Part shown: one piece after another, positions 1-64,000 of the stretch | How the letters are laid out: every line of letters starts with the position of its first letter | Numbering within the stretch: the stretch's first letter is position 1 | Origin: Flagellimonas aurea | GTDB taxonomy: Bacteria; Bacteroidota; Bacteroidia; Flavobacteriales; Flavobacteriaceae | Assembly: GCF_017313785.1 (NCBI RefSeq) | Contig: NZ_JAFLNL010000005.1 | Coordinates: 186,001-250,000 of the forward strand | DNA length: 64,000 bases | Reading direction: 5' to 3' | Made by a program: the position numbers and the translations under genes | Notes under the pieces: generated by a model | What the model was told of the DNA's origin: nothing | Seen by the model: the letters and a program-made list of their open reading frames with translations, nothing else | The model's database searches: none

Positions 1-185
1 GGAATATCACTGGCAGAAGCATTTGCAAATTCCCGATCAAACCTTGATACTTTCAAGTCCACCGTAATTTTAGCGACCTCCTCTTCGGTTTTATCCGTCT
101 CAACGCATGATGAAATCGATAAAATCATCACCAAAACAAAACATCTCAACACGGGAATGGTAAAGTATTTCAACAACCACTTCAT
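1..185 (-). CDS. gldB: gliding motility lipoprotein GldB (3' part outside window)
   Basis: Only the first 61 codons are present; the gene runs off the left edge. The start is the ATG at 183-185. The peptide begins MKWLLKYFTIPVLRC, then a hydrophobic segment ending in a lipobox, SISSC, with Cys27 as the likely acylated residue. After it comes TVDLKVSRFDREFANAS, which fits the N-terminus of GldB, an outer-envelope lipoprotein needed for gliding and associated with type IX secretion. It is divergent from nadE, an arrangement I recall from Flavobacterium. The identification rests on a short fragment, so it is likely but not certain. Confidence 0.8.
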   Translation of the reverse strand, partial: MKWLLKYFTIPVLRCFVLVMILSISSCVETDKTEEEVAKITVDLKVSRFDREFANASASDI

Positions 186-251
186 TTTTAAGGACACAGG
201 GATTAAATTTACAGGGCACAAAGGTAATTTATAGAATCTAAATAGTAAGAT

Positions 252-1040
252 ATGCAAACAGAAAAGGTAATCGCCCATATTGTTGATTGGTTAAAGGACT
301 ATGCCGAAAATGCAAAATGCAAAGGTTTTGTCATTGGTGTATCAGGCGGAATTGATTCCGCAGTAACCTCAACGCTCTGTGCCAAGACCGGATTGGACCT
401 TTTATGTTTGGAGATGCCCATTCACCAAGGTGAAAACCAAGTTACCCGTGCCGACCGGCATATTGATTGGTTAATTGAAAACTTCCCCAATGTTTCCCGT
501 CAACCCGTTGACCTGACACCTGTATTCGATACGTTGGTAGATGCCTTTCCCAAGGTGGACAATGAGGAAGACCGATTCATGTCGCTTGCAAATACACGCG
601 CAAGACTTCGCATGACCACTCTCTACTATTTCGCTGCTTTAGAAGGTTATCTAGTTGCCGGTACAGGAAACAAAGTGGAAGATTTCGGTATTGGGTTCTA
701 CACAAAATACGGTGACGGTGGCGTTGACCTTAGCCCTATTGCCGACCTAGTCAAAACCGAGGTTTATGAACTTGGACGAGTACTTGGAGTAAATCAGGAT
801 ATTATGGAAGCGGCCCCAACAGATGGCCTATGGGGTGATAGCAGAACCGATGAAGACCAAATAGGCGCATCGTACCCAGAACTGGAATGGGCCATGGAAA
901 TGGATGACCAAGGCAAAACTTCTGAAGATTTTTCTGGCAGAGAAAAAGAAATTTTCTCAATATATAAAAGATACAATACTGCAAATAAACATAAGATGGT
1001 TCCCATACCAATTTGTGAGATTCCCAAAGGGCTCAAATAG
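252..1040 (+). CDS. nadE: NH3-dependent NAD+ synthetase
   Basis: This enzyme makes NAD+ from deamido-NAD+, ATP and ammonia, the last step of NAD biosynthesis, in the cytoplasm. The protein has 262 residues, the usual length of the ammonia-only form, with no N-terminal nitrilase (glutaminase) domain. The adenylate-binding PP-loop SGGIDSA is at residues 31-37. Further family segments are visible, such as GTGNKVEDFGIGFYTKYGDG in the middle and SPIADLVKTEV after it. It starts at an ATG and stands alone between divergent gldB and a hairpin terminator at 1075-1099. Family assignment is secure. Confidence 0.96.
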   Translation: MQTEKVIAHIVDWLKDYAENAKCKGFVIGVSGGIDSAVTSTLCAKTGLDLLCLEMPIHQGENQVTRADRHIDWLIENFPNVSRQPVDLTPVFDTLVDAFPKVDNEEDRFMSLANTRARLRMTTLYYFAALEGYLVAGTGNKVEDFGIGFYTKYGDGGVDLSPIADLVKTEVYELGRVLGVNQDIMEAAPTDGLWGDSRTDEDQIGASYPELEWAMEMDDQGKTSEDFSGREKEIFSIYKRYNTANKHKMVPIPICEIPKGLK

Positions 1041-1074
1041 CATTTCATCTGAAAAACCCCAGTCTAAGACGAAA

Positions 1075-1099
1075 AAAACCATAGAAAAACTATGGTTTT
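1075..1099 (+). terminator. intrinsic terminator after nadE
   Basis: A perfect 10-bp inverted repeat (AAAACCATAG / CTATGGTTTT) with a 5-base A loop lies 35 bases after the nadE stop. The T run is short and part of the stem, so strength is moderate. Confidence 0.7.
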
Positions 1100-1197
1100 A
1101 AGAAAAAAGTTACAATTTTACATGATTAAATTGTTATCTTGCTCGCTATATTTTTAAGTATTAGCAGCTAACCATTCATTAAATAAACCGTTTCATA

Positions 1198-1827
1198 ATG
1201 ATTAAAGTATTGATTGCTGACAACCATCCTATTGTTAGGCTTGGTATAAGACAGGTACTTGAAACGAGCTCGGATATTGAAGTCATTGCAGATGTATCTA
1301 CTACAGAAGAGCTTTTTAAAACACTAAAAGACGTAAATCCAGACGTCGTTATTTTAGAAATGGATATTCCGGAAATCAACGGAATCGCCACCCTAAGAAA
1401 AATGAAATTGGAATTTCCGGACATCAAAACCCTAATGTACAGTGGGCAGTCCGAAGATGTTTACGCCCTTAGTACAATTCGTGCCGGAGCATTTGGATAC
1501 CTATCCAAAACTGCTGATTTGGAATACATTATTTCAGCAGTAAAAAAAGTAAGTGAAGGCAATATGTTCATCACCAATGAACTGGCCCAACGCCTTGCTT
1601 TTGACGAAGGAACACAAAAACCGCGCAGATTCTTTAGAAAACTTTCTTCCCGAGAGGTCGAAGTACTTAAATTATTGGCAAGCGGCAAAAGGAACAAAGA
1701 GGTTGCCGAGGGGTTGAACCTTAACGAAAAAACAGTAAGTACATACAAAGCCCGTCTGATGAAAAAATTGAACGTGGATAATTTAGTGGACTTACTCCAA
1801 CAGGCAAAAGCCTTGGAACTATACTAG
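1198..1827 (+). CDS. NarL/LuxR-type response regulator with Glu at the phosphoacceptor site
   Basis: The protein has 209 residues: a receiver domain (about 1-120) and a C-terminal LuxR-type helix-turn-helix (about 145-205, with LSSREVEVLKLLASGKRNKEVA and EKTVSTYKARLMKKL). Asp8-Asn9 and the conserved Lys in GYLSK are kept. At the usual phosphorylated Asp in the VILxMDIP block the residue is Glu54, which often mimics a constitutively phosphorylated state. It therefore may work without a kinase, or have lost phosphorelay control. No histidine kinase is adjacent. It sits between nadE and convergent dnaG, separated from dnaG by a shared hairpin. Target genes cannot be told from the sequence. Confidence 0.9.
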   Translation: MIKVLIADNHPIVRLGIRQVLETSSDIEVIADVSTTEELFKTLKDVNPDVVILEMDIPEINGIATLRKMKLEFPDIKTLMYSGQSEDVYALSTIRAGAFGYLSKTADLEYIISAVKKVSEGNMFITNELAQRLAFDEGTQKPRRFFRKLSSREVEVLKLLASGKRNKEVAEGLNLNEKTVSTYKARLMKKLNVDNLVDLLQQAKALELY

Positions 1828-1855
1828 GAATACCCAACCAAACCAACTATTGTGG

Positions 1856-1888
1856 AAACCCCTTTCAAAACAACATTGGAAGGGGTTT
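1856..1888. terminator. bidirectional terminator between the response regulator and dnaG
   Basis: The 9-bp inverted repeat AAACCCCTT / AAGGGGTTT lies between two convergent genes. It is followed by TTT on the plus strand and preceded by AAA, so it can act in both directions. Confidence 0.75.
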
Positions 1889-1894
1889 TATAAT

Positions 1895-3868
1895 TTAAGA
1901 GAGTACCCGGTTCAATTTGGCGTTCAACAATTTGTTGAGTTGGAGATAGTTCATGATTTCTTCCAGAATTTCTGTGTGGTCCCCTTGGCTATCCTGTGTC
2001 TTTTCCTTTAGTTTTTCGATTCGGTTCTTTATCAAATTGCAGCGTAAAGTAAGTATGGTCTCACCCACCAATTGGGCAACACCTGTCTGCTTTTCTTTCG
2101 GGTAGATGTCACGTCGTTCCCAATCGTGCAATACGTACTGTTCCTCTTCCATTAAAATGGAAGATACTTGGGATACGGTTTCTTGATCCAAATCCGACAA
2201 AAAGGTATTGACCGAAAAATCCGAGTCTTCGTTCAATCGCTCTATCAACTTATAATATATCGCTTTGAATTGTTCATTGGTGAGCTCAATTTCGTCCTCC
2301 TGAAGATCTAAAAACACCTTTTCATACACTTTGGCCTCAGAGACTTCGGGCTCCAGCACCAATTCGCCCTCTTCATTTTCTTTGAGCACCAAATCTTCGA
2401 ATTCCTGCTTTTGATTTCCATAAAGCAACAGCACTTCAATGATTTTTCGCTCCAATTCGTATTGCACATCTACCTTCTCAACTACGGCATCATTCTTTAC
2501 GACTTCGAAGGCTTTTCGCTCCTGTTTTACCTTTTTTGAAGCATCGGTTTGATGCTTTTTATCAATCTGAGCCAAGGTATTATACAGTACATCTTCTGAA
2601 ATCTGCATCATTCTTGCACATTCCTGAATATAAATCTCTTGCCGTATTCTGTCCGGAATCTTACTAATGCTGTTTACAATATCCCTGACCGTATCTGCAC
2701 GTTTTATGGGATCATTGGCAGCCTCTTTGGCCAATAAAGAAGTTTTGAACTGGATAAAATCCATGGCATGCTCCGTCAAGTATTCCACCAAATTCTCATA
2801 AGTGTTGTTCTTGGCGAAACTATCCGGGTCCTCCCCTTCTGGAAATGTACAGACCTTTACGTTCATGCCCTGCTCCAAAATAAGGTCGATACCACGGAGA
2901 GATGCCCGTAATCCGGCGGCATCCCCATCAAACAAGACTGTAATATTTTTGGTAAGCCTGTTAATGAGTCGAATCTGCTCAGGAGTCAATGCCGTTCCAC
3001 TTGAGGACACTACATTTTCCACCCCTCGTTGGTACATTTGAATGACATCTGTGTAACCCTCCACCAGAAAACAGTTGTCTTCTTTGGCAATGGCTTGCTT
3101 GGCATAGTAAATGCCATACAGGACCTTGCTCTTGTGATAGATATCACTTTCGGGCGAGTTCAGGTATTTAGCGGCCTTTTTATCATTGGTCAGAATACGT
3201 CCTCCAAATCCCAATACTCGACCGCTCATGGAATGGATGGGAAACATGACCCTGCCTTTGAACCTATCAAATTTTCTGCTTTCTCCGCCAGCCTGCTCCT
3301 TAACAATGGTAAGACCGGTTTTCTCCAGAAACTCCAGCTGGTAACCTTTATCGAGTGCTGTTGTGGTAAAGGCATCCCATTCGTCCAGCCCATAACCTAA
3401 GCCAAACTTTTTGATGGTATCATCCGTAAAGCCGCGCTCTTTGAAATAACTTAGCCCAATGGCCTTGCCAGGTTCGGTATCCCAAAGAGTTTCGGCAAAG
3501 TACTTTTGCGCATACTCGGATACCAAATACATACTTTCCCGCTCATTGGCCTGTTCCTTCTGCTCATCCGTTTGCTCGGTCTCCTCAATTTCAATATTAT
3601 ATTTTTTAGCCAGATACTTTATGGCTTCGGGATAGGTAAAATGCTCGTGCTCCATCAAAAAAGCCACCACATTGCCGCCTTTGCCGCTACTGAAATCCTT
3701 CCATATCTGCTTAACTGGGGACACCATGAAACTAGGGGTGCGCTCATCCGTAAAGGGGCTCAATCCCTTAAAATTGGAACCCGATTTCTTCAATTGTACA
3801 AAATCACCGATGACCTCCTCCAATCGGGCGGTTTCATATACTTGGTCTATGGTGGTTTTTGAAATCAA
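1895..3868 (-). CDS. dnaG: DNA primase, without canonical zinc ligands
   Basis: DnaG makes RNA primers at the replication fork and contacts the DnaB helicase. The product has 657 residues in the usual order: N-terminal CHC2-like domain (about 1-100), TOPRIM catalytic core (about 250-350, with LVEGYTDVI and the DGDAAG acidic motif), then a long helical helicase-interaction region. The zinc-binding domain keeps its fold markers (TPSFMVSP, GKGGNVVAFL), but the four expected ligands Cys-His-Cys-Cys are Ser37, Thr40, Asp58 and Ser61, so zinc is presumably not bound there. The reading frame is otherwise intact, and TOPRIM residues are present, so the enzyme should be active. It starts at an ATG. 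Confidence 0.96.
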   Translation of the reverse strand: MISKTTIDQVYETARLEEVIGDFVQLKKSGSNFKGLSPFTDERTPSFMVSPVKQIWKDFSSGKGGNVVAFLMEHEHFTYPEAIKYLAKKYNIEIEETEQTDEQKEQANERESMYLVSEYAQKYFAETLWDTEPGKAIGLSYFKERGFTDDTIKKFGLGYGLDEWDAFTTTALDKGYQLEFLEKTGLTIVKEQAGGESRKFDRFKGRVMFPIHSMSGRVLGFGGRILTNDKKAAKYLNSPESDIYHKSKVLYGIYYAKQAIAKEDNCFLVEGYTDVIQMYQRGVENVVSSSGTALTPEQIRLINRLTKNITVLFDGDAAGLRASLRGIDLILEQGMNVKVCTFPEGEDPDSFAKNNTYENLVEYLTEHAMDFIQFKTSLLAKEAANDPIKRADTVRDIVNSISKIPDRIRQEIYIQECARMMQISEDVLYNTLAQIDKKHQTDASKKVKQERKAFEVVKNDAVVEKVDVQYELERKIIEVLLLYGNQKQEFEDLVLKENEEGELVLEPEVSEAKVYEKVFLDLQEDEIELTNEQFKAIYYKLIERLNEDSDFSVNTFLSDLDQETVSQVSSILMEEEQYVLHDWERRDIYPKEKQTGVAQLVGETILTLRCNLIKNRIEKLKEKTQDSQGDHTEILEEIMNYLQLNKLLNAKLNRVLS

Positions 3869-4006
3869 AGCGTTTAATTCAAATAGCTGTTAAAGGTAAA
3901 TAAAAACAAAGTTTTGAGGAACCCAAAAAGGAATTCCCTCTTTTAGATTTAGTATCTTAGGACCGCCTTGCATAACTGCGGTATATTGTAATATAAAATC
4001 GATTTT

Positions 4007-5830
4007 ATGATAAATAGCATATCTAAAAAACACTGGGGACTGGCAACATTTCTATTGGTATTTTCATTGATGGCACATGGCCAAATGGCAGAAAAAGCAT
4101 CTCCTATTATTGAAAATGGCGAAGCTCAAGTGGTGGAAGCCTTCTCCGACCCAAGTAAATGGATTCGCCATGATCTTTGGGTAGAGACCACTTTTGATTC
4201 TGATGGTGATGGAAAACTCGACCGCATGCACGTAGACGTAACCCGACCGGAACAAACAGAGTCAGAAGGCTTAAAACTTCCCGTGATTTATGAATCAAGC
4301 CCTTATTATGCAGGTACGGCCGGCTTGGACAAAGGTATTTTTTGGGATGTAAAACACGAACTTGGTGAACCAGGACAACCCAGAAAACACCCTGAGGTCA
4401 ATCGCTTGGGCGAACGGCCCATCATATCCAACTCGCAAATTATGACATGGGTCCCAAGAGGCTACATTGTGGTCCATTCTTCTTCTCCTGGAACCGGACT
4501 ATCGGATGGTGCCCCAACAGTTGGTGGCGATAACGAATCCTTGGCCCCAAAAGCAGTAATAGATTGGCTCAACGGAAGAGCAAAAGGCTACACCGAGAGA
4601 GATGGTGATAAGGAAGTCAAAGCGTATTGGTCCACCGGAAAAGTTGGAATGACTGGCACCTCGTACAACGGAACCATTCCACTCGCAGCAGCTACCACAG
4701 GCGTTGAAGGACTTGAGGCCATAATCCCAATTGCACCGAATACTTCCTATTACCATTATTATCGTTCCAATGGTCTTGTGCGTTCACCCGGAGGATATCT
4801 GGGCGAGGATATTGATGTGCTATACGATTTTATCCATAGTGGAGATGAATCCAAGAGGGCCAGAAACAATAAAGTAATCCGTGACACCGAAATGAAAAAT
4901 GGCCAAGACCGTATAACCGGCGACTACAATGATTTTTGGGCCGGCAGGGATTATCTAAACGATATGAAACCCATGAAAGCGGCGCTTTTGATGTCGCACG
5001 GTTTTAATGACTGGAACGTGATGCCGGAACATAGTTATCGTATTTACAAGAAAGCGAAAGAGATGGGGCTGCCCACCCAAATCTACTACCATCAGAACGG
5101 ACATGGGGGACCACCTCCCATCTCTATGATGAACCGATGGTTCACACGCTATTTATTTGATGTGGAAAATGGTGTAGAAAACGACCCAAAGGCATGGATA
5201 GTTAGAGAAAATGACAGTAAAGACAATCCTACTGCGTATGCGGATTATCCGAATCCCGATGCCAAGGATGTCACTTTTCATCTTACAAAAGGCGGATCAA
5301 GGTCAGGAAAGCTAACACCTACAAAAACCAAGAATCAAGGCACAGAAACCCTAGAGGACGATTATAACTTTTCCGGGGCCGATTTGGCCATGGCCGAATC
5401 TTCAGAACATAGATTGTTATACATTACTGCTCCATTAGCCGAGGATGTCCATATTTCCGGGGTGCCCAAAATCAAAATAAAACTGGCCAGTAGTAAACCT
5501 GCGGCCAATTTATCTGTTTGGTTGGTTTCGCTACCTTGGACCGACGCCCTGAACACCAAAATAACGGACAACATCATTACCCGTGGATGGGCCGACCCTC
5601 AAAACCATATCTCGTTGACCGAGAGCAAACCTTTGGTTCCCGGAAAATTCTACGAAATGGAGTTTGAATTGATGCCCGATGATCAAATCATTCCAAAAGG
5701 ACAACAAATTGGCCTGATGATTTTTTCCAGTGATAAAGAATTTACGCTTTGGCCAAGTCCGGGTACAGAGCTGACCGTGGATTTGGATGGAACGGAGCTA
5801 ACACTCCCCATTGTGGGCGGAAAACTATAA
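4007..5830 (+). CDS. secreted X-Pro dipeptidyl-peptidase / CocE-type hydrolase (S15)
   Basis: The product has 607 residues. An N-terminal signal peptide (hydrophobic GLATFLLVFSLMAHG, cleavage near residue 25) sends it to the periplasm or outside. The alpha/beta-hydrolase core has nucleophile Ser219 in GTSYNG, Asp335 in GFNDWNVMPEHS and His366 in NGHGG, the S15 catalytic triad. The C-terminal third is the beta-rich domain typical of X-Pro dipeptidyl peptidases and CocE/NonD esterases. Family members remove X-Pro dipeptides from peptides or hydrolyse esters; the exact substrate cannot be read. It is divergent from dnaG and probably monocistronic. A lipoprotein relative is encoded at 51697-53631. 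Confidence 0.9.
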   Translation: MINSISKKHWGLATFLLVFSLMAHGQMAEKASPIIENGEAQVVEAFSDPSKWIRHDLWVETTFDSDGDGKLDRMHVDVTRPEQTESEGLKLPVIYESSPYYAGTAGLDKGIFWDVKHELGEPGQPRKHPEVNRLGERPIISNSQIMTWVPRGYIVVHSSSPGTGLSDGAPTVGGDNESLAPKAVIDWLNGRAKGYTERDGDKEVKAYWSTGKVGMTGTSYNGTIPLAAATTGVEGLEAIIPIAPNTSYYHYYRSNGLVRSPGGYLGEDIDVLYDFIHSGDESKRARNNKVIRDTEMKNGQDRITGDYNDFWAGRDYLNDMKPMKAALLMSHGFNDWNVMPEHSYRIYKKAKEMGLPTQIYYHQNGHGGPPPISMMNRWFTRYLFDVENGVENDPKAWIVRENDSKDNPTAYADYPNPDAKDVTFHLTKGGSRSGKLTPTKTKNQGTETLEDDYNFSGADLAMAESSEHRLLYITAPLAEDVHISGVPKIKIKLASSKPAANLSVWLVSLPWTDALNTKITDNIITRGWADPQNHISLTESKPLVPGKFYEMEFELMPDDQIIPKGQQIGLMIFSSDKEFTLWPSPGTELTVDLDGTELTLPIVGGKL

Positions 5831-5916
5831 GGACAAAACACATAACTGACTAATATCATAGGATTTAAGATGGTTTTATGTGACTTTAGGATAATGTAAC
5901 TATCATCCTTACAGTC

Positions 5917-6474
5917 ATGAAAATTTTGATTATTTATGGTACCGTAGAAGGCCAGACCCGTAAAATTGCGAGGTTCATGGAAAATATTCTGCAAGAAAAT
6001 GGGCATCAAGTGGTAATAGCAAATGCCGTGGAAGAACCGCCCGCCCCAGAAGGGTTCGATGCAATTTTTATTGGAAGTTCCATTCATATCCAAAAGTACA
6101 ATCCATTGGTTCGCGATTATATTCAAGAGAATATTGATACCTTAAATGCTAAATCAAGTGCATTTTTTTCGGTAAGTATGGCCATGGCCTCGAGCATTAA
6201 GGAGGAGCATGATGAAGTAGAACAGATTGCGAAGGACTTTTTAAAGGAAACCCAATGGTATCCAAAAACGGTATGGCACATTGCCGGCGCCCTGAAATAC
6301 ACAGAATACAATTATTTCAAAAAGTTGATCATGCGTTCAATCGCTAAAAAGGAAGGCGGTTCTGTCGACACCTCCAAAGACCACGAATACACAAATTGGG
6401 ATGAGGTAAAAAAGAATGTCCTATCTTTTATGAATAGATTGGAAACAAAATTAAAAACGTATGGACAAACATAG
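5917..6474 (+). CDS. flavodoxin-domain protein, HemG-like (menaquinone-dependent protoporphyrinogen oxidase family)
   Basis: The 185-residue protein opens with a flavodoxin FMN-phosphate loop (YGTVEGQTRKIA, residues 8-19) and has the second FMN-loop segment FIGSSIHIQKYNPLVRDYI. Length and these segments match HemG-like flavodoxins, which oxidise protoporphyrinogen IX with quinone in gammaproteobacteria. In Bacteroidota many proteins of this group are of unproven function, so another FMN electron-transfer role is possible. The stop overlaps the next gene by 14 bases, so the two are probably co-transcribed and translationally coupled. Confidence 0.75.
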   Translation: MKILIIYGTVEGQTRKIARFMENILQENGHQVVIANAVEEPPAPEGFDAIFIGSSIHIQKYNPLVRDYIQENIDTLNAKSSAFFSVSMAMASSIKEEHDEVEQIAKDFLKETQWYPKTVWHIAGALKYTEYNYFKKLIMRSIAKKEGGSVDTSKDHEYTNWDEVKKNVLSFMNRLETKLKTYGQT

Positions 6475-6772
6475 TTTTACCACCCTCTCGGAAGTTGTCA
6501 ATTACTTGACACAGAAAGAGGGCTATAAGGAAGATTTTGAAGCAGATGAGTCCTCCATAAAGGCTCTGTACTCAAAGAAAGAATATAATCCGGATGAACT
6601 GTTGATAATTGATTCATATCGTTTTGAGGGCATGACGGACCCCGCCGATGAATCCACAGTCTTCGCAATAGAGGCAAAAGATGGCACAAAGGGCACCTTG
6701 GTGATTTCCTACGGAGCTTCGACCGCACAGAATGAAGAACTCATTCGTCAAATTCCTGTTAGAAAGAAATAA
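6461..6772 (+). CDS. conserved small protein of unknown function
   Basis: A 103-residue soluble, acidic protein starting at an ATG inside the end of the flavodoxin gene. It has no signal peptide or membrane segment. The block YRFEGMTDPADESTVFAIEA followed by KGTLVISYG recalls a small protein family common in Bacteroidota that databases sometimes label phosphoribosylpyrophosphate synthetase. It is far too short for that enzyme and lacks its PRPP-binding loop, so I treat the label as an error and the function as unknown. Overlap with the flavodoxin gene suggests a related job. Confidence 0.7.
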   Translation: MDKHSFTTLSEVVNYLTQKEGYKEDFEADESSIKALYSKKEYNPDELLIIDSYRFEGMTDPADESTVFAIEAKDGTKGTLVISYGASTAQNEELIRQIPVRKK

Positions 6773-7363
6773 TCAAACATAGAGTTTACCTACTGAAGAT
6801 GGCTGATATAGCAACCAACCGGTAAGGCTGAACCTACTTTTGTGTGCCTCAAGAACAGCATGTGGCACATCCGCACTTTTGAACATCACACAACGCGACG
6901 CCAATGGTTCAACCAAAAAACTTGAACCGTCCTTTTCAAAAATTTCCAATTCCCCGCCATCACCAGGCTTCCAATCATCGTTCAAATAAATAATCATGGA
7001 AATCATGCGGTTGCTTCGGTTTTCAAACTGGTCCAAATGTTTGTCGTAATGTCCACCGGAAGGGTAATGCGCCAAATGGAACTCATATCCGGATAAACTC
7101 AAATAACAGTACCGATTGAATATATGCATGGTTTCATCCAATAGCCCCCAATACGTCTCGAGCTGGGCATCACGTTGTCTATCCAACCAATACGTAAAAT
7201 CACCACGTATCTTAGTGTCAACTTGATTTTCGGAATGTGCGCCGATACCCGCCTCCTTAAAATTAGGGAGCTTACCCAGAAAAAAAGATTTTATCTCGGT
7301 ATAAAGTTCATCCCGTAGAAAATTGTCTACGATTACATAATCCTTACTGGAGATGTCGTCCAT
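6773..7363 (-). CDS. 2OG-Fe(II) oxygenase (prolyl-4-hydroxylase-like)
   Basis: The protein (196 residues from the ATG at 7361-7363; an in-frame TTG at 7402 would add 13) has the double-stranded beta-helix iron site: His109-x-Asp111 in HLDQF, distal His168 in DVPHAV, and Arg177 in SRFSLTGWL for 2-oxoglutarate. The pattern, with GGHYDKHLD before and GDGGELEIF between, is that of prolyl 4-hydroxylase-type dioxygenases. In bacteria these hydroxylate proline or other side chains in proteins such as elongation factors, but the substrate here is unknown. The stop abuts the convergent small gene at 6772 with no room for a terminator. Confidence 0.85.
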   Translation of the reverse strand: MDDISSKDYVIVDNFLRDELYTEIKSFFLGKLPNFKEAGIGAHSENQVDTKIRGDFTYWLDRQRDAQLETYWGLLDETMHIFNRYCYLSLSGYEFHLAHYPSGGHYDKHLDQFENRSNRMISMIIYLNDDWKPGDGGELEIFEKDGSSFLVEPLASRCVMFKSADVPHAVLEAHKSRFSLTGWLLYQPSSVGKLYV

Positions 7364-7477
7364 CCAGGACAACCAATCCTCCAAATCGTGGTAGGCGTTC
7401 AAAGCTTCAAAAGTGTGGGCGAATGTAGAAAATATTTAAAAACGAAAATCATTTTTTTCATTCGTCCTTGAAAGCTC

Positions 7478-7485
7478 TAACTTTG
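7478..7485 (+). promoter_or_regulatory. -7 promoter element upstream of the zinc-ribbon gene
   Basis: TAACTTTG matches the flavobacterial -7 consensus TAnnTTTG exactly and lies 23 bases before the ATG at 7509. No clear TTG -33 box sits at the usual distance, so the call rests on the -7 box alone. Confidence 0.5.
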
Positions 7486-7508
7486 AGATGGATTAATATA
7501 GGTGTTTA

Positions 7509-7751
7509 ATGATACTCTTCTTCGGAACAAGACCTGGCAAAAAAGAAACCAAAGTACTGAACCATGCTTCCTGCTCACATTGCGGCCAAATGGGAACATT
7601 GACCGCAGTTGCCCAACCGAACTACGCACATTTGTTCTGGATTCCATTGTTCACCATCAATAACATTCGCTATGCGGAATGCTCCCACTGTAAAAAAGTA
7701 TACTACAAAGAGGAGTTTACCCCTGAAATGGAACGGGCACTATCCCAATAA
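7509..7751 (+). CDS. small zinc-ribbon protein
   Basis: An 80-residue protein with two CxxC knuckles, CSHC near residues 22-25 and CSHC near 58-61, forming a probable structural zinc ribbon. Between them is a hydrophobic stretch (AHLFWIPLFTINNIRYAEC). The N-terminal MILFFGTRPGKKE is typical of a small family found in Bacteroidota. No enzymatic motif is visible. It could bind nucleic acid or a protein partner, but nothing in the context tells which. It is transcribed alone from a clear -7 box and ends at a strong hairpin at 7755-7777. Confidence 0.8.
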   Translation: MILFFGTRPGKKETKVLNHASCSHCGQMGTLTAVAQPNYAHLFWIPLFTINNIRYAECSHCKKVYYKEEFTPEMERALSQ

Positions 7752-7754
7752 AAA

Positions 7755-7777
7755 ACGGCCAGGAAAATCCTGACCGT
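7755..7777. terminator. terminator between convergent genes
   Basis: A 10-bp stem with one mismatch (ACGGCCAGGA / TCCTGACCGT) and a 3-base loop. The A run before it becomes a T run on the minus strand, so it is a good terminator for the sigma/anti-sigma/outer-membrane operon and a weaker one for the plus strand. Confidence 0.8.
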
Positions 7778-7800
7778 TATTCTTCAAGGTTCAAAAATGG

Positions 7801-8871
7801 TTAAATATCGAACCGAAGGCCCAGTGAAATATTGTTTTGCTTTACTTCCGCATCTTTAAAAATCGGATTTAGATCATACTTTAAATAGAGAAGTACTCCA
7901 TCAAAACCCATATAGCCGCTTACGCCATAAATTAGGTCGCTGCTGTTGTAATCCCTTTTAAGTTTATCTTTTACGTTCTCTCCGTCTCGGTTATATTTTA
8001 ATTTTTGACGGGTTCCCAGGCTAAAACCTCCATAACCTCCAAAACCTAACCTGAACTGATCACGAATGGAGTAACGCATGGTACGCTCCGTTTTTCTTAA
8101 ACGTGAAGGGCCGACCTCAAAATGAACAGGAAACACAAGATTGTCCATTCTAAACTTGGATTTATCCAGATCATATTCAAATTCTTCTAAAAAAGTTTGA
8201 TCCCCATCCTGTACAAATATTCTGTTTCCATCAGGTTTTAATCCATTGAACTGGAATGAAAAACCATAGTTAAAGCGCAGCCAATTGGAGTTCTTGAAGA
8301 CCCTGGTCCTCCACTGCCAGCCCATTTCAAAAAAACGGCTTCCACCAATTTTATAGGGGGAGTCGGAAAGCGACTGTCCTTCTATGATGGCATTGTTAAG
8401 CCCTATGGCCATCACAAAATCGGAATAGGTCCTCCTATCGTACTTAATTTCCTTTTTCCATCTGTTGGAGTTAAAGGTAATGGCTGGTTTACCATCGATG
8501 AGCAAACCTATCCGCATACGATCACCGTAAATAGTATCTATTTCTCTCAATGTTAGCACCTCACCTTTATTTCGCTCCAGCAAAGCAATTTGGTTCTCGA
8601 CAATGGCAACACGGTTCTCTATGTTCAAGGCGCGCTGTTTGGCCACTTCTTCTTTTAATATCCTGGCCTCGTTTTCCGAAATATCACCATCTTCCAAACG
8701 CTGGTTAATATCCCTGACCTCAAACTTTAGGGCGTCCTTTTCTTGTTCAATGATTCGTTGTTTCTCAATTTTCAACGCTTCTATTTTCTTTTGATAGTCC
8801 TCTTGTCCAAATGCCACGTGCGAAACAAGGAACAAGCATAATAGTGCTGAATAAAATGTAATTGTTTTCAT
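7801..8871 (-). CDS. outer-membrane beta-barrel protein with N-terminal coiled coil, unknown function
   Basis: The 356-residue protein has a signal peptide (MKTITFYSALLCLFLVSHVAFG). A charged helical region rich in Glu, Lys and Arg (about residues 25-105, heptad-like) should form a coiled coil. The remaining 250 residues have alternating hydrophobic and polar strands and aromatic residues, and end in GLRFDI, as outer-membrane barrels do. It is the last gene after an ECF sigma factor and its anti-sigma partner, so it may be the main product of that envelope-stress or signalling module. I do not recognise a named family. Confidence 0.7.
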   Translation of the reverse strand: MKTITFYSALLCLFLVSHVAFGQEDYQKKIEALKIEKQRIIEQEKDALKFEVRDINQRLEDGDISENEARILKEEVAKQRALNIENRVAIVENQIALLERNKGEVLTLREIDTIYGDRMRIGLLIDGKPAITFNSNRWKKEIKYDRRTYSDFVMAIGLNNAIIEGQSLSDSPYKIGGSRFFEMGWQWRTRVFKNSNWLRFNYGFSFQFNGLKPDGNRIFVQDGDQTFLEEFEYDLDKSKFRMDNLVFPVHFEVGPSRLRKTERTMRYSIRDQFRLGFGGYGGFSLGTRQKLKYNRDGENVKDKLKRDYNSSDLIYGVSGYMGFDGVLLYLKYDLNPIFKDAEVKQNNISLGLRFDI

Positions 8872-8957
8872 GATTGTTTTTGGATTATAAACCTCCCTCC
8901 TCCCTGCCCGGTTGGACAGGAAGTTATAGAAGGTTTGGCTTTGATTGATGAATAATT

Positions 8958-9677
8958 TTATTGGTTTCGGTCTGCCACGGCAGTACGTAGTTTAAGGTAT
9001 CCTGATTTTAGGGCATCAAAGATTTGGTCCCGGAACGATTCGTCCAGTTCGTCCTCCACTTCGGCCAAAAGTGACATGGCATCAACAGAACCGCTATCGG
9101 CGAATAACTTATCGGTCAAAATCTGTCGCTGTGCAGCTCGTAAAAGGGAGTCCACTTCGGCATCGGTAACCTCTTGACTTGTATTTTCCATTAGCTGCAC
9201 CTGTGCCACTACTTCTTCTACCTTTTGTGCAATCAGCTTATCAGAATTTATCTTGATTTTGTCCTGAAATGGCTCCTTTACTTCTTGTTCTGCAACTGCC
9301 GTATAAGAAGTTGGCTGTTGAAATTCCGTATTAACCTCTGGCTGTATGGGCTCAACTTCTGTATCCACCACTTTGGTTTCCACCTCTGTAACCGCTCCTT
9401 TTTCCGCTTTTTCCTCAGACTTTATTTCAGCTTCTTCTTTGACCTCCGTTTCCACAACTTGCAGTCCTTCCATCTCTCCATCGCTTTTTGTAAAAAAGAA
9501 GACAGACACCAACACAATCCCCACAACACTTGCGGCTATGGCATAGGAGAACCATGTGCTCCTTTTTCTTGGTGCGGGCCCCGTTACCTGCTGGGCAATT
9601 TTATCCCAAGCCCCTTTTGATGGAGCAATGGTCCGCTCCTCCAGCTTCTCTTTGATATGTTTTTCGAGTTTATCCAT
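8958..9677 (-). CDS. probable membrane anti-sigma factor
   Basis: The 239-residue protein has a cytoplasmic N-terminus (MDKLEKHIKEKLEERTIAPSKGAWDKI), one membrane helix at about residues 43-63 (FSYAIAASVVGIVLVSVFFF) and a long acidic, low-complexity periplasmic part rich in Glu, Val and Lys. Single-span proteins like this sit directly after ECF sigma genes in Bacteroidota and hold the sigma factor inactive. It follows the sigma gene by 5 bases, which supports that role. No HxxxCxxC zinc motif of classical ZAS anti-sigma factors is present. The gap to the next gene (86 bases) includes a small hairpin, CCTG/CAGG. Confidence 0.65.
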   Translation of the reverse strand: MDKLEKHIKEKLEERTIAPSKGAWDKIAQQVTGPAPRKRSTWFSYAIAASVVGIVLVSVFFFTKSDGEMEGLQVVETEVKEEAEIKSEEKAEKGAVTEVETKVVDTEVEPIQPEVNTEFQQPTSYTAVAEQEVKEPFQDKIKINSDKLIAQKVEEVVAQVQLMENTSQEVTDAEVDSLLRAAQRQILTDKLFADSGSVDAMSLLAEVEDELDESFRDQIFDALKSGYLKLRTAVADRNQ

Positions 9678-9682
9678 ACCTT

Positions 9683-10258
9683 TTATTTTTTGCTCGCCGA
9701 ATGAGATTTGGGCGACATTCCCTTTAAACTTAAATTATCCTGAAGCATCTTTCTCGCTTTGAACAATTGGGATTTTGAAGTTCCCTCGGAAATCTCCAAC
9801 ATCTCGGCAATCTCTTTATGGCCATACCCTTCAATAGCATACAGCAAGAAAACCGCCTTGTAGCCCTCCGGAAGTTCATCGATGAGATGTTGTACATATT
9901 CCACATCCAAAATTCCATCATTGGAAGTAGAAACTTCTCCGTTCAACTCCAAGGTATCATCATCATATACCACGAATTGTCGCTTGCGCAAATACGAAAT
10001 ACTTTCACGGACCATAATGGTTCTGACCCAACCTTCAAAACTCCCTTTATGTTGATAGGAGCTTAAATGGTTAAAGACCTTGACAAAACCGTGGATCATT
10101 ACATCTTCCGCAAAATGGAGGTCCTTGATGTACCGCCTACAAACACTCAACATCTTGGACGAAAATTTATCATACAACAACCTTTGGGCTTGTTGGTCGC
10201 CCTTAATTGATTTTTTGATCAATTGTTTTTCGTTGCTATGTAGCGCGATGATCTTCAA
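9683..10258 (-). CDS. RNA polymerase ECF-type sigma factor
   Basis: The 191-residue protein has sigma region 2 (about 25-95; LLYDKFSSKMLSVCRRYIKDLHFAEDVMIHGFVKVF) and sigma region 4 (about 130-180; LPEGYKAVFLLYAIEGYGHKEIAEML and SEGTSKSQLFKARKMLQ), the two-domain ECF layout. The start is a TTG at 10256-10258: an in-frame stop lies just upstream and the next Met (residue 36) is already inside region 2. It leads an operon with the anti-sigma and outer-membrane genes. Regulation is expected through release from that anti-sigma factor; the signal is unknown. Confidence 0.9.
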   Translation of the reverse strand: MKIIALHSNEKQLIKKSIKGDQQAQRLLYDKFSSKMLSVCRRYIKDLHFAEDVMIHGFVKVFNHLSSYQHKGSFEGWVRTIMVRESISYLRKRQFVVYDDDTLELNGEVSTSNDGILDVEYVQHLIDELPEGYKAVFLLYAIEGYGHKEIAEMLEISEGTSKSQLFKARKMLQDNLSLKGMSPKSHSASKK

Positions 10259-10368
10259 AAGTTTGGTTTATAAAAGTGCTTCTATTTACATAGACGGGAT
10301 ATGGACAGAAATAGTTGCCTGAAACTAAAAATTTTCAGTAAACTATTGATATTAAGGTTTTTAAATTT

Positions 10369-11343
10369 TTATTTTTTGCGGTCCACCACGTAGTTGACCA
10401 TAAGGGTGAGGGCACTTTTGTATTCAGAATCGGGATAATTGTCCAAAATGGCCAGAGCTTCGTCCTTAAATTCAAGCATTTTGACCACGGCATAATCCAG
10501 CCCCCCTTTTTCCTTCACGTACTCGATGACTTCCTTTACCCTTTTTTTGTTCTTGTTGTGTTTTTTGATGGAGTTGATCAACCACTTTTTCTTTTCCTTG
10601 TCGCTGTTGTTCAAAGCGTAGATCAGGGGAAGAGTCATTTTCTGTTCCTTGATATCGATTCCTGTTGGCTTTCCGATTTTTTCGGCACCATAATCAAATA
10701 AATCGTCCTTGATTTGAAAGGCCATTCCACAAAGCTCGCCAAACTTTCTAAAGGTTTCTACCTCGTCTGAATCAGGTCGAACGGAGCAGGCGCCCATACT
10801 GCAACAGGCAGCGATCAAAGTTGCCGTTTTCTGTCGGATAATGTCATAGTACACGTCTTCGGTAATATCCAACAATCGTGCTTTTTCAATCTGGAGCAAT
10901 TCCCCTTCGCTCATATCACGGACGGCATTGGAAATAATATGAAGAAGGTCGTAATTCTTATTTTCCAAGGAGACCAAAAGTCCTTTGGAGAAAAGAAAAT
11001 CCCCAACCAACACGGCAATTTTGTTCTTCCACAGGGCATTGATGGAAAAGAAACCCCTGCGCTTATTGCTATCGTCCACCACATCATCGTGGACTAGACT
11101 TGCGGTATGAATCAATTCGATAATGGATGCTCCCGTATAGGTTCGCTCATTGACTTGGCCGTTCAACAATTTGGCGGTCAAAAAAACGAACATGGGGCGC
11201 ATTTGCTTACCCTTTCTATTGACTATGTAGTAGGTTATCCTATTGAACAGTGCAACCTTGGAGGACATGGATTTGAGGAATTTTTCCTCAAAAAGCTGCA
11301 TCTCATTTTCTATGGGTTCTCTTATCTGCGAAACGATTTTCAA
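10369..11343 (-). CDS. ispB: all-trans polyprenyl diphosphate synthase
   Basis: This enzyme extends farnesyl or geranylgeranyl diphosphate with isopentenyl units, probably to make the side chain of menaquinone. The 324-residue protein carries both Asp-rich motifs, DDVVD at 86-90 (first) and DDLFD at 213-217 (second), plus KGKQMRP near 45-50 for diphosphate binding. Chain length cannot be read, so octaprenyl versus hexa/heptaprenyl is open. The start is a TTG (11341-11343) giving MKIVSQIREPI, the N-terminus usual in this family; no upstream ATG fits. A 12-copy heptamer repeat lies 118 bases upstream. Confidence 0.92.
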   Translation of the reverse strand: MKIVSQIREPIENEMQLFEEKFLKSMSSKVALFNRITYYIVNRKGKQMRPMFVFLTAKLLNGQVNERTYTGASIIELIHTASLVHDDVVDDSNKRRGFFSINALWKNKIAVLVGDFLFSKGLLVSLENKNYDLLHIISNAVRDMSEGELLQIEKARLLDITEDVYYDIIRQKTATLIAACCSMGACSVRPDSDEVETFRKFGELCGMAFQIKDDLFDYGAEKIGKPTGIDIKEQKMTLPLIYALNNSDKEKKKWLINSIKKHNKNKKRVKEVIEYVKEKGGLDYAVVKMLEFKDEALAILDNYPDSEYKSALTLMVNYVVDRKK

Positions 11344-11370
11344 CGTAACGGTGTGGTGTTTGGTTTTGAA

Positions 11371-11386
11371 TCCCTAAAAGTAGGGA
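11371..11386. repeat. short inverted repeat upstream of the polyprenyl synthase gene
   Basis: TCCCTA-AAAG-TAGGGA is a perfect 6-bp inverted repeat 28 bases before the TTG start. It could be an operator or a small leader hairpin; no U run follows, so it is not a terminator. Confidence 0.4.
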
Positions 11387-11460
11387 AAATGAAAGAGTTG
11401 TAGGAATGAAATTGAAGTTTTAAGATACAGCCCTCAAAGTATCGATGATTTGCAAGGGAA

Positions 11461-11544
11461 GGGTTAAGGGTTAAGGGTTAAGGGTTAAGGGTTAAGGGTT
11501 AAGGGTTAAGGGTTAAGGGTTAAGGGTTAAGGGTTAAGGGTTAA
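11461..11544. repeat. 12 perfect tandem copies of the heptamer GGGTTAA
   Basis: Twelve uninterrupted copies fill 84 bases between the rlmN stop (11584) and the polyprenyl synthase start (11343). Because seven is not a multiple of three and the unit contains TAA, all frames on both strands are closed, so it is non-coding. Perfect short repeats change copy number by replication slippage, so the array length may vary between cells. Confidence 0.97.
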
Positions 11545-11583
11545 GGAAAAAACTAATTTGACATAAACTCCTGTTCCTAAAGA

Positions 11584-12624
11584 TTAACTCTTATTCGCCA
11601 GCTGTCCGCATGCAGCATCAATATCCTTTCCGCGGGACCTTCTTACAGTTACAGTGATTCCATTCCGCTCCAAAGTATTTTGGTACATCTCCACTGCGCT
11701 GCTATGCGCCTGCTGAAACTCGCCATCATCAATGGGGTTGTATTCGATGATATTGACTTTTGATGGTGCAAACTTGCAGAACTTCACCAAAGCATCGGCG
11801 GCTTCCTGAGTATCATTGATGCCTTTCCAAACCACATATTCGTAAGTAATCCTATTCTTGGTCTTACTGTACCAATATTCCAAGGCCTCTCTAAGATCCT
11901 TTAACGGAAATGTTGAATTAAACGGCATAATGGAGGTACGCACCTCATCAATAGCTGAATGTAGGGACACGGCCAAACCGAACTTTACTTCCTCATCGGC
12001 CATTTTTTTGATGATTTTGGGCACACCCGAGGTGGACACCACTATCCGTTTGGGCGACATCCCCAATCCTTCGGGCGAAGTAATCTTATCTATGGCCTTG
12101 AGAACGTTGTTGTAGTTCATCAATGGCTCTCCCATGCCCATAAAAACAATATTGCTCAACGGTCTATCAAAATACAAACGGCTTTCGTTGTCTATTGCTA
12201 CTACTTGGTCGTAGATTTCATCCGGGTTCAGGTTGCGCATACGCTTTAAACGTGCGGTCGCACAAAAACGGCAGTCCAGACTACAACCAACCTGACTGGA
12301 TACACAGGCAGTGGTTCGGTTTTCGGTTGGAATCAAAACGGATTCCACGACCAACCCATCGTGCAAACGAACGGCATTTTTGATGGTACCATCGGAACTA
12401 CGCTGCATCTGATCTACACGAATATGGTTGATGACGAAGTTATCTTCCAACATCTGTCGGGTCTCCTTGGAAATATTGGTCATGGCATCAAAATCGTGCG
12501 CAGATTTTTGCCATAACCATTCGTACACCTGATTTCCGCGGAATGGTTTATCTCCCTGCTCCACAAAAAAATTGCGAAGCTGGTCCTTTGTCAATGCGCG
12601 TATGTCCCTTTTCTTGGTTTCCAT
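11584..12624 (-). CDS. rlmN: dual-specificity rRNA/tRNA adenine-C2 methyltransferase
   Basis: RlmN is a radical-SAM enzyme that methylates A2503 of 23S rRNA and A37 of some tRNAs. The 346-residue protein has the radical-SAM cluster motif CSLDCRFC with Cys114, Cys118 and Cys121, the GMGEPLMN segment that follows it, and a C-terminal AACGQLA with the Cys that forms the protein-RNA adduct. Length and N-terminal PFRGNQVYEWLW are normal. It starts at an ATG, 74 bases after queA, with a hairpin terminator between them. It is likely transcribed both alone and by read-through. Confidence 0.96.
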   Translation of the reverse strand: METKKRDIRALTKDQLRNFFVEQGDKPFRGNQVYEWLWQKSAHDFDAMTNISKETRQMLEDNFVINHIRVDQMQRSSDGTIKNAVRLHDGLVVESVLIPTENRTTACVSSQVGCSLDCRFCATARLKRMRNLNPDEIYDQVVAIDNESRLYFDRPLSNIVFMGMGEPLMNYNNVLKAIDKITSPEGLGMSPKRIVVSTSGVPKIIKKMADEEVKFGLAVSLHSAIDEVRTSIMPFNSTFPLKDLREALEYWYSKTKNRITYEYVVWKGINDTQEAADALVKFCKFAPSKVNIIEYNPIDDGEFQQAHSSAVEMYQNTLERNGITVTVRRSRGKDIDAACGQLANKS

Positions 12625-12645
12625 CCCTTAAAGATAAGCAAGAAA

Positions 12646-12677
12646 AAATCCCGTTGGCCAAATAGCAAACGGGATTT
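12646..12677 (-). terminator. intrinsic terminator after queA
   Basis: A perfect 10-bp inverted repeat AAATCCCGTT / AACGGGATTT with a 12-base loop lies 22 bases after the queA stop in the minus direction. It is followed on that strand by TTTCT, and sits before the rlmN start. Confidence 0.75.
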
Positions 12678-12698
12678 CTCTTCTATGAAATTTTATTT

Positions 12699-13748
12699 TT
12701 AAAGAATCAACATGGCATCCCCGTAGGAATAGAATCGATACCCTTCCAAAATAGCTTGTTTGTACGCCTTTTTTATCAAATCATGGCCTGCGAATGCAGA
12801 AACCATCATCAATAAGGTTGATTTTGGCAGGTGGAAGTTCGTAATCATACAATTGGCAATACTAAAATCGTATGGTGGAAAAATGAATTTGTTGGTCCAT
12901 CCCTCAAACGTATTCAATGTATGCTCGGAAGATACGGCGCTTTCCAATCCACGCATAACCGTTGTTCCCACAGCACAGACCTTTCTTTTGTTTGATTTGG
13001 CCGTGTTTACAATTTCGGTCGCCTTTTCATCGATAACCAACTCTTCGCTGTCCATTTTATGTTTGGACAAATCTTCTACTTCTACTGGATTGAATGTTCC
13101 CAAACCGACGTGAAGGGTTACTTCCGCAAAGTTGATTCCTTTGATCTCCAAACGCTTCAACAAGTGCTTGGAAAAGTGTAATCCTGCTGTTGGGGCAGCT
13201 ACAGCACCTTCGTGCTTGGCATAAATGGTCTGGTAGCGCTCTTCATCATCAGGAGTAACTTCTCGTTTGATATATTTTGGAAGTGGGGTCTCGCCCAATT
13301 CCCTTAGTTTTCTTCTAAAATCGGTATAGGAACCGTCGTAAAGGAAACGCAATGTCCTTCCTCTTGATGTGGTGTTGTCTATTACCTCTGCCACCAAATT
13401 TTCGTCATCACCAAAATAGAGTTTGTTACCGATACGGATTTTTCGTGCCGGGTCCACCAAAACATCCCAAAGACGCTGTTCTTGGTTCAATTCCCTTAAC
13501 AAGAAAACCTCGATTCTGGCACCTGTTTTTTCCTTGTTGCCAAAAAGTCTGGCAGGAAAAACCTTTGTGTTGTTCAAGACCATTACGTCATCTTCATCAA
13601 AATAGTCAACTAGGTCTTTGAACATTTTATGTTCAATTTTTCCGGAATCCCGGTGAATTACCATAAGTTTGGATTCGTCCCTGTGTTCTGCGGGATATTC
13701 TGCCAATAATTCCTTGGGCAATTCAAAATTGAAGTTTGATAATTTCAT
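12699..13748 (-). CDS. queA: S-adenosylmethionine:tRNA ribosyltransferase-isomerase
   Basis: QueA transfers and isomerises the ribosyl part of SAM onto 7-aminomethyl-7-deazaguanine in tRNA, making epoxyqueuosine. The 349-residue protein matches the family over its whole length: N-terminal [38 protein letters not shown], the core [11 protein letters not shown], and the C-terminal [19 protein letters not shown]. The start is an ATG. It lies downstream of aroA by 87 bases in the same direction, and ends at its own terminator. Notably it consumes SAM, whose synthesis is controlled elsewhere in this window. Confidence 0.96.
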
Positions 13749-13835
13749 CTGGGCTTTTTTTCGATTTTTTTAAAGAGGGGCAAATATACGACCTACCGAT
13801 AGCGGATGTCAAGTAATTTGATGATTAATTGTGGA

Positions 13836-15092
13836 TTACATTTCCTTTACACCGAATCCAAGTGTAACCAAATCGTTCCAAAAATCGGGATACGACTTGG
13901 AGACCACTTCTGCATCATTCACCACAAAATCCGTTTTGAGCGCCAAAGGCCCAAACGCCATTGCCATTCTGTGATCGTTGTAGGTGTCAACTTCGACCCC
14001 ACTAGTAAGTTGTGGTTGAGCTGTGAGAGTTAGGCTTTCCGAATCAATATCAACCTTTGCCCCAAACTTACCGAGTTCCGTCTGTAAGGCCGCCAAACGG
14101 TCAGTTTCTTTGATGGGCAATGTGTGAAGTCCAGTAAGGTGACATCCAATTCCCAAACCCAAACAGGTTACCGATATGGTCTGGGCGATATCAGGGGCAT
14201 TGGATAGATCATACTCCAAATGAGCCGATTTTACTTCGGAAGTTTTTTTGAGGAGAATGGTATTGTTGGAAAATTCGGTATCCACTCCAAAATCCCTATA
14301 AATATTGGCCAACACGCTATCTCCCTGCAAGGAACTTTCTTTATAGGACGACAATTGTATTTCGGTACCGATTTTGCTCATTGCGGCAATGCTGTAAAAA
14401 TAACTTGCCGAACTCCAATCGGATTCGACCACCAAAGTGGTATCCTCAACGTTTGTCTTTGGTGACACCTTGATCATATTTTCATCAAATGAGGTTTCCA
14501 CACCTATTTGTTCAAGAAGCGCCAAGGTCATTTTTATGTAGGGAACCGATGTTATTTTGCCGATCAATTCAAGTTCCAGTCCATTTTCAAGGCTTGGAGC
14601 AATCAACAGCAATGAAGAAATATATTGACTACTGATATTGGCAGGAAGGGAAACTTGGCTTTTTACCAATCTCTTCCCATTAATTTTTAATGGTGGATAG
14701 CCTTCCTCCTTCACGTATTCGATATCTGCACCCAATGAACGCAATGCTTCCACCAAAACTTTGATAGGACGTTCTTGCATGCGTTGAGACCCTGTAAGAA
14801 CTATTTTTTTATCTGGCTGCGATGCAAAATAGCCCGTTAAAAATCGCATGGCCGTTCCTGCATGGTGTATGTCCACTTCACCTTCGGATTTTGCCAAACC
14901 CTTCTGCATTACTTCTCCATCGTCTGAATTGGAAAGGTTTTCAATTTTAATATTTGGGAAAAGTGCCTGCAACAAAAGTGAGCGATTGGTCTCGCTTTTG
15001 GAACCTGTGATTGCAATGCTTTTTTGAATTTTTTTATTGTTTGGCAAGGAAAGCTGGAGTCTCAATTCTTTACGGTTTGAATGAATTGTCAA
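13836..15092 (-). CDS. aroA: 3-phosphoshikimate 1-carboxyvinyltransferase (EPSP synthase)
   Basis: This shikimate-pathway enzyme joins phosphoenolpyruvate to shikimate-3-phosphate. The 418-residue protein has the N-terminal AITGSKSETNRSLLLQAL substrate loop, the HAGTAMRFLTGYF segment, the SDWSSASYF block and the C-terminal DHRMAMAFGPLAL. The start is a TTG at 15090-15092; no nearby ATG exists and the residues that follow are needed for the fold. It follows the MazG-like gene by 42 bases. Its product feeds chorismate to the pheA/tyrA operon about 7 kb away. Confidence 0.95.
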   Translation of the reverse strand: MTIHSNRKELRLQLSLPNNKKIQKSIAITGSKSETNRSLLLQALFPNIKIENLSNSDDGEVMQKGLAKSEGEVDIHHAGTAMRFLTGYFASQPDKKIVLTGSQRMQERPIKVLVEALRSLGADIEYVKEEGYPPLKINGKRLVKSQVSLPANISSQYISSLLLIAPSLENGLELELIGKITSVPYIKMTLALLEQIGVETSFDENMIKVSPKTNVEDTTLVVESDWSSASYFYSIAAMSKIGTEIQLSSYKESSLQGDSVLANIYRDFGVDTEFSNNTILLKKTSEVKSAHLEYDLSNAPDIAQTISVTCLGLGIGCHLTGLHTLPIKETDRLAALQTELGKFGAKVDIDSESLTLTAQPQLTSGVEVDTYNDHRMAMAFGPLALKTDFVVNDAEVVSKSYPDFWNDLVTLGFGVKEM

Positions 15093-15134
15093 AACTAGAA
15101 AAAACGGGCCTAAACTCCTTTTAAGAGGACAACT

Positions 15135-15461
15135 TTATTTTAGTTTTTTGTTATTCTGATGACGGTCGTGATCACGCTTGGTCTTCAAATCCAATTTTTT
15201 ATCGAAAGCTTCTTGAAGATTGATCCCTGTTTGATTTGCCAAACATAGGACCACAAATACCACGTCTGCCAATTCTTCACCAAGATCTTTGGCCTTGTCG
15301 GATTCCTTTTCGCTTTGTTCGCCATATCTTCTGGCAATGATTCTAGCAACTTCCCCGACCTCTTCGGTCAACTGCGCCATGTTTGTAAGTTCGTTAAAGT
15401 ATCGGACACCGTGATTGTTTATCCATTCATCAACGGCTTTTTGAGCATCTGCTATGTTCAT
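15135..15461 (-). CDS. MazG-like nucleotide pyrophosphohydrolase
   Basis: The 108-residue all-alpha protein has the MazG/dUTPase-superfamily metal site: EEVGE (residues 33-37) followed by GEELADVVF with Glu62, Glu63 and Asp66, the ExxE...ExxD pattern. Such enzymes hydrolyse (d)NTPs to NMPs and pyrophosphate as house-cleaning. This is the short single-domain form. Its ATG overlaps the dtd stop by one base, so translation is coupled. The substrate is not readable; a role against damaged nucleotides beside a translation-proofreading gene is plausible. Confidence 0.85.
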   Translation of the reverse strand: MNIADAQKAVDEWINNHGVRYFNELTNMAQLTEEVGEVARIIARRYGEQSEKESDKAKDLGEELADVVFVVLCLANQTGINLQEAFDKKLDLKTKRDHDRHQNNKKLK

Positions 15462-15913
15462 TATTCTTTATTTTTTGTATCCATGGTAATGGTAACTGGT
15501 CCATCATTGACCAATTCCACTTTCATATCGGCACCGAAAACTCCGGTCCCCACTTTTTTGCCGAGTTTTTGCTCCAAAACCTGCACAAAATCTTCATACA
15601 TCGGAACTGCTATATCCGGTTTTGCTGCTTTAATGTATGAGGGCCGATTTCCTTTTTTGGTCTGGGCATGAAGGGTAAACTGACTTACGACGATGATTTC
15701 CCCATCTACATCCATCACGGAACGGTTCATTACCTCATTTTCATCATTAAAAATGCGGAGGTTGAGAATTTTATTGGTCAACCAGTCTATATCCTCTTTG
15801 GTATCGGCATCTTCGACACCCAACAATATCAACAGACCTTCATCGATTGATGATATTATTTGGCCATCAACAGTCACACTTGCTTTTGATACTCTTTGTA
15901 ATACAGTTCTCAT
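15461..15913 (-). CDS. dtd: D-aminoacyl-tRNA deacylase
   Basis: Dtd removes D-amino acids and glycine mischarged on tRNA. The 150-residue protein is full length with the two signature motifs: SQFTLHAQTKKGNRPSY in the middle and the C-terminal NDGPVTITMD (the Gly-cisPro-type NxGPxT motif). Its stop overlaps the MazG-like start by one base and its ATG abuts the rsgA stop directly, so rsgA-dtd-mazG is a tight translation-linked operon. Confidence 0.96.
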   Translation of the reverse strand: MRTVLQRVSKASVTVDGQIISSIDEGLLILLGVEDADTKEDIDWLTNKILNLRIFNDENEVMNRSVMDVDGEIIVVSQFTLHAQTKKGNRPSYIKAAKPDIAVPMYEDFVQVLEQKLGKKVGTGVFGADMKVELVNDGPVTITMDTKNKE

Positions 15914-16852
15914 TTATCTTTCCCTATATGGGTTGTCTTCATCTCCTGTTACCATTTGCACGTAGCTCCTATATCTGCTCGCAGCTACCTCATCATTCTC
16001 CAAGGCTTCTTTAACCGCACATTTGGGTTCATCCAAATGCAGGCAATTGTTGAATTTACATTCGGATTTCAATTCAAAAAATTCCGGGAAATAATCACCG
16101 ATTTCATATTTGTCCATATCCACGATGCCAAATCCTTTTATACCTGGTGTATCGATTATTCGGGCATCGAACGATAGGTCGTACATTTCGGCAAAGGTGG
16201 TGGTATGCTGCCCCTGCATATGCTGCTCGGAAATTTCGGCCGTCTTTAATTCGAGGCCTTTTTCAAGTGCATTCACTAAGGTTGATTTGCCCACACCGGA
16301 ATGTCCCGCGAACATGCTCGTGGCACCCAACATCAACTCTTTTACTTGGTCAACATTAATTCCCTGTTTGGCCTCAATAGCAATGCTTTTGTAACCGATT
16401 TTTGAGTACAGGTCCATCAACCATTGCACCTCCAACTTTTCTTCCTCCGAATAGGAGTCCATTTTATTGAAAAGTAAAACAACGGGGATGTCATAAGCTT
16501 CCGCAGTTACCAGAAAACGATCAATAAAACTGGTAAATGTGGGAGGGTTGTTCAATGTGACCAATAGAAACACCTGATCCAGATTGGATGCAATAATGTG
16601 GGTCTGTTTGGAAAGCTTTACCGACCTACGGACAATATAATTTTTGCGCTCACCAATTTCAGAAATTACTCCGATGGTCTCATCCCCAATGGTCTCCAAA
16701 TCAAATTTTACGTGATCGCCAACGGCCACTGGATTGGTGCTTTTTATGCCCTGTGTACGGAACTTTCCTTTGATACGGCATTCGTAAAATTCTCCCTCCG
16801 AAGATTTTACGGTATACCAGCTTCCAGTTGATTTATAAACAGTTCCGTTCAC
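15914..16852 (-). CDS. rsgA: ribosome small-subunit-dependent GTPase A
   Basis: RsgA helps the late maturation of the 30S subunit. The 312-residue protein has an OB fold (about 1-75), a circularly permuted GTPase domain in which the G4 motif NKMD comes before G1 (GHSGVGKST) and G3 (DTPGIKGFG), and a C-terminal zinc site CKFNNCLHLDEPKC. The start is a GTG at 16850-16852. It heads the minus-strand run rsgA-dtd-mazG-aroA-queA and is divergent from the secreted-protein gene at 16948. Confidence 0.96.
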   Translation of the reverse strand: MNGTVYKSTGSWYTVKSSEGEFYECRIKGKFRTQGIKSTNPVAVGDHVKFDLETIGDETIGVISEIGERKNYIVRRSVKLSKQTHIIASNLDQVFLLVTLNNPPTFTSFIDRFLVTAEAYDIPVVLLFNKMDSYSEEEKLEVQWLMDLYSKIGYKSIAIEAKQGINVDQVKELMLGATSMFAGHSGVGKSTLVNALEKGLELKTAEISEQHMQGQHTTTFAEMYDLSFDARIIDTPGIKGFGIVDMDKYEIGDYFPEFFELKSECKFNNCLHLDEPKCAVKEALENDEVAASRYRSYVQMVTGDEDNPYRER

Positions 16853-16905
16853 TATTTGTTTATATTTTGATTACAAAGAAACAATATTACTGCTTATTCG
16901 TCGTA

Positions 16906-16913
16906 TATCTTTG
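16906..16913 (+). promoter_or_regulatory. -7 promoter element
   Basis: TATCTTTG fits TAnnTTTG exactly and is 35 bases before the ATG at 16948, giving a leader of about 27 bases. A -33 TTG is not clear. Confidence 0.5.
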
Positions 16914-16947
16914 TTAACAGTTTTAACAATCATTAACTTAATCTATT

Positions 16948-17388
16948 ATGAAAAAAATCGTTTTGGCTGCAGTAGTGCTTTTTGCAGCTACATTTACCAT
17001 GAGTGCCCAACAGTACCATGTAATTACAAGTGTGGAGTCCATTGTACCCAACGGATTGGGACGATCCAGGATTATTAATGCACTGGAAGAGAAAGATTAT
17101 AAAGAATTTACGAGTGTCCAGACCGAGGATGACAACTCAAGGAACAAATCTGACAGGAGCGAAATCCGTGTAAAGAATTTTGAAGAAACCAAACTTTTGA
17201 ACTTTTATAACATCGGCGGTATCCGTTTCCAGAACATTGCGGCCAACGATGCTATGATCACTTCCATGATAAACGATATGGTTTCCAACGGATGGGAATT
17301 GGCCTTTGTGGTAAGCGGTGTAGAAAGTGAAGGAGGAAAAGGTGACGGACAAGGGATTTTTATTACCCGATACATCTTTAAAAAATAA
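16948..17388 (+). CDS. secreted protein of unknown function
   Basis: A 146-residue protein with a clean signal peptide (MKKIVLAAVVLFAATFTMSA, cleavage before QQYHVI). The mature part is small and mixed alpha/beta; the C-terminal segment MINDMVSNGWELAFVVSG is the best preserved-looking block and resembles small domains in which a Trp-containing helix precedes a strand. There are no cysteines in the mature protein. I do not recognise the family. It is monocistronic, with a flavobacterial -7 box upstream and a strong hairpin downstream. Confidence 0.75.
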   Translation: MKKIVLAAVVLFAATFTMSAQQYHVITSVESIVPNGLGRSRIINALEEKDYKEFTSVQTEDDNSRNKSDRSEIRVKNFEETKLLNFYNIGGIRFQNIAANDAMITSMINDMVSNGWELAFVVSGVESEGGKGDGQGIFITRYIFKK

Positions 17389-17408
17389 ATATTGGCGATT
17401 GTCAAAAA

Positions 17409-17438
17409 AAAAAGCCCTCCAAATTCGGAGGGCTTTTT
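17409..17438. terminator. strong bidirectional terminator
   Basis: A perfect 12-bp inverted repeat (AAAAAGCCCTCC / GGAGGGCTTTTT) with a 6-base loop lies between convergent genes, with T or A tracts on both sides. Confidence 0.92.
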
Positions 17439-17455
17439 ATTGGCAATAAGTTTCA

Positions 17456-18130
17456 TTAATCCTTAATATAGACCCTTCCGCCTACAAAGGTTTTTTTATG
17501 GACCGTTTCTGGGTTTCCGTACACATAAACATCGCCCCCGGCCTTCACATTGATATCTACCATTTCTGAAGCAAACACATCGGCTTCGCCACCAGCTGAA
17601 ATTTTAACATCGGTGGTAGAAGTCCTAAGTTCACGCCCTTCAAAAATGCCTCCTGTGTTAATAACAACGGTTTGATTTTTTGCCAAGCCAGAAGCTTTAA
17701 CAATTCCTCCCGTTACCGCCCTTATTTCGGCGTAATCCACGTCCATTCCTATACGGATTGCAGCCCCCTCCTGGGCGCGAAGCTCTATTTTACTCTTTTG
17801 CACCATCTCGTTACAGGTGATTTGGGCGCCTTCGTTACCATCTATAACATCGAGATTGGTATAATAGACTTCGATCATAGTATCCTCGCCCTGAAACTTT
17901 TTGTCCAATTGCATTCTCAGTTTCAAGACCCCGTTTTTGTTGACCCATTGGATATCGTCAACATTCCAGCCTTTGATCATAATCTTGTTCTCATCAGATT
18001 GAATCAAATTGACCTCGATTAAATCAAAAACCTTGATTTTGTTGAATTCCCCCACTTCCGTATCAATGATTCGTTGTGAAAACATGAACAAGGGCAACAA
18101 TAGAAGGCTCAGTGTGTATATTTTTTTCAT
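17456..18130 (-). CDS. secreted DUF2807 (head GIN domain) protein
   Basis: The 224-residue protein has a signal peptide (MKKIYTLSLLLLPLFMFS) and then a right-handed beta-repeat domain of the DUF2807 type: FNKIKVFDLIEVNLIQSDE at the start and repeated short strands with Gly turns (GGIVKASG, INTGGIFEG, SAGGEADVFAS, AGGDVYVYG). Proteins of this family are common in Bacteroidota envelopes and are sometimes called putative auto-transporter adhesins, but no function is established. A lipoprotein relative lies at 28378-29181. It is monocistronic and shares the terminator at 17409-17438. Confidence 0.85.
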   Translation of the reverse strand: MKKIYTLSLLLLPLFMFSQRIIDTEVGEFNKIKVFDLIEVNLIQSDENKIMIKGWNVDDIQWVNKNGVLKLRMQLDKKFQGEDTMIEVYYTNLDVIDGNEGAQITCNEMVQKSKIELRAQEGAAIRIGMDVDYAEIRAVTGGIVKASGLAKNQTVVINTGGIFEGRELRTSTTDVKISAGGEADVFASEMVDINVKAGGDVYVYGNPETVHKKTFVGGRVYIKD

Positions 18131-18192
18131 GACAGAGTGTTTTTACTTTTGAAAGATGACCCTTTTTCTTGATCGTTACAGTTTAAAGCAAA

Positions 18193-18237
18193 AAAACCGC
18201 CATTGGTGCCAAAATAATTTTGACCAAGGGCGGTTTT
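18193..18237 (-). terminator. terminator of the aromatic operon
   Basis: AAAACCGCC / GGCGGTTTT forms a 9-bp stem, with an inner TTGGT/ACCAA extension. It lies 26 bases after the last gene of the pheA operon. An A tract on the plus strand gives a U tract on the transcript. Confidence 0.85.
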
Positions 18238-18262
18238 AGAAATACCAGCTCAAAAAATCTTG

Positions 18263-19345
18263 TTACGCGTTGATTATTTTTTCTTGGTGGTTGATGGATT
18301 CTTGGTGGATGGCCTTGAACATTTTTAGGATAAATTCCTCGCTCAAGCCTCTTTGCTCTCCTTCCAAGATCATGTTGCCCAAAATGGCGTTCCATCGGTT
18401 ACTCTGAAGTACGGCAACGTTCTTTTGTCTTTTCAATTCACCGATACCATCGGACACCTTCATTCGTTTTCCTAGCAAATCAATCAATTGATTGTCCAAC
18501 ACATCGATCTGTGCCCTGAGGTTGGTCAACTTGCTGTTGTATTCGGCTTCTTCATCAGTTTCCTTTCTAATTCGAAGATCTTTCATAATCTGAACCAATG
18601 TTTTTGGGGTTACTTGCTGTGCAGCATCACTCCAAGCATTGTCCGGATCGTAATGTGTTTCGATCATCAAACCATCAAAGTTCAAATCCAATGCGGTTTG
18701 GGATACATCAAAAATCATATCACGCTTACCGGTAATGTGGCTAGGGTCATTAATGATGGGAAGGTCAGGAAACTTGGTTTGTAACTCAATGGCCAATTGC
18801 CATTCTGGAATGTTTCTGTACTTCGTTTTTTCGTAAGTAGAGAATCCTCTGTGAATAACTCCCAATTTCTCAATATTGGCAGAGTACAAACGCTCAACAG
18901 CTCCCAACCATAATGAAAGGTCTGGGTTTACCGGGTTTTTCACCAACACGATCTTATCTGTACCTTCCAAAGCATCAGCAATTTCTTGAATGATGAACGG
19001 ACTTACGGTGGAACGTGCTCCGATCCACAATAGATCTACATCATATTCCAAAGCCAAATCTACGTGTGCTCTGTTGGCCACTTCGGTAGCGGTTTTTAAA
19101 CCGGTTTCTTCCTTAACTTTTTGCAACCATTTTAATCCAATGGCTCCAACTCCCTCAAAGTTTCCAGGACGAGTTCTTGGTTTCCAGATTCCGGCACGGT
19201 AATAATTCACGTCGGTATCTTTAAGCTCATGTGCTATCTTAAGCACCTGATCTTCGGTTTCGGCACTACATGGACCTGCAATTACCAAGGGATGACCCAA
19301 ATTCATGTCATCCAACCATTTCCTCATTTCCTTTTTGTTTTCCAT
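18263..19345 (-). CDS. bifunctional DAHP synthase / chorismate mutase
   Basis: The 360-residue protein joins two shikimate-pathway enzymes. Residues about 1-265 form a type I-beta DAHP synthase (VIAGPCSAETEDQ, GIWKPRTRPGNFEG, LVKNPVNPD, IINDPSHITGKRD), which condenses PEP and erythrose-4-phosphate. Residues about 270-360 are an AroQ-type chorismate mutase (LRAQIDVLDNQLIDLLGKRM, the helix with the active-site Arg). Such fusions let chorismate or prephenate inhibit the first enzyme. It is the last gene of the pheA operon, 8 bases after tyrA, and so should be under the leader-peptide attenuator at 22190-22318. Confidence 0.94.
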   Translation of the reverse strand: MENKKEMRKWLDDMNLGHPLVIAGPCSAETEDQVLKIAHELKDTDVNYYRAGIWKPRTRPGNFEGVGAIGLKWLQKVKEETGLKTATEVANRAHVDLALEYDVDLLWIGARSTVSPFIIQEIADALEGTDKIVLVKNPVNPDLSLWLGAVERLYSANIEKLGVIHRGFSTYEKTKYRNIPEWQLAIELQTKFPDLPIINDPSHITGKRDMIFDVSQTALDLNFDGLMIETHYDPDNAWSDAAQQVTPKTLVQIMKDLRIRKETDEEAEYNSKLTNLRAQIDVLDNQLIDLLGKRMKVSDGIGELKRQKNVAVLQSNRWNAILGNMILEGEQRGLSEEFILKMFKAIHQESINHQEKIINA

Positions 19346-19353
19346 AATACTCT

Positions 19354-20214
19354 CTATTTTTTTGTAAGTGGTATTCCTTTTAGTATTTGTTTTATTTTAT
19401 TGGTATTACTCATTTCTTGGTGGACATTTTCGAAATCGTTGTCCACGATCAGTTGTTTGAACCTTGTGAGGTTCTCGATATATTCTTCTAGCGTTTCCAC
19501 AACATTGTCCTTGTTCTGCTCAAAAATCGGCGTCCACATATCCGGGGAACTTTTTGCTAGTCGAACGGTGCTTTCAAAACCACTCCCGGCCATGTCAAAA
19601 ATATCACGCTCATTTTTTTCTTTCTCAATTACCGTCTTTCCCAACATAAAAGAGCTAATGTGTGATAAATGAGATACGTAGGCAATGTGTTTATCGTGCG
19701 CTTCCGGATTCATATATCGGATTCGCATGCCAATTTCCTGAAATATTGCCAATGCTGGCTCCTGTAGTTTAAAGGCTGTTTTTTCGACCTCGCAAATAAT
19801 CATCGTCTTGCCGGCATACAGTCCTTCCAATGCCGCGGTCGGACCAGAAAACTCGGTTCCAGCAATGGGGTGGCAGGCCATAAAGTTCCTTCGTTTAGGA
19901 TGGTCGGCAACTTGTTCACAGATCAATCGTTTGGTAGAACCTGCATCCATTACTACAGTTTCATCCCCTACGGTATCCAATATTTTGGGCAATTCACTGA
20001 CCAAAACATTCACAGGGATGCTCACATAGACCAAATCGGCCGTTTCCAAATCTTGGTAGTCGCCCTTTTTATCTATGATTTGAAGTTGAAGTGCCTCGTC
20101 CAAATGGGCCTCGCTTTTGTCCACACCGATAATTTCAGCTTCCGGATGCACTTTTTTTACATCTTTGGCAAAAGAACCGCCAATCAATCCAACACCTATG
20201 ATAACTACTTTCAT
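19354..20214 (-). CDS. tyrA: prephenate dehydrogenase
   Basis: TyrA oxidises prephenate to 4-hydroxyphenylpyruvate, the tyrosine branch. From the ATG at 20212-20214 the protein has 286 residues. The NAD-binding GVGLIGGSFA is at residues 6-15; AGSTKRLI and CHPIAGTEFSGP follow with the catalytic His. I chose this ATG because a longer reading frame (16 more codons) would overlap the upstream gene, while this one follows its stop by two bases and puts the Rossmann motif at the N-terminus. No ACT domain is present, so feedback control may be at the attenuator. Confidence 0.94.
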   Translation of the reverse strand: MKVVIIGVGLIGGSFAKDVKKVHPEAEIIGVDKSEAHLDEALQLQIIDKKGDYQDLETADLVYVSIPVNVLVSELPKILDTVGDETVVMDAGSTKRLICEQVADHPKRRNFMACHPIAGTEFSGPTAALEGLYAGKTMIICEVEKTAFKLQEPALAIFQEIGMRIRYMNPEAHDKHIAYVSHLSHISSFMLGKTVIEKEKNERDIFDMAGSGFESTVRLAKSSPDMWTPIFEQNKDNVVETLEEYIENLTRFKQLIVDNDFENVHQEMSNTNKIKQILKGIPLTKK

Positions 20215-20216
20215 AA

Positions 20217-21359
20217 TTAAACTCTTTCTATGGCTTCTTTGATTTTTTCTTCGCTCACGCAAAGTGAAAAACGAATGTAGCCTTCGCCATTGCTCCCGAA
20301 TATGGTTCCCGGAGCAATAAAAATATCTTTATCGTGCAACACTTCATCTATGAATTCCTCTGAAGCCTTGGCGCCTTCCGGTAACTTGCACCATACAAAC
20401 ATGCCCACGGCATTTCTATCATACGTACAACCTAATTTATCAGCCAATTGGAACATCAGTTCACGCCGCTTGGTGTATACCTTGTCCAGCTCCTCGAACC
20501 ATTCAGGACCACTCTTCAAAGCTGCAATGGCGCCCTTTTGAATACCGAAGAACATACCGGAATCCATATTGCTCTTTACTTTCAATATCGCATTGATGTG
20601 TTCCTCACTTCCCAATACCATTCCTACACGCCAACCTGCCATGTTGAAAGTCTTACTTAAACTGTTCAGTTCCAAAGTGCAATCTTTTGCTCCTTCAATG
20701 GACAAAATACTGGTGGGGTTATTGGAAAGTACAAAACTGTATGGGTTATCGTTCACCAAAAGGATATAGTTCTTCTTGGCAAAATCCACCAATAACTTGA
20801 GTTGTTCCAAGGAAGCAGTAGCTCCGGTTGGCATATGCGGGTAGCTCACCCACATTAGTTTCACCTTCGATAAATCCTTTTGGGATAATTCCTCAAAATC
20901 TGGAAACCAATCGTTTTCAGCCTTCAAATCGTAGGTAACAGCTTTTCCACCCACTAAATTGGTCACGGATGCGTAGGTAGGATATCCGGGATTGGGCAGC
21001 AATACCTCATCACCTTCATTCAAAAATGCCATGCTGATGTGCATGATTCCTTCCTTTGACCCCATTAAGGGCAAAATTTCTGTTGATGGGTCTACCGTCA
21101 CTTCAAATTTTTGCTGATAAAAATCCGAAATGGCTTCCCTAAGTTCTGGCAAGCCTTGATAGCTTTGGTATTGATGGGCTCCCGCTTCCAAAATGGAATC
21201 CCGAAGTGTTTCCAGTACCAAAGGTGATGGCGCCAGGTCTGGGCTGCCAATCCCCATATTGATGATGGGCCTGCCCTCGGCCATCAATCCCCTGACCTCT
21301 CTTAATTTTTTGGAGAAGTAATACTCTTGTACGGTATTTAACCTTTCTGCTGTCTTCAT
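20217..21359 (-). CDS. class I/II PLP aminotransferase, probably aromatic
   Basis: The 380-residue fold-type I aminotransferase has GIGSPDLAPSP near the N-terminus, the NPGYPTY segment, and the PLP lysine in SLSKTFNMAGWRVG. It belongs to the large aspartate/LL-DAP aminotransferase-like group. Its place between pheA and tyrA, with a one-base overlap to pheA and two bases to tyrA, strongly suggests it transaminates phenylpyruvate and 4-hydroxyphenylpyruvate to Phe and Tyr, or prephenate to arogenate. The sequence alone cannot choose among these. Confidence 0.88.
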   Translation of the reverse strand: MKTAERLNTVQEYYFSKKLREVRGLMAEGRPIINMGIGSPDLAPSPLVLETLRDSILEAGAHQYQSYQGLPELREAISDFYQQKFEVTVDPSTEILPLMGSKEGIMHISMAFLNEGDEVLLPNPGYPTYASVTNLVGGKAVTYDLKAENDWFPDFEELSQKDLSKVKLMWVSYPHMPTGATASLEQLKLLVDFAKKNYILLVNDNPYSFVLSNNPTSILSIEGAKDCTLELNSLSKTFNMAGWRVGMVLGSEEHINAILKVKSNMDSGMFFGIQKGAIAALKSGPEWFEELDKVYTKRRELMFQLADKLGCTYDRNAVGMFVWCKLPEGAKASEEFIDEVLHDKDIFIAPGTIFGSNGEGYIRFSLCVSEEKIKEAIERV

Positions 21360-22186
21360 TACAACAATGCATTTTTATATTCTCCCAAAACCTTAAAATC
21401 TTCGGCCATGATCTGCATCAAAGATTTGGTTTTGGCAAAGTGCTTGTATTTATCAAAAGTCACATCCACAAAAAAAGCATACTTCCAAGGAGTCTCGATT
21501 ACCGGTAAGGACTGAATCTTTGTGAGGTTCATATTGCAATCGCTCATCACGTTCAACACAGTGGCCAAACTCCCTCTTTTGTGATCGGTTATAAATCTCA
21601 GTGATGCCTTGTTGATTTCTTCTTCTGGCAGTACTTTGTTTTGTTTTTTTAGAATGATAAACCTTGTGGAATTGTTCACAATGGTCTGGATATTGTCGGC
21701 AATAATTTCCAAATCATATAATTCGGCCGCCATTTTTGGTGCAATTGCAGCAATATGCTCAAGTTCTTCTTTCTGAATCCGTTTCGCTGTTTCGGCAGTA
21801 TCAGCGCTTTCCACTAGCTTGATCTGCGGATGAGCTTTAAAGAACTCCTTGCACTGCAACAGCGCCATTGGGTGCGAATGTACCTCTTGGATATCATCAA
21901 AAGTTCTTCCTTTCAATACCATAAGATTGTGGTGAATGTTCAAGTAATGTTCACCGATTACATGAATATCGTTATGGTAGACCAAATTGTAATTCGGAAT
22001 AATGGAACCGGCGATGGAGTTTTCGATGGCCATGATTCCTTTATCGGCAGCGCCTATGATCAAACTGTCTACTACAGCATCGAAAGAACTGCATTCCAAC
22101 AGTTCTATGTCCTCACCAAAAAAATCTTTGGCAACCTGGTGGTGGTTCGAACCTTTTATTCCTTGTATGGCAATTTTTAATTCCAT
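21359..22186 (-). CDS. pheA: prephenate dehydratase with ACT domain
   Basis: PheA converts prephenate to phenylpyruvate. The 275-residue protein has the dehydratase domain (about 1-185) with AIENSIAGS and the catalytic NSTRFIIL (Thr-Arg-Phe motif), then an ACT regulatory domain (about 195-275). The Phe-binding ESRP motif of the ACT domain appears as QSLP, so allosteric control may differ. There is no chorismate mutase domain; that activity is fused to DAHP synthase three genes on. The ATG lies just three bases after the U tract of an intrinsic terminator, so transcription into the operon is decided directly before this start. Confidence 0.95.
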   Translation of the reverse strand: MELKIAIQGIKGSNHHQVAKDFFGEDIELLECSSFDAVVDSLIIGAADKGIMAIENSIAGSIIPNYNLVYHNDIHVIGEHYLNIHHNLMVLKGRTFDDIQEVHSHPMALLQCKEFFKAHPQIKLVESADTAETAKRIQKEELEHIAAIAPKMAAELYDLEIIADNIQTIVNNSTRFIILKKQNKVLPEEEINKASLRFITDHKRGSLATVLNVMSDCNMNLTKIQSLPVIETPWKYAFFVDVTFDKYKHFAKTKSLMQIMAEDFKVLGEYKNALL

Positions 22187-22189
22187 TGC

Positions 22190-22260
22190 AAAAAAAAAAG
22201 TCCCGATGTATCGGGACTTTATATATTGGTTATACTTTAAACGTATCTATAATAGTCCCG
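22190..22260 (-). promoter_or_regulatory. transcription attenuator of the pheA operon (antiterminator / terminator)
   Basis: Reading the minus strand: segment 2 (CGGGACT, 22260-22254) lies inside the end of the leader ORF. Segment 3 (AGTCCCG, 22218-22212) can pair with it; allowing one bulged A, the helix grows to 12 bp by UUAUA with UAUAA. Segment 3 can instead pair with segment 4 to give an 11-bp hairpin, AAAGTCCCGAT / ATCGGGACTTT (22220-22197). That hairpin runs into ten U residues ending at 22190. The two pairings exclude each other. A small AUAC/GUAU hairpin fills the antiterminator loop. Everything here is seen directly; function is inferred from the trp/phe attenuation model. Confidence 0.88.
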
Positions 22261-22318
22261 CTTCTCTCCCAAAAAAGAAGTAAAAATAAAAACGGTTCCA
22301 GAAATACGTGTTTGTCAT
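22247..22318 (-). CDS. aromatic-rich leader peptide of the pheA operon
   Basis: A 23-codon ORF from the ATG at 22316-22318 to TAG at 22247-22249. It begins MTNTYFWNR, then residues 10-16 read FYFYFFF, and it ends GREAGLL. Six Phe, three Tyr and one Trp make ten aromatic residues of 23, exactly the amino acids whose pathway lies downstream. A ribosome stalled for charged tRNA-Phe or tRNA-Tyr within codons 10-16 leaves segment 2 (from codon 20 on) free to form the antiterminator. A ribosome reaching the stop covers it and lets the terminator form. It is too short for usual gene finders. Confidence 0.87.
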   Translation of the reverse strand: MTNTYFWNRFYFYFFFGREAGLL

Positions 22319-22441
22319 CTCGTTGTTAATTGTCGGCTAATTTAGGTATTCGATTGGAAACACACAGACATTCCCAAATTTTTTTTGATTTTTTTCAAAA
22401 AAGACATTTTCACTGCATATAATTTTATAGAAACGATGCTT

Positions 22442-22518
22442 TTTTAAGAATTCTTGTCTTTGGGAGATTTCTTAAAAGAATCATTTTACAAAATCCTTGT
22501 TTTTTGAAACCAAGGATT
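22442..22518. other. two inverted repeats in the pheA-gldA intergenic region
   Basis: TTTTAAGAA (22442-22450) pairs with TTCTTAAAA (22469-22477), and AATCCTTG (22492-22499) pairs with CAAGGATT (22511-22518); both are perfect. They lie in an A/T-rich stretch upstream of both divergent units, the leader ORF and gldA, and just upstream of the gldA -7 box. Possible operators; no protein can be assigned. Confidence 0.4.
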
Positions 22519-22534
22519 AGAACGAGTAAAAGTG

Positions 22535-22542
22535 TATTTTTG
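22535..22542 (+). promoter_or_regulatory. gldA: -7 promoter element of gldA
   Basis: TATTTTTG fits TAnnTTTG exactly, 22 bases before the gldA ATG. No TTG at the standard -33 distance. Confidence 0.5.
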
Positions 22543-22563
22543 GAATGATTAAATCCATTTTGA

Positions 22564-23463
22564 ATGTCCATCACTGTACAGAACATCACAAAGAACTTTG
22601 GCTCCCAGAAGGCATTGAATAATGTTTCCTTTACCATCAACAAAGGGGAGGTGGTCGGTTTTTTAGGACCCAACGGCGCTGGCAAATCTACCATGATGCG
22701 GATTTTGACCACTTATTACAAGGCGGATGAGGGTAAAGCAACCGTAAACGGGTTCGATGTTTTACAAGCTCAAAAAGATGTTCAGAAAAGCATCGGATAC
22801 CTTCCAGAGCACAATCCGCTATATTTGGAAATGTACGTTAAGGAATACTTGGCCTTTAATGCCGATGTCTACAAAGTGGACAAATCCAAAATAAATGATG
22901 TAATCGAACAAACGGGTTTGTCTCCCGAGTGCCACAAAAAAATCGGACAGTTGTCCAAAGGATACCGTCAGCGCGTTGGGCTAGCCGCTGCCCTGTTGCA
23001 CGACCCAGAAGTTTTGATACTTGATGAGCCCACCACGGGACTCGACCCCAACCAATTGATCGAGATACGGAAACTGATACGAGAAATCGCAAAAGAGAAG
23101 ACCATTTTGCTTTCCACACATATTATGAAGGAAGTCGAGGCTGTCTGCGACCGAGTGATCATCATTAACAAAGGAGAGCTGGTGGCCGATAAAAAACTGG
23201 AAGAACTCCGTGAAGCAGAGGAACAAATCATCGAGGTGGAATTCGATTATCGTGTAGAAGAGCAATTATTGCAGCAAATGCCCAATGTTTCTACCGTAAA
23301 AAATACAGGTGGATTCGTATATGAAATCACTTTTGGCACCTCTAAGGACATGCGGCCTACCGTTTTTGATTTTGCCCACGATAACAAACTAAAGACACTT
23401 CAATTAAGTAGAAAGAACAGAAACCTAGAAAGCCTTTTTACCGAGCTTACTTCAAAAGCCTAG
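22564..23463 (+). CDS. gldA: gliding-motility ABC transporter ATP-binding protein GldA
   Basis: The 299-residue ATPase has Walker A GPNGAGKST (about 34-42), the ABC signature LSKGYRQRVGLA, Walker B VLILDEPTTGLD and the H-loop STHIMKEVEAV. After the ATPase core is a roughly 85-residue C-terminal extension (ELREAEEQIIEVEFDY onward to SLFTELTSK), typical of GldA/CcmA-like ATPases. In Flavobacterium, GldA works with membrane proteins GldF and GldG, which are not in this window. Presence of gldB here supports the assignment, although other gliding-type ATPases share this architecture. Confidence 0.87.
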   Translation: MSITVQNITKNFGSQKALNNVSFTINKGEVVGFLGPNGAGKSTMMRILTTYYKADEGKATVNGFDVLQAQKDVQKSIGYLPEHNPLYLEMYVKEYLAFNADVYKVDKSKINDVIEQTGLSPECHKKIGQLSKGYRQRVGLAAALLHDPEVLILDEPTTGLDPNQLIEIRKLIREIAKEKTILLSTHIMKEVEAVCDRVIIINKGELVADKKLEELREAEEQIIEVEFDYRVEEQLLQQMPNVSTVKNTGGFVYEITFGTSKDMRPTVFDFAHDNKLKTLQLSRKNRNLESLFTELTSKA

Positions 23464-23505
23464 ATTTTTCACCCGCATGAAACTCCTTCACCATTCCCCT
23501 GTAAA

Positions 23506-23529
23506 ACCATAACATTTATGGTATTTTTG
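23506..23529 (+). promoter_or_regulatory. hairpin plus -7 promoter box between gldA and the decarboxylase
   Basis: ACCATAA-CAT-TTATGGT (23506-23522) is a 7-bp hairpin, followed by TATTTTTG (23522-23529), which is both a T-rich tail and an exact TAnnTTTG -7 box 26 bases before the next ATG. The site may end gldA transcription and start the decarboxylase gene. Confidence 0.5.
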
Positions 23530-23555
23530 CACTTCAGAAGATAAAGCACCTCATT

Positions 23556-25004
23556 ATGAAGAGCAACGCCAGATTGGAACTCTCCAAAGAAGAAATGAAA
23601 AGCTATGGGTATCAAATCATTGATGCCATTGTGGAGCACCATGCCACCCAACACGAAAAATTGCCCGTAGCTCTTGGTTCAAGAGAAGAAATGGATTCCT
23701 TGTTCTTGGAGGAGGCCCCAGAAAAAGGTTCCGACCCAAGCCAGGTGCTCAATTTTGTTCTGGATAAGGTAATGACCAATAGTGCCAATATGGCCCACCC
23801 AAGATCGTTTTCGTTTGTGCCTGGCCCAAGTAATTATGTCAGTGTAATGGCCGATGCTTTGGCCACGGGATACAACATCTTTTCTGGTGGATGGGCTGCA
23901 AGTCCAGCCGCTGCCGAACTCGAAATCGTAACCATTCAGTGGTTGTTGAAAATTTTTGGCTTCCCAAAGAAAAAAGGAGGGGGCATTTTTACCAGTGGTG
24001 GTTCCATGGCAAATCTTACAGCCGTAGTCACTGCAAGAAGAATAAAATGCGGGGACGATTTTTCCAAGGCCGTTATTTATCTATCTGATCAAGCCCATTC
24101 TTCCAATATCAAGGCCATTCGGGTGTTGGGCTTTAAAAAAGAACAGATCAGAATTATTCCTACGGACAGCGAACTCAAGTTTTCCGTAAACAAATTGAAG
24201 AACTGTATTGCCAAAGACCGATTGGAAGGCCTTTATCCGTTCTGTTTGATTGCCACAGCAGGGACAACCAATACAGGAACCGTTGACCCATTGGTGGAAC
24301 TGGGTAAAATTTGCAAAAAAGAAGATATCTGGTTCCATATTGATGGTGCCTACGGTGGAGCCGCCATCTTGTCCCAAAAGGGCAAGCAAGCCATGAAAGG
24401 CATTGAAAAAGCCGATTCCCTTACAGTTGACCCGCACAAATGGTTTTTCCAACCGTACGAAATGGGGTGTCTCTTGGTGCGAAACCATAAAAACCTAAGC
24501 AACACCTTCACTGAAAAACCAGAATATTTAAGGGATATCGAAGGGAATACTTCTGAAATCAACTTTTATGATCATGGCATTCAATTGACCCGAAGGTTTC
24601 GGGCATTGAAGTTTTATATGTCCCTAAAAACTTTTGGTTTAAAGGAGTTCCGAGATGCCATCACATATAATATCGATCTTGCAGAAGAAGTGGAAACGAT
24701 GCTTCGTGGCAGCAAAAGTTGGGAAGTGGTGTTCCCAGCCACTTTGGCGGTCATCAACTTTAGGTACAACCCCATCAACAAAAAATACTCGGAAAAGGAA
24801 TTGGACAAAATCAACCAATACATTTCTGGGAAGGTAATGGATTCGCGAAAAGCCATGCTCGTTACCACTATTTTAAACGGGCAGATTGTTCTCCGTATGT
24901 GCCTCATCAACCCAAGAACAACCATGAAAGATGTAACCGAAACTTTTGACCTTTGTAAAAGGTATGCGAAGGAGATTGAAGAACAGATGACACTAACAAA
25001 ATAA
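23556..25004 (+). CDS. group II PLP-dependent amino-acid decarboxylase
   Basis: The 482-residue protein belongs to the aromatic-L-amino-acid/glutamate decarboxylase family: NMAHPRSFSFVPGPSNYVSV near residue 75, FTSGGSMANLTAV, IDGAYGGAA and the PLP lysine in VDPHKWFFQPYE. Family members decarboxylate aromatic amino acids, glutamate or aspartate. The PxPSNYVSVMAD segment and length favour an aromatic-type enzyme, but the substrate cannot be fixed. It is monocistronic, close to the aromatic operon but transcribed separately from its own -7 box. The gene ends 26 bases from a convergent DinB gene. Confidence 0.88.
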   Translation: MKSNARLELSKEEMKSYGYQIIDAIVEHHATQHEKLPVALGSREEMDSLFLEEAPEKGSDPSQVLNFVLDKVMTNSANMAHPRSFSFVPGPSNYVSVMADALATGYNIFSGGWAASPAAAELEIVTIQWLLKIFGFPKKKGGGIFTSGGSMANLTAVVTARRIKCGDDFSKAVIYLSDQAHSSNIKAIRVLGFKKEQIRIIPTDSELKFSVNKLKNCIAKDRLEGLYPFCLIATAGTTNTGTVDPLVELGKICKKEDIWFHIDGAYGGAAILSQKGKQAMKGIEKADSLTVDPHKWFFQPYEMGCLLVRNHKNLSNTFTEKPEYLRDIEGNTSEINFYDHGIQLTRRFRALKFYMSLKTFGLKEFRDAITYNIDLAEEVETMLRGSKSWEVVFPATLAVINFRYNPINKKYSEKELDKINQYISGKVMDSRKAMLVTTILNGQIVLRMCLINPRTTMKDVTETFDLCKRYAKEIEEQMTLTK

Positions 25005-25030
25005 GTTATTTCCCCCTAATCAATCTTCAA

Positions 25031-25564
25031 TCATTGATACAAAGCATACCTTGGAGGTTTTATACCATTTAACCGTAGATAAACAAGCATTTGTCCTCTA
25101 TGATGGGCAATGTGATCTGCTAGTAACAATAAAACTTGCCTTTTTGTTCTTTCCAGACCAAAATAATCCAACCTTTCCTCAAGTTTATATTGTTTAAAAT
25201 TTGAGATGAACTCTATAGTCAAGTCAAATGTTTTATCGATTGTGGCAATCATTTCTTCTTTGGATTTTTTGTCAACTTTTAATTCTGTATCAGTATTCCA
25301 ATCTCTTGCTTCACGATCACCCATTAGTGACTGACTATGCCAATCCATTGCCCAACCAATATGCATTAAGTTTTCTTCAAAGCTCATTGATTCTGGGGTT
25401 GCCCTAAAACCATACTTTTCTTCAGGCATGTTTTCTGCTACAAGAATTAAATATTGTTTTGAATTTTCTAAGCGCTCCAAATATTCATCAATAAAACTGT
25501 TTTGTTGAGCGAAAAGATGTGGAGCCAGTAAAAAAACGAGTAAAAGAGATAAGTACTTCATCAT
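25031..25564 (-). CDS. secreted DinB-family protein
   Basis: The start is taken at the ATG 25562-25564 (a second ATG follows at once), giving 177 residues with a signal peptide MMKYLSLLLVFLLAPHLFAQ. The mature part is a four-helix DinB/DfsB-like fold with metal-binding histidines: MHIGWAMDWHSQSL and LADHIAHHRGQM (HxxxHR). Most DinB relatives are cytoplasmic metal-dependent enzymes or thiol transferases; secreted ones with this layout occur in Bacteroidota with unknown roles. It follows the peptidase gene at 25573 by only 8 bases. Both genes look more A/T-rich than their neighbours. Confidence 0.78.
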   Translation of the reverse strand: MMKYLSLLLVFLLAPHLFAQQNSFIDEYLERLENSKQYLILVAENMPEEKYGFRATPESMSFEENLMHIGWAMDWHSQSLMGDREARDWNTDTELKVDKKSKEEMIATIDKTFDLTIEFISNFKQYKLEERLDYFGLERTKRQVLLLLADHIAHHRGQMLVYLRLNGIKPPRYALYQ

Positions 25565-25572
25565 ATGATTAT

Positions 25573-26394
25573 TTAATAGCAACCCTTACTAAACTTTTCC
25601 CAATCAATATTGGGTGTTTCAGAATACTTTAGCATAACAGCTTTCTGTAAATCATCCTCTATTTTTGCGTAAGAAAATCCATAGATTTCTTCAAACTTTT
25701 CAAATCCGTCCGTCCAAAGTTGTTTGAATTGTCCTATACTATAATGCTCCAATAAATATTGAACGATATATCCTGATTGATGGTAAGCAATCATTTCCGA
25801 TTGATCGTAAAAATTTGAACTTAAATCCTCAATGGGGATTAATTTATTTTCCGCAAGAAGATACCTGTAAATTTCCGCTACAGTATACCCGCTGCAATTG
25901 TTAGCAGCATAGGTTGCCATACCTTCATTAACCCAAGAGCTGCTATTCTCAGGGTAGTCCCAATCCAACATTCCCATCAAATGCATAAGCTCGTGCTCTA
26001 TCGGAGGGTCTACCTCATCTTCTTTTAATACTATATTGACAGTACTCCAGTAGGGATAGGCATTCCCAGTAGCAGTTGTCCCCGTATATTTGAACATTTC
26101 ATCTCGTGAGGACATAACTCGAACATAGATGGTATCAACAAAAGAATCCTTTTTTAAAATTTTTTTGTTGTGTTCGATGGCATTAAAAGTTCGTTTGATC
26201 AACTCCTCCTTATGATCAAATGCATATCCGTTTTCAGGAAAGACAAAATTGACATTCTTGATTAGTTTAGAAACTTTTGTTTCTTTAACCCAACCCTCCT
26301 TATCAGTTGTTTCAGATTGTAACTCTTTTTCAAAACATCCAAACAATGTTGAATGAAAAGCGATTACAAAAATTATCTTGGTTAACTGCTTCAA
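25573..26394 (-). CDS. lipoprotein gluzincin metallopeptidase-like protein
   Basis: From a TTG at 26392-26394 the protein starts MKQLTKIIFVIAFHSTLFGC, a typical lipoprotein signal with lipobox LFGC; a TTG at 26415 would add seven residues. It carries HELMH (an HExxH zinc site) and, about 20 residues later, NEGMATYAANN, where the Glu would be the third ligand as in gluzincins (peptidase MA-like). The rest is helical. It probably acts as an outer-membrane-anchored peptidase. It is upstream of, and tightly linked to, the DinB-like gene. Start choice is uncertain because no ATG fits. Confidence 0.72.
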   Translation of the reverse strand: MKQLTKIIFVIAFHSTLFGCFEKELQSETTDKEGWVKETKVSKLIKNVNFVFPENGYAFDHKEELIKRTFNAIEHNKKILKKDSFVDTIYVRVMSSRDEMFKYTGTTATGNAYPYWSTVNIVLKEDEVDPPIEHELMHLMGMLDWDYPENSSSWVNEGMATYAANNCSGYTVAEIYRYLLAENKLIPIEDLSSNFYDQSEMIAYHQSGYIVQYLLEHYSIGQFKQLWTDGFEKFEEIYGFSYAKIEDDLQKAVMLKYSETPNIDWEKFSKGCY

Positions 26395-26459
26395 AACGAT
26401 AGAATTTTGAAACAAATTAAAATGGAATAATCGCTCGCGGAAAGCTTTAACCGTCTGAA

Positions 26460-27179
26460 TTAGGTGCTAGCACCCGTACTATTTTCCAGTAGTTCACGCC
26501 TGTTGGCTACATTCATTTTACTGTAAATGTTGGTTATGTGGGTCTTTACCGTGCTAAGGCTAATAAAAAGTTCCGTGGCAATTTCTTTGTTGCTCTTGCC
26601 TTGTAAAATTAGATTGCGAACCAAAGTTTCCTGTTTGCTCAACTCGGGCAAAATGTTGTTATCTTGATTTTTTCTTTTCCAAAAAATGGTAAAGCCCAGT
26701 ATCACTACCAGTGTAACAAGACCAACATTCAACCACCTGCTCCATTTTAATTTCTCCGTTACGGCTTCTTGGTTGATGTAGGCCAACTTTTCCTCCAAAA
26801 AAAGATATTCCAATGGCGGAATATTGCTTGCTTTCAATTCCTCCAAAAGTCCTGAATAATACGATGGGTTTTCAGCAATATCCCTATTCAAAAGCTTTTT
26901 CTCCTCCAAAACCCTGATTGCGACAAGCTTTACCTCCAATATTCTTAGAGAATCCCGAGCATAGTCGGTTAATTGCTCTTCCTTGTCATTTTCCGACATT
27001 TGGGCCGATTGCAATGTTTGTTCAAATTTTTTGAACTTCCGCCACTCAATGGATGTCAAGCTTGTGTCCACAGTTTTCGTTTGTGCAAATACTTTTTCCA
27101 AAGAGAAATTTTCCTTTGCATAGGAACGCCCAATGGATAAGAGCACAAACAAGATACAAATGGATGTCGGTCGCTTCAA
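26460..27179 (-). CDS. membrane-anchored LuxR-type regulator
   Basis: The 239-residue protein has an N-terminal signal sequence (MKRPTSICILFVLLSIGRSYA), a helical region of about 120 residues presumably outside the membrane, one membrane helix at about 148-166 (LNVGLVTLVVILGFTIFW), then a cytoplasmic LuxR helix-turn-helix (LSKQETLVRNLILQGKSNKEIATELFISLSTVKTHITNIYSKM). This places the DNA-binding domain on the membrane with a periplasmic sensor, a one-component signalling layout. The start is TTG at 27177-27179. No target can be named; flanking genes are a serine hydrolase and a lipoprotein peptidase. Confidence 0.78.
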   Translation of the reverse strand: MKRPTSICILFVLLSIGRSYAKENFSLEKVFAQTKTVDTSLTSIEWRKFKKFEQTLQSAQMSENDKEEQLTDYARDSLRILEVKLVAIRVLEEKKLLNRDIAENPSYYSGLLEELKASNIPPLEYLFLEEKLAYINQEAVTEKLKWSRWLNVGLVTLVVILGFTIFWKRKNQDNNILPELSKQETLVRNLILQGKSNKEIATELFISLSTVKTHITNIYSKMNVANRRELLENSTGAST

Positions 27180-27222
27180 AATTGTCAGTGTTTGGATTAA
27201 ATTTCCACAAAAATCACGAAGT

Positions 27223-28302
27223 TCACAAATCTAAAAGTGCATCGATACCCTCATCCAAAATCAGTTGAACTTTGGGGTCCGTGCAATTAGTTAGGATGGC
27301 AACCACTTTTTCCTGTTCGGGATATACAAAAAGATTGGTGTACGCTCCCACGCTATTACCCACATGCCCAACAAATGCCCTGCCCTTTGCATCTTGGCTC
27401 ACCTGAAAGCCAAGACCGTAGTGTGTAGGTTTACCATTTACAATTTGAGAGGCAAGCAACTGCTCATAGGTTTCGCTTTTCAATAATTTTCGCACCAAAA
27501 TCGCCTGTCCCAGTTGCGCAACATCGTCGCAGGTAGACAAATAGCCTCCACCTGCCAATTTGTAGGTATTGTTTACCTCTACGGCTTCAGTAAAACACAG
27601 TGACCTTTTAGTATAGAATTCGGCTTTGTTCTCGACTGCGCTCGAACTGACATCGAAATCCTCTGGAGAAAAGGTGTTTTTCAATCCCAAGGGCATCAAA
27701 ATATTCTCTTTTACATATTTCTCAAATGGCATACCGCTAGCTTCTTGCATGGCCAAGGACAGCAATACAAAATCAAAACTGTTATAGAGATAGCTTGTGC
27801 CAGGTTCAAAAAACAAAGGGTCGTCTTTAAAAATTCTGATTCCATCTTTGATGGTATAATCATTATTCAGAGCGTATTCCTTGCCTCGGTATCCTCGAAT
27901 GCCAGCAGTGTGACTTGCCAATTGCCGAAGCGTGAAATCATACTGCTTTTTAGGGTAGTAAGGCACATAGGCGTAGAAGGATTCATCCAAATCCAACATA
28001 CCGTCCTCAACCATTTTGCCTAAAACCAATCCTGTGATGCATTTGGAAATACTCGCGATTCGGAAAATCGTATGCTTCGGATGGACCTTGATTTTCTTAT
28101 CAATATCAGCAAAACCATACCCTTTTTGAAGCACTTTTTTACCGCTGTCCAATACCGTAACGGCCAGACCTGGCACCTTCTTCTCCGCTACCAGATTATG
28201 GAAAAGTACATCCGCCCTTTCCAATCCCATTAGGCCCTCGATTGATTCGACCTTGGGAAACGGAGAAAATAGATTTTTGATATGTGCAAAAAGATTTCCC
28301 AA
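27223..28302 (-). CDS. class C beta-lactamase-fold serine hydrolase
   Basis: The 359-residue protein has the SxxK nucleophile motif in FRIASISKCITGLV, a tyrosine motif in YLYNSFDFV and HVGNS in place of the KTG triad. This is the penicillin-binding-protein-like group that includes esterases and D-Ala carboxypeptidases. No clear signal peptide is seen from the TTG start at 28300-28302; an ATG 24 codons later is possible. A dispersed repeat (27630-27652) sits in frame within it and encodes SSSAVE. The substrate is unknown. A secreted relative is encoded at 56843-58120. Confidence 0.82.
   Translation of the reverse strand: MGNLFAHIKNLFSPFPKVESIEGLMGLERADVLFHNLVAEKKVPGLAVTVLDSGKKVLQKGYGFADIDKKIKVHPKHTIFRIASISKCITGLVLGKMVEDGMLDLDESFYAYVPYYPKKQYDFTLRQLASHTAGIRGYRGKEYALNNDYTIKDGIRIFKDDPLFFEPGTSYLYNSFDFVLLSLAMQEASGMPFEKYVKENILMPLGLKNTFSPEDFDVSSSAVENKAEFYTKRSLCFTEAVEVNNTYKLAGGGYLSTCDDVAQLGQAILVRKLLKSETYEQLLASQIVNGKPTHYGLGFQVSQDAKGRAFVGHVGNSVGAYTNLFVYPEQEKVVAILTNCTDPKVQLILDEGIDALLDL
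27630..27652. repeat. dispersed palindromic element, copy 1 (inside a serine hydrolase gene)
   Basis: TCTCGACTGCGCTCGA at 27630-27645 is identical to 29124-29139, and the TGACA/CGACA tail is alike. The core CTCGA...TCGAG-like arms make a small hairpin. It is read in frame and gives the residues SSAVE. Confidence 0.7.
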
Positions 28303-28377
28303 AATTAGATTTGAACTCCGAAAATAGCGAGAAATATTAAAGTTGAAGAGGAATAATGTTATTGTTTTGGGCGTGAA

Positions 28378-29181
28378 TCAGTCCTGAAAAATCAACCTGC
28401 CCGTAAACAATTCTTCAACATCCACTTCGGGAGGTGTATTTACACTGATCACATTTCCCGTTCCACGAACAACCCCGCTCAATCGTTGCTGCGGATTTAC
28501 AAAAACATCGTTGGACCCTCTGTGGTTTACCGTTACATTTTCTGAAACCAGTGCTTCAGCCTCAATTCTGGAATCACCAGCCGCAACACTTACATTAAAG
28601 TTTTCGGCACTGCCCCGTAGTTTGAAATAGGCTATCCCATTCACAACAATCCTTACCGTAGTTGAATTTAGGTTTAAATCAAAAGAACCATCCGTGGTTT
28701 CCGTATCAGGATTATTGAAGCTTTCCGCTATCAAATTCAAACTTGGATATTCCAATATACCATCACTGGAAATCAATAATCCCGTGCCGCTTCGGATTTC
28801 AGTAATGTTGGGCGAGGTAATATATACGGTGGTCAAACCGTAATCCCGAACAAAGTTGCAACTGTTTTCATTACGTAGCACAAGACGGTTATCCTCCACT
28901 ACCGCAGAAACATCGTTAAAAAGATATTCGCCCGTTTCCACTTCCACTTGTTGTTCATCACCCTGTTTCAAGACCACCTTCAGGTTTTCAAAAACCGTAA
29001 TCGTGTTAAATTCAGAAACATCAACTGGTCGCCTTACTATATCGCCAGCATTTTGAAAACAATCGGGCACATTATCACCATTGCAGGAAATCAGAATTAG
29101 AGAAATAGCCAACGTAAAGCACCTCTCGACTGCGCTCGAGGCGACAACTACTTCCTTATAAAATTTTCTCAATACTAGCAT
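28378..29181 (-). CDS. DUF2807 (head GIN domain) lipoprotein
   Basis: The 267-residue protein begins with a long N-region, then FTLAISLILISC, a lipobox with Cys33. The mature part is the DUF2807 beta-repeat type: FNTITVFENLKVVLKQGDEQQVEVETGEY opens the domain and later GSFDLNLNST, GDSRIEA and GSNDVFVNPQQRL form the strands. The function of the family is not established; an envelope location is clear. The N-region contains dispersed repeat copy 2 in frame (VVASSAVERC), which makes it about 20 residues longer than normal for a lipoprotein signal. Confidence 0.8.
   Translation of the reverse strand: MLVLRKFYKEVVVASSAVERCFTLAISLILISCNGDNVPDCFQNAGDIVRRPVDVSEFNTITVFENLKVVLKQGDEQQVEVETGEYLFNDVSAVVEDNRLVLRNENSCNFVRDYGLTTVYITSPNITEIRSGTGLLISSDGILEYPSLNLIAESFNNPDTETTDGSFDLNLNSTTVRIVVNGIAYFKLRGSAENFNVSVAAGDSRIEAEALVSENVTVNHRGSNDVFVNPQQRLSGVVRGTGNVISVNTPPEVDVEELFTGRLIFQD
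29124..29146. repeat. dispersed palindromic element, copy 2 (in a lipoprotein signal region)
   Basis: This has the same 16-base core as the copy at 27630-27645, followed by GGCGACA. It lies in the same orientation and reading frame relative to its host gene, again coding SSAVE. Confidence 0.7.
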
Positions 29182-29195
29182 CTAAAATCTTAATA

Positions 29196-30296
29196 CTATA
29201 ATCTTACCCCTATTCCAAATTCAACAGCTTCCGCCTTAGCCCCATGTGATTTTAAGGTGAGTGCTCCAAAAACCTTATCTCCAAAATAACGTTTCATCCC
29301 GATCCGATTGTACATTCTTCCTTCAAAATCAAAAGGGTAATACACATAATACCCCAATTGTGCCACCACGCTCATTTTGTTCACAAAAAGTTCGTGGCCC
29401 AAAAATACCCCTACCCGTTTGTAATCGGTATCAGAAGCAACGTCCAATTCGGGAAAAGCGATGGATTGATATCGAATCAGTTCTTTTAAAAAGTTGGAAA
29501 AGAAAACATCGGTGCCCAATTGAATGGCACTACGTTTGCCCAGACGCTTATCGGCATATGCAGAAACAATGGCAAATCCATATCTCCCCATATTAATCAC
29601 GTCGCTTTCGTTGGCACCGCCACGCAATACCAAATTATATCGAATTGGTTCTCTAATTTCCCCCGTCAATTTCGGTTTTAAATATTCGTAGCTAGTGTCA
29701 CTATCCAAAGTATAGTTCAGACCCAAATTGAATGCAAACGTATTGGTGGATGTATTGGGTGCCTTAAAATTGGCATTGGAATAGTGAATAAAGGATAACC
29801 CCGCATGCATACCCAATCCTGCCACAATATTCTCTTTGTGGTAATTAAGCATCAATAGGGTACTGCTCAAAATATGGCTTCCGTAGGCGTTGTTCCTAAA
29901 ATTTTCTTCCTTATCATATGGATTGGTATTGTACGCCAACCCCTGTGCCACCCGCAACTGTACATTTCTTTTCAGAAGATAGAAGTTATAGTGACCATAC
30001 AACCCAAAATGTTCCCCGAGGGTAGTATTATTGGTGTTTTGATAAGCAAAAGTGAAACCCGTATCGGGATAACCAAAATCGGCTTCCCATTCCTTATGCC
30101 CGTACGTTTTTCGGCTCACCCCTAAAATAATGCCTCCTGGATGATTGGTGATCAAGTGGGAAATGTCGGGATTGTGCAAAAGGATGGAGCCATAGAACTG
30201 GGTTACGTCCAAAACGTATTTTTTGGGCACTTCGTTGGTTTGGGAAATTCCAAAGAACGAAATTGAAAACAACAATAGGCTAAGTAGGTACCTCAT
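29196..30296 (-). CDS. outer-membrane protein, acyloxyacyl hydrolase / PagL-like
   Basis: The 366-residue protein has a signal peptide (MRYLLSLLLFSISFFGISQ) and alternating beta-strands throughout, ending in FGIGVRL. The segment GLSFIHYSNANFKAPN resembles the His-x-Ser active site of PagL-type lipid A 3-O-deacylases and acyloxyacyl hydrolases, which remodel lipid A. The Glu of the PagL triad is not obvious at its usual place, so catalysis is unsure. It ends 14 bases before the DUF2807 lipoprotein gene, same direction, so the two may be co-transcribed. Confidence 0.65.
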   Translation of the reverse strand: MRYLLSLLLFSISFFGISQTNEVPKKYVLDVTQFYGSILLHNPDISHLITNHPGGIILGVSRKTYGHKEWEADFGYPDTGFTFAYQNTNNTTLGEHFGLYGHYNFYLLKRNVQLRVAQGLAYNTNPYDKEENFRNNAYGSHILSSTLLMLNYHKENIVAGLGMHAGLSFIHYSNANFKAPNTSTNTFAFNLGLNYTLDSDTSYEYLKPKLTGEIREPIRYNLVLRGGANESDVINMGRYGFAIVSAYADKRLGKRSAIQLGTDVFFSNFLKELIRYQSIAFPELDVASDTDYKRVGVFLGHELFVNKMSVVAQLGYYVYYPFDFEGRMYNRIGMKRYFGDKVFGALTLKSHGAKAEAVEFGIGVRL

Positions 30297-30315
30297 GGGG
30301 CACTAAAGTAGGAAA

Positions 30316-31269
30316 TTAAAAAAGTTCCTTGGCAATGGCCTTCACATTATCTGATTTGCCCATGGAATAATAATGGAGCACTGGCACGCCTGCTTCCCTT
30401 AATTCCTTGGACTGCTGAATGGCCCATTCCACGCCAACTTGACGTACAGCTTGGTTATCCTTACACGCCTCGACCGCATTGATCAAATCCTCGGGAAGAT
30501 CTATACTGAAAACATGGGGCAACACCTGGAGGTGTCTTTTAACCGCTATCGGTTTTATCCCAGGAATTATCGGCACATTAATTCCCATTTCGCGGGCAGC
30601 TTTTACAAAGGCAAAGAATTTTTGATTGTCAAAAAACATCTGGGTCACCACGTAGTCGGCTCCCAAATCCACTTTTTGTTTCAACCGTTTTAGGTCGGAT
30701 TGCAAGGATGGGGCCTCCATATGCTTTTCTGGATAGCCTGCCACACCGATACAAAAACTGCTCAAATCGCTCGACTCAATGGTATCGTGCAGATAATTAC
30801 CCTCGTTGATATCTTGGATTTGTTTCACCAAATCCGTGGCATATTGATGTCCACCTTTGGTGGGAGTAAAATATTTCTCCTCTTTTCGGGCATCACCGCG
30901 AAGGGCCATCACATTTTCTATTTCCAGATACTGGCAATCCACCAAAAGATACTCGGTCTCCTCTTTGGTAAATCCACCACAAAGCACATGGGGGACAGTA
31001 TCAACATCATATTTGTGTTTTAATGATGCGCAAATGCCCAATGTCCCTGGACGGGTACGGGTCAATTTTTTGTCCAACAGCCCATCTTTTTCCTTGTAAA
31101 CGTATTCCTCCCTTGAAGTGGTCACATCAATAAAAGGAGGTTTGAACTCCATCAAAGGGTCTATGTTAGTATAGAGTTCTTGAATACTTTTCCCCTTTAC
31201 GGGCGGCACAATTTCAAAACTGAAAAGCGTTTCCCCGTTTGCTTTTTTTATGTGATCGGTAATTTTCAT
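30316..31269 (-). CDS. metF: methylenetetrahydrofolate reductase
   Basis: MetF reduces 5,10-methylene-THF to 5-methyl-THF, the methyl donor for MetH. The 317-residue TIM-barrel protein has FSFEIVPPVKGKS at the N-terminus (the first Glu is catalytic), FIDVTTSREEYVYK, ALRGDARKEEKYF and GADYVVTQMFFDNQKFF, all typical. It lies three bases after the metH C-terminal gene and is the last gene of the metH(N)-metH(C)-metF unit, so it should be controlled by the SAM-I riboswitch at 35037-35175. Confidence 0.96.
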   Translation of the reverse strand: MKITDHIKKANGETLFSFEIVPPVKGKSIQELYTNIDPLMEFKPPFIDVTTSREEYVYKEKDGLLDKKLTRTRPGTLGICASLKHKYDVDTVPHVLCGGFTKEETEYLLVDCQYLEIENVMALRGDARKEEKYFTPTKGGHQYATDLVKQIQDINEGNYLHDTIESSDLSSFCIGVAGYPEKHMEAPSLQSDLKRLKQKVDLGADYVVTQMFFDNQKFFAFVKAAREMGINVPIIPGIKPIAVKRHLQVLPHVFSIDLPEDLINAVEACKDNQAVRQVGVEWAIQQSKELREAGVPVLHYYSMGKSDNVKAIAKELF

Positions 31270-31272
31270 CGG

Positions 31273-33951
31273 TTATTCATCTACAATATTAGGTGCTAGC
31301 CACTTTTGGGCTTCCTCTAGTTTCATGTTTTTTCTTTCGGCAAAATCCTGTACTTGGTCCTGTTCTATTTTTCCCAATCCAAAATACTTGGTTTCGGGGT
31401 GACCAAAATAGTATCCACTTACACTTGCGGCAGGCCACATGGCCAAACTTTCGGTCAATTTCACCCCTATTTCGTCCTCAACGCCCATCATTTCCCAAAT
31501 GGTCAATTTTTCCAAATGGTCGGGGCATGCGGGATAACCTGGAGCAGGTCGGATTCCACGATATTTTTCCTTGATCAGTTCAGTGTTGTCCAAATCCTCG
31601 TCAACGGTATAGCCCCAGTATTTGGTCCGCACCTCTTTGTGGAGGTATTCGGCAAAAGCCTCCGCGAACCTATCCGCCAAGGCTTTGATCATAATGGAAT
31701 TGTAATCATCGTGGTTCTTCTCGAACTCGGCGGCCAATTCCTGCGTCCCAAATCCCGTGCTTACACAAAAACAGCCGATATAATCCTGAATTCCTGAATC
31801 TTTTGGCGCAATAAAATCAGCCAAAGCGATATTGGGCACCCCTTCGCGTTTTTTCAATTGTTGGCGTAGGGTCCTAAAAATGAAGGTTTTTCCGTTCTTG
31901 TCAACCTCAATATCATCTTCACCCACCTGATTGGCAGGAAACAGTCCGAAAATGGCCTTGGCCTTCAATAATCTTTCATCTAAAATACGTTTCAAAAGTA
32001 CTTTGGCATCCTTAAAAAGCTCCTTGGCCTGTTCCCCGACGACCTCATCGGTCAAAATATCGGGATATTTACCGTGCAGGTCCCAACTTCGGAAGAACGG
32101 CGACCAATCGATGAATTCCTCCAATTCGGTCAGGTCAAAATCATCCCAGACCTCTATGCCCAACTGGTTCGGTTTTTTGATGTCCGATGGATTCCAATTG
32201 ATTTGTAATTTGTTCTTTCGGGCTTCCTCCAAGGTTAAATACTCCTTTTGCTTTCCACGCTTTAAAAATTTCTCCCTAAAACTTTCATAGTCCAGCTTGA
32301 TGTCTTTTTTATACTTCGTAGAAGTCTCACCCTGAAGCAAATCGCCCACTACGGTTACGGCCCTAGAGGCATCGTTCACGTGTACCACCGCTTGACTGTA
32401 CTGCGGATCTATTTTAACCGCGGTATGCGCCTTACTGGTCGTGGCGCCGCCAATCAATAAGGGAACATCGAAGTTTTGACGCTCCATCTCCTTGGCCAAA
32501 AACACCATTTCATCCAAAGAAGGGGTGATCAATCCGCTCAAGCCGATGATATCCACTTTTTCTTCCTTGGCCTTGTTGATGATTTTTTCTGGTGGCACCA
32601 TCACGCCCATATCCACAATCTGATAATTGTTGCAGGCCAGGACAACGCTCACAATATTCTTTCCAATATCGTGGACATCTCCTTTTACCGTCGCCATTAA
32701 TATTTTACCAGCTGGTTTGGACTTTTCATCCTTTGCCGCTTCAATATACGGGGTAAGATAGGCCACGGCCTTTTTCATCACTCGGGCGGACTTCACCACC
32801 TGTGGCAGGAACATTTTTCCGTTTCCGAACAAATCTCCGACCACATTCATGCCTGCCATTAGGTTGCCCTCGATTACTTCCAAAGGTTTTGCGGCCTTTT
32901 GACGGGCTTCTTCCACATCTTCGATAATATATTGGTCAATCCCTTTGACCAAGGCCCGTGTTATACGGTCTTGGAGTGGCTCCTCGCGCCAAGAGAGGTC
33001 TACCTTGCTTTCCCTTTCCTTGCCCACCACGGTCTCGGCAAATTCCAAAAGGCGTTCGGTGGCATCTTCGCGCCTATTGAGCAACACGTCTTCTACATGT
33101 TCCAACAAATCTTTGGGGATATCATCGTAAACCTCCAACATAGTTGGGTTCACGATGCCCATATTCATTCCAGCTTTTATGGCGTGGAACAAAAAAGCAG
33201 AATTGATGGCTTCCCGCACTGGATTGTTTCCCCTAAAAGAGAACGAAACATTGCTCACTCCGCCACTTACACTACAATAGGGCAGGTTTTCGCGCACCCA
33301 GCGCGTACCTTCGATAAAATCGATGGCGTTGTTCCTGTGCTCGTCCATTCCCGTAGCGACGGGAAAAATATTCAGGTCAAAAATGATATCTTCTGGTGGA
33401 AAGTCCACCTCCTCTACCAAAATATCGTAGGAACGTTTCGCGATTTCGATACGACGTTCATAGGTATCCGCTTGGCCCACCTCGTCGAAGGCCATGACGA
33501 TAACGGCGGCACCATAGCGTTTAATCAACTTGGCATGGCGCACAAACTCTTCCTTTCCTTCTTTTAGGCTGATAGAGTTTACCACACATTTTCCTTGCAC
33601 CACTTGAAGTCCTGCCTCAATAATTTCCCATTTGGAACTATCGATCATGATGGGTACTCGGGCAATATCGGGTTCGGATACAATCAAATTGAGAAACCTG
33701 ACCATGGCTTCCTTGCCATCTATCAGACCATCATCCATATTGATGTCTATGATCTGGGCGCCACCTTCCACTTGTTCACGGGCAATATCGAGTGCCTCAT
33801 CGAACTTTTCTTCCTTGATCAGTCTTAAAAACCGTTTGGAACCTGCCACATTGGTGCGTTCCCCCACATTGATGAAATTACTTTCGGGGGTAACGACCAA
33901 GGGCTCGAGGCCGCTCAGTTTTAAGTATCGTTGTTCGTTTTTCGTTGCCAT
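31273..33951 (-). CDS. metH: methionine synthase, folate/B12/reactivation part
   Basis: This 892-residue product is the C-terminal three quarters of cobalamin-dependent methionine synthase: the methyl-THF-binding domain (about 15-300; [27 protein letters not shown]), the B12-binding cap and Rossmann domain ([12 protein letters not shown], with the cobalt-ligand His, then [13 protein letters not shown]), and the C-terminal SAM-binding reactivation domain ([27 protein letters not shown]). The homocysteine-binding domain is a separate gene directly upstream, 9 bases away. The two products must assemble or work in trans. No frame break is involved: each part has its own ATG and stop. Confidence 0.96.
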
Positions 33952-33960
33952 AAACTTAAA

Positions 33961-34962
33961 CTATGCTGTGGTCAGAAGTTTTCTTGGTTGATAATCCTTT
34001 ACGACATCGGCGATGGCCTTGATATGCTCTGGAGTGGTTCCGCAACAGCCGCCTACGATATTTACCAATCCTTTTTCTACATATTCCTTAATCTGTGCTG
34101 CCATTTGAGCTGGGGTTTCGTCATACTCGCCAAAGGCATTGGGCAATCCCGCATTGGGGTGGGCCGAAATGGCGAATTCTGATTTTGCCGAAACTACTTC
34201 CAAATGGGGAACCAATTGTTTGGCACCCAATGCACAGTTGAATCCCACGGATAAAATCGGGATATGCGATATGGATATCAAAAAGGCTTCTGCTGTTTGA
34301 CCCGACAGTGTTCTTCCCGAAGCATCGGTAATGGTTCCACTGACCATTACGGGTACTTCTATATTTCTATCTTCCTTCACTTCTTCAATTGCAAAAAGTG
34401 CCGCTTTGGCGTTCAGCGTATCAAAAATGGTCTCTACCAACAAAATATCAGCTCCACCATCGAGCAGGGCCTCAATCTGTTGTTTATATGCGATACGGAG
34501 TTCATCAAAAGAAATGGCCCTAAATCCAGGATCGTTCACATCTGGGGACATACTGGCGGTTTTATTGGTGGGGCCAATGCTTCCCGCCACAAACCTTGGT
34601 TTGCCTGGGTTCTTTTTCGTGAATTCTTCGGCCACTTGCTTTGCAATCTTGGCGGATTCGTAATTCAGTTCGTATACCAATTCTTCCATGTCATAGTCTG
34701 CCATGGCAATGGTGGTACCCGAAAATGTATTGGTTTCAATAATATCGGCCCCTGCCTCCAAAAATTTTCGATGGATTTCCTTAACAGCTTCTGGCTGTGT
34801 CAAAGACAACAGGTCGTTGTTTCCTTGCAGGTCACTTGGCCAATCTTTGAATCGCTCTCCCCTAAAATCCGCTTCTTGGAATTTATAGCGCTGCAGCATG
34901 GTGCCCATGGCTCCATCCAGCACCAAAATCCGTTTCTTCAATATGTCTTCAATATTTTCCAT
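33961..34962 (-). CDS. metH: methionine synthase, homocysteine-binding part
   Basis: The 333-residue protein is the betaine-homocysteine-methyltransferase-like N-terminal domain of Met[17 protein letters not shown] opens the barrel, and the zinc cysteines are visible in [10 protein letters not shown] and in the [11 protein letters not shown] pair. I start it at the ATG 34960-34962 ([11 protein letters not shown]); a longer frame to 35001 adds residues unlike the family. It is the first gene after the SAM-I riboswitch. A split MetH is normal for many Bacteroidota, so this is not a frameshift. Confidence 0.94.
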
Positions 34963-35036
34963 AGTACAATTTCCCTTCAAAAAAGGATGTAACGATATCA
35001 AGAAATGTTTGGAAGATACTGCGAAGTATTCTATAC

Positions 35037-35175
35037 GTTATCCTTCCCCTTTGGCAGGATTATGCTCCGTACCTTCCCGATACTGTTTCAGGACAAGGGT
35101 AGAATGTAGCACCTTCTCGAGGTCGAGGGTTGCTAAGGCTTCGCAGGGTCCAATCCCTCCACCTTTCTTGATAAC
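35037..35175 (-). promoter_or_regulatory. SAM-I (S-box) riboswitch upstream of metH-metF
   Basis: On the minus strand, P1 is closed by GTTATC (35175-35170) with GATAAC (35042-35037). In order come AAGAAAGGTGGAGGGA, the AAGCC/TAGCAACCC block and AGAAGGTGCTA, all S-box hallmarks. The arm after the GGTGCTA segment is enlarged, holding a long hairpin-rich insert. A weak -7-like box (TTTCTTTG, 35211-35204) with a TTG 20 bases upstream could give the transcript. No U-tract terminator follows, so control may be on translation. The 357-base stretch 34963-35319 contains this element and the terminator at 35271-35298. Confidence 0.93.
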
Positions 35176-35270
35176 ACTTTCAATTTATTAATGAACTGAA
35201 CTGCAAAGAAACGGCACTCGTAAACGAAAAGCAAAAAATGCCCTTGAATTTTTAGAAATACAACAATAAA

Positions 35271-35298
35271 AAAACGGATTGATCGCTCAACCCGTTTT
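35271..35298 (-). terminator. terminator after the SDR gene
   Basis: AAAACGG / CCGTTTT hairpin with an A tract on the plus strand, giving a U tract on the transcript, 22 bases after the SDR stop. Confidence 0.65.
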
Positions 35299-35319
35299 CT
35301 TCAATGTTCTGTTATGTTC

Positions 35320-36081
35320 TTATACCATCATTCCTCCAGAAACTTCAATGCGTTGGGCATTTACCCATTTGGCATCGTCAGTGCAAAGAAATGCTACTAC
35401 CCCACCTATATCACTTGGGATACCTACTCTTCCAAGAGCAGTAAAATTGGCAATTACGGTTCTTTTATCTTCATCGTTTTTGTTGGTTCCGCCACCAAAA
35501 TCAGTTTCAATGGCACCTGGTGCGACCACATTGGATCTTATTTGACGTGAACCCAGTTCTTTGGCCTGATATCGCGTTAGTGTTTCAATTGCTGCTTTCA
35601 TTGAACCATACACGGAATATCCTGGAAACGAAAAGCGGGCCAATCCACTTGAAACGTTCACTATGCCTCCACCATCTGCCATGATAGGGAGAAGTTTCTG
35701 CGTGAGGAAGAACGCACCTTTAAAGTGAATGTTCACCAAAGTGTCGAAATCCTGTTCCGTGGTCTCGGTAATCGGTGAATTGATCCCAATACCTGCATTG
35801 TTGACCAAATAATCCAATGTTGCTGAACCAAAATGGGATTCGAGCACATTTTTGACCTCATCCACAAAGGCATCAAAAGTTTTGCTTTCTGCCACATCCA
35901 GTTGTAATGCATAGGCCTTTTGACCAAGCTTTTCAACTTCTCTAACTGTTTTGTCCGCTTCTTCTTTATTACTTTGGTAAGTCAATAGGATGTTCAATCC
36001 TTTTTGGGCCATATTGATGGCCATATTCTCTCCAAGTCCGCGGCTTCCACCGGTAACCAATGCTATTTTTGCTTTACTCAT
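35320..36081 (-). CDS. SDR-family oxidoreductase
   Basis: The 253-residue classical short-chain dehydrogenase has the nucleotide motif TGGSRGLGE (residues 10-18), NNAG (LVNNAGIGI), catalytic Ser in VNVSSGLARF and YxxxK in YSVYGSMKAA. The basic residue in the glycine motif (GSRG) suggests NADP(H). The substrate is not readable; some relatives are annotated as 3-oxoacyl-ACP reductase-like. It follows the AraC regulator gene by 85 bases in the same direction, so that regulator may control it. Confidence 0.9.
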   Translation of the reverse strand: MSKAKIALVTGGSRGLGENMAINMAQKGLNILLTYQSNKEEADKTVREVEKLGQKAYALQLDVAESKTFDAFVDEVKNVLESHFGSATLDYLVNNAGIGINSPITETTEQDFDTLVNIHFKGAFFLTQKLLPIMADGGGIVNVSSGLARFSFPGYSVYGSMKAAIETLTRYQAKELGSRQIRSNVVAPGAIETDFGGGTNKNDEDKRTVIANFTALGRVGIPSDIGGVVAFLCTDDAKWVNAQRIEVSGGMMV

Positions 36082-36166
36082 GTTAATTGATTTTTGAATT
36101 CGAAAACAAAATTAGCGTTGCATACACTCTGAACGGTTGTAAGCATCAATCTGTTTTTTGCAAAAA

Positions 36167-37084
36167 TCAAATTTTGACCGTTGACCTAAATTTTAATGGT
36201 GACCGGTTTGTATGCTTTTTAAAGAAATTTGAAAAATGGGCTACTTCCTCAAAACCTAGGCTAAAAGCAATTTCGGATATATTCCAATCACTGCCATTGA
36301 GCAGCAATTTGGCTTCTTCCACCATTCTTGAATGAATAATCTCCGTGGTTGTATTTCCTGTGGTTTCTTTCAGCACCTTGTTAAGATGGTTGGGGTGGAC
36401 AGCAAGTTGTTCCGCAAAATCATTTGCGGTTTTGAGCATCAATCGCTGCACAGGTGTATTAATGGGGAATTGCCGTTCCAGCAATTCCACGAACATATCG
36501 GTAATTCGTACAGCTGCATTTTTTCCGCCCTCCTTTGGTTGAACCGGATGTAACTTTTGCCCCATGTGCAACAATTCAATTACATACGCACGTATCAAAT
36601 CAAACTTAAAGGGATAATCCGAGGACAACTCTTTGTCCATTTTTTGAAAAAGTTGTTCCAACTCGATATAATCTTCATCTGAAATATTGAGAATAGGATA
36701 GCCTCCGGGATGAAAAATAGGTAGGGTTTCCAATATGACACCACTTTTGTCCTTTGACAAGAAACTTTCTGTGAACACACAAAAATATCCTGACTGCTCA
36801 TCATCTTTAGGAACATAATTGTACGGGATTTTAGGAGATGCAAACAATAGCGCCTTGTTATCAATATCGATAACCTTATCTGCATATTCTGCCCTGTTTT
36901 TTCCATTGATAAGGCTAATTTTAAAATAGGCCCGTCTATCATAACGCATCTCACCCTTGCTCAATCGGGTACGATATTCGGCAATATTGAAAACATTAAA
37001 GTGTCCGATATCCTTTCCAATGTTCTCTGGAATGGGCAGGCCAAGCTTTCCGTAGAAATCGTTAAGCGTAAAAGCTACATCCAT
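36167..37084 (-). CDS. AraC-family transcriptional regulator
   Basis: The 305-residue protein has a cupin-like N-terminal sensor half (YNYVPKDDEQSGYFCVF) and a C-terminal pair of helix-turn-helices: MLKTANDFAEQLAVHPNHLNKVLKETTGNTTTEII and ISEIAFSLGFEEVAHFSNFFKKHTNRSPLKFR, the AraC/XylS signature. It starts at an ATG and ends close to, and upstream of, the SDR gene. AraC proteins of this type often act on a neighbouring oxidoreductase and respond to small organic molecules. The inducer is unknown. Confidence 0.92.
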   Translation of the reverse strand: MDVAFTLNDFYGKLGLPIPENIGKDIGHFNVFNIAEYRTRLSKGEMRYDRRAYFKISLINGKNRAEYADKVIDIDNKALLFASPKIPYNYVPKDDEQSGYFCVFTESFLSKDKSGVILETLPIFHPGGYPILNISDEDYIELEQLFQKMDKELSSDYPFKFDLIRAYVIELLHMGQKLHPVQPKEGGKNAAVRITDMFVELLERQFPINTPVQRLMLKTANDFAEQLAVHPNHLNKVLKETTGNTTTEIIHSRMVEEAKLLLNGSDWNISEIAFSLGFEEVAHFSNFFKKHTNRSPLKFRSTVKI

Positions 37085-37120
37085 ACGTTTGTAAAATTCA
37101 AATATAGCCTAAAATAAAAA

Positions 37121-37150
37121 ACACCCTTCAAAATTACTCTTGAAAGGTGT
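37121..37150 (-). terminator. terminator of the sulfate assimilation operon
   Basis: An 11-bp stem with one mismatch (ACACCCTTCAA / TTGAAAGGTGT), preceded by an A tract on the plus strand, lies 24 bases after the last gene of the operon. Confidence 0.8.
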
Positions 37151-37173
37151 CTTCACTTCTAAAAACAAAACTT

Positions 37174-38235
37174 TTAATCGATACTCTGCACCACTTCTTT
37201 TTTGGCTTCTTTCTTGGAACCGTCAAATCCTTGAACTCCGCCAACCGTAGTGTACTTCATTACAAATCTTTTATCTGGATTGATAATCTGATAGGCAAAC
37301 TGGCACATTACGGCCGCCTCATGAAATCCTGATAAAATCAACTTAAGCTTACCTGGGTAGGTATTCACATCTCCAATGGCAAAAACTCCAGGAAGATTGG
37401 TTTGGTAATCCATGGCATTGTTCACCTTGATGGCATTTTTCTCGATTTCCAATCCCCAATCGCCTATGGGCCCTAATTTTGGGGACAATCCGAACAATGG
37501 AATAAAGAAATCGGTTTCCACATAAGTGGATTCCTTTTCCTCATCGTTGTACTTAATGACCACGGCATGTAAATCTTCCTGACCATGGATCTCGGTGACC
37601 TCGGCCTTGGTGAACAATCGAATTTTGCCCAACTTGGCCAACTCCCGTGCTTTCTCTACGGAGTCCAAGGCTCCTCGGAACTCATTTCTTCGGTGTACCA
37701 AAGAAACTTCTGAAGCTACATCGGCCAAGAAAATGGCCCAATCCAATGCAGAATCACCTCCACCTGAAATAACCACTTTCTTGTCTCGGAACTGTTCGGG
37801 GTCCTTTACCATATATTCCACACCCTTACTTTCAAAGAGCTCAATGTTCGGAATTATCGGTTTTCTAGGTTCAAAAGAACCAAGTCCACCAGCAATTACC
37901 ACAACCGGTGCATGGTGCTTGGTTCCTCTATTCGTGGTAACGATATAAGAACCATCTTCTTGTTTGTCCAAGGTTTCGGCTCGTTCTCCCAAAGTAAAAC
38001 CAGGTTCAAATGGCTTGATTTGTTCCATAAGGTTATCCACCAGGGTACCTGCTAAAATTTCTGGATAAGCAGGAATATCATAGATGGGTTTCTTTGGGTA
38101 AATCTCTGAACATTGTCCTCCTGGTTGTGCCAAGGCATCGATTAAATGACATTTTAATTTGAGCAATCCTGCTTCAAAAACAGTGAACAAACCCGTAGGT
38201 CCCGCTCCGATTATAATGATATCTGTTTTGATCAT
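37174..38235 (-). CDS. ferredoxin-NADP+ reductase, thioredoxin-reductase-like
   Basis: From the ATG at 38233-38235 the protein has 353 residues. It contains an FAD site (DIIIIGAGPTGLFTVFEAG), an NADP-binding GGGDSALDWAIFLAD and the C-terminal FAIGDVNTYPGKLKLILSGFHEAA. It lacks the CxxC of thioredoxin reductase, which is the pattern of TrxR-like ferredoxin/flavodoxin-NADP+ reductases. As the last gene of the sulfate operon, it probably passes NADPH electrons through ferredoxin to the sulfite reductase. A longer start 8 codons upstream is possible but lacks support. Confidence 0.88.
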   Translation of the reverse strand: MIKTDIIIIGAGPTGLFTVFEAGLLKLKCHLIDALAQPGGQCSEIYPKKPIYDIPAYPEILAGTLVDNLMEQIKPFEPGFTLGERAETLDKQEDGSYIVTTNRGTKHHAPVVVIAGGLGSFEPRKPIIPNIELFESKGVEYMVKDPEQFRDKKVVISGGGDSALDWAIFLADVASEVSLVHRRNEFRGALDSVEKARELAKLGKIRLFTKAEVTEIHGQEDLHAVVIKYNDEEKESTYVETDFFIPLFGLSPKLGPIGDWGLEIEKNAIKVNNAMDYQTNLPGVFAIGDVNTYPGKLKLILSGFHEAAVMCQFAYQIINPDKRFVMKYTTVGGVQGFDGSKKEAKKEVVQSID

Positions 38236-38279
38236 AATTCTACTTTTATATGGCCCCATCTGGCGAGACCTGACTGATT

Positions 38280-39056
38280 TTAAACTCTTTCTTGCAATTT
38301 TTCTCCCTGAAACTGATATTCTCTTTGAATATCCAATACACGTTGACGGTGGTTTACCACTTCGCCAATTACAATGATAGCTGGATTTGACAGCTGCTGC
38401 TCCTTTGCCTTGTGCTCAATTGAAGCAACAGTGCCAATTCCAATCTTCTCGTTTTCAGTGGTACCGTTTTGAATGATGGCCACTGGTGTATTTTCTTTTT
38501 CTTCGTTTTTAAAAAGTTCCATAATCTCACCCAATTTGGACATACCCATTAGGATGATAACGGTTGCGTTGGATTTTGCGGCCAAAGCCACATCGCTGGA
38601 TAGTTTGTGCTCTTTGGTGGTTCCAGTAATCACCCAAAAACTTTCGGCCGCACCTCTTTTGGTTACAGGAATGTTCTGTGATGCGGGAACGGACACGGAG
38701 GATGAAATTCCAGGCACTACGGCCACATCAACTCCAAATGTTGCAGCGTGTTCCATTTCTTCGGCTCCTCTGCCAAACACGAAAGGGTCTCCGCCTTTTA
38801 ACCGTACCACGTGCATGCCTTTGGTAGCTCGCTCCACGATCAAATCGTTGATTTGCTCCTGTTGATAGGAGTAGCATCCTTTGCGTTTGCCCACAAATAT
38901 TTTCTCGGCGACCGGTGCATATTCCAAAAGCTCTGGCGATACCAGTGCATCATACAGAACCACGTCTGCATTTTGTAATGCCTTTATCCCTTTCAGCGTG
39001 ATCAAATCCACATCACCTGGACCAGCACCCACTACAGTTAATTTTCCTCTACGCAT
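38280..39056 (-). CDS. cobA: uroporphyrinogen-III C-methyltransferase
   Basis: CobA/SumT methylates uroporphyrinogen III twice with SAM to give precorrin-2, the precursor of siroheme. The 258-residue protein has GKLTVVGAGPGDVDLITLKG at the start, ADVVLYDALVSPELL, RLKGGDPFVFGRGAEEM and VVPGISS. The ATG at 39054-39056 lies inside the end of the sulfite reductase gene (8-base overlap), which shows translational coupling. A 25-codon longer frame is rejected because it would overlap that gene further and adds Trp-rich sequence unlike the family. It supplies the siroheme for the adjacent reductase. No CysG-type dehydrogenase/ferrochelatase part is fused. Confidence 0.94.
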   Translation of the reverse strand: MRRGKLTVVGAGPGDVDLITLKGIKALQNADVVLYDALVSPELLEYAPVAEKIFVGKRKGCYSYQQEQINDLIVERATKGMHVVRLKGGDPFVFGRGAEEMEHAATFGVDVAVVPGISSSVSVPASQNIPVTKRGAAESFWVITGTTKEHKLSSDVALAAKSNATVIILMGMSKLGEIMELFKNEEKENTPVAIIQNGTTENEKIGIGTVASIEHKAKEQQLSNPAIIVIGEVVNHRQRVLDIQREYQFQGEKLQERV

Positions 39057-41139
39057 GTTCCAACTCCATTTTTCTGAACGTTTCCAATTTTTCCAAAACT
39101 GCCTTGGCATCTTCCAGATAGCTTTTGGCAAATGCTTCGGATGGTTCGTTCTTGTTCAACTGAAGGGCAATTTTATCAAATCCGCCCTCAAAATCGATTT
39201 TTCCAGTTTCCACATACAATTCATCAAAATCCTTGATGATGCTCGCATGGGTATTGGTCTTCACTTTTTCCGCTGTCAACAATGCCTTGGCAGAGTTCAC
39301 AATGGATTGGTAAGAATAGTAGATACTTGCAGCCCACTTGCCTTCTTTAATGGCTTCCTCCGCATTTTCGATTTTTTCTTGGCTCTCAAAGAACAGGGTT
39401 GCCACAAGGTCAACGATTACACCTGCACATTCCCCGACTCCTATCTCCTTAACATACTTTTCTTCGTTCCCCCAATCGATAAAATCCTCTTGGGTAAGGT
39501 TATCCACATCGGTCAACGGCTTCAAGAAATCGTAGAAATAAATCTGTCCTTTTTCCTCATAATAGTCGGTGAACGAAGCTCCATTTCCGTTGGCCTCAAA
39601 ATCATCCAAGATTAGTCGCAATGCTTGTGGGCCTCTTTTACTTGGAATCTTGGCCACTTTATCGGCAAATCGTGCTTTGCCATCTCCAAAGTTTCCGCCT
39701 CCCAACAACACCTGAAGGGCTGGTGCCACCAATTTATCCTTGGTTCTCACGGACATTCCCTGAAAACCGATGTGCGCCATGTTATGCTGACCGCAGGCGT
39801 TCATACATCCACTGATCTTGATGACCACATCAGGGTTTTTGATATATTGTGGGTATTCCGCTTTGATGACTCTTTCCAACTCATCGGCGATTCCCGTACT
39901 ACTGGCAATCCCAAGGTTACAAGTGTCGGTCCCTGGGCATGCGGTGATGTCCAATGCTTTATTATAACCTGCTTCTGCAAAGCCAAGCTTTTTCAATTCC
40001 TGATAGAAGAAGGGCACTAACTCTTCTTTTACGTAGGGAATCAATATGTTTTGTCTAAGCGATAAACGAATTTCCCCAGCGGCATAATCCTGCACCAATT
40101 TGGCCAGTTCACGGGCCTTATCGGTATGAAAATCTCCTAAAAGCACTTTAATTCCGATGGCCACGTAGCCTTCTTGCTTTTGAGGCACCAAGTTGGTTGA
40201 TTTCCATTTTTCGAAAGCATTTTGGTCTTCGATGGAAACCTCTGGAGTTTCCACCTCGGCAACTTTTACTTTTGGATAATCTTCAATATGGATGGGATAG
40301 GTTTGATGGGGAATTGCGGTCTGTTCTTCTTCCAACAATTCTTTGAAACCATCAAGTCCCAAATCCTTCAATAAAAACTTCATACGGGCCTTTGCCCTAC
40401 TCTTGCGCTCCCCATATCTGTCAAACACACGAATGACGCCTTCCATCAAAGGAATAATTTTATCCGTAGGCAAAAAGCTGTACAATTCATCGGCATGTCG
40501 AGGCTGTGAACCCAATCCACCTGCCAACATAACTTTAAACCCTCTTTCCCCATTTTTTTCCTTGGCAATAAATCCAAGATCATGCATGTAAGATAGTCCC
40601 GTATCCGCATCGCTTGCAGAGAAGGAAACCTTGAATTTTCTTCCCATTTCCTGTCCGATAGGGTTTCTAAGGAAATATTCAAAAACCGCTTGCGCGTAGG
40701 GGGAAACATCGAAAGGTTCTTCCACATCGATTCCTGCAGTTTCACTTGCGGTTACGTTACGAACGGTATTTCCGCAGGCTTCCCTCAGCGTTACTTGGTC
40801 CTTTTCCAATTGTGCCCAAAGCTCAGGGGTACGCTCCAAATCCACATAGTGAATCTGGATATCCTGACGGGTTGTGATATGCAAACGTCCACGCGAATAT
40901 TCATCAGAAACATCCGCGATTCTCAACAACTGATTGGAGGTCACCTTTCCGTAGGGCAACTTGATCCGAATCATTTGTACGCCCTGTTGACGCTGACCAT
41001 AAACTCCACGTGCCAATCGAAGGCTACGGAATTTTTCCTCATCCATTTCACCCCCCTTGAACTGGCGGATTTTTTTCTCCAATTCGATGATGTCCTTTTC
41101 TACGATCGGGTTTTCTATCTCTGTTCTAAAACTTTGCAT
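39049..41139 (-). CDS. siroheme sulfite (nitrite) reductase with C-terminal HEPN-like domain
   Basis: The 696-residue enzyme has the duplicated ferredoxin-like/siroheme fold. The [4Fe-4S]-siroheme cysteines are Cys401 and Cys407 (ACPGTDTC) and Cys445 and Cys449 (GCMNAC). After residue 580 comes a helical domain (KEGKWAASIYYSYQSIVNSAKALL) that matches HEPN-like domains and is absent from classical CysI/NirA. Context (cysD, cysN, cysH, cobA, fpr) marks it as assimilatory sulfite reductase, ferredoxin-dependent. The HEPN part may bind a nucleotide or partner; its role is unknown. The end overlaps cobA by 8 bases. Confidence 0.92.
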   Translation of the reverse strand: MQSFRTEIENPIVEKDIIELEKKIRQFKGGEMDEEKFRSLRLARGVYGQRQQGVQMIRIKLPYGKVTSNQLLRIADVSDEYSRGRLHITTRQDIQIHYVDLERTPELWAQLEKDQVTLREACGNTVRNVTASETAGIDVEEPFDVSPYAQAVFEYFLRNPIGQEMGRKFKVSFSASDADTGLSYMHDLGFIAKEKNGERGFKVMLAGGLGSQPRHADELYSFLPTDKIIPLMEGVIRVFDRYGERKSRAKARMKFLLKDLGLDGFKELLEEEQTAIPHQTYPIHIEDYPKVKVAEVETPEVSIEDQNAFEKWKSTNLVPQKQEGYVAIGIKVLLGDFHTDKARELAKLVQDYAAGEIRLSLRQNILIPYVKEELVPFFYQELKKLGFAEAGYNKALDITACPGTDTCNLGIASSTGIADELERVIKAEYPQYIKNPDVVIKISGCMNACGQHNMAHIGFQGMSVRTKDKLVAPALQVLLGGGNFGDGKARFADKVAKIPSKRGPQALRLILDDFEANGNGASFTDYYEEKGQIYFYDFLKPLTDVDNLTQEDFIDWGNEEKYVKEIGVGECAGVIVDLVATLFFESQEKIENAEEAIKEGKWAASIYYSYQSIVNSAKALLTAEKVKTNTHASIIKDFDELYVETGKIDFEGGFDKIALQLNKNEPSEAFAKSYLEDAKAVLEKLETFRKMELEHA

Positions 41140-41192
41140 AATCTAGTTTTCCTATCTATTTTATAGGGTTAATTTAAAATGATTCCCCTTTT

Positions 41193-41211
41193 TCTCCGCC
41201 TGGGCGGGAAA
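41193..41211 (-). other. hairpin between cysN and the sulfite reductase gene
   Basis: CCGCC-TGGG-CGGG-type pairing flanked by T and A stretches makes a short GC-rich hairpin in the 75-base gap. No U tract follows in the transcript, so it may stabilise or process the mRNA rather than terminate it. Confidence 0.4.
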
Positions 41212-41214
41212 ATT

Positions 41215-42462
41215 CTATTCAATAAATCCTACGCCCGCCGTATTGTTTGTTCGGCTGTCGATTATGATGAAAGAGCCATTGGTACGGTGGTCCTTGAACC
41301 TATCATAAAAAATAGGTTTGTTCAACCTTAAGCGCACTTTGGCGATATCGTTCATCTGAAGAGAGGTAACATTTTCCTCAATTCCTGAATAATCTGGGTG
41401 AATTTTGTGTTCTATGGCGTCCACTTTGGCCAGAACCTTGTTCAACCCGTGCTGAAGCACATACTTTCCACCAGGTGTAAAATCGGCACTGTCCATCCAA
41501 GACACCGTTGCTGTCAATTGTTTGTCAATGGTCGGTAGATCGCCGACCTTGACCAACATGTCGCCCCTGCTCACGTTGACCTCATCTTCCAAGGTAATGG
41601 TGACCGAAGATCTTCGGGGAGCGGTCTTATATTGTTTATTGTAAAAATAAATGTCCTTGATCTTGGAACGCGTCATCGATGGCAGTACTACTACTTCATC
41701 CCCAACGCTGAGTTCGCCACCATAGACCTTTCCTGCAAATCCACGGAAATCATGGAAATCCTCTGTTTTGGGTCGAATCACATATTGAACCGGGAAACGT
41801 GGGGTACCTGTATTGTAGATATCCTTCTGGTCCAATGCTTCAAAGTGCTCCAATAAAGTCTGCCCTTTGTACCAAGGTGTATTTTCGGAACGGTTCACAA
41901 CATTGTCCCCCTTTAAAGCACTTACGGGAATAAAGGTTATGTTCTGATCTTGGTAATCCCTCTTTTTCATCAACTCCTCAAAATCGGCTTTGATTTTGTT
42001 GTAGGTCTCTTCGGAGAAATCGACAAGGTCCATTTTGTTGATGGCCACGATCACGTCCTTTATGCGAAGCAGGTTATTGATAAAAAAGTGACGGTGTGTC
42101 TGCTCGATAACTCCTTTTCGTGCATCTATCAAAATAATCGATGCTTGAGAAGTTGATGCTCCCGTTACCATGTTTCGGGTGTATTCCACATGGCCTGGCG
42201 TATCGGCAATGATGTAACTTTTTGACGGTGTTGAAAAGTAGATATGAGCTACATCGATTGTGATGCCCTGCTCTCTTTCGGCCACCAATCCATCGGTTGC
42301 CAAGGAAAAATCGAGGTAGTCGTATCCTTTTTGCTTACTTGTTCGTTCAATGGCCTCCAACTTATCGTCGGTCATTGATTTTGTATCGTAAAGCAGTCTT
42401 CCTATCAAGGTACTTTTACCGTCATCTACACTTCCTGCTGTTGCTATTTTTAAAACTTCCAT
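41215..42462 (-). CDS. cysN: sulfate adenylyltransferase, GTPase subunit
   Basis: CysN couples GTP hydrolysis to the formation of adenosine-5'-phosphosulfate by CysD. The 415-residue EF-Tu-like protein has G1 GSVDDGKSTL, G3 DTPGHVEYTRNM and G4 NKMD, then two beta-barrel domains. There is no C-terminal APS-kinase (CysC) domain, as the protein stops at the normal end of CysN. It lies 15 bases after cysD and is part of the seven-gene sulfate operon. Confidence 0.96.
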   Translation of the reverse strand: MEVLKIATAGSVDDGKSTLIGRLLYDTKSMTDDKLEAIERTSKQKGYDYLDFSLATDGLVAEREQGITIDVAHIYFSTPSKSYIIADTPGHVEYTRNMVTGASTSQASIILIDARKGVIEQTHRHFFINNLLRIKDVIVAINKMDLVDFSEETYNKIKADFEELMKKRDYQDQNITFIPVSALKGDNVVNRSENTPWYKGQTLLEHFEALDQKDIYNTGTPRFPVQYVIRPKTEDFHDFRGFAGKVYGGELSVGDEVVVLPSMTRSKIKDIYFYNKQYKTAPRRSSVTITLEDEVNVSRGDMLVKVGDLPTIDKQLTATVSWMDSADFTPGGKYVLQHGLNKVLAKVDAIEHKIHPDYSGIEENVTSLQMNDIAKVRLRLNKPIFYDRFKDHRTNGSFIIIDSRTNNTAGVGFIE

Positions 42463-42477
42463 TTGTCTTTCTTCCTG

Positions 42478-43425
42478 TTAAAAGTATCCTTGCTGTTTAC
42501 GTTTTTCCATGGCCGCCTCGGAACGCTTATCGTCGATACGGGCGCCCCTTTCCGAGATTCTGGAATCCCTGATTTCGGCCACCACTTTATCGATGGTATC
42601 GGCATGGGATTCGACAGCTGCGGTACAGCTCATATCCCCAACGGTTCTAAAACGAACCATTCTTTCCTCTACTTGCTCGTCATCGGCCCTAAATACCACA
42701 TCGTCCTCTGCTGACCAGATCAATCCATCCCGAAGGAAGGTGTTTCTCTTGTGCGCAAAATAGATGGATGGAATCTCGATTTGTTCTTTTTGGATATAGC
42801 TCCAAACGTCCAATTCCGTCCAGTTGCTGATCGGAAATACTCTTACATTCTGACCAATTTCGATTTCTCCATTGAGCATATCGAACAATTCAGGTCGTTG
42901 GTTCTTTTCGTCCCACTGACCAAAATCGTCACGCACTGAAAAAATACGTTCCTTGGCCCTTGCCTTTTCCTCATCGCGTCTTGCACCACCGATGCAAGCA
43001 TCAAACTTGAATTCCTCAATGGCATCGAGCAAGGTCGTGGTCTGAAGCATGTTGCGACTGGCGTACTTGCCCGTTTCTTCTACTACTTTTCCCTCGTCAA
43101 TGGAATCCTGAACGTTTCTTACGATCAGTTCCACTCCGAGTTCTTCCACTAATCTGTCCCTAAACTCTATGGTTTCGGGAAAATTATGGCCCGTATCGAT
43201 ATGCATCAATGGAAAAGGAATCTTGGCGGGCCAAAATGCTTTTTGGGCCAAGCGTACCAAGGTGATTGAATCTTTTCCTCCAGAAAATAACAACACGGGT
43301 TTTTCAAACTGCGCGGCTACTTCTCGAATAATGTAAATGGCTTCATGCTCCAGAGCGTTTGCCGTGGGTCTTTCCACCCCGTTCAAGGTCTCTGGTTTTT
43401 TAATTTCTTCTGCAAGTGTGCTCAA
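42478..43425 (-). CDS. cysD: sulfate adenylyltransferase, catalytic subunit
   Basis: CysD joins ATP and sulfate to make APS. The 315-residue protein has the PP-loop SGGKDSITL, HIDTGHNFPETIEFRDRL, GGARRDEEKARAKERIFS and the typical C-terminal DKRSEAAMEKRKQQGYF. The start is TTG at 43423-43425: an in-frame stop precedes it and no ATG fits. It follows cysH by 54 bases, in which a 6-bp inverted repeat (43446-43467) lies. Confidence 0.95.
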   Translation of the reverse strand: MSTLAEEIKKPETLNGVERPTANALEHEAIYIIREVAAQFEKPVLLFSGGKDSITLVRLAQKAFWPAKIPFPLMHIDTGHNFPETIEFRDRLVEELGVELIVRNVQDSIDEGKVVEETGKYASRNMLQTTTLLDAIEEFKFDACIGGARRDEEKARAKERIFSVRDDFGQWDEKNQRPELFDMLNGEIEIGQNVRVFPISNWTELDVWSYIQKEQIEIPSIYFAHKRNTFLRDGLIWSAEDDVVFRADDEQVEERMVRFRTVGDMSCTAAVESHADTIDKVVAEIRDSRISERGARIDDKRSEAAMEKRKQQGYF

Positions 43426-43445
43426 GGCTATATCTTTTTATATCC

Positions 43446-43467
43446 ATCACCCTAATATTCAGGTGAT
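43446..43467. other. inverted repeat between cysH and cysD
   Basis: ATCACC / GGTGAT with a 10-base spacer, perfect, inside the operon just before cysD. It may be an RNA hairpin or an internal regulatory site. Confidence 0.35.
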
Positions 43468-43479
43468 AATTCATATTAT

Positions 43480-44103
43480 TTAGGTGTGCAGACCGCATTC
43501 ACGGTTCGCCAATACTTTTGTCGGGTCAAAATATTTATGTTCGTTGGGCAATTGACGCTCTTTTAAATAGGCATCCAATTGGGTATCGCTCCAGTGATAG
43601 AATGGACTGACCTTTAATACGCCATCCTTGCTCATGCTCAACACATCCAAGGAATCTCTGTGGGCGGTCTGACCTTTGCGCAGGTTGGTGAACCATACAT
43701 CGGGTTTGTGCTCTTCCATAGCTCTTCGGAAAGGTTCCAACTTTACCTGCTCCGTAAACTCTTGGTGCAACGGGTCGTGTATTTGAGGGATTCCCATAAC
43801 GGCATCGCGATGGGAACTCGTTTGCTTGGGGACGTACAATTTAACGTTGAGTCCCAAACGGGCAATCAATTCCTCCGCATGTTTGTAGGTCTGTGGGGTG
43901 TTGTACCCAGTATCGCACCAAATTACAGGAATGCTCTTGTCCACCTCGGTCACCGCGTGCAGAATTGCAACCTCGTATGGCCTAAAATTGGTGGTGACGA
44001 CAGGTTTTTTTCCATGGTTAATGGCCCATGAAATGATTTCCTCTGGTGGAATGCCCTTGAATTGGCGGTTTAAGTTCTGTATTTCCTCTTGTGTCAATGC
44101 CAT
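43480..44103 (-). CDS. cysH: APS/PAPS reductase
   Basis: CysH reduces activated sulfate to sulfite with thioredoxin. The 207-residue protein has PVIWCDTGYNTPQTY and SPFYHWSDTQLDAYL, and ends in ECGLHT with the catalytic Cys203. The CC...CxxC ligands of the iron-sulfur APS-reductase type are absent, which would normally point to a PAPS reductase. However, no APS kinase is in this operon or window, so either cysC is elsewhere or this cluster-free enzyme uses APS. It lies 11 bases after the DUF2061 gene. Confidence 0.9.
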   Translation of the reverse strand: MALTQEEIQNLNRQFKGIPPEEIISWAINHGKKPVVTTNFRPYEVAILHAVTEVDKSIPVIWCDTGYNTPQTYKHAEELIARLGLNVKLYVPKQTSSHRDAVMGIPQIHDPLHQEFTEQVKLEPFRRAMEEHKPDVWFTNLRKGQTAHRDSLDVLSMSKDGVLKVSPFYHWSDTQLDAYLKERQLPNEHKYFDPTKVLANRECGLHT

Positions 44104-44114
44104 TGCCCTAACTT

Positions 44115-44378
44115 TTATTTACCCCATTTTATGGAGTTCCAGATTCTTTCGTGAAAAAAATAAAGCACCATTTTGGTGACAAGCTCCACCAAACCAATTG
44201 AAAATGCCAAGCTCAATGTTCCTGTTACAAGCCATGATATGATAATGGTATCGACGGTTCCAACTATCCTCCAACTGATAGATTTTGCTATACTCCTTTT
44301 TGGACTCTCGGATGCGGTATCCTTGGTGTAGGTACTTTGCTGTTTTTCACCTTTTATAATCAACTGATCGGTAATCAT
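44115..44378 (-). CDS. DUF2061 membrane protein
   Basis: An 87-residue protein with KRSIAKSISWRIVGTVDTIIISWLVTG and FSIGLVELVTKMVLYFFHERIW, the two-helix DUF2061 pattern. It is an integral inner-membrane protein of unknown function that often heads sulfate assimilation operons in Bacteroidota, so a link to sulfate entry or to the enzymes is suspected but not shown. It is the first gene after the operon promoter; an inverted repeat at 44396-44414 lies 17 bases before the ATG. Confidence 0.85.
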   Translation of the reverse strand: MITDQLIIKGEKQQSTYTKDTASESPKRSIAKSISWRIVGTVDTIIISWLVTGTLSLAFSIGLVELVTKMVLYFFHERIWNSIKWGK

Positions 44379-44395
44379 TTTTAAACTTTTATTAT

Positions 44396-44414
44396 CCTAC
44401 CAAATTGATAGGAA
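44396..44414. promoter_or_regulatory. candidate Rrf2 operator at the sulfate operon start
   Basis: TCCTA-CCAAATTGA-TAGGA is an inverted repeat placed just downstream of the -7 box at 44426-44419, covering the expected transcription start. A repressor bound there would block initiation. The neighbouring Rrf2 gene is the obvious candidate. The protein-site link is inferred. Confidence 0.5.
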
Positions 44415-44418
44415 TTTC

Positions 44419-44426
44419 AAAAGTAA
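44419..44426 (-). promoter_or_regulatory. -7 promoter element of the sulfate assimilation operon
   Basis: TACTTTTG on the minus strand is an exact TAnnTTTG box, 41 bases before the DUF2061 ATG. A TTG lies 23 bases upstream, a little far for the -33 box. The 177 bases between the Rrf2 stop and the DUF2061 start also contain ATTATCGATAAT-type palindromic sequence at about 44493-44508. Confidence 0.5.
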
Positions 44427-44555
44427 AATTATTTTTCTGAAGAAAAAGCAAAATGAATCATAAATTTACTTTTACCCTATAGTTTTAGTAGATTATCGAT
44501 AATCGATAGGAAATTTTGAGGATTTTTAAGCTAAAAATAACCGTGAAGCATTGAT

Positions 44556-44966
44556 TTAAAGCAAATCTGCCAAGGTATTGTTTCGGTAAACATCGAGTGC
44601 ACTGTCCCTTACCTGAAGCATTAATTTGTGCACGGAGCATTCGCCCTCATCTGGACAGTCATCACATTTTTCGTAGAAATTGAGGCTTACACAGGGCACC
44701 ATGGCGATGGGACCTTCCAAAACTCGCATCACGGTGGTCATATGAATCTCATTTGGCTCTTTGATCAAATAGTAACCTCCGCCTTTGCCTTTTTTAGACC
44801 CCAGCAATCCGTTTCGGCGAAGGGTAAGCAAAATACTTTCCAGAAACTTTTGGGAGATATTCTCGCACTTGGCGATTTCCGCAATCTGCACAGGCTCCCT
44901 ATCCTTGACTTTTGCCAGATAGGTAAGTGCCTTAAGTCCGTATTTTGTCTTCTTGGAGAGCATCAT
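44556..44966 (-). CDS. Rrf2-family regulator, possible iron-sulfur type
   Basis: The 136-residue protein has the N-terminal winged helix (MLSKKTKYGLKALTYLA, KFLESILLTLRRNGLLGSKKGKGGGYYL) and an effector half with four cysteines, Cys92, Cys101, Cys104 and Cys110, in a row that could hold an iron-sulfur cluster, as in IscR, though the spacing differs. CymR-type members instead sense O-acetylserine with CysK. Its place between the methionine and sulfate operons makes it the likely regulator of sulfur assimilation. It follows metZ by 52 bases and may be the last gene of the metY operon. Confidence 0.88.
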   Translation of the reverse strand: MMLSKKTKYGLKALTYLAKVKDREPVQIAEIAKCENISQKFLESILLTLRRNGLLGSKKGKGGGYYLIKEPNEIHMTTVMRVLEGPIAMVPCVSLNFYEKCDDCPDEGECSVHKLMLQVRDSALDVYRNNTLADLL

Positions 44967-45018
44967 ACGAAGATAGGGAAATTTAGCAATCCACCTTCAA
45001 AACCAGCTTGTAGAAAGA

Positions 45019-46191
45019 TTAGCCCAACGCCTGCTCAATATCCGCAATAATATCATCAATATGTTCCAAACCTACGGAAACGCGAACCATTCCATCAGAA
45101 ATTCCAACGGCATTGCGTTCCTCTGTGGTCAGCTTGCTATGTGTTGTGGACGCAGGGTGGGTCACAATGCTACGGGCATCGCCCAAGTTGGCGGACAAAG
45201 ACAACAATTTAATGCTATCAAAAAATTCCCGACCTGCTTCCAAGCCCCCTTTTACCTCAAATGCCACTACACAACCACCTGCCTTCATTTGCTTTTTGGC
45301 AATGTCGTACTTGGGATGTGATTTTAAGAAAGGATATTTAACCCGCTCGATTTTATCATGTCCTTCCAGATAGGTTGCCAACTTTAGGGCATTTTCGCAA
45401 TGTCTGTCCACTCGAATCGCCAAGGTTTCCAAGCTTCTGGACAACACCCATGCGTTGAAAGGTGATAACGCAGGGCCCGTAATTCGAGAAAAACGATATA
45501 CTTTATCCATCAATTCCCCGCTTCCGACGGTAATTCCTGCCAAGACTCTTCCTTGTCCATCCATCAATTTGGTTCCTGAATGAATCACCAAGTCGGCACC
45601 GAATTTTATAGGTTGCTGCAAGTAGGGCGTTGCAAAACAGTTATCAACAATAAAAATAAGGCCGTGCTTTTTGGCAAACTTCGCCAGCACTTCCAAATCC
45701 AACACGTCGACTCCTGGGTTGGTCGGTGTTTCCGCATAAAGAATTTTGGTGTTGGGCTTAATCAATCCCTCTATTTGAGATAAATCTTTGGCATCAAAAT
45801 AGCTTGTTTCGATGTTCCATTTTGGAAAAAACTGGGTGAACAGGGTATGTGTGGAACCAAAGATGCTTTTGGAGGATATCACATGGTCACCAGCATTCAA
45901 CAATGCCGCCAAGGTTGAAAAAACGGCCGCCATTCCAGAGGCATAGGCAAAACCATTTTCCGCACCTTCCATTTGGCAGACCCTTTCAATGAGTTCGTTG
46001 GAATTGGGATTGGAATATCTGGAATAAATATTCCGCTGCTTTTCTTCGGCAAAGGAGGCACGCATGTCCTCCGCATCTTCAAAAACAAAGCTGGATGTCA
46101 TATAAATGGGGCTGGAATGCTCCAAATTTTGACTTCGCGCCATTTGCGTTCTTATTGCCTGTGTCTCGAATTTTTTGCCTTGCTTGCTCAT
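45019..46191 (-). CDS. PLP trans-sulfuration enzyme, probably O-succinyl/O-acetylhomoserine sulfhydrylase
   Basis: The 390-residue protein belongs to the Cys/Met-metabolism PLP family: PIYMTSSFVFEDAEDM, SRYSNPNSNELIERV, ASGMAAVFSTLAALL, and the PLP lysine in HSGTKLMDGQGRVLAG. It resembles MetZ/MetB-type enzymes that join a homoserine ester with sulfide (or cysteine). The same operon also holds metY, a different branch of the family, so the two may divide substrates. Its ATG overlaps the upstream fusion gene stop (ATGA, 4 bases). Confidence 0.88.
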   Translation of the reverse strand: MSKQGKKFETQAIRTQMARSQNLEHSSPIYMTSSFVFEDAEDMRASFAEEKQRNIYSRYSNPNSNELIERVCQMEGAENGFAYASGMAAVFSTLAALLNAGDHVISSKSIFGSTHTLFTQFFPKWNIETSYFDAKDLSQIEGLIKPNTKILYAETPTNPGVDVLDLEVLAKFAKKHGLIFIVDNCFATPYLQQPIKFGADLVIHSGTKLMDGQGRVLAGITVGSGELMDKVYRFSRITGPALSPFNAWVLSRSLETLAIRVDRHCENALKLATYLEGHDKIERVKYPFLKSHPKYDIAKKQMKAGGCVVAFEVKGGLEAGREFFDSIKLLSLSANLGDARSIVTHPASTTHSKLTTEERNAVGISDGMVRVSVGLEHIDDIIADIEQALG

Positions 46192-49100
46192 ATCTTTTCT
46201 GCTATTCTTAAAATGTCACCAAATACACCTCTTGCCGTTACAGCGGCACCAGCGCCAGCACCCTGAATCACCAATGGATGTTCTCCGTAGGATTCTGTGT
46301 AAATCTCAATAATGGAATCGGAACCTTTTACCTGGCCCAATGCACTTTCTTTGGGCACAGAGACCAATTTCACCTCCAAAATCCCTTTGTCCTGTTGCAA
46401 ATCTCCATGCAGGTCACCCACATAGCGAAGCACGTGACCAGATTCTTGGTTTTCCTTGATTTCCTTATACATTTTATCCATCTCCCCGATTCGTTCCATG
46501 AACTTTTCAAAATCCAAGGTTTGTAACTCTTCGGGTATCAGGTTTTGCACGTCTATGTCCGAAAACTCGTTCTGAAGGTCCAATTCCCTGGCCAAGATCA
46601 ACAATTTCCTTCCCACATCGTTGCCCGATAGGTCTTCTCTTGGGTCAGGTTCGGTAAACCCACTTTGCATGGCTTCCTTTACAATTTCTGAAAAGGAAAC
46701 GTCCTTCTCGGAAAAAGTGTTGAAAATATAACTCAGCGATCCCGAGAAAACTCCTTTGATTCGGGTGATGTTCTCCCCCGAGAGATGCAATAGTTTGATG
46801 GTATCGATCAATGGAAGCCCTGCACCCACATTGGTCTCGTAGAGGTATTGTTTCTGGTTCTTGTCCAAACACTTTCGAACCGATTTGTATTTCTCAAAAC
46901 TCAACGTATTGGCGATTTTGTTCGATGAAACCAAATCAAAACCGTGCCCGATCAAAGGTTCGTACTGCTCCACAAATGTTTTGCTGGCCGTATTGTCCAC
47001 AGCGATCAAGTTTTCCAAATGATGCTTTTTGGCAAATGCGGTAATGTCCTCAATTTGATAGGGCTGGCCTTCGTTTTCCAAACGTTCCTTCCAATCAGCG
47101 CCCACTCCTGTGGCATCCAAAAGCACCTTTCGCGAGTTTGCTACGGCAAACACTTTTAAATCGATGCTTTTTCGCGCTTCAATACTATTTTTTGAATCCA
47201 AGATCTGACTGATCAAAGTGCCCCCAACATTTCCGTGGCCAAATAGTGCCAGGTTGATTTTCTTTGCGATTCCAAAAATTTGTCCGTGAATCACATTGAT
47301 GGCCTTATTCAAATCTGATTTCTTAACCACCATACTCACGTTCTTCCCTGTGACGGTGTTGTTGAACAGCAATGGAGTAATCTGGTTCTTGGCCAATGCA
47401 TTGAAGGGCTTATGGAAACTGCTCAAATCCATTCCCACAATGGAGATTACGGAAACATCCTTGACCACCGAAATTTGGTTGATATCCTTTGATGAATAAT
47501 CCGTTTCAAATTCTTGGTCAAGCACTTTTTTGGCCTTGTCGGCCTTGCTTACATCCACCACCAGGCCGATGCCTCTTTCCGAAGATCCCTGCGACACGAT
47601 ACCCACACTGATGCCATTAAGGCCAAGGGCTCTAAAAATCCGCATATCCACACCAACTTTACCGAGCAATCCCCTACCCTCCAAATTGATCAAGGCCATA
47701 TTTTCCAGCACCGAAAGGGATTTAATGCCGCCATTGTCCGTTTTTGGACCTATCAAAGTGCCTTCGTTGTCATCGTTGAAAGTGTTGCAGATGCGCAACG
47801 GAATATTTTTCTCTATCAATGGAATTATGGTCTTCGCATGCAATATATTGGCCCCAAAATTGGCCAACTCGTTGGCTTCACCGTACGATATGACATCAAT
47901 CAACTTTGCATCGGCCACCAAATCTGGATTGGCGGTAAAAATGCCATCGACATGAGTGTAATTGATCAACTCGCCAGCATCCAAAAAGTTGGCCAGCAAA
48001 GCAGCGGAATAATTACTGCCGTTCCTGCCCAAAGTGGTGGTTGAGCCATCACGATTGGAACCAATAAATCCAGTAACAATAGGAATGGTATTCTTTTCCA
48101 ATTCATGGAAATATCGAAGCACATTTTCTTTGGATGTTCCTTGGTCCACCTCGGCATTACTGAAATTGTCATCCGTAGTGATCAATTTTCTGGAATCCAA
48201 AAGCTTTGCTTGCAATCCAGCGGCATTCAGGGCTGCCGTTACATATTTGGCGGACAACAGTTCCCCGAAGGACAATACCTCATCCTTGGTCTTGAGACTG
48301 TAATCCCCCGTTAAGGAAACCCCGTTCAATATTTTTTCAATGGCGGAGAGTTCTTCATCAATATCTACACCATCAAAATTATTTTTTTGATAGTCCGAGA
48401 ACTTTTTCAAATCAGCTTTAAAATCAACTCCTTTGGCCGCTTTCTCCAGCAGATTTTCCAATTGGTCGGTCGCTTTGCCACGAGCAGATACCACTACGGC
48501 AAAGTGCTCTTCTTCCTCATACCTTTTACGGATGATGTTCAAAACGCGCTCAATGCCTTCACCGTTTGCTAGAGACTTTCCTCCGAACTTCAATATCTTG
48601 ATACGTTCGGTATTCTTTTGAAAAACGGTCTCCAACAATTTTTCCAATTGTTCAAACTCCATCAAAAAGGCATCATGACCGTGCACGGATTGCACTTCAC
48701 CATAGGTGACATTGGTATTGGCCTGGGCCAACCGTTTAAAGGTCTCCTTATTTTCTTCTGCTGTAAAAAATAGGTCGGAATTGACCCCTATGATATGGAT
48801 TTTGGTATCGCTCTCCTGCAATGCCTTGAAGGCTTCCTCTCCATTTCTCGTAATGTCGATGGATTTTAGAAGCTGGTTCATCAATTTATAGGCTGACAAT
48901 TGGAAACGCTCCTGTAATTTTTTGCCATGATGCATCAACCAAGACTCCACGTTGAACACCTTGAGTTCTTCATTGGTGCTCCGCTTAAATCGTTCTTTGA
49001 AAGATTCTGGTGTACGGTAGCAAAGCATGGCATGCATGCGGGCATCGTGCACGGGTTGCTTGGAGTTGACCAAGAACTGCTCCTGAATCTGACAGTTCGC

Positions 49101-49568
49101 AATCAACCAATCCGTAGATTTCCAATCGGATGCCACAGGAATCAAATGTTCCGTGATTTTTGGATTGATGGCCGTCATTTCCCAAGCAATTCCACCTCCC
49201 AAGGAACCACCGATGATGGCGAACAGTTTATCAATCTCCAATTCCTTCAATCCCCAAAGAAATATTCTGGCGATATCCCCAGCTACAAAATCTTTATAAT
49301 TTTCGATAATGAATCCATCAAAACCATTTCCTGGAATATTGAAGGACAAAATCGTATACTTCTCGGTATCGATACATTTTCCTTCACCGATCAAATCAGA
49401 CCACCATCCATCTTTCCCTGCCACGTTGGAATTGCCCGTAAGCGCATGGTTCACCAAAATAATGGGTGCCGTATGCAAGGGTTTTCCAAAAACTTGGTAC
49501 GACAACTTCAGGTCTTGGGCAACACCACTTTGGGTAGTAAATTGTTCTATATTTAAATGCTGCAGCAT
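46188..49568 (-). CDS. thrA: trifunctional MetX - aspartokinase - homoserine dehydrogenase fusion
   Basis: The 1126-residue protein has three parts. Residues 1-320 are a MetX-like homoserine O-acyltransferase with Ser122 (GGSLGGG), Asp265 (GVNSDLFF) and His298 (HGHDAF), a complete triad. Residues about 323-765 are an aspartokinase (ILKFGGKSL) with two ACT-type regulatory segments. Residues about 770-1126 are a homoserine dehydrogenase (LALFGHGNVGG). It thus holds the first and third steps from aspartate to homoserine and the acylation that commits homoserine to methionine. Aspartate-semialdehyde dehydrogenase is missing and must be elsewhere. It lies 30 bases after metY and overlaps metZ, all under a SAM-I riboswitch. 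Confidence 0.93.
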   Translation of the reverse strand: MLQHLNIEQFTTQSGVAQDLKLSYQVFGKPLHTAPIILVNHALTGNSNVAGKDGWWSDLIGEGKCIDTEKYTILSFNIPGNGFDGFIIENYKDFVAGDIARIFLWGLKELEIDKLFAIIGGSLGGGIAWEMTAINPKITEHLIPVASDWKSTDWLIANCQIQEQFLVNSKQPVHDARMHAMLCYRTPESFKERFKRSTNEELKVFNVESWLMHHGKKLQERFQLSAYKLMNQLLKSIDITRNGEEAFKALQESDTKIHIIGVNSDLFFTAEENKETFKRLAQANTNVTYGEVQSVHGHDAFLMEFEQLEKLLETVFQKNTERIKILKFGGKSLANGEGIERVLNIIRKRYEEEEHFAVVVSARGKATDQLENLLEKAAKGVDFKADLKKFSDYQKNNFDGVDIDEELSAIEKILNGVSLTGDYSLKTKDEVLSFGELLSAKYVTAALNAAGLQAKLLDSRKLITTDDNFSNAEVDQGTSKENVLRYFHELEKNTIPIVTGFIGSNRDGSTTTLGRNGSNYSAALLANFLDAGELINYTHVDGIFTANPDLVADAKLIDVISYGEANELANFGANILHAKTIIPLIEKNIPLRICNTFNDDNEGTLIGPKTDNGGIKSLSVLENMALINLEGRGLLGKVGVDMRIFRALGLNGISVGIVSQGSSERGIGLVVDVSKADKAKKVLDQEFETDYSSKDINQISVVKDVSVISIVGMDLSSFHKPFNALAKNQITPLLFNNTVTGKNVSMVVKKSDLNKAINVIHGQIFGIAKKINLALFGHGNVGGTLISQILDSKNSIEARKSIDLKVFAVANSRKVLLDATGVGADWKERLENEGQPYQIEDITAFAKKHHLENLIAVDNTASKTFVEQYEPLIGHGFDLVSSNKIANTLSFEKYKSVRKCLDKNQKQYLYETNVGAGLPLIDTIKLLHLSGENITRIKGVFSGSLSYIFNTFSEKDVSFSEIVKEAMQSGFTEPDPREDLSGNDVGRKLLILARELDLQNEFSDIDVQNLIPEELQTLDFEKFMERIGEMDKMYKEIKENQESGHVLRYVGDLHGDLQQDKGILEVKLVSVPKESALGQVKGSDSIIEIYTESYGEHPLVIQGAGAGAAVTARGVFGDILRIAEKI

Positions 49569-49598
49569 AGCTTTTCTTCGACGTTAATCTATTAATCA

Positions 49599-50873
49599 TT
49601 AAATGGCGGCAAAAGCCTGCTCCAAATCAGCTTTCAAGTCTTCGATATCCTCCAGACCTACCGACAAACGAATTAAATCTTGAGAAACACCGGCGCTTTG
49701 CTGCTGCTCTTCATTCAATTGCTGGTGCGTAGTACTGGCAGGGTGTATGATCAAGGATTTGGTATCGCCAATATTAGCCAACAGCGAGAATATTTTAGTA
49801 GCATCCGTCAGCTTTTTTGCGGCTTCAAACCCACCTTTGACCCCAAAGGTAACGATTCCGCTCTGGCCTTTAGGCAGATACTCTTTTGCCAAGTCATTAT
49901 ACTTACTACTTTTTAATCCGGGGTAATTGACCCAAGCAACCTCTTCTCTATTCTCCAACCATTCAGCCAAGTCCAAGGCATTAATGCTGTGCTGTTTGAT
50001 ACGCACCGGCAAAGTTTCCAACCCTTGCAAAATCTGAAAAGCGTTGAACGGACTCAAAGCTCCACCAAAGTCGCGCAGTCCCTCCAAAATCAGCTTAAAA
50101 GTAAAGGCTGGCGCACCCAGGGCTTCATGGTATACCAAACCGTGGTAACCTGCAGAAGGTTCTGTAAACTCAGGAAATTTTCCGTTGGCCCAGTCAAAGG
50201 TACCGGCATCGATAATGGCACCACCAAGAGAGTTGCCCTGACCACCAATATATTTTGTCAGAGAATGAATCACCAAATTGGCACCATGCTCAATAGGGTT
50301 CAATAAACCTGGCGTAGCTACCGTATTGTCAACAATAAATGGCACTTGTGCCTCTTTGGCTTCATTGGATATTCCTTTTAGATCAAGTACATCCAACTTC
50401 GGGTTCCCCAAAGATTCCACAAAAAAGGCTCGCGTATTATCTTGAACGGCAGCCGCAAAATTGGAAGGGTTTGAGGCATCCACAAAAGTGGTGGTAATGC
50501 CCAATCTTGGTAGGGTTACATTCAATAAATTATAGGTGCCTCCATACAAACTACTCGAAGCCACAATATGGTCCCCCGCTTTCAGAAGCGTCATTAAACC
50601 TGTTGAAATGGCAGCTGTTCCGGAAGCAAACACCACTGCCCCTATTCCTCCTTCAATAGCTGCCAAACGGTCTTGTAAAATCTGGTTGGTAGGATTGTTC
50701 AATCGGGTGTAGATAAAGCCCAACTCTGCCAATGAAAATAAATTGGCCGCATGGTCCGTGTTGTTGAACACATACGAAGTGGACTGATAAATGGGTACGG
50801 CCCTTGTACCTCCGTTTACGGTTACATCGTGGCCAGCATGTAGGGCATTGGTTGAAAATTTTTGATCACTCAT
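49599..50873 (-). CDS. metY: O-acetylhomoserine sulfhydrylase
   Basis: MetY makes homocysteine from O-acetylhomoserine and sulfide. The 424-residue protein has PIYQSTSYVFNNTDHAA, YTRLNNPTNQILQDRLAAIEGG, ASGTAAISTGLM, and the PLP lysine in HSLTKYIGGQGNSLGG; the insert with FPEFTEPSAGYHGL is specific for the MetY branch. It is the first gene after the SAM-I riboswitch, so high SAM should lower its expression. Its substrate is produced by the MetX part of the next gene and its sulfide by the sulfate operon. Confidence 0.95.
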   Translation of the reverse strand: MSDQKFSTNALHAGHDVTVNGGTRAVPIYQSTSYVFNNTDHAANLFSLAELGFIYTRLNNPTNQILQDRLAAIEGGIGAVVFASGTAAISTGLMTLLKAGDHIVASSSLYGGTYNLLNVTLPRLGITTTFVDASNPSNFAAAVQDNTRAFFVESLGNPKLDVLDLKGISNEAKEAQVPFIVDNTVATPGLLNPIEHGANLVIHSLTKYIGGQGNSLGGAIIDAGTFDWANGKFPEFTEPSAGYHGLVYHEALGAPAFTFKLILEGLRDFGGALSPFNAFQILQGLETLPVRIKQHSINALDLAEWLENREEVAWVNYPGLKSSKYNDLAKEYLPKGQSGIVTFGVKGGFEAAKKLTDATKIFSLLANIGDTKSLIIHPASTTHQQLNEEQQQSAGVSQDLIRLSVGLEDIEDLKADLEQAFAAI

Positions 50874-50988
50874 GACTTTTGCTGCTTTAATTGTTAATTT
50901 TTTAAATTAAAAAGTCAAACCCTTCGACATAGGCCGTAGGAAAATCAAAAAGTTATAAGAAAGTAAAATCGAAAAATGTCGATTGTCG

Positions 50989-51090
50989 TTATCTATACCC
51001 AAATGGGATAGAATGTAGCACCTTCTCGGCATCAGGGGCCAAGGGTTGCTAAGGCTTCATCGGGTCTATTCCCTCCGCCTTTCTTGATAA
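50989..51090 (-). promoter_or_regulatory. SAM-I (S-box) riboswitch upstream of metY
   Basis: On the minus strand, P1 is TTATC (51090-51086) with GATAA near 50993-50989. The core follows in S-box order: AAGAAAGGCGGAGGGA, GATGAAGCC, TAGCAACCC and GAGAAGGTGCTA. The aptamer starts about 20 bases from the expected transcription start. The 115 bases to metY hold an AATCGA/TCGATT pair but no convincing terminator, so control may be at translation. The 370-base stretch 50874-51243 holds this element and its promoter. Confidence 0.94.
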
Positions 51091-51120
51091 CTAATCAATA
51101 CGTGTTTGAACTTCGTGGGA

Positions 51121-51128
51121 CAAATATA
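51121..51128 (-). promoter_or_regulatory. -7 promoter element of the metY operon
   Basis: TATATTTG on the minus strand is an exact TAnnTTTG match, 30 bases upstream of the riboswitch 5' end. No clear -33 TTG. Confidence 0.5.
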
Positions 51129-51243
51129 CTGATGGAAAGATTGATTTTCCTAATCTTTTCGGATATTTTCAAAGATATGTAATACTCTTTTAAAAGATAT
51201 AATACTTGAACTACAATTGTAAATGGTTTTTATCAGTAAAAAT

Positions 51244-51681
51244 TTATTTCCTTTTTAAATTTATTCTAACACTCTTGACTACAATTTGTGCATTATTACT
51301 TCCTAAATGCCCATACTTTGTTACCGAGTCCATTTCAAACCTACCAATTACTGTCATGACAGCTTTTCTCTTCCAATATTCTTCATGGAGACGACTCAAT
51401 TGTTTATTTATTAGTTTGTACTTCCAGCTTTCGTAATACTCCCTAAAATCTAAGTAAACTGCATTGTCAAGTTCACAATCGTTAAAGCCTCTTGCGCTCC
51501 AATATTCATCAACACCAGAATACTCCAGTCTAGTTTTAATTAATTCATTTTTAAATTCTGACAAATCACAGAAATCTACTTTATTAACTTTTTCTCTATC
51601 ATATTTTGAGCCTGAACTTACACGTATTAGGCCACAAGAGTTAAGCATAATTAGTAATATTATTAACCAAATATTCTTCAT
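51244..51681 (-). CDS. small lipoprotein of unknown function
   Basis: A 145-residue protein with a lipoprotein signal (MKNIWLIILLIMLNSC, Cys16). The mature part is charged and helical in the middle (SWKYKLINKQLSRLHEEYWKRK) and ends in beta-like segments (KYGHLGSNNAQIVVKSV). No family is recognised. The gene is visibly richer in A and T than its neighbours, as recently acquired or fast-evolving genes often are. It is 15 bases downstream of the CocE-type hydrolase gene, in the same direction. Confidence 0.7.
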   Translation of the reverse strand: MKNIWLIILLIMLNSCGLIRVSSGSKYDREKVNKVDFCDLSEFKNELIKTRLEYSGVDEYWSARGFNDCELDNAVYLDFREYYESWKYKLINKQLSRLHEEYWKRKAVMTVIGRFEMDSVTKYGHLGSNNAQIVVKSVRINLKRK

Positions 51682-51696
51682 AATGGTTGCCCAAAT

Positions 51697-53631
51697 TTAT
51701 TTCAACACCGTAAACTCAATATTGGAATCGGTGAAAACGGTATGGGTCTGTGTCTTAAAATCTGATTCGTCAGCCTTAAAGATGTTGTCCACATAGGTTT
51801 GTGGGTTCAAATCGATGAGCGGGAACCACGTACTCTGCACCTGAATCTGCAACTTATGCCCTTTTTTGATGGTATGGAACACATCCTGTAGCTTGATGTC
51901 CACATCGGTCTTTTGATTGGGCACAAAAGGTTCTGGGTCGGAGAAACTGTTTCGGAATCGACCGCGTAGCACTTCGCTGCGAACCATTAAGTGATAATTG
52001 CTCATTTTAAGATGGTCCTGCATTTCTTCATTGGTTTCTGCATCGGCTGGGTGCACGTCGATTACTTTTACGATCCAATCGGCCGCTGTACCTGTTGTGG
52101 CCACTTTTAAATGGGCCAAAATATCCCCTGCCAAGGTCAGGTCTTCTTCCATCACATCGGTTTCAAAAACCAATACATCGGAACGACGCGCTGCGAAGCG
52201 CTGATCATCCGTCATGTATTTTCTCGGGGTGAAAACGGTCTTCACATCTTCCGAATACGGAACTGGTTTTTTTACATTGCTCACGAACTGAATTCCAGTA
52301 ATTTCTTTGGGTTCCGAAGTGAGCTCTTGGTCATCGGATAAATACATGGTCTGTTTGGCCGCATTTTCTGGAGGCCATGCATCATATTTTTTCCATTCTT
52401 TTGTACCAGTGTCAAACACGTAAGCTTCGGGAAGACCAGAATCCATATCACCCTCACCCTTCAAAAAGTGGTTAAAGAACTTGGTCTCGATTTCTTTCTG
52501 GAAAAACAACGAAATGGAATCCCCAAAATAGTAGTTGCCCACTACATTACGGACTTTATCCCGAGCCCAACCACCATGGTCCCATGGTCCAAATACCATG
52601 GTATTGTAGTTGTCTTCATTATATTTTTCAATATTCTTGTACGTTTCCAATGGGCCATATAAATCCTCCGCATCAAACCAACCGCCTACAACCATAGTGG
52701 CCACACTGCTCTTCACATCTTTCAAATGCTGGATCAAGCCTTTGCTCTGCCACATGGCATCATAATTCGGGTGTTCTTTGAGTTCGTTCCAAAAGAAATC
52801 ATCGGTTACTCCCTCTGGACGCATGGTGGGCGTATCGGCCGTTTCATATTCAAAAAAGTAATCAAGGTTCTTCAACGGCCCTGCATCCAAGAAGAACTGA
52901 TACTGATCTTCTGTTGGCAGGTTTGGAAGCGTGTACCATGCCGTATCAATAGGTTGGTCTCCATTGGGGCGAGGGGTTCCAAAGAGTGAAGTAGCCCTGA
53001 AATAGCTCAACAAATAAGCGCCGTTGTGGTGGAAATCATCAAAAAAGAAATCCCCTATACTGGCCTGAGGGGAAGACGCTTTTAAGGCTGGGTGGGCATC
53101 CACGGTGGCGTACGTGGCATAATAACCTGGGTAAGATATCCCCCAGATTCCCACATTGCCATTGTTGTTTTCCACGTTGTTTACCAACCATTCAATGGTG
53201 TCGTAGGTATCCGAACTTTCATCCACTTGTTCATCCGAGGTCTTGTTAGGAATGTAGGCCCTCATATTTTCGTAATGTCCTTCGCTAAGCCATCTTCCCC
53301 TCACATCTTGGTACACGATAATGTTCCCTTCTTTCATCAAATGTTCGTTCGGGCCTATTTTTGTCCTGAAATTCCCCTCACCATAAGGCTGGGAACTGTA
53401 AGGGGTCCGCTGCATGATGATCGGGTACTTTTTGGAAGTATCCTTGGGTGAATAAATGGTTGTATGCAAAGTAATCCCGTCCCGCATTTCAATGTCCACC
53501 TCTTTTTTGGTGTAATTGTCTGCCACGTAGGTGTCCACCTCTCGGACCTCGGTCTTGACGGTTTTTTTACAACTGACGGCCACCGTCAACGTTAAAAGAC
53601 TTAAAAACAGGATTTTAATGGAACTTCTCAT
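51697..53631 (-). CDS. lipoprotein CocE/NonD-type hydrolase (S15 family)
   Basis: The 644-residue protein has a lipoprotein signal ending in LTVAVSC (Cys21). The alpha/beta-hydrolase core shows RDGITLHTTIYSP, VYQDVRGRWLSEG and nucleophile Ser166 in GISYPGYYAT; HGGWARD probably holds the catalytic His. The C-terminal half is the jelly-roll domain of CocE and X-Pro dipeptidyl peptidases. It presumably faces the periplasm or surface and cleaves peptides or ester/amide bonds. The substrate is unknown. Confidence 0.88.
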   Translation of the reverse strand: MRSSIKILFLSLLTLTVAVSCKKTVKTEVREVDTYVADNYTKKEVDIEMRDGITLHTTIYSPKDTSKKYPIIMQRTPYSSQPYGEGNFRTKIGPNEHLMKEGNIIVYQDVRGRWLSEGHYENMRAYIPNKTSDEQVDESSDTYDTIEWLVNNVENNNGNVGIWGISYPGYYATYATVDAHPALKASSPQASIGDFFFDDFHHNGAYLLSYFRATSLFGTPRPNGDQPIDTAWYTLPNLPTEDQYQFFLDAGPLKNLDYFFEYETADTPTMRPEGVTDDFFWNELKEHPNYDAMWQSKGLIQHLKDVKSSVATMVVGGWFDAEDLYGPLETYKNIEKYNEDNYNTMVFGPWDHGGWARDKVRNVVGNYYFGDSISLFFQKEIETKFFNHFLKGEGDMDSGLPEAYVFDTGTKEWKKYDAWPPENAAKQTMYLSDDQELTSEPKEITGIQFVSNVKKPVPYSEDVKTVFTPRKYMTDDQRFAARRSDVLVFETDVMEEDLTLAGDILAHLKVATTGTAADWIVKVIDVHPADAETNEEMQDHLKMSNYHLMVRSEVLRGRFRNSFSDPEPFVPNQKTDVDIKLQDVFHTIKKGHKLQIQVQSTWFPLIDLNPQTYVDNIFKADESDFKTQTHTVFTDSNIEFTVLK

Positions 53632-53688
53632 TTCACTCTTTTTTGATTAGCTAAAGCTACTAAAGTTCACGGGAGTATGCCAATAAAA

Positions 53689-53713
53689 AAAGGAGCCTCA
53701 TGAAAGCTCCTTT
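53689..53713 (-). terminator. terminator after metK
   Basis: AAAGGAGC / GCTCCTTT, a perfect 8-bp stem with a 9-base loop, preceded by an A run (U run in the transcript), 20 bases after the metK stop. Confidence 0.82.
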
Positions 53714-53733
53714 ATCATTTTATTTTTGATGAA

Positions 53734-54987
53734 TCAAAGTCCGAAGGTGGCCTTCACCTTGTCCACCATATCCAATTTTTCCCAAGTGAAGAGTTCCACT
53801 TCTTTTTCAATACGACCATTATAGGGTGATTCAAAAACCTTGGTCACGGTTCTGGGTTGTTTACCCAAATGACCATACGCGGCAGTTTCCAAATAAATAG
53901 GGTTACGCAGCTTTAACCGTTCCTCAATCGCAAAAGGTCGCATGTCAAATAGTTCGGATGCCTTTTTTGCTATCTCGCCATCAGTCATATTAACGTTGGA
54001 AGATTTATAAGTATCGACAAAAATGGATGTAGGCTCCACGACACCAATGGCGTAGCTCACCTGCACTAAAATCTCATTGGCCACACCCGCAGCAACCAAG
54101 TTCTTGGCCATATGGCGCGCAGCGTATGCAGCACTACGATCAACCTTGCTCGGATCCTTTCCACTAAAAGCACCTCCTCCATGGGCTCCTTTTCCACCAT
54201 AGGTATCCACAATTATCTTTCTTCCGGTAAGGCCCGCATCTCCATGTGGCCCACCTATCACAAATTTTCCTGTTGGGTTGATGTGATATTTGATATTATC
54301 GGTAAACAATTTTTGAATACTCTCGGGCATCAATTTTTTTACCTCTGGAATCAGAATATTAACGATATCCTCCTTGATTTTGGCCAGCATCACGTCATCC
54401 TCGTCAAACTCATCATGCTGGGTGGAGACCACAATGGTATCAATCCGTTGCGGAACATTGTCATCGGAATACTCAATGGTAACTTGAGCTTTGGCATCTG
54501 GACGTAAATATGGAATTCGGGTTCCCTCTCTTCTCAAATCGGCCAACTTCTCCAGGATCTTATGGGAAATATCCAACGCCAAGGGCATATAGTTATGCGT
54601 CTCAGTGGTAGCATAACCGAACATCATACCTTGGTCGCCAGCACCTTGCTCTTCTTTTGAACCACGGTCAACACCTTGGTTAATGTCCTGTGATTGTTCG
54701 TGGATCAATGAAATTACCCCGCAGGAATCACCACTGAATTTATATTCACCTTTGGTATAGCCAATTTTATTGATGACCTCCCTAGCAATACTCTGCAGAT
54801 CCACATAGGTATGGCTCTTCACCTCCCCTGCCAACACTACCTGTCCCGTGGTAACCATCGTTTCGCACGCAACCTTGCTCTCCGGATCAAAGGCCAAAAA
54901 ATTATCCAACAATGCATCACTGATCTGATCTGCAATCTTGTCCGGATGTCCCTCACTAACGGATTCTGATGTAAATAAATACGCCAT
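53734..54987 (-). CDS. metK: S-adenosylmethionine synthetase
   Basis: MetK makes SAM from methionine and ATP. The 417-residue protein has [20 protein letters not shown] at the N-terminus, [12 protein letters not shown] (methionine-binding), [20 protein letters not shown] and [19 protein letters not shown]. It is slightly longer than the E. coli enzyme because of an insert near residues 175-200 typical of Bacteroidota. It is monocistronic, with a SAM-II-like RNA in its leader and a terminator after it, so the product can repress its own synthesis. Confidence 0.97.
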
Positions 54988-55074
54988 TATACTTATATAT
55001 TTTAATGAAGATTTGACAGAAGGGGCTCTAGAAGTCTACATCCTTTCGGGACGCCCGTATGCGGTACGGTGAAA

Positions 55075-55145
55075 CTGCTTTAGCATTTTTTGATCCTGAA
55101 CCAAAGATTCGGGACAAGAGGTTGCAATCAGTCAAATCTTTCCTC
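55075..55145 (-). promoter_or_regulatory. SAM-II-like riboswitch in the metK leader
   Basis: On the minus strand GAGG (55145-55142) and CCTC (55121-55118) close P1. The loop between reads GATTTGACTGATTGCA, and the downstream strand reads AAATGCTAAAGCAG. These are the two conserved blocks of SAM-II (SAM_alpha). The pseudoknot pair CTG with CAG replaces the usual CCG with CGG, a compensatory change. An extra hairpin (TCCCGAA/TTCAGGA, one mismatch) is inserted between the blocks. Downstream are two more hairpins (CCGTA/TACGG and CGTCC/GGATG). The 322-base stretch 54988-55309 holds this element and its promoter; the rest has no gene that I see. Confidence 0.7.
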
Positions 55146-55156
55146 GTTTCAAGGGC

Positions 55157-55164
55157 CAAAAGTA
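55157..55164 (-). promoter_or_regulatory. metK: -7 promoter element of metK
   Basis: TACTTTTG on the minus strand matches TAnnTTTG exactly and would start transcription near 55150, right at the 5' end of the SAM-II-like element, which supports both calls. Confidence 0.55.
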
Positions 55165-55309
55165 CATATTTGAAACGTATTTTAAAACTTTGTTTTGACC
55201 GATGCACACCACTTCCATTTCAACCAGTTTTTTTTCGATAAGTAGATATACTTTGTATATTGCGACGATTTCATTCCCTTGGTACAAACACAAAAAACAC
55301 TGACATCTT

Positions 55310-55927
55310 ATGCATATTGCTGTGGCAGGCAACATCGGGGCCGGCAAAACTACGTTGACCAATTTACTTGCAAAACATTACAAGTGGGAGGCCCATTTTG
55401 AAGATGTGGTGGACAACCCGTATCTCGATGATTTTTATACCCAGATGGAGCGATGGAGCTTCAACCTTCAGATCTACTTTTTGAACAGTAGGTACCGTCA
55501 AATTTTAAAGATCAGGGAAAGTGGCAAAAGTGTAATCCAGGACCGTACCATTTATGAGGACGCCCATATTTTTGCCCCTAACCTCCACGCGATGGGACTC
55601 ATGACCAATCGTGACTATGAAAACTACAAGGGCCTATTTGAATTGATGGAATCCTTGGTGCAACCGCCGGATTTAATGATATACCTACGCAGTTCCATCC
55701 CCAATTTGGTCAATCAAATCCATAAACGTGGGCGTGAATATGAAAACTCAATCTCCATTGACTACTTGAGCCGCCTGAACGAGCGCTATGAAGCTTGGGT
55801 GAACACCTATAAAAAGGGCAAATTGCTCATCTTTGATGTGGACAATCTTGATTTTGTGGACAATCCCGAAGACTTGGGGGAGGTCATCAACCGAATCGAT
55901 GGGGAAATTCATGGACTTTTTGAATAG
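55310..55927 (+). CDS. deoxynucleoside kinase
   Basis: The 205-residue protein has P-loop GNIGAGKTT (7-15), the substrate segment WSFNLQIYFLNSRY, the DRS-like motif QDRTIYEDAHIF and the lid-region RGREYENSISIDYL. This is the deoxyadenosine/deoxyguanosine/deoxycytidine kinase family, which salvages deoxynucleosides. The exact base is not readable. It starts at an ATG and is divergent from metK. A gap of 70 bases separates it from the PAP2 gene in the same direction. Confidence 0.92.
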   Translation: MHIAVAGNIGAGKTTLTNLLAKHYKWEAHFEDVVDNPYLDDFYTQMERWSFNLQIYFLNSRYRQILKIRESGKSVIQDRTIYEDAHIFAPNLHAMGLMTNRDYENYKGLFELMESLVQPPDLMIYLRSSIPNLVNQIHKRGREYENSISIDYLSRLNERYEAWVNTYKKGKLLIFDVDNLDFVDNPEDLGEVINRIDGEIHGLFE

Positions 55928-55997
55928 CCTGGGCCACCACGAAATCTTTTTTTTGAAAACACTTATTTTTTTCGATTCTAGATCGATATAATATTCA

Positions 55998-56750
55998 ATG
56001 AGACATTTCAAAAAAATATTATTTTTTCTACTTTTCATCACCGCTCATATTTTTGGTCAGTCCATAAAAAACGATTCGCTCCAACAGCAAAAAAATCCAA
56101 GGTTCAAATACCAATCCTTGATTATTCCGGCGTCGTTGATAACCTATGGCGTTATTGGCTTGGAGAGCCATCAATTAAAATTTCTTAATTCTGACATCAA
56201 AAATGAAATCAATGAGCACATCGATACAAGGTTCACCATTGACGACATATCACAATACACACCATTTCTATCGGTCTACGGATTGAATGCGTTTGGTATC
56301 AAGGGAAAACACAACTTTAAAGATAGGACCATAATTTTGGGGACCGCCTATTTGATCATGGGTGCCACGGTCAATACCATTAAAAAGACCTCAAATGTGG
56401 AAAGGCCCGACGGTTCTTCCAAAAATTCATTCCCTTCCGGACATACTGCAACTGCTTTTATGGGAGCGGAATTTTTATATCAGGAGTACAAGCACATCTC
56501 GCCTTGGTATGGCATAATGGGATACACCATGGCAGCTGGAACGGGCTTTTTTAGAATTTATAATGATAGACATTGGCTCACCGATGTAGCCGCTGGGGCC
56601 GGAATAGGAATGCTAAGCGCCAAGATTGCCTATTGGATTCACCCCTTTATCAAAAACACCCTTTTCAAGGACAAGGAAACCATGGATGGAGCCATTGTGC
56701 CATTCTACAACGGTGAACAAGTTGGTTTAGGATTATCCATGTCCTTCTAA
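55998..56750 (+). CDS. PAP2-family phosphatase
   Basis: The 250-residue protein has a signal peptide (ILFFLLFITAHIFGQS) and the three PAP2 motifs: KTSNVERPDG (KxxxxxxRP), PSGHTATAF, and RIYNDRHWLTDVAAG, where the second and third supply the catalytic histidines. Enzymes of this family dephosphorylate lipid phosphates such as undecaprenyl or phosphatidylglycerol phosphates, or lipid A, on the periplasmic side. Few clear membrane helices are seen, so it may be a periplasmic or outer-membrane-linked form. Confidence 0.9.
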   Translation: MRHFKKILFFLLFITAHIFGQSIKNDSLQQQKNPRFKYQSLIIPASLITYGVIGLESHQLKFLNSDIKNEINEHIDTRFTIDDISQYTPFLSVYGLNAFGIKGKHNFKDRTIILGTAYLIMGATVNTIKKTSNVERPDGSSKNSFPSGHTATAFMGAEFLYQEYKHISPWYGIMGYTMAAGTGFFRIYNDRHWLTDVAAGAGIGMLSAKIAYWIHPFIKNTLFKDKETMDGAIVPFYNGEQVGLGLSMSF

Positions 56751-56842
56751 TTTTTGAACATTGGATATAGGGACTTCTTTTTAGACCCAATATTGGGTAT
56801 ATTTAAGTGCATTTAACCACATCGCAAACTAAATACAACATC

Positions 56843-58120
56843 ATGAGAACAATAACGCGAAACCAATACCTGGCCCTCTTCTTTGCATTTTTTCTTTATT
56901 TGGGCATCCAAGCCCAAGAACTCAGCCAAGCCTCTCCAGAAGATGTAGGCATGTCTTCCGAACGACTGGAAAGACTCTCAAAAACCTTTCAGGGTTATAT
57001 CGATGAAAAAGAGTTGCCTGGAGCAACTTTACTTGTAGCCCGAAAAGGCAAGATTGCCTATTTTGAATCCTTTGGAAAAAACGATCTGGAAAACAATGTT
57101 CCCATGACAAAAAATTCCATATTTAGGATTGCTTCTCAAACCAAGGCCATTGTAAGCACAGGAATAATGATGTTGCAAGAAAATGGCAGCTTATTGATTA
57201 CGGATCCTGTTGGGAAATATATCCCAGAGTTCATGGAAACCACGGTAGCCGTTCGCAAGGATGATGGTTCTTATGATATCGTACCTGCCAATAGACCGAT
57301 AACCATTCGGGACTTGCTCACACATACATCTGGTGTGTCCTATGGAGAGGGCATTGCTGCCGATTTATGGAAAAAAGCTGGAATACAAGGCTGGTATTTT
57401 GCCGATAGGGACGAACCCATATTGGCCACCGTAAAAAGAATGGCAAAACTACCTTTTGAATCGCAGCCCGGCGAAGCGTTTGTTTACGGCTATAACACAG
57501 ATATTTTGGGTGCAGTTATCGAAGTGGCATCGGGAAAACCATTGGATGTTTTTTTAAAGGAGAACATTCTCGACCCATTGGGCATGAACGACACCCATTT
57601 TTATCTCCCAAAAGAGAAGACCGAACGATTAGCTACAGTATATTCCTCTACCGAAAATGGTCTGGAGCGTGCACCAAATCCTGGGGGTATGGTAGGGCAA
57701 GGAGCTTATATCAACGGACCGCGAAAAAGTTTTTCAGGCGGAGCAGGGTTGTTGAGCACGGCTTCGGACTACGCCAAATTCCTTCAAATGATGTTGAACA
57801 AAGGCGCTTTCAACGGAAAACAGCTTCTTTCCCCAAAAACCGTTGAACTCATGACTGTAGACCATTTGGGCGAGGCCACTTTTCCTTGGGCAGGTGGCAC
57901 TGGTTTTGGTTTGGGATTTTCTGTTGTAGAAGATTTGGGAGATAGAGGCCTTCCCGGGTCGGTCGGTGAATATGGTTGGGGCGGGGCTTACCATTCCAAC
58001 TACTGGGTAGACCCTGAAGAGGAAATGTTAGTGGTCTATTTTACCCAACTGATTCCCGCAGGCGACATTGACGATCATGGAAAATTAAGGGCTTTGGTCT
58101 ATCAGTCCATTGTAGATTAG
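56843..58120 (+). CDS. secreted class C beta-lactamase-fold serine hydrolase
   Basis: From the ATG at 56843 the protein has 425 residues; 12 codons upstream add nothing family-like. A signal peptide (YLALFFAFFLYLGIQA) is followed by the SxxK motif in FRIASQTKAIVSTG, the tyrosine motif in VYGYNTDIL and GGAGLLSTASDYAKF. The C-terminal part is GTGFGLGFSVVEDLG. It is an esterase or peptidase of the class C/PBP group; the name beta-lactamase does not imply antibiotic resistance here. It is preceded by the PAP2 gene (92 bases) in the same direction. Confidence 0.88.
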   Translation: MRTITRNQYLALFFAFFLYLGIQAQELSQASPEDVGMSSERLERLSKTFQGYIDEKELPGATLLVARKGKIAYFESFGKNDLENNVPMTKNSIFRIASQTKAIVSTGIMMLQENGSLLITDPVGKYIPEFMETTVAVRKDDGSYDIVPANRPITIRDLLTHTSGVSYGEGIAADLWKKAGIQGWYFADRDEPILATVKRMAKLPFESQPGEAFVYGYNTDILGAVIEVASGKPLDVFLKENILDPLGMNDTHFYLPKEKTERLATVYSSTENGLERAPNPGGMVGQGAYINGPRKSFSGGAGLLSTASDYAKFLQMMLNKGAFNGKQLLSPKTVELMTVDHLGEATFPWAGGTGFGLGFSVVEDLGDRGLPGSVGEYGWGGAYHSNYWVDPEEEMLVVYFTQLIPAGDIDDHGKLRALVYQSIVD

Positions 58121-58217
58121 ATACGTTTTTCAATTTCCCTCAACCAAATAGCCCGTTCACTCATTGGCGTTTTAATTCGGTCCATTTTCAAAGTAGCTTA
58201 CCATAGCTATTAACTAC

Positions 58218-58229
58218 GCCTGTACAGGC
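58218..58229. promoter_or_regulatory. perfect 12-bp palindrome before the tonB gene
   Basis: GCCTGTACAGGC is a perfect palindrome ending 16 bases before the ATG at 58246. It could be an operator or a small leader hairpin; no regulator is adjacent. Confidence 0.4.
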
Positions 58230-58245
58230 CAAAAATTTGAAAATT

Positions 58246-58962
58246 ATGGAACCGAAAAAAAATCCACAACTCGATTTAAGACGAAACAGCCTTCTCTACT
58301 TTTTTGTTGGCATGACGTTGGTATTACTCATGGCTTATTTGGCCTTGGAGTTGAAGACCTATTACCAAGATGATTCTTGGGACGTTGGTGAATTAAAGGT
58401 TGACGACCAATTGATTGAAGACGCTACCATTCTCAAAATAAAACTTCCAGAGCCTCCCAAGCCCAAAATCCAGACCCCTCCGAAAATTGAAATCAAGAAT
58501 AATGATGAGAAGATAGAGGAAACTGTGATAGAAGCTTCTGATACTAATCAGGATACCGAAATTGCCAAAGTTGAAGATGTTGCTGTGGCGGAAGACGATA
58601 TTCCAGAGGAGATACCGTTTATTTTGATTGAGAACGCCCCCATTTTTCCTGGTTGTGAAAATGAGAATACTGAGAAAGAGAAAAGAGATTGTTTTCAAGA
58701 AATGATACAAAAGCATATAAGAAAGAACTTTCGTTATCCTGATCCTGCAAAAGAGATGGGATTGCAAGGTAGGGTGAGCATTATGTTCACAATTGACAAA
58801 GATGGTTCAATCAACAACTTGCGACTTCGTGGACCTCATGAATCTTTAGAAAAAGAAGCGGCTAGAATAATATCAAAATTACCCGAAATGAAACCAGGAG
58901 AACAGAGAGGCATACCCGTAAAGGTTTCCTATTCTCTTCCCATCACGTTTAAATTGAATTAA
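58246..58962 (+). CDS. TonB-family energy transducer
   Basis: The 238-residue protein has a short cytoplasmic N-terminus, one membrane helix (about 16-37; LLYFFVGMTLVLLMAYLALEL), a Pro/Lys/Glu-rich spacer (LPEPPKPKIQTPPKIEIK) and a C-terminal TonB domain (about 150-238; NFRYPDPAKEMGLQGRVSIMFTIDKDGSI). It should pass the proton-motive force from ExbBD to outer-membrane TonB-dependent receptors. The start is ATG at 58246; a TTG three codons earlier is weaker. ExbB and ExbD are not in the window. Confidence 0.92.
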   Translation: MEPKKNPQLDLRRNSLLYFFVGMTLVLLMAYLALELKTYYQDDSWDVGELKVDDQLIEDATILKIKLPEPPKPKIQTPPKIEIKNNDEKIEETVIEASDTNQDTEIAKVEDVAVAEDDIPEEIPFILIENAPIFPGCENENTEKEKRDCFQEMIQKHIRKNFRYPDPAKEMGLQGRVSIMFTIDKDGSINNLRLRGPHESLEKEAARIISKLPEMKPGEQRGIPVKVSYSLPITFKLN

Positions 58963-58965
58963 TAA

Positions 58966-58993
58966 AAAAACCACGCCAAATGGCGTGGTTTTT
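58966..58993. terminator. bidirectional terminator between tonB and hppA
   Basis: AAAAACCACGCCA / TGGCGTGGTTTTT, a perfect 13-bp stem with a 2-base loop between convergent genes. Confidence 0.93.
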
Positions 58994-59015
58994 CCAGCTT
59001 TCAAAAAAGCGCGAG

Positions 59016-61418
59016 CTAATCCTTTGCCTCGGCACTCTTATATTCTTGTATTTTTTTCTCCAATTCTTCTTTGGAATCGGCCATAAGCTCTTCGGTCTCT
59101 TCAACAACCTCTCCGTTTTCATTCGTACTCGAGGTAACCACAGCTTTGTATTTGCCATCAGCAGTATTACTGATCTCGACCCTGATTTCCTTTTCAATTG
59201 CTCTGGTTTCTTTCATTCCCTCTTCAGTGATGGTAATCATGGTTCCATCTTCTTTACTGATACCAACTCCATCTGCCGGGGAAAGGCTTACCAAACTAGG
59301 TGCGATTACCAAAGCCACTACGGACATTAATTTAAGCAAAATATTTAAAGAAGGACCGGAAGTATCCTTAAAAGGATCACCTACGGTATCACCTACCACT
59401 GCGGCTTTATGTGCATCACTGCCTTTACGGCCTTCACTTTCGATGGTCTTTTTGGCATTATCCCATGCCCCACCCGCGTTGGATTGGAATATGGCCATGA
59501 GCACACCAGCGGTGGTCACCCCTGCCAAAAGTCCGCCCAACATCTCAGCACCGCCTATAAAACCAATCGCCACAGGAACGGCAATGGCCAACAATCCTGG
59601 CAATACCATCTCTTTTATGGAAGCCTGTGTTGAAATGGCCACACACTTTTCATATTCTGCCAAACCATCGGCAGCATCAAATATCTTTCTGTCCTCGGCA
59701 GTTGCTTTCGAAATATCGGAATCATACTTTCGCATCACCTCCAAAGCTGCTTTCAACTGTGGAATATCCCTGAACTGTCGACGCACCTCTTCGATCATGG
59801 CCATGGCAGCCCTACCTACGGCGTTCATGGAAAGCGCTGAAAATACAAATGGCAACATACCTCCGAGCAGGAGTCCGGCCATGATATCGGGTTGGGACAC
59901 ATCAATTGAGGTAACTCCGGCCGTTTTCATAAAGGCTGCAAAAAGCGCTAATGCGGTCAATGCAGCGGACGCAATGGCAAATCCTTTACCAATTGCTGCG
60001 GTAGTGTTTCCTACAGCATCCAATTTATCCGTTCTTTCGCGAACTTCGCTGGGAAGTTCCGCCATTTCGGCGATACCACCTGCGTTATCCGAAATAGGTC
60101 CGTAGGCATCAACAGCCAATTGGATACCGGTATTGGCCAACATTCCCACTGCGGCGATTGCAATTCCGTACAATCCTGCAAAATGATGGGAAACCAAAAT
60201 GGCTGCGGCAATTAAAATAATAGGCACCGCTGTTGACATCATTCCTACTCCAAGACCGGCAATGATATTGGTTGCCGCTCCAGTTTCTGACTGTCGCACT
60301 ATGGAATTCACAGGCTTTGTTCCGGTTCCTGTATAATATTCTGTTACTTTTCCGACTAGGAGTCCAGCTACCAGACCAGCAATAGTTGCCCAGAATACTC
60401 CCATGGAAGTAAATTCCTTTCCTCCTTCGACCCAAGATTCTGGCAGCATTCCTGTAATTATAAAGTAGGAAGCGATCAACATCAAACCTGCTGATCCAAA
60501 TTCACCAATATTCAAGGCTGTCTGCGGATTACCACCATCCTTTACCCTTACAAAAAAGGTACCTATAATGGACATCACGATTCCCACCGCCGCCAATGCC
60601 AAAGGCAAGTACACGGCTCCAAGGCCATCGAACGCAGTTTGAAATTCAGGTAATCCAGCAAATACGGCGCCCAATACCATTGTACCAATAATGGATCCTA
60701 CGTAAGATTCAAAAAGGTCAGCTCCCATACCGGCAACGTCCCCAACATTGTCCCCAACATTGTCGGCAATGGTTGCAGGGTTCAAAGGGTGGTCCTCGGG
60801 AATTCCCGCTTCGACCTTACCGACCAAATCGGCACCAACATCTGCTGCCTTTGTGTAGATACCTCCGCCCACACGGGCAAACAATGCTATGGATGAAGCC
60901 CCTAGCGAAAAACCGGAGAGCACGTTCAATACTTCGGCGATTTCCCAACCTTGACCACTATAGATCATGAAGAGTCCGCTCAGCCCCAATACTCCGAGAC
61001 CGACAACACCGAGGCCCATAACTGCACCACCGGCGAAGGCTACTTCGAGTGCTTTGCCCAATGATGTTCTTGCTGCATTGGTTGTACGAACGTTGGCTTT
61101 AGTGGCAACCTTCATTCCAATAAACCCAGCGAGGGCGGAACAGATGGCCCCCACAATAAAGGAAACGGCCACCATACCATTGGAACCTGCTTCGTTACTT
61201 CCTTTAAAGAAGAGCAGCACGGCAACACAGACCACGAAAATGCTCAATATTTTATACTCGGCCTTTAAAAAGGACATTGCACCATCGGCAATATTCTTGG
61301 CAATTCTTGCCATTTTATCGGTACCGACCTCTTGTTTGGAAATCCACATGTTCTTGATAAATACATAAAGAAGGCCCAAGACACCAAATACAGGCAAAAA
61401 TTTTACGATTAAATCCAT
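59016..61418 (-). CDS. hppA: membrane-bound pyrophosphatase, K+-dependent type
   Basis: The 800-residue integral membrane protein couples PPi hydrolysis to ion export. It has about 16 membrane helices and the acidic PPi site [19 protein letters not shown] followed by DNVGDNVGD. The [10 protein letters not shown] motif has Ala where K+-independent pumps have Lys, which marks the K+-dependent class; many of these pump Na+, likely here. A tail of about 80 residues, rich in Glu and Lys (from [17 protein letters not shown] on), is additional to the usual core. It lies downstream of the soluble pyrophosphatase gene, with a terminator between. Confidence 0.94.
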
Positions 61419-61476
61419 AGGTTAGATAGTTTAGAATTTTTTAATGCCAGCTAATGTAGTAAAATACGAAGTAATA

Positions 61477-61515
61477 AAAAAAATGCGCCTTTAATTATTA
61501 AAAGCGCATTTTTTT
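61477..61515 (-). terminator. terminator between ppa and hppA
   Basis: AAAAAAATGCGC / GCGCATTTTTTT, a perfect 12-bp stem with a 15-base loop, 20 bases after the ppa stop; the A run provides the U tract. Confidence 0.88.
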
Positions 61516-61534
61516 AAAGTTATATTTATGTAAT

Positions 61535-62062
61535 CTATATGGTATAAGCCCTTCTTTTTTTGTGGTCGCTATCTTCGTAGCGTTGAACACACTCATGATA
61601 GATTTGTATGGCCTCATTTACATCTCCCCATCCACCGGTATCTACCTTCTTCTCTTCCAAATCTTTATATACTTGAAAGAAATGTTCAATCTCTTTTAAT
61701 CGGTGTGGATTCAATTCGCTGATATCGTCCCTTTTACTCCAGATAGGGTCAGAAACAGGAACACAGATGATTTTTTCATCCGGTCCTTTTTCATCGGTCA
61801 TATGGAAAACCCCAACAGGTTTTACTTCTACAACAACCATGGGATATGTGGGTTCGGTACAAAGAACCAAAACGTCCAATGGGTCCCCGTCCAAGGCCAA
61901 GGTCTCTGGAATGAAACCATAGTCTCCAGGGTACATCATTGAAGAAAAAAGGGTTCTGTCAAATCGAATTTTGTTGAGGGTGAAGTCGTATTCGTACTTG
62001 TTCCTGCTACCTTTTGGAATTTCTACAAGTACATCGAAGGTAATACGTGGTTTTTTAGACAT
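61535..62062 (-). CDS. ppa: inorganic pyrophosphatase, soluble family I
   Basis: It hydrolyses PPi to phosphate in the cytoplasm. From the ATG at 62060-62062 the protein has 175 residues (MSKKPRITFDVLVEIPKGSRNKYEYD). Active-site residues are in GDYGFIPETLALDGDPLDVLVL, the family I signature with three Asp. A longer frame to 62116 starts upstream in non-family sequence. It is close to the membrane-bound pyrophosphatase gene, which does the same chemistry while storing energy. Confidence 0.96.
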   Translation of the reverse strand: MSKKPRITFDVLVEIPKGSRNKYEYDFTLNKIRFDRTLFSSMMYPGDYGFIPETLALDGDPLDVLVLCTEPTYPMVVVEVKPVGVFHMTDEKGPDEKIICVPVSDPIWSKRDDISELNPHRLKEIEHFFQVYKDLEEKKVDTGGWGDVNEAIQIYHECVQRYEDSDHKKRRAYTI

Positions 62063-62139
62063 GTTAGTGATATAATTTATGCTGCAAAAATAACCAGTAT
62101 TACTGGAATAGACCACATAATTCGCAGGTTTCCTTTGAA

Positions 62140-64000
62140 TTAAAAATTAAACCCGAAGGTCCCTGTAATCCCAAAAGCACGTGCATCTGGATTTTCGAGG
62201 TAATTGCCACGGAAGTTGAAATCTATCCGAAGTATTTTAAAAATATTGCCCACCCCTAAAGAATATTCCCAATACACCTGATCCTCCGGTGCCATTAAAG
62301 GAATGTTGGTAGGCGCGCTAAGTGCAATATTCTCTTCGGATAATTGTCCCCAAGCTCCTCTCACCCCCACTATCTCCCTTAGATTCAGCTTTCGCAACAA
62401 TGGAATTCTTGAAAACAAACGACCGTTGAAGTTGTGTTCCAGATGCACGGTGGCGTACGTATCGGTCACAAATTCGTAGAAATCCAGATTGGGAAATACA
62501 TTATAAAGTGAAAACAGGGTCTGGTTTCCCGGAATTACGCTCAAGAGCCCCAGCGGCACTGCTCCAAAGGTCTTCCCTAGTTCCACAGTACTTGTTAACC
62601 TACCAAAACCTCCTATTTGCCATGGTTGCTGATAGGAAAATTGGATTTTCTCGTAATCGAAATCGCTTTCCAGAAACCCATCCACACCTTTGGTATATTT
62701 TAATACAAGTGTGCTATAATCATCATTGATATTAGATCGTTCCACGCCATAACCAATAGTCCGTTTACCAGGGGTATAGATCAATGTGGTAGTAAGGTCG
62801 AACTGTTTTATTTCCGATGAAATTCCTGAAGGTGAGTTTGGATCTACATAATCCAGGCTAAAAGCATCCGGCAATGCCGAACTGAGGGTTCTGAACGAGC
62901 CACCAACATCAATTCTAAAATTCTTCACAGGTTCCATTTCCACGTTCAATGTGGAAAGATTGATATTGGTCAAACGGTCATTTGAACCTACCGTTACCAG
63001 TGATGATGAAGCAATGCTCCTTCCCATCACATCGTTGGTACTGGTTAAGCTTAACCCCAATTGCTCTATATCCCGTCTATTTCCTCCTGAAATGATCAAA
63101 CGGTTCTTTCGATCCAGCAAAAACTTTCCTGAAAATCCGTGCTTAAACTTTTTATCGTTGAAACCATAGGCCATATATCCTTCCAATCGCCAAAGATCAT
63201 TCTGTCCAAAATAGGTCCGGGCACCGCCCCTCAGCCGAACACCTTCGGCATCATTATAACCAAAAGTGCTGTATATATCCCCGATGTCGATATTCCATTT
63301 ATCGATTTCGACGTAACCCGACCCTAGAATACTGACAATATCGTAGTAGGTTCGGAACTTGGGCACTGTTTTTAAGGTATCCAATAATTTGAAAATTCCC
63401 GATTCGTTCTCGTTCAAACGCTCTAGACGGGCATTTTCCCAAAAAATACTATCCTGCGAGAACACCCGCGGGTCGTATGGATCGGAAACGGCCTTGTAAA
63501 AATCTTCGGACCGTGGATTGTTAAAGTTATAATTGTCAAAAACGGTGGTACGTTTCCCGTAGACACCTCGAGATTCTTCTTTTTTGGAAAAACTGAAATC
63601 GCTCAGCATGTAATCACGTTTCAATAAAAAAACCGAATCGTTGACCACTTCGAAATCCTGCTCAATATAAATCTCCTTTACCCAGTTAATATTGGCACTT
63701 TTGGTGACCTGTAGATTAATTTTTTTGATGGCGAAGGTGGTGTCGTTTACCCAAAAGTCACCTTTAAAGGTTAACTCGTTCTTGCGACGTGGGTAATAAA
63801 TAATATTGTAGCACCACTTATCATCAATATAGGTACTATCGGACAGCACATAGTTATAGACATCTATCCCTGTTTTGGACAACGGACTGGTAAAGCTCTT
63901 GTCAAAAAACTTGAGGTAATTATTGTAGATATCGTAATCAGAATAGAGGTCCTCAACAAAGGCGGTTATGGCTTGGTTCCCACTGAATCCCGAGTTTTTA
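62140..64000 (-). CDS. DUF5686-type outer-membrane protein (5' part outside window)
   Basis: The frame continues unbroken to the right edge, so the start is missing; at least 620 residues are present. The visible N-terminal part has FVEDLYSDYDIYNNYLKFFDKSFTSPL and YNIIYYPRRKNELTFKGDFWVND, seen in DUF5686 proteins, which usually follow a carboxypeptidase-like regulatory domain at the N-terminus. The second half is a beta-barrel with repeated aromatic and glycine strands and an aromatic C-terminus (TGTFGFNF). It is a probable outer-membrane protein of unknown function, common in Bacteroidota. Confidence 0.86.
   Translation of the reverse strand, partial: KNSGFSGNQAITAFVEDLYSDYDIYNNYLKFFDKSFTSPLSKTGIDVYNYVLSDSTYIDDKWCYNIIYYPRRKNELTFKGDFWVNDTTFAIKKINLQVTKSANINWVKEIYIEQDFEVVNDSVFLLKRDYMLSDFSFSKKEESRGVYGKRTTVFDNYNFNNPRSEDFYKAVSDPYDPRVFSQDSIFWENARLERLNENESGIFKLLDTLKTVPKFRTYYDIVSILGSGYVEIDKWNIDIGDIYSTFGYNDAEGVRLRGGARTYFGQNDLWRLEGYMAYGFNDKKFKHGFSGKFLLDRKNRLIISGGNRRDIEQLGLSLTSTNDVMGRSIASSSLVTVGSNDRLTNINLSTLNVEMEPVKNFRIDVGGSFRTLSSALPDAFSLDYVDPNSPSGISSEIKQFDLTTTLIYTPGKRTIGYGVERSNINDDYSTLVLKYTKGVDGFLESDFDYEKIQFSYQQPWQIGGFGRLTSTVELGKTFGAVPLGLLSVIPGNQTLFSLYNVFPNLDFYEFVTDTYATVHLEHNFNGRLFSRIPLLRKLNLREIVGVRGAWGQLSEENIALSAPTNIPLMAPEDQVYWEYSLGVGNIFKILRIDFNFRGNYLENPDARAFGITGTFGFNF

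Follow-up and report, generated by a model that had tools for sequence, protein, structure and literature searches.

The window, a 64,000-nt stretch of the Flagellimonas aurea genome (contig NZ_JAFLNL010000005.1), carries on its minus strand four genes, assigned by Pfam, for the synthesis of Phe, Tyr and their common precursor. They are preceded by a short ORF rich in aromatic codons and by a hairpin with a run of T. The features are given below in the order in which they would be transcribed, in window coordinates.

22337..22344, minus strand: candidate -7 promoter element TAAATTAG, 18 nt before the leader ATG
22247..22318, minus strand: leader ORF of 23 codons, MTNTYFWNRFYFYFFFGREAGLL, with 10 aromatic codons
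22271..22291, minus strand: sensor codons 10–16 (FYFYFFF), at a conserved spacing to segment 2
22254..22260, minus strand: segment 2, CGGGACT, ORF nt 59–65 (codons 20–22)
22212..22218, minus strand: segment 3, AGTCCCG, partner of segment 2 or of segment 4
22197..22220, minus strand: terminator hairpin, 10 bp with a 4-nt loop
22199..22205, minus strand: segment 4, CGGGACT
22190..22199, minus strand: run of ten T, three of them within the stem
21359..22186, minus strand: pheA, prephenate dehydratase (Pfam)
20217..21359, minus strand: class I/II aminotransferase (Pfam)
19354..20217, minus strand: tyrA, prephenate dehydrogenase (Pfam; start taken at the ATG at 20217)
18263..19345, minus strand: aroG/Q, DAHP synthase–chorismate mutase fusion (Pfam)

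The junctions between the operon genes are one-base overlaps or an 8-base gap. A simple scan of the same strand from the hairpin to 17438 yields just two weak terminator-like sites, of 5–6 pairs, and the next strong terminator on this strand is past a DUF2807 gene. This gene (17456–18130, minus strand) follows aroG/Q with no strong terminator between them and may be the last, co-transcribed gene of the operon. The upstream neighbor of the leader is divergent, so the hairpin is not the end of another gene on the pheA strand.

The leader, the hairpin and their alternative pairings

Re-reading the sequence bears out the aromatic-rich 23-codon leader of the preliminary description, with FYFYFFF at codons 10–16, and more aromatic codons are found at positions 5–7. 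Among the 514 ATG ORFs of 15–30 aa on both strands of the window, two reach 40% aromatic residues, the pheA leader being the sole one with ten. The leader ORF ends 26 nt before the terminator, and segment 2 at its end is a copy of the terminator 3' arm, which it can replace on the AGTCCCG 5' arm. The T run ends at 22190 and is followed by GCA and the pheA ATG at 22186, so that the tail does end three bases before the start codon, as had been described. The terminator stem, earlier given as 11 bp, has 10 bp and a 4-nt loop instead; the ten T of the described 10-U tail are all present, with three of them paired in the stem and not free of it. The leader with its switchable hairpin before pheA is confirmed as a real feature of this locus.

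Folding upholds the two exclusive pairings that had been claimed. The 2:3 stem has 12 bp (7 + 5) with one unpaired A, at -14.8 to -15.0 kcal/mol, and the 3:4 terminator hairpin has an energy of -13.9 kcal/mol. The region as a whole folds with a z of -4.61, and none of 200 shuffles folds as well. In the full-length RNA the terminator is favored over the antiterminator, and an attenuation scheme would therefore depend on folding during transcription. RNA reaching only to segment 3, with no ribosome on it, adopts a fold that includes the antiterminator.

A conserved 1:2 stem was tried as a defining part of the element and was not retained, as a general one is not supported. In the window, the full-length fold pairs codons 4–8 with a stretch past the leader stop. 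The consensus fold gives only a small hairpin at this place, devoid of both-side changes, and in a comparison with swapped segments a locus's own 1:2 pairing falls within the best 5% of swaps at 12 of 30 loci in other families, at 9 of 84 loci in other genera of the own family, and at none of 30 in the genus. Given that a general 1:2 stem is not supported and that the fold up to segment 3 includes the antiterminator, an untranslated leader would be expected to read through, unlike in E. coli, a prediction made uncertain by the pairing of codons 4–8 in the window.

Leaders before pheA in other genomes

We sampled 167 pheA upstream regions. These comprise the 58 closest (best-scoring) loci, L001–L058, of which 30 are of the genus (the window's own included) and 28 of other genera, and 109 added regions, 58 of them from further genomes of the own family and 51 from other families of the order and class. 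A region was scored as positive when an ATG ORF of 14–30 aa, with at least six aromatic residues and 28% of its residues aromatic, was followed by a terminator within 110 nt. By this rule 144 of the 167 loci are positive, 2 have a leader alone, and 21 fail, so aromatic codons are indeed conserved in the pheA leaders of relatives, as had been expected. All 58 closest loci are positive; the preliminary description had named the absence of a conserved aromatic leader or of paired segments from close relatives as grounds for its refutation, and no such absence is seen. The own family (f1) contributes 114 positives in 116 (the two failures are L144 and L187) and the other families of the order and class 30 in 51; 19 of the 27 families sampled have at least one.

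In 3340 dinucleotide shuffles the rule picked out a leader alone 133 times and a leader with terminator once. Terminator-like hairpins are in themselves common (5 in 6.9 kb, where 6.4 are expected), as would suit a plain terminator beside a chance ORF. We find such a coincidence scarcely credible, given the single shuffle in which both features occur together, the lack of a same-strand gene directly upstream to be terminated, and the joint change of three segments described below; in our view the comparison already refutes it.

Inspection by eye recovers both parts in 5 of the 21 failing regions (L101, L107 and L127 of family f31, L135 of f15, and L093 of f49), and about 15 of the 21 are without a leader. 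No leader was seen by eye in f5, f12, f27, f35, f38 (terminator only) or f76, nor at L092 and L095 (f30), where pheA comes after another ORF. Leaders are present at L017 and L036, both of which a stricter sequence pattern had missed. Since pheA was detected in 186 of 199 genomes of the own family and in only 47 of 158 class genomes, the spread of the attenuator refers to genomes with this pheA. The rule was also positive for 78 of the 80 best named records, all Flavobacterium records included; the two exceptions are L277, which has no upstream DNA, and L312, which has repeats upstream.

Some loci differ in their layout. At five loci of f27 without the attenuator (L102, L103, L104, L110 and L114), a TAnnTTTG promoter motif stands a few bases before the pheA ATG, and a sixth f27 locus, L119, has neither attenuator nor motif. 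Within the genus, L010, L018 and L028 have ~75 additional bases between an intact attenuator and pheA, and these bases are similar in L010 and L018.

Beyond the class, 25 of 27 regions lack a leader plus terminator. The two positives, L205 (G594) and L208 (G554), belong to other classes of the phylum and each have an aromatic leader and a terminator. Their pheA genes score highest of all outside the class (221.7 and 206.4 bits, with the next best at 153.2), which suggests, and does not prove, that pheA was transferred together with its attenuator.

A search with an RNA model, R1, gave matches at E <= 0.01 in 88 of 296 class genomes, many of those listed being the terminator half only. Thirty R1 loci were fetched, one of them the window's own, and 21 lie before pheA and 9 elsewhere. 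R1 matches were therefore rejected as a measure of distribution, and pheA upstream regions were counted instead.

The leaders also share features of their start. In F. johnsoniae, the accessible part of PMC6847099 gives the -7 consensus as TAHHTTTG, and reports that mRNAs are without Shine-Dalgarno sequences and that A is favored at -3. Of the 144 positive loci, 113 carry the pattern TAHHTT[AT]G 5–50 nt upstream of the leader ATG, most commonly at 18 nt, as compared with 161 of 2880 mononucleotide shuffles; outside the own family it is found in 12 of 30 loci. The base at -3 of the leader ATG is A in 96 of 144.

Joint change of the segments and codon spacing

In an alignment of 49 family sequences, 98.5% of the cells of the 3:4 stem are paired and three both-side changes occur, a level that 0 of 500 shuffles reach. 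The 2:3 stem, at 95.9% paired and zero both-side changes, does no better than shuffles in the same alignment, and for lack of such co-variation it is not used as evidence at the family level. Class-wide, the three segments vary in concert, as in the 2/3/4 triples CGGGACT/AGTCCCG/CGGGACT, CGAGACG/AGTCTCG/CGAGACT, AGGATTG/CAATCCT/AGGATTT, and AGCGGTC/GACCGCT/AGCGGTC; 85 triples were compared, a few of them visibly mis-registered T-rich picks. Compensatory changes in segments 2, 3 and 4, which had been predicted, are thus found across the class and fail to appear for 2:3 inside the family alignment.

The 2:3 duplex averages -13.4 kcal/mol when segment 2 is paired with its own segment 3, versus -9.2 with dissimilar ones from other loci, and the own duplex is stronger than the swap mean in 137 of 146 loci. 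An ungapped 7-nt score gives 5.62 for own and 4.20 for swapped segments. The own duplex is weaker than the swap mean at six loci (L033, L036, L041, L047, L120 and L192) and above it slightly or not at all at L108, L111, L037 and others. The swap test used a non-leader ORF for L173 and L182, both of which count against the reading, and a wrong gene start for L113. By these tests, an antiterminator exclusive with the terminator has been kept across the class by compensatory change.

The leader could also be a small protein with a function of its own and the terminator incidental to it, and a well-conserved core, YFWNGFYFYFFF, within the family speaks for this. Across families, however, the peptides have just their aromatic richness in common and it is the RNA pairing that is kept, and at L010 a one-base deletion shifts the frame of the peptide end and leaves segment 2 unchanged. 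The GREAG-like peptide end, which had been expected to be conserved, instead tracks the RNA segment and differs between clades. We consider a functional small protein very unlikely.

A bacterial ribosome with a given codon in its A site extends, at its leading edge, ~12 nt beyond the first base of that codon. Counted from first base to first base, the last clustered aromatic codon stands a median of 12 nt from segment 2 (quartiles 11 and 13), where segment 2 is taken, in data and control alike, to be the stretch near the stop codon that forms the best duplex with segment 3. This spacing is 9–14 nt in 133 of 144 leaders versus 20% when codons are permuted within leaders; the 30 loci of other families have a median of 11 nt, with three outliers at 3–4 nt. 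A ribosome stalled on the last aromatic codon should just leave segment 2 free. Segment 2 extends no further than the last base of the stop codon at 130 of 144 loci, and a terminating ribosome would consequently cover it. Both counts agree with the earlier claim that the codon positions suit stalling and covering.

On average a leader has 5.7 Phe, 3.3 Tyr and 0.65 Trp residues; Trp is absent from 52 of the 144 leaders, Tyr from one, and Phe from none. Phe, Tyr and Trp make up 24.8, 14.1 and 2.8% of leader residues, respectively; the corresponding figures for 42 long window ORFs are 4.7, 3.5 and 0.9%. We read this as a joint Phe/Tyr sensor in which Trp is optional, as would befit an operon making Phe, Tyr and their common precursor. 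The E. coli pheL leader uses Phe alone as its sensor codon; unlike pheL-pheA, the window has mixed Phe/Tyr(/Trp) codons before an operon with tyrA, an aminotransferase and DAHP synthase.

The proposed mechanism and its known relatives

It is very probable, from the sequence and its comparison, that pheA-aminotransferase-tyrA-aroG/Q is under ribosome-mediated transcription attenuation governed by the charging of Phe and Tyr (perhaps also Trp) tRNAs. The sequence and its comparison establish the parts, the two exclusive pairings, their joint change, the spacing of codons and segments, and the link to pheA, and from these we infer a transcription start, leader translation, stalling, termination, and a response to Phe and Tyr. 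RNA polymerase would start a short distance upstream, and a ribosome would begin the 23-codon leader. Were charged tRNA-Phe or tRNA-Tyr (possibly tRNA-Trp) scarce, the ribosome would stall among codons 5–16 with its leading edge halted just before segment 2, which would pair with segment 3 once that had been made. Segment 4 would then be left unpaired, and transcription would continue into pheA and the genes that follow. With aromatic tRNAs charged, the ribosome would reach the stop codon and cover segment 2, segments 3 and 4 would pair, and transcription would terminate just before pheA.

The 3:4 hairpin might in addition hide the pheA start, such that read-through RNA would be poorly translated unless segment 2 holds segment 3. 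The three bases between T run and ATG in the window, and a tight layout in many loci of the genus, are what such dual attenuation would call for. In other genera and families the terminator is far from pheA, for example 116–130 nt upstream in L038, L040 and L044 and 252 nt in L123, so start hiding cannot be the function that all share, and we think dual control improbable.

Transcription attenuation by a leader peptide is the reading that we favor, and the findings support assigning the window element, in kind, to the classical leader-peptide attenuators. An ORF with codons for the products precedes the operon, an intrinsic terminator (as judged by sequence) lies between ORF and pheA, and the sensor codons are placed so that stalling would free, and termination cover, segment 2, with the ribosome edge taken at ~12 nt. 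The earlier interpretation was right in substance. The E. coli pheL-pheA attenuator (Rfam RF01859, Phe_leader) likewise has a Phe-rich leader peptide and a terminator before pheA. Its model matches the window leader over its full length at 35.1 bits, short of the gathering score of 55, and the window element is accordingly not filed there; a further difference is that no general 1:2 stem was found. The likeness to the E. coli phe/trp logic drawn earlier is thus incomplete, as a general 1:2 stem is not supported. Bacteroid-trp (RF01692), a leader listed in the accessible part of PMC2864571, shares phylum and logic and differs in its Trp codons and its operon; at E values up to 10, its model finds nothing at the pheA leader. 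Neither the site nor the leaders of 13 relatives reach the gathering score of any Rfam family, and the sequence is variable outside the ORF and the pairing segments. A ligand-binding riboswitch or T-box overlapping an ORF, for which we found no supporting point, is on these grounds hardly conceivable.

In the same genome, a Trp leader, MNNRIANNWWWINLRRTS, precedes a trpE-like gene (L317; 65.4 bits with Rfam Bacteroid-trp, terminator read by eye), and hisG (L315) is preceded by a candidate His leader, MRNKNTHHHFYTCPQAR, that has a script-called terminator and no Rfam match at gathering score. No convincing leaders were seen, among the two best ORFs per gene, before two homoserine-dehydrogenase genes, two of ilvD type and two further chorismate-binding ones (no gene start was located for L318). 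Elsewhere in the window, two SAM riboswitches (RF00162) and one SAM-II (RF01726) lie on the minus strand within ~20 kb, at 35057–35177, 50986–51093 and 55070–55151. The same-strand genes that follow these elements encode homocysteine S-methyltransferase and B12-dependent methionine synthase, a Cys/Met-metabolism PLP enzyme, and SAM synthetase. A 1126-aa ORF at 46188–49568 (minus strand) joins an alpha/beta-hydrolase domain to an aspartokinase with ACT domain and a homoserine dehydrogenase.

The preliminary description knew of no experimental report in Bacteroidota for this pathway, which is only partly true. For F. psychrophilum, the accessible part of PMC9723704 gives transcript-level evidence of a structured 5' element that lies before pheA, is conserved across further genera of the Flavobacteriaceae and has no Rfam hit, and it speaks of "strong clues" to attenuation by leader peptides ahead of amino-acid operons. 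That element, which belongs to the same gene and family, is most likely the one studied here; in the same part of the paper the leader-peptide case is not stated for pheA and a spread beyond the family is not described. New relative to it are the spread beyond the family, the triple co-variation, the ribosome-edge spacing, and the lack of support for a general 1:2 stem. In the accessible part of a B. thetaiotaomicron map (PMC7366714), leader-like small ORFs are mentioned and pheA does not occur. A direct test of a pheA leader in Bacteroidota was not found in the literature covered (most subscription journals, and preprints, fall outside it), and of the papers listed there only PMC9723704 was found to concern pheA in this group.

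If the reading is right, leader-peptide attenuation in Bacteroidota would extend beyond trp, the case already catalogued, to Phe/Tyr synthesis, and the comparison shows an element that is old and, in class members with pheA, widespread. The loci collected are enough to propose an RNA family; none in the Rfam copy searched covers the element at gathering score. Since attenuation needs a leader ribosome that keeps pace with RNA polymerase, the element would be a natural probe of how transcription and translation are coupled in a phylum where Shine-Dalgarno sequences do not lead initiation, and its tight codon-to-segment spacing would lend itself to quantitative predictions. We tentatively suggest, as a possibility short of even odds, an attenuator family that occurs in the majority of the pheA-bearing class families sampled. 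It would combine Phe, Tyr and often also Trp codons in a single sensor of the charging of aromatic tRNAs, would rely on a fixed distance of ~12 nt from the last sensor codon to segment 2 and not on a general 1:2 stem, and would by default read through when its leader is untranslated, the reverse of the textbook E. coli case. If true, this would imply close coupling of ribosome and polymerase in bacteria that initiate without Shine-Dalgarno sequences.
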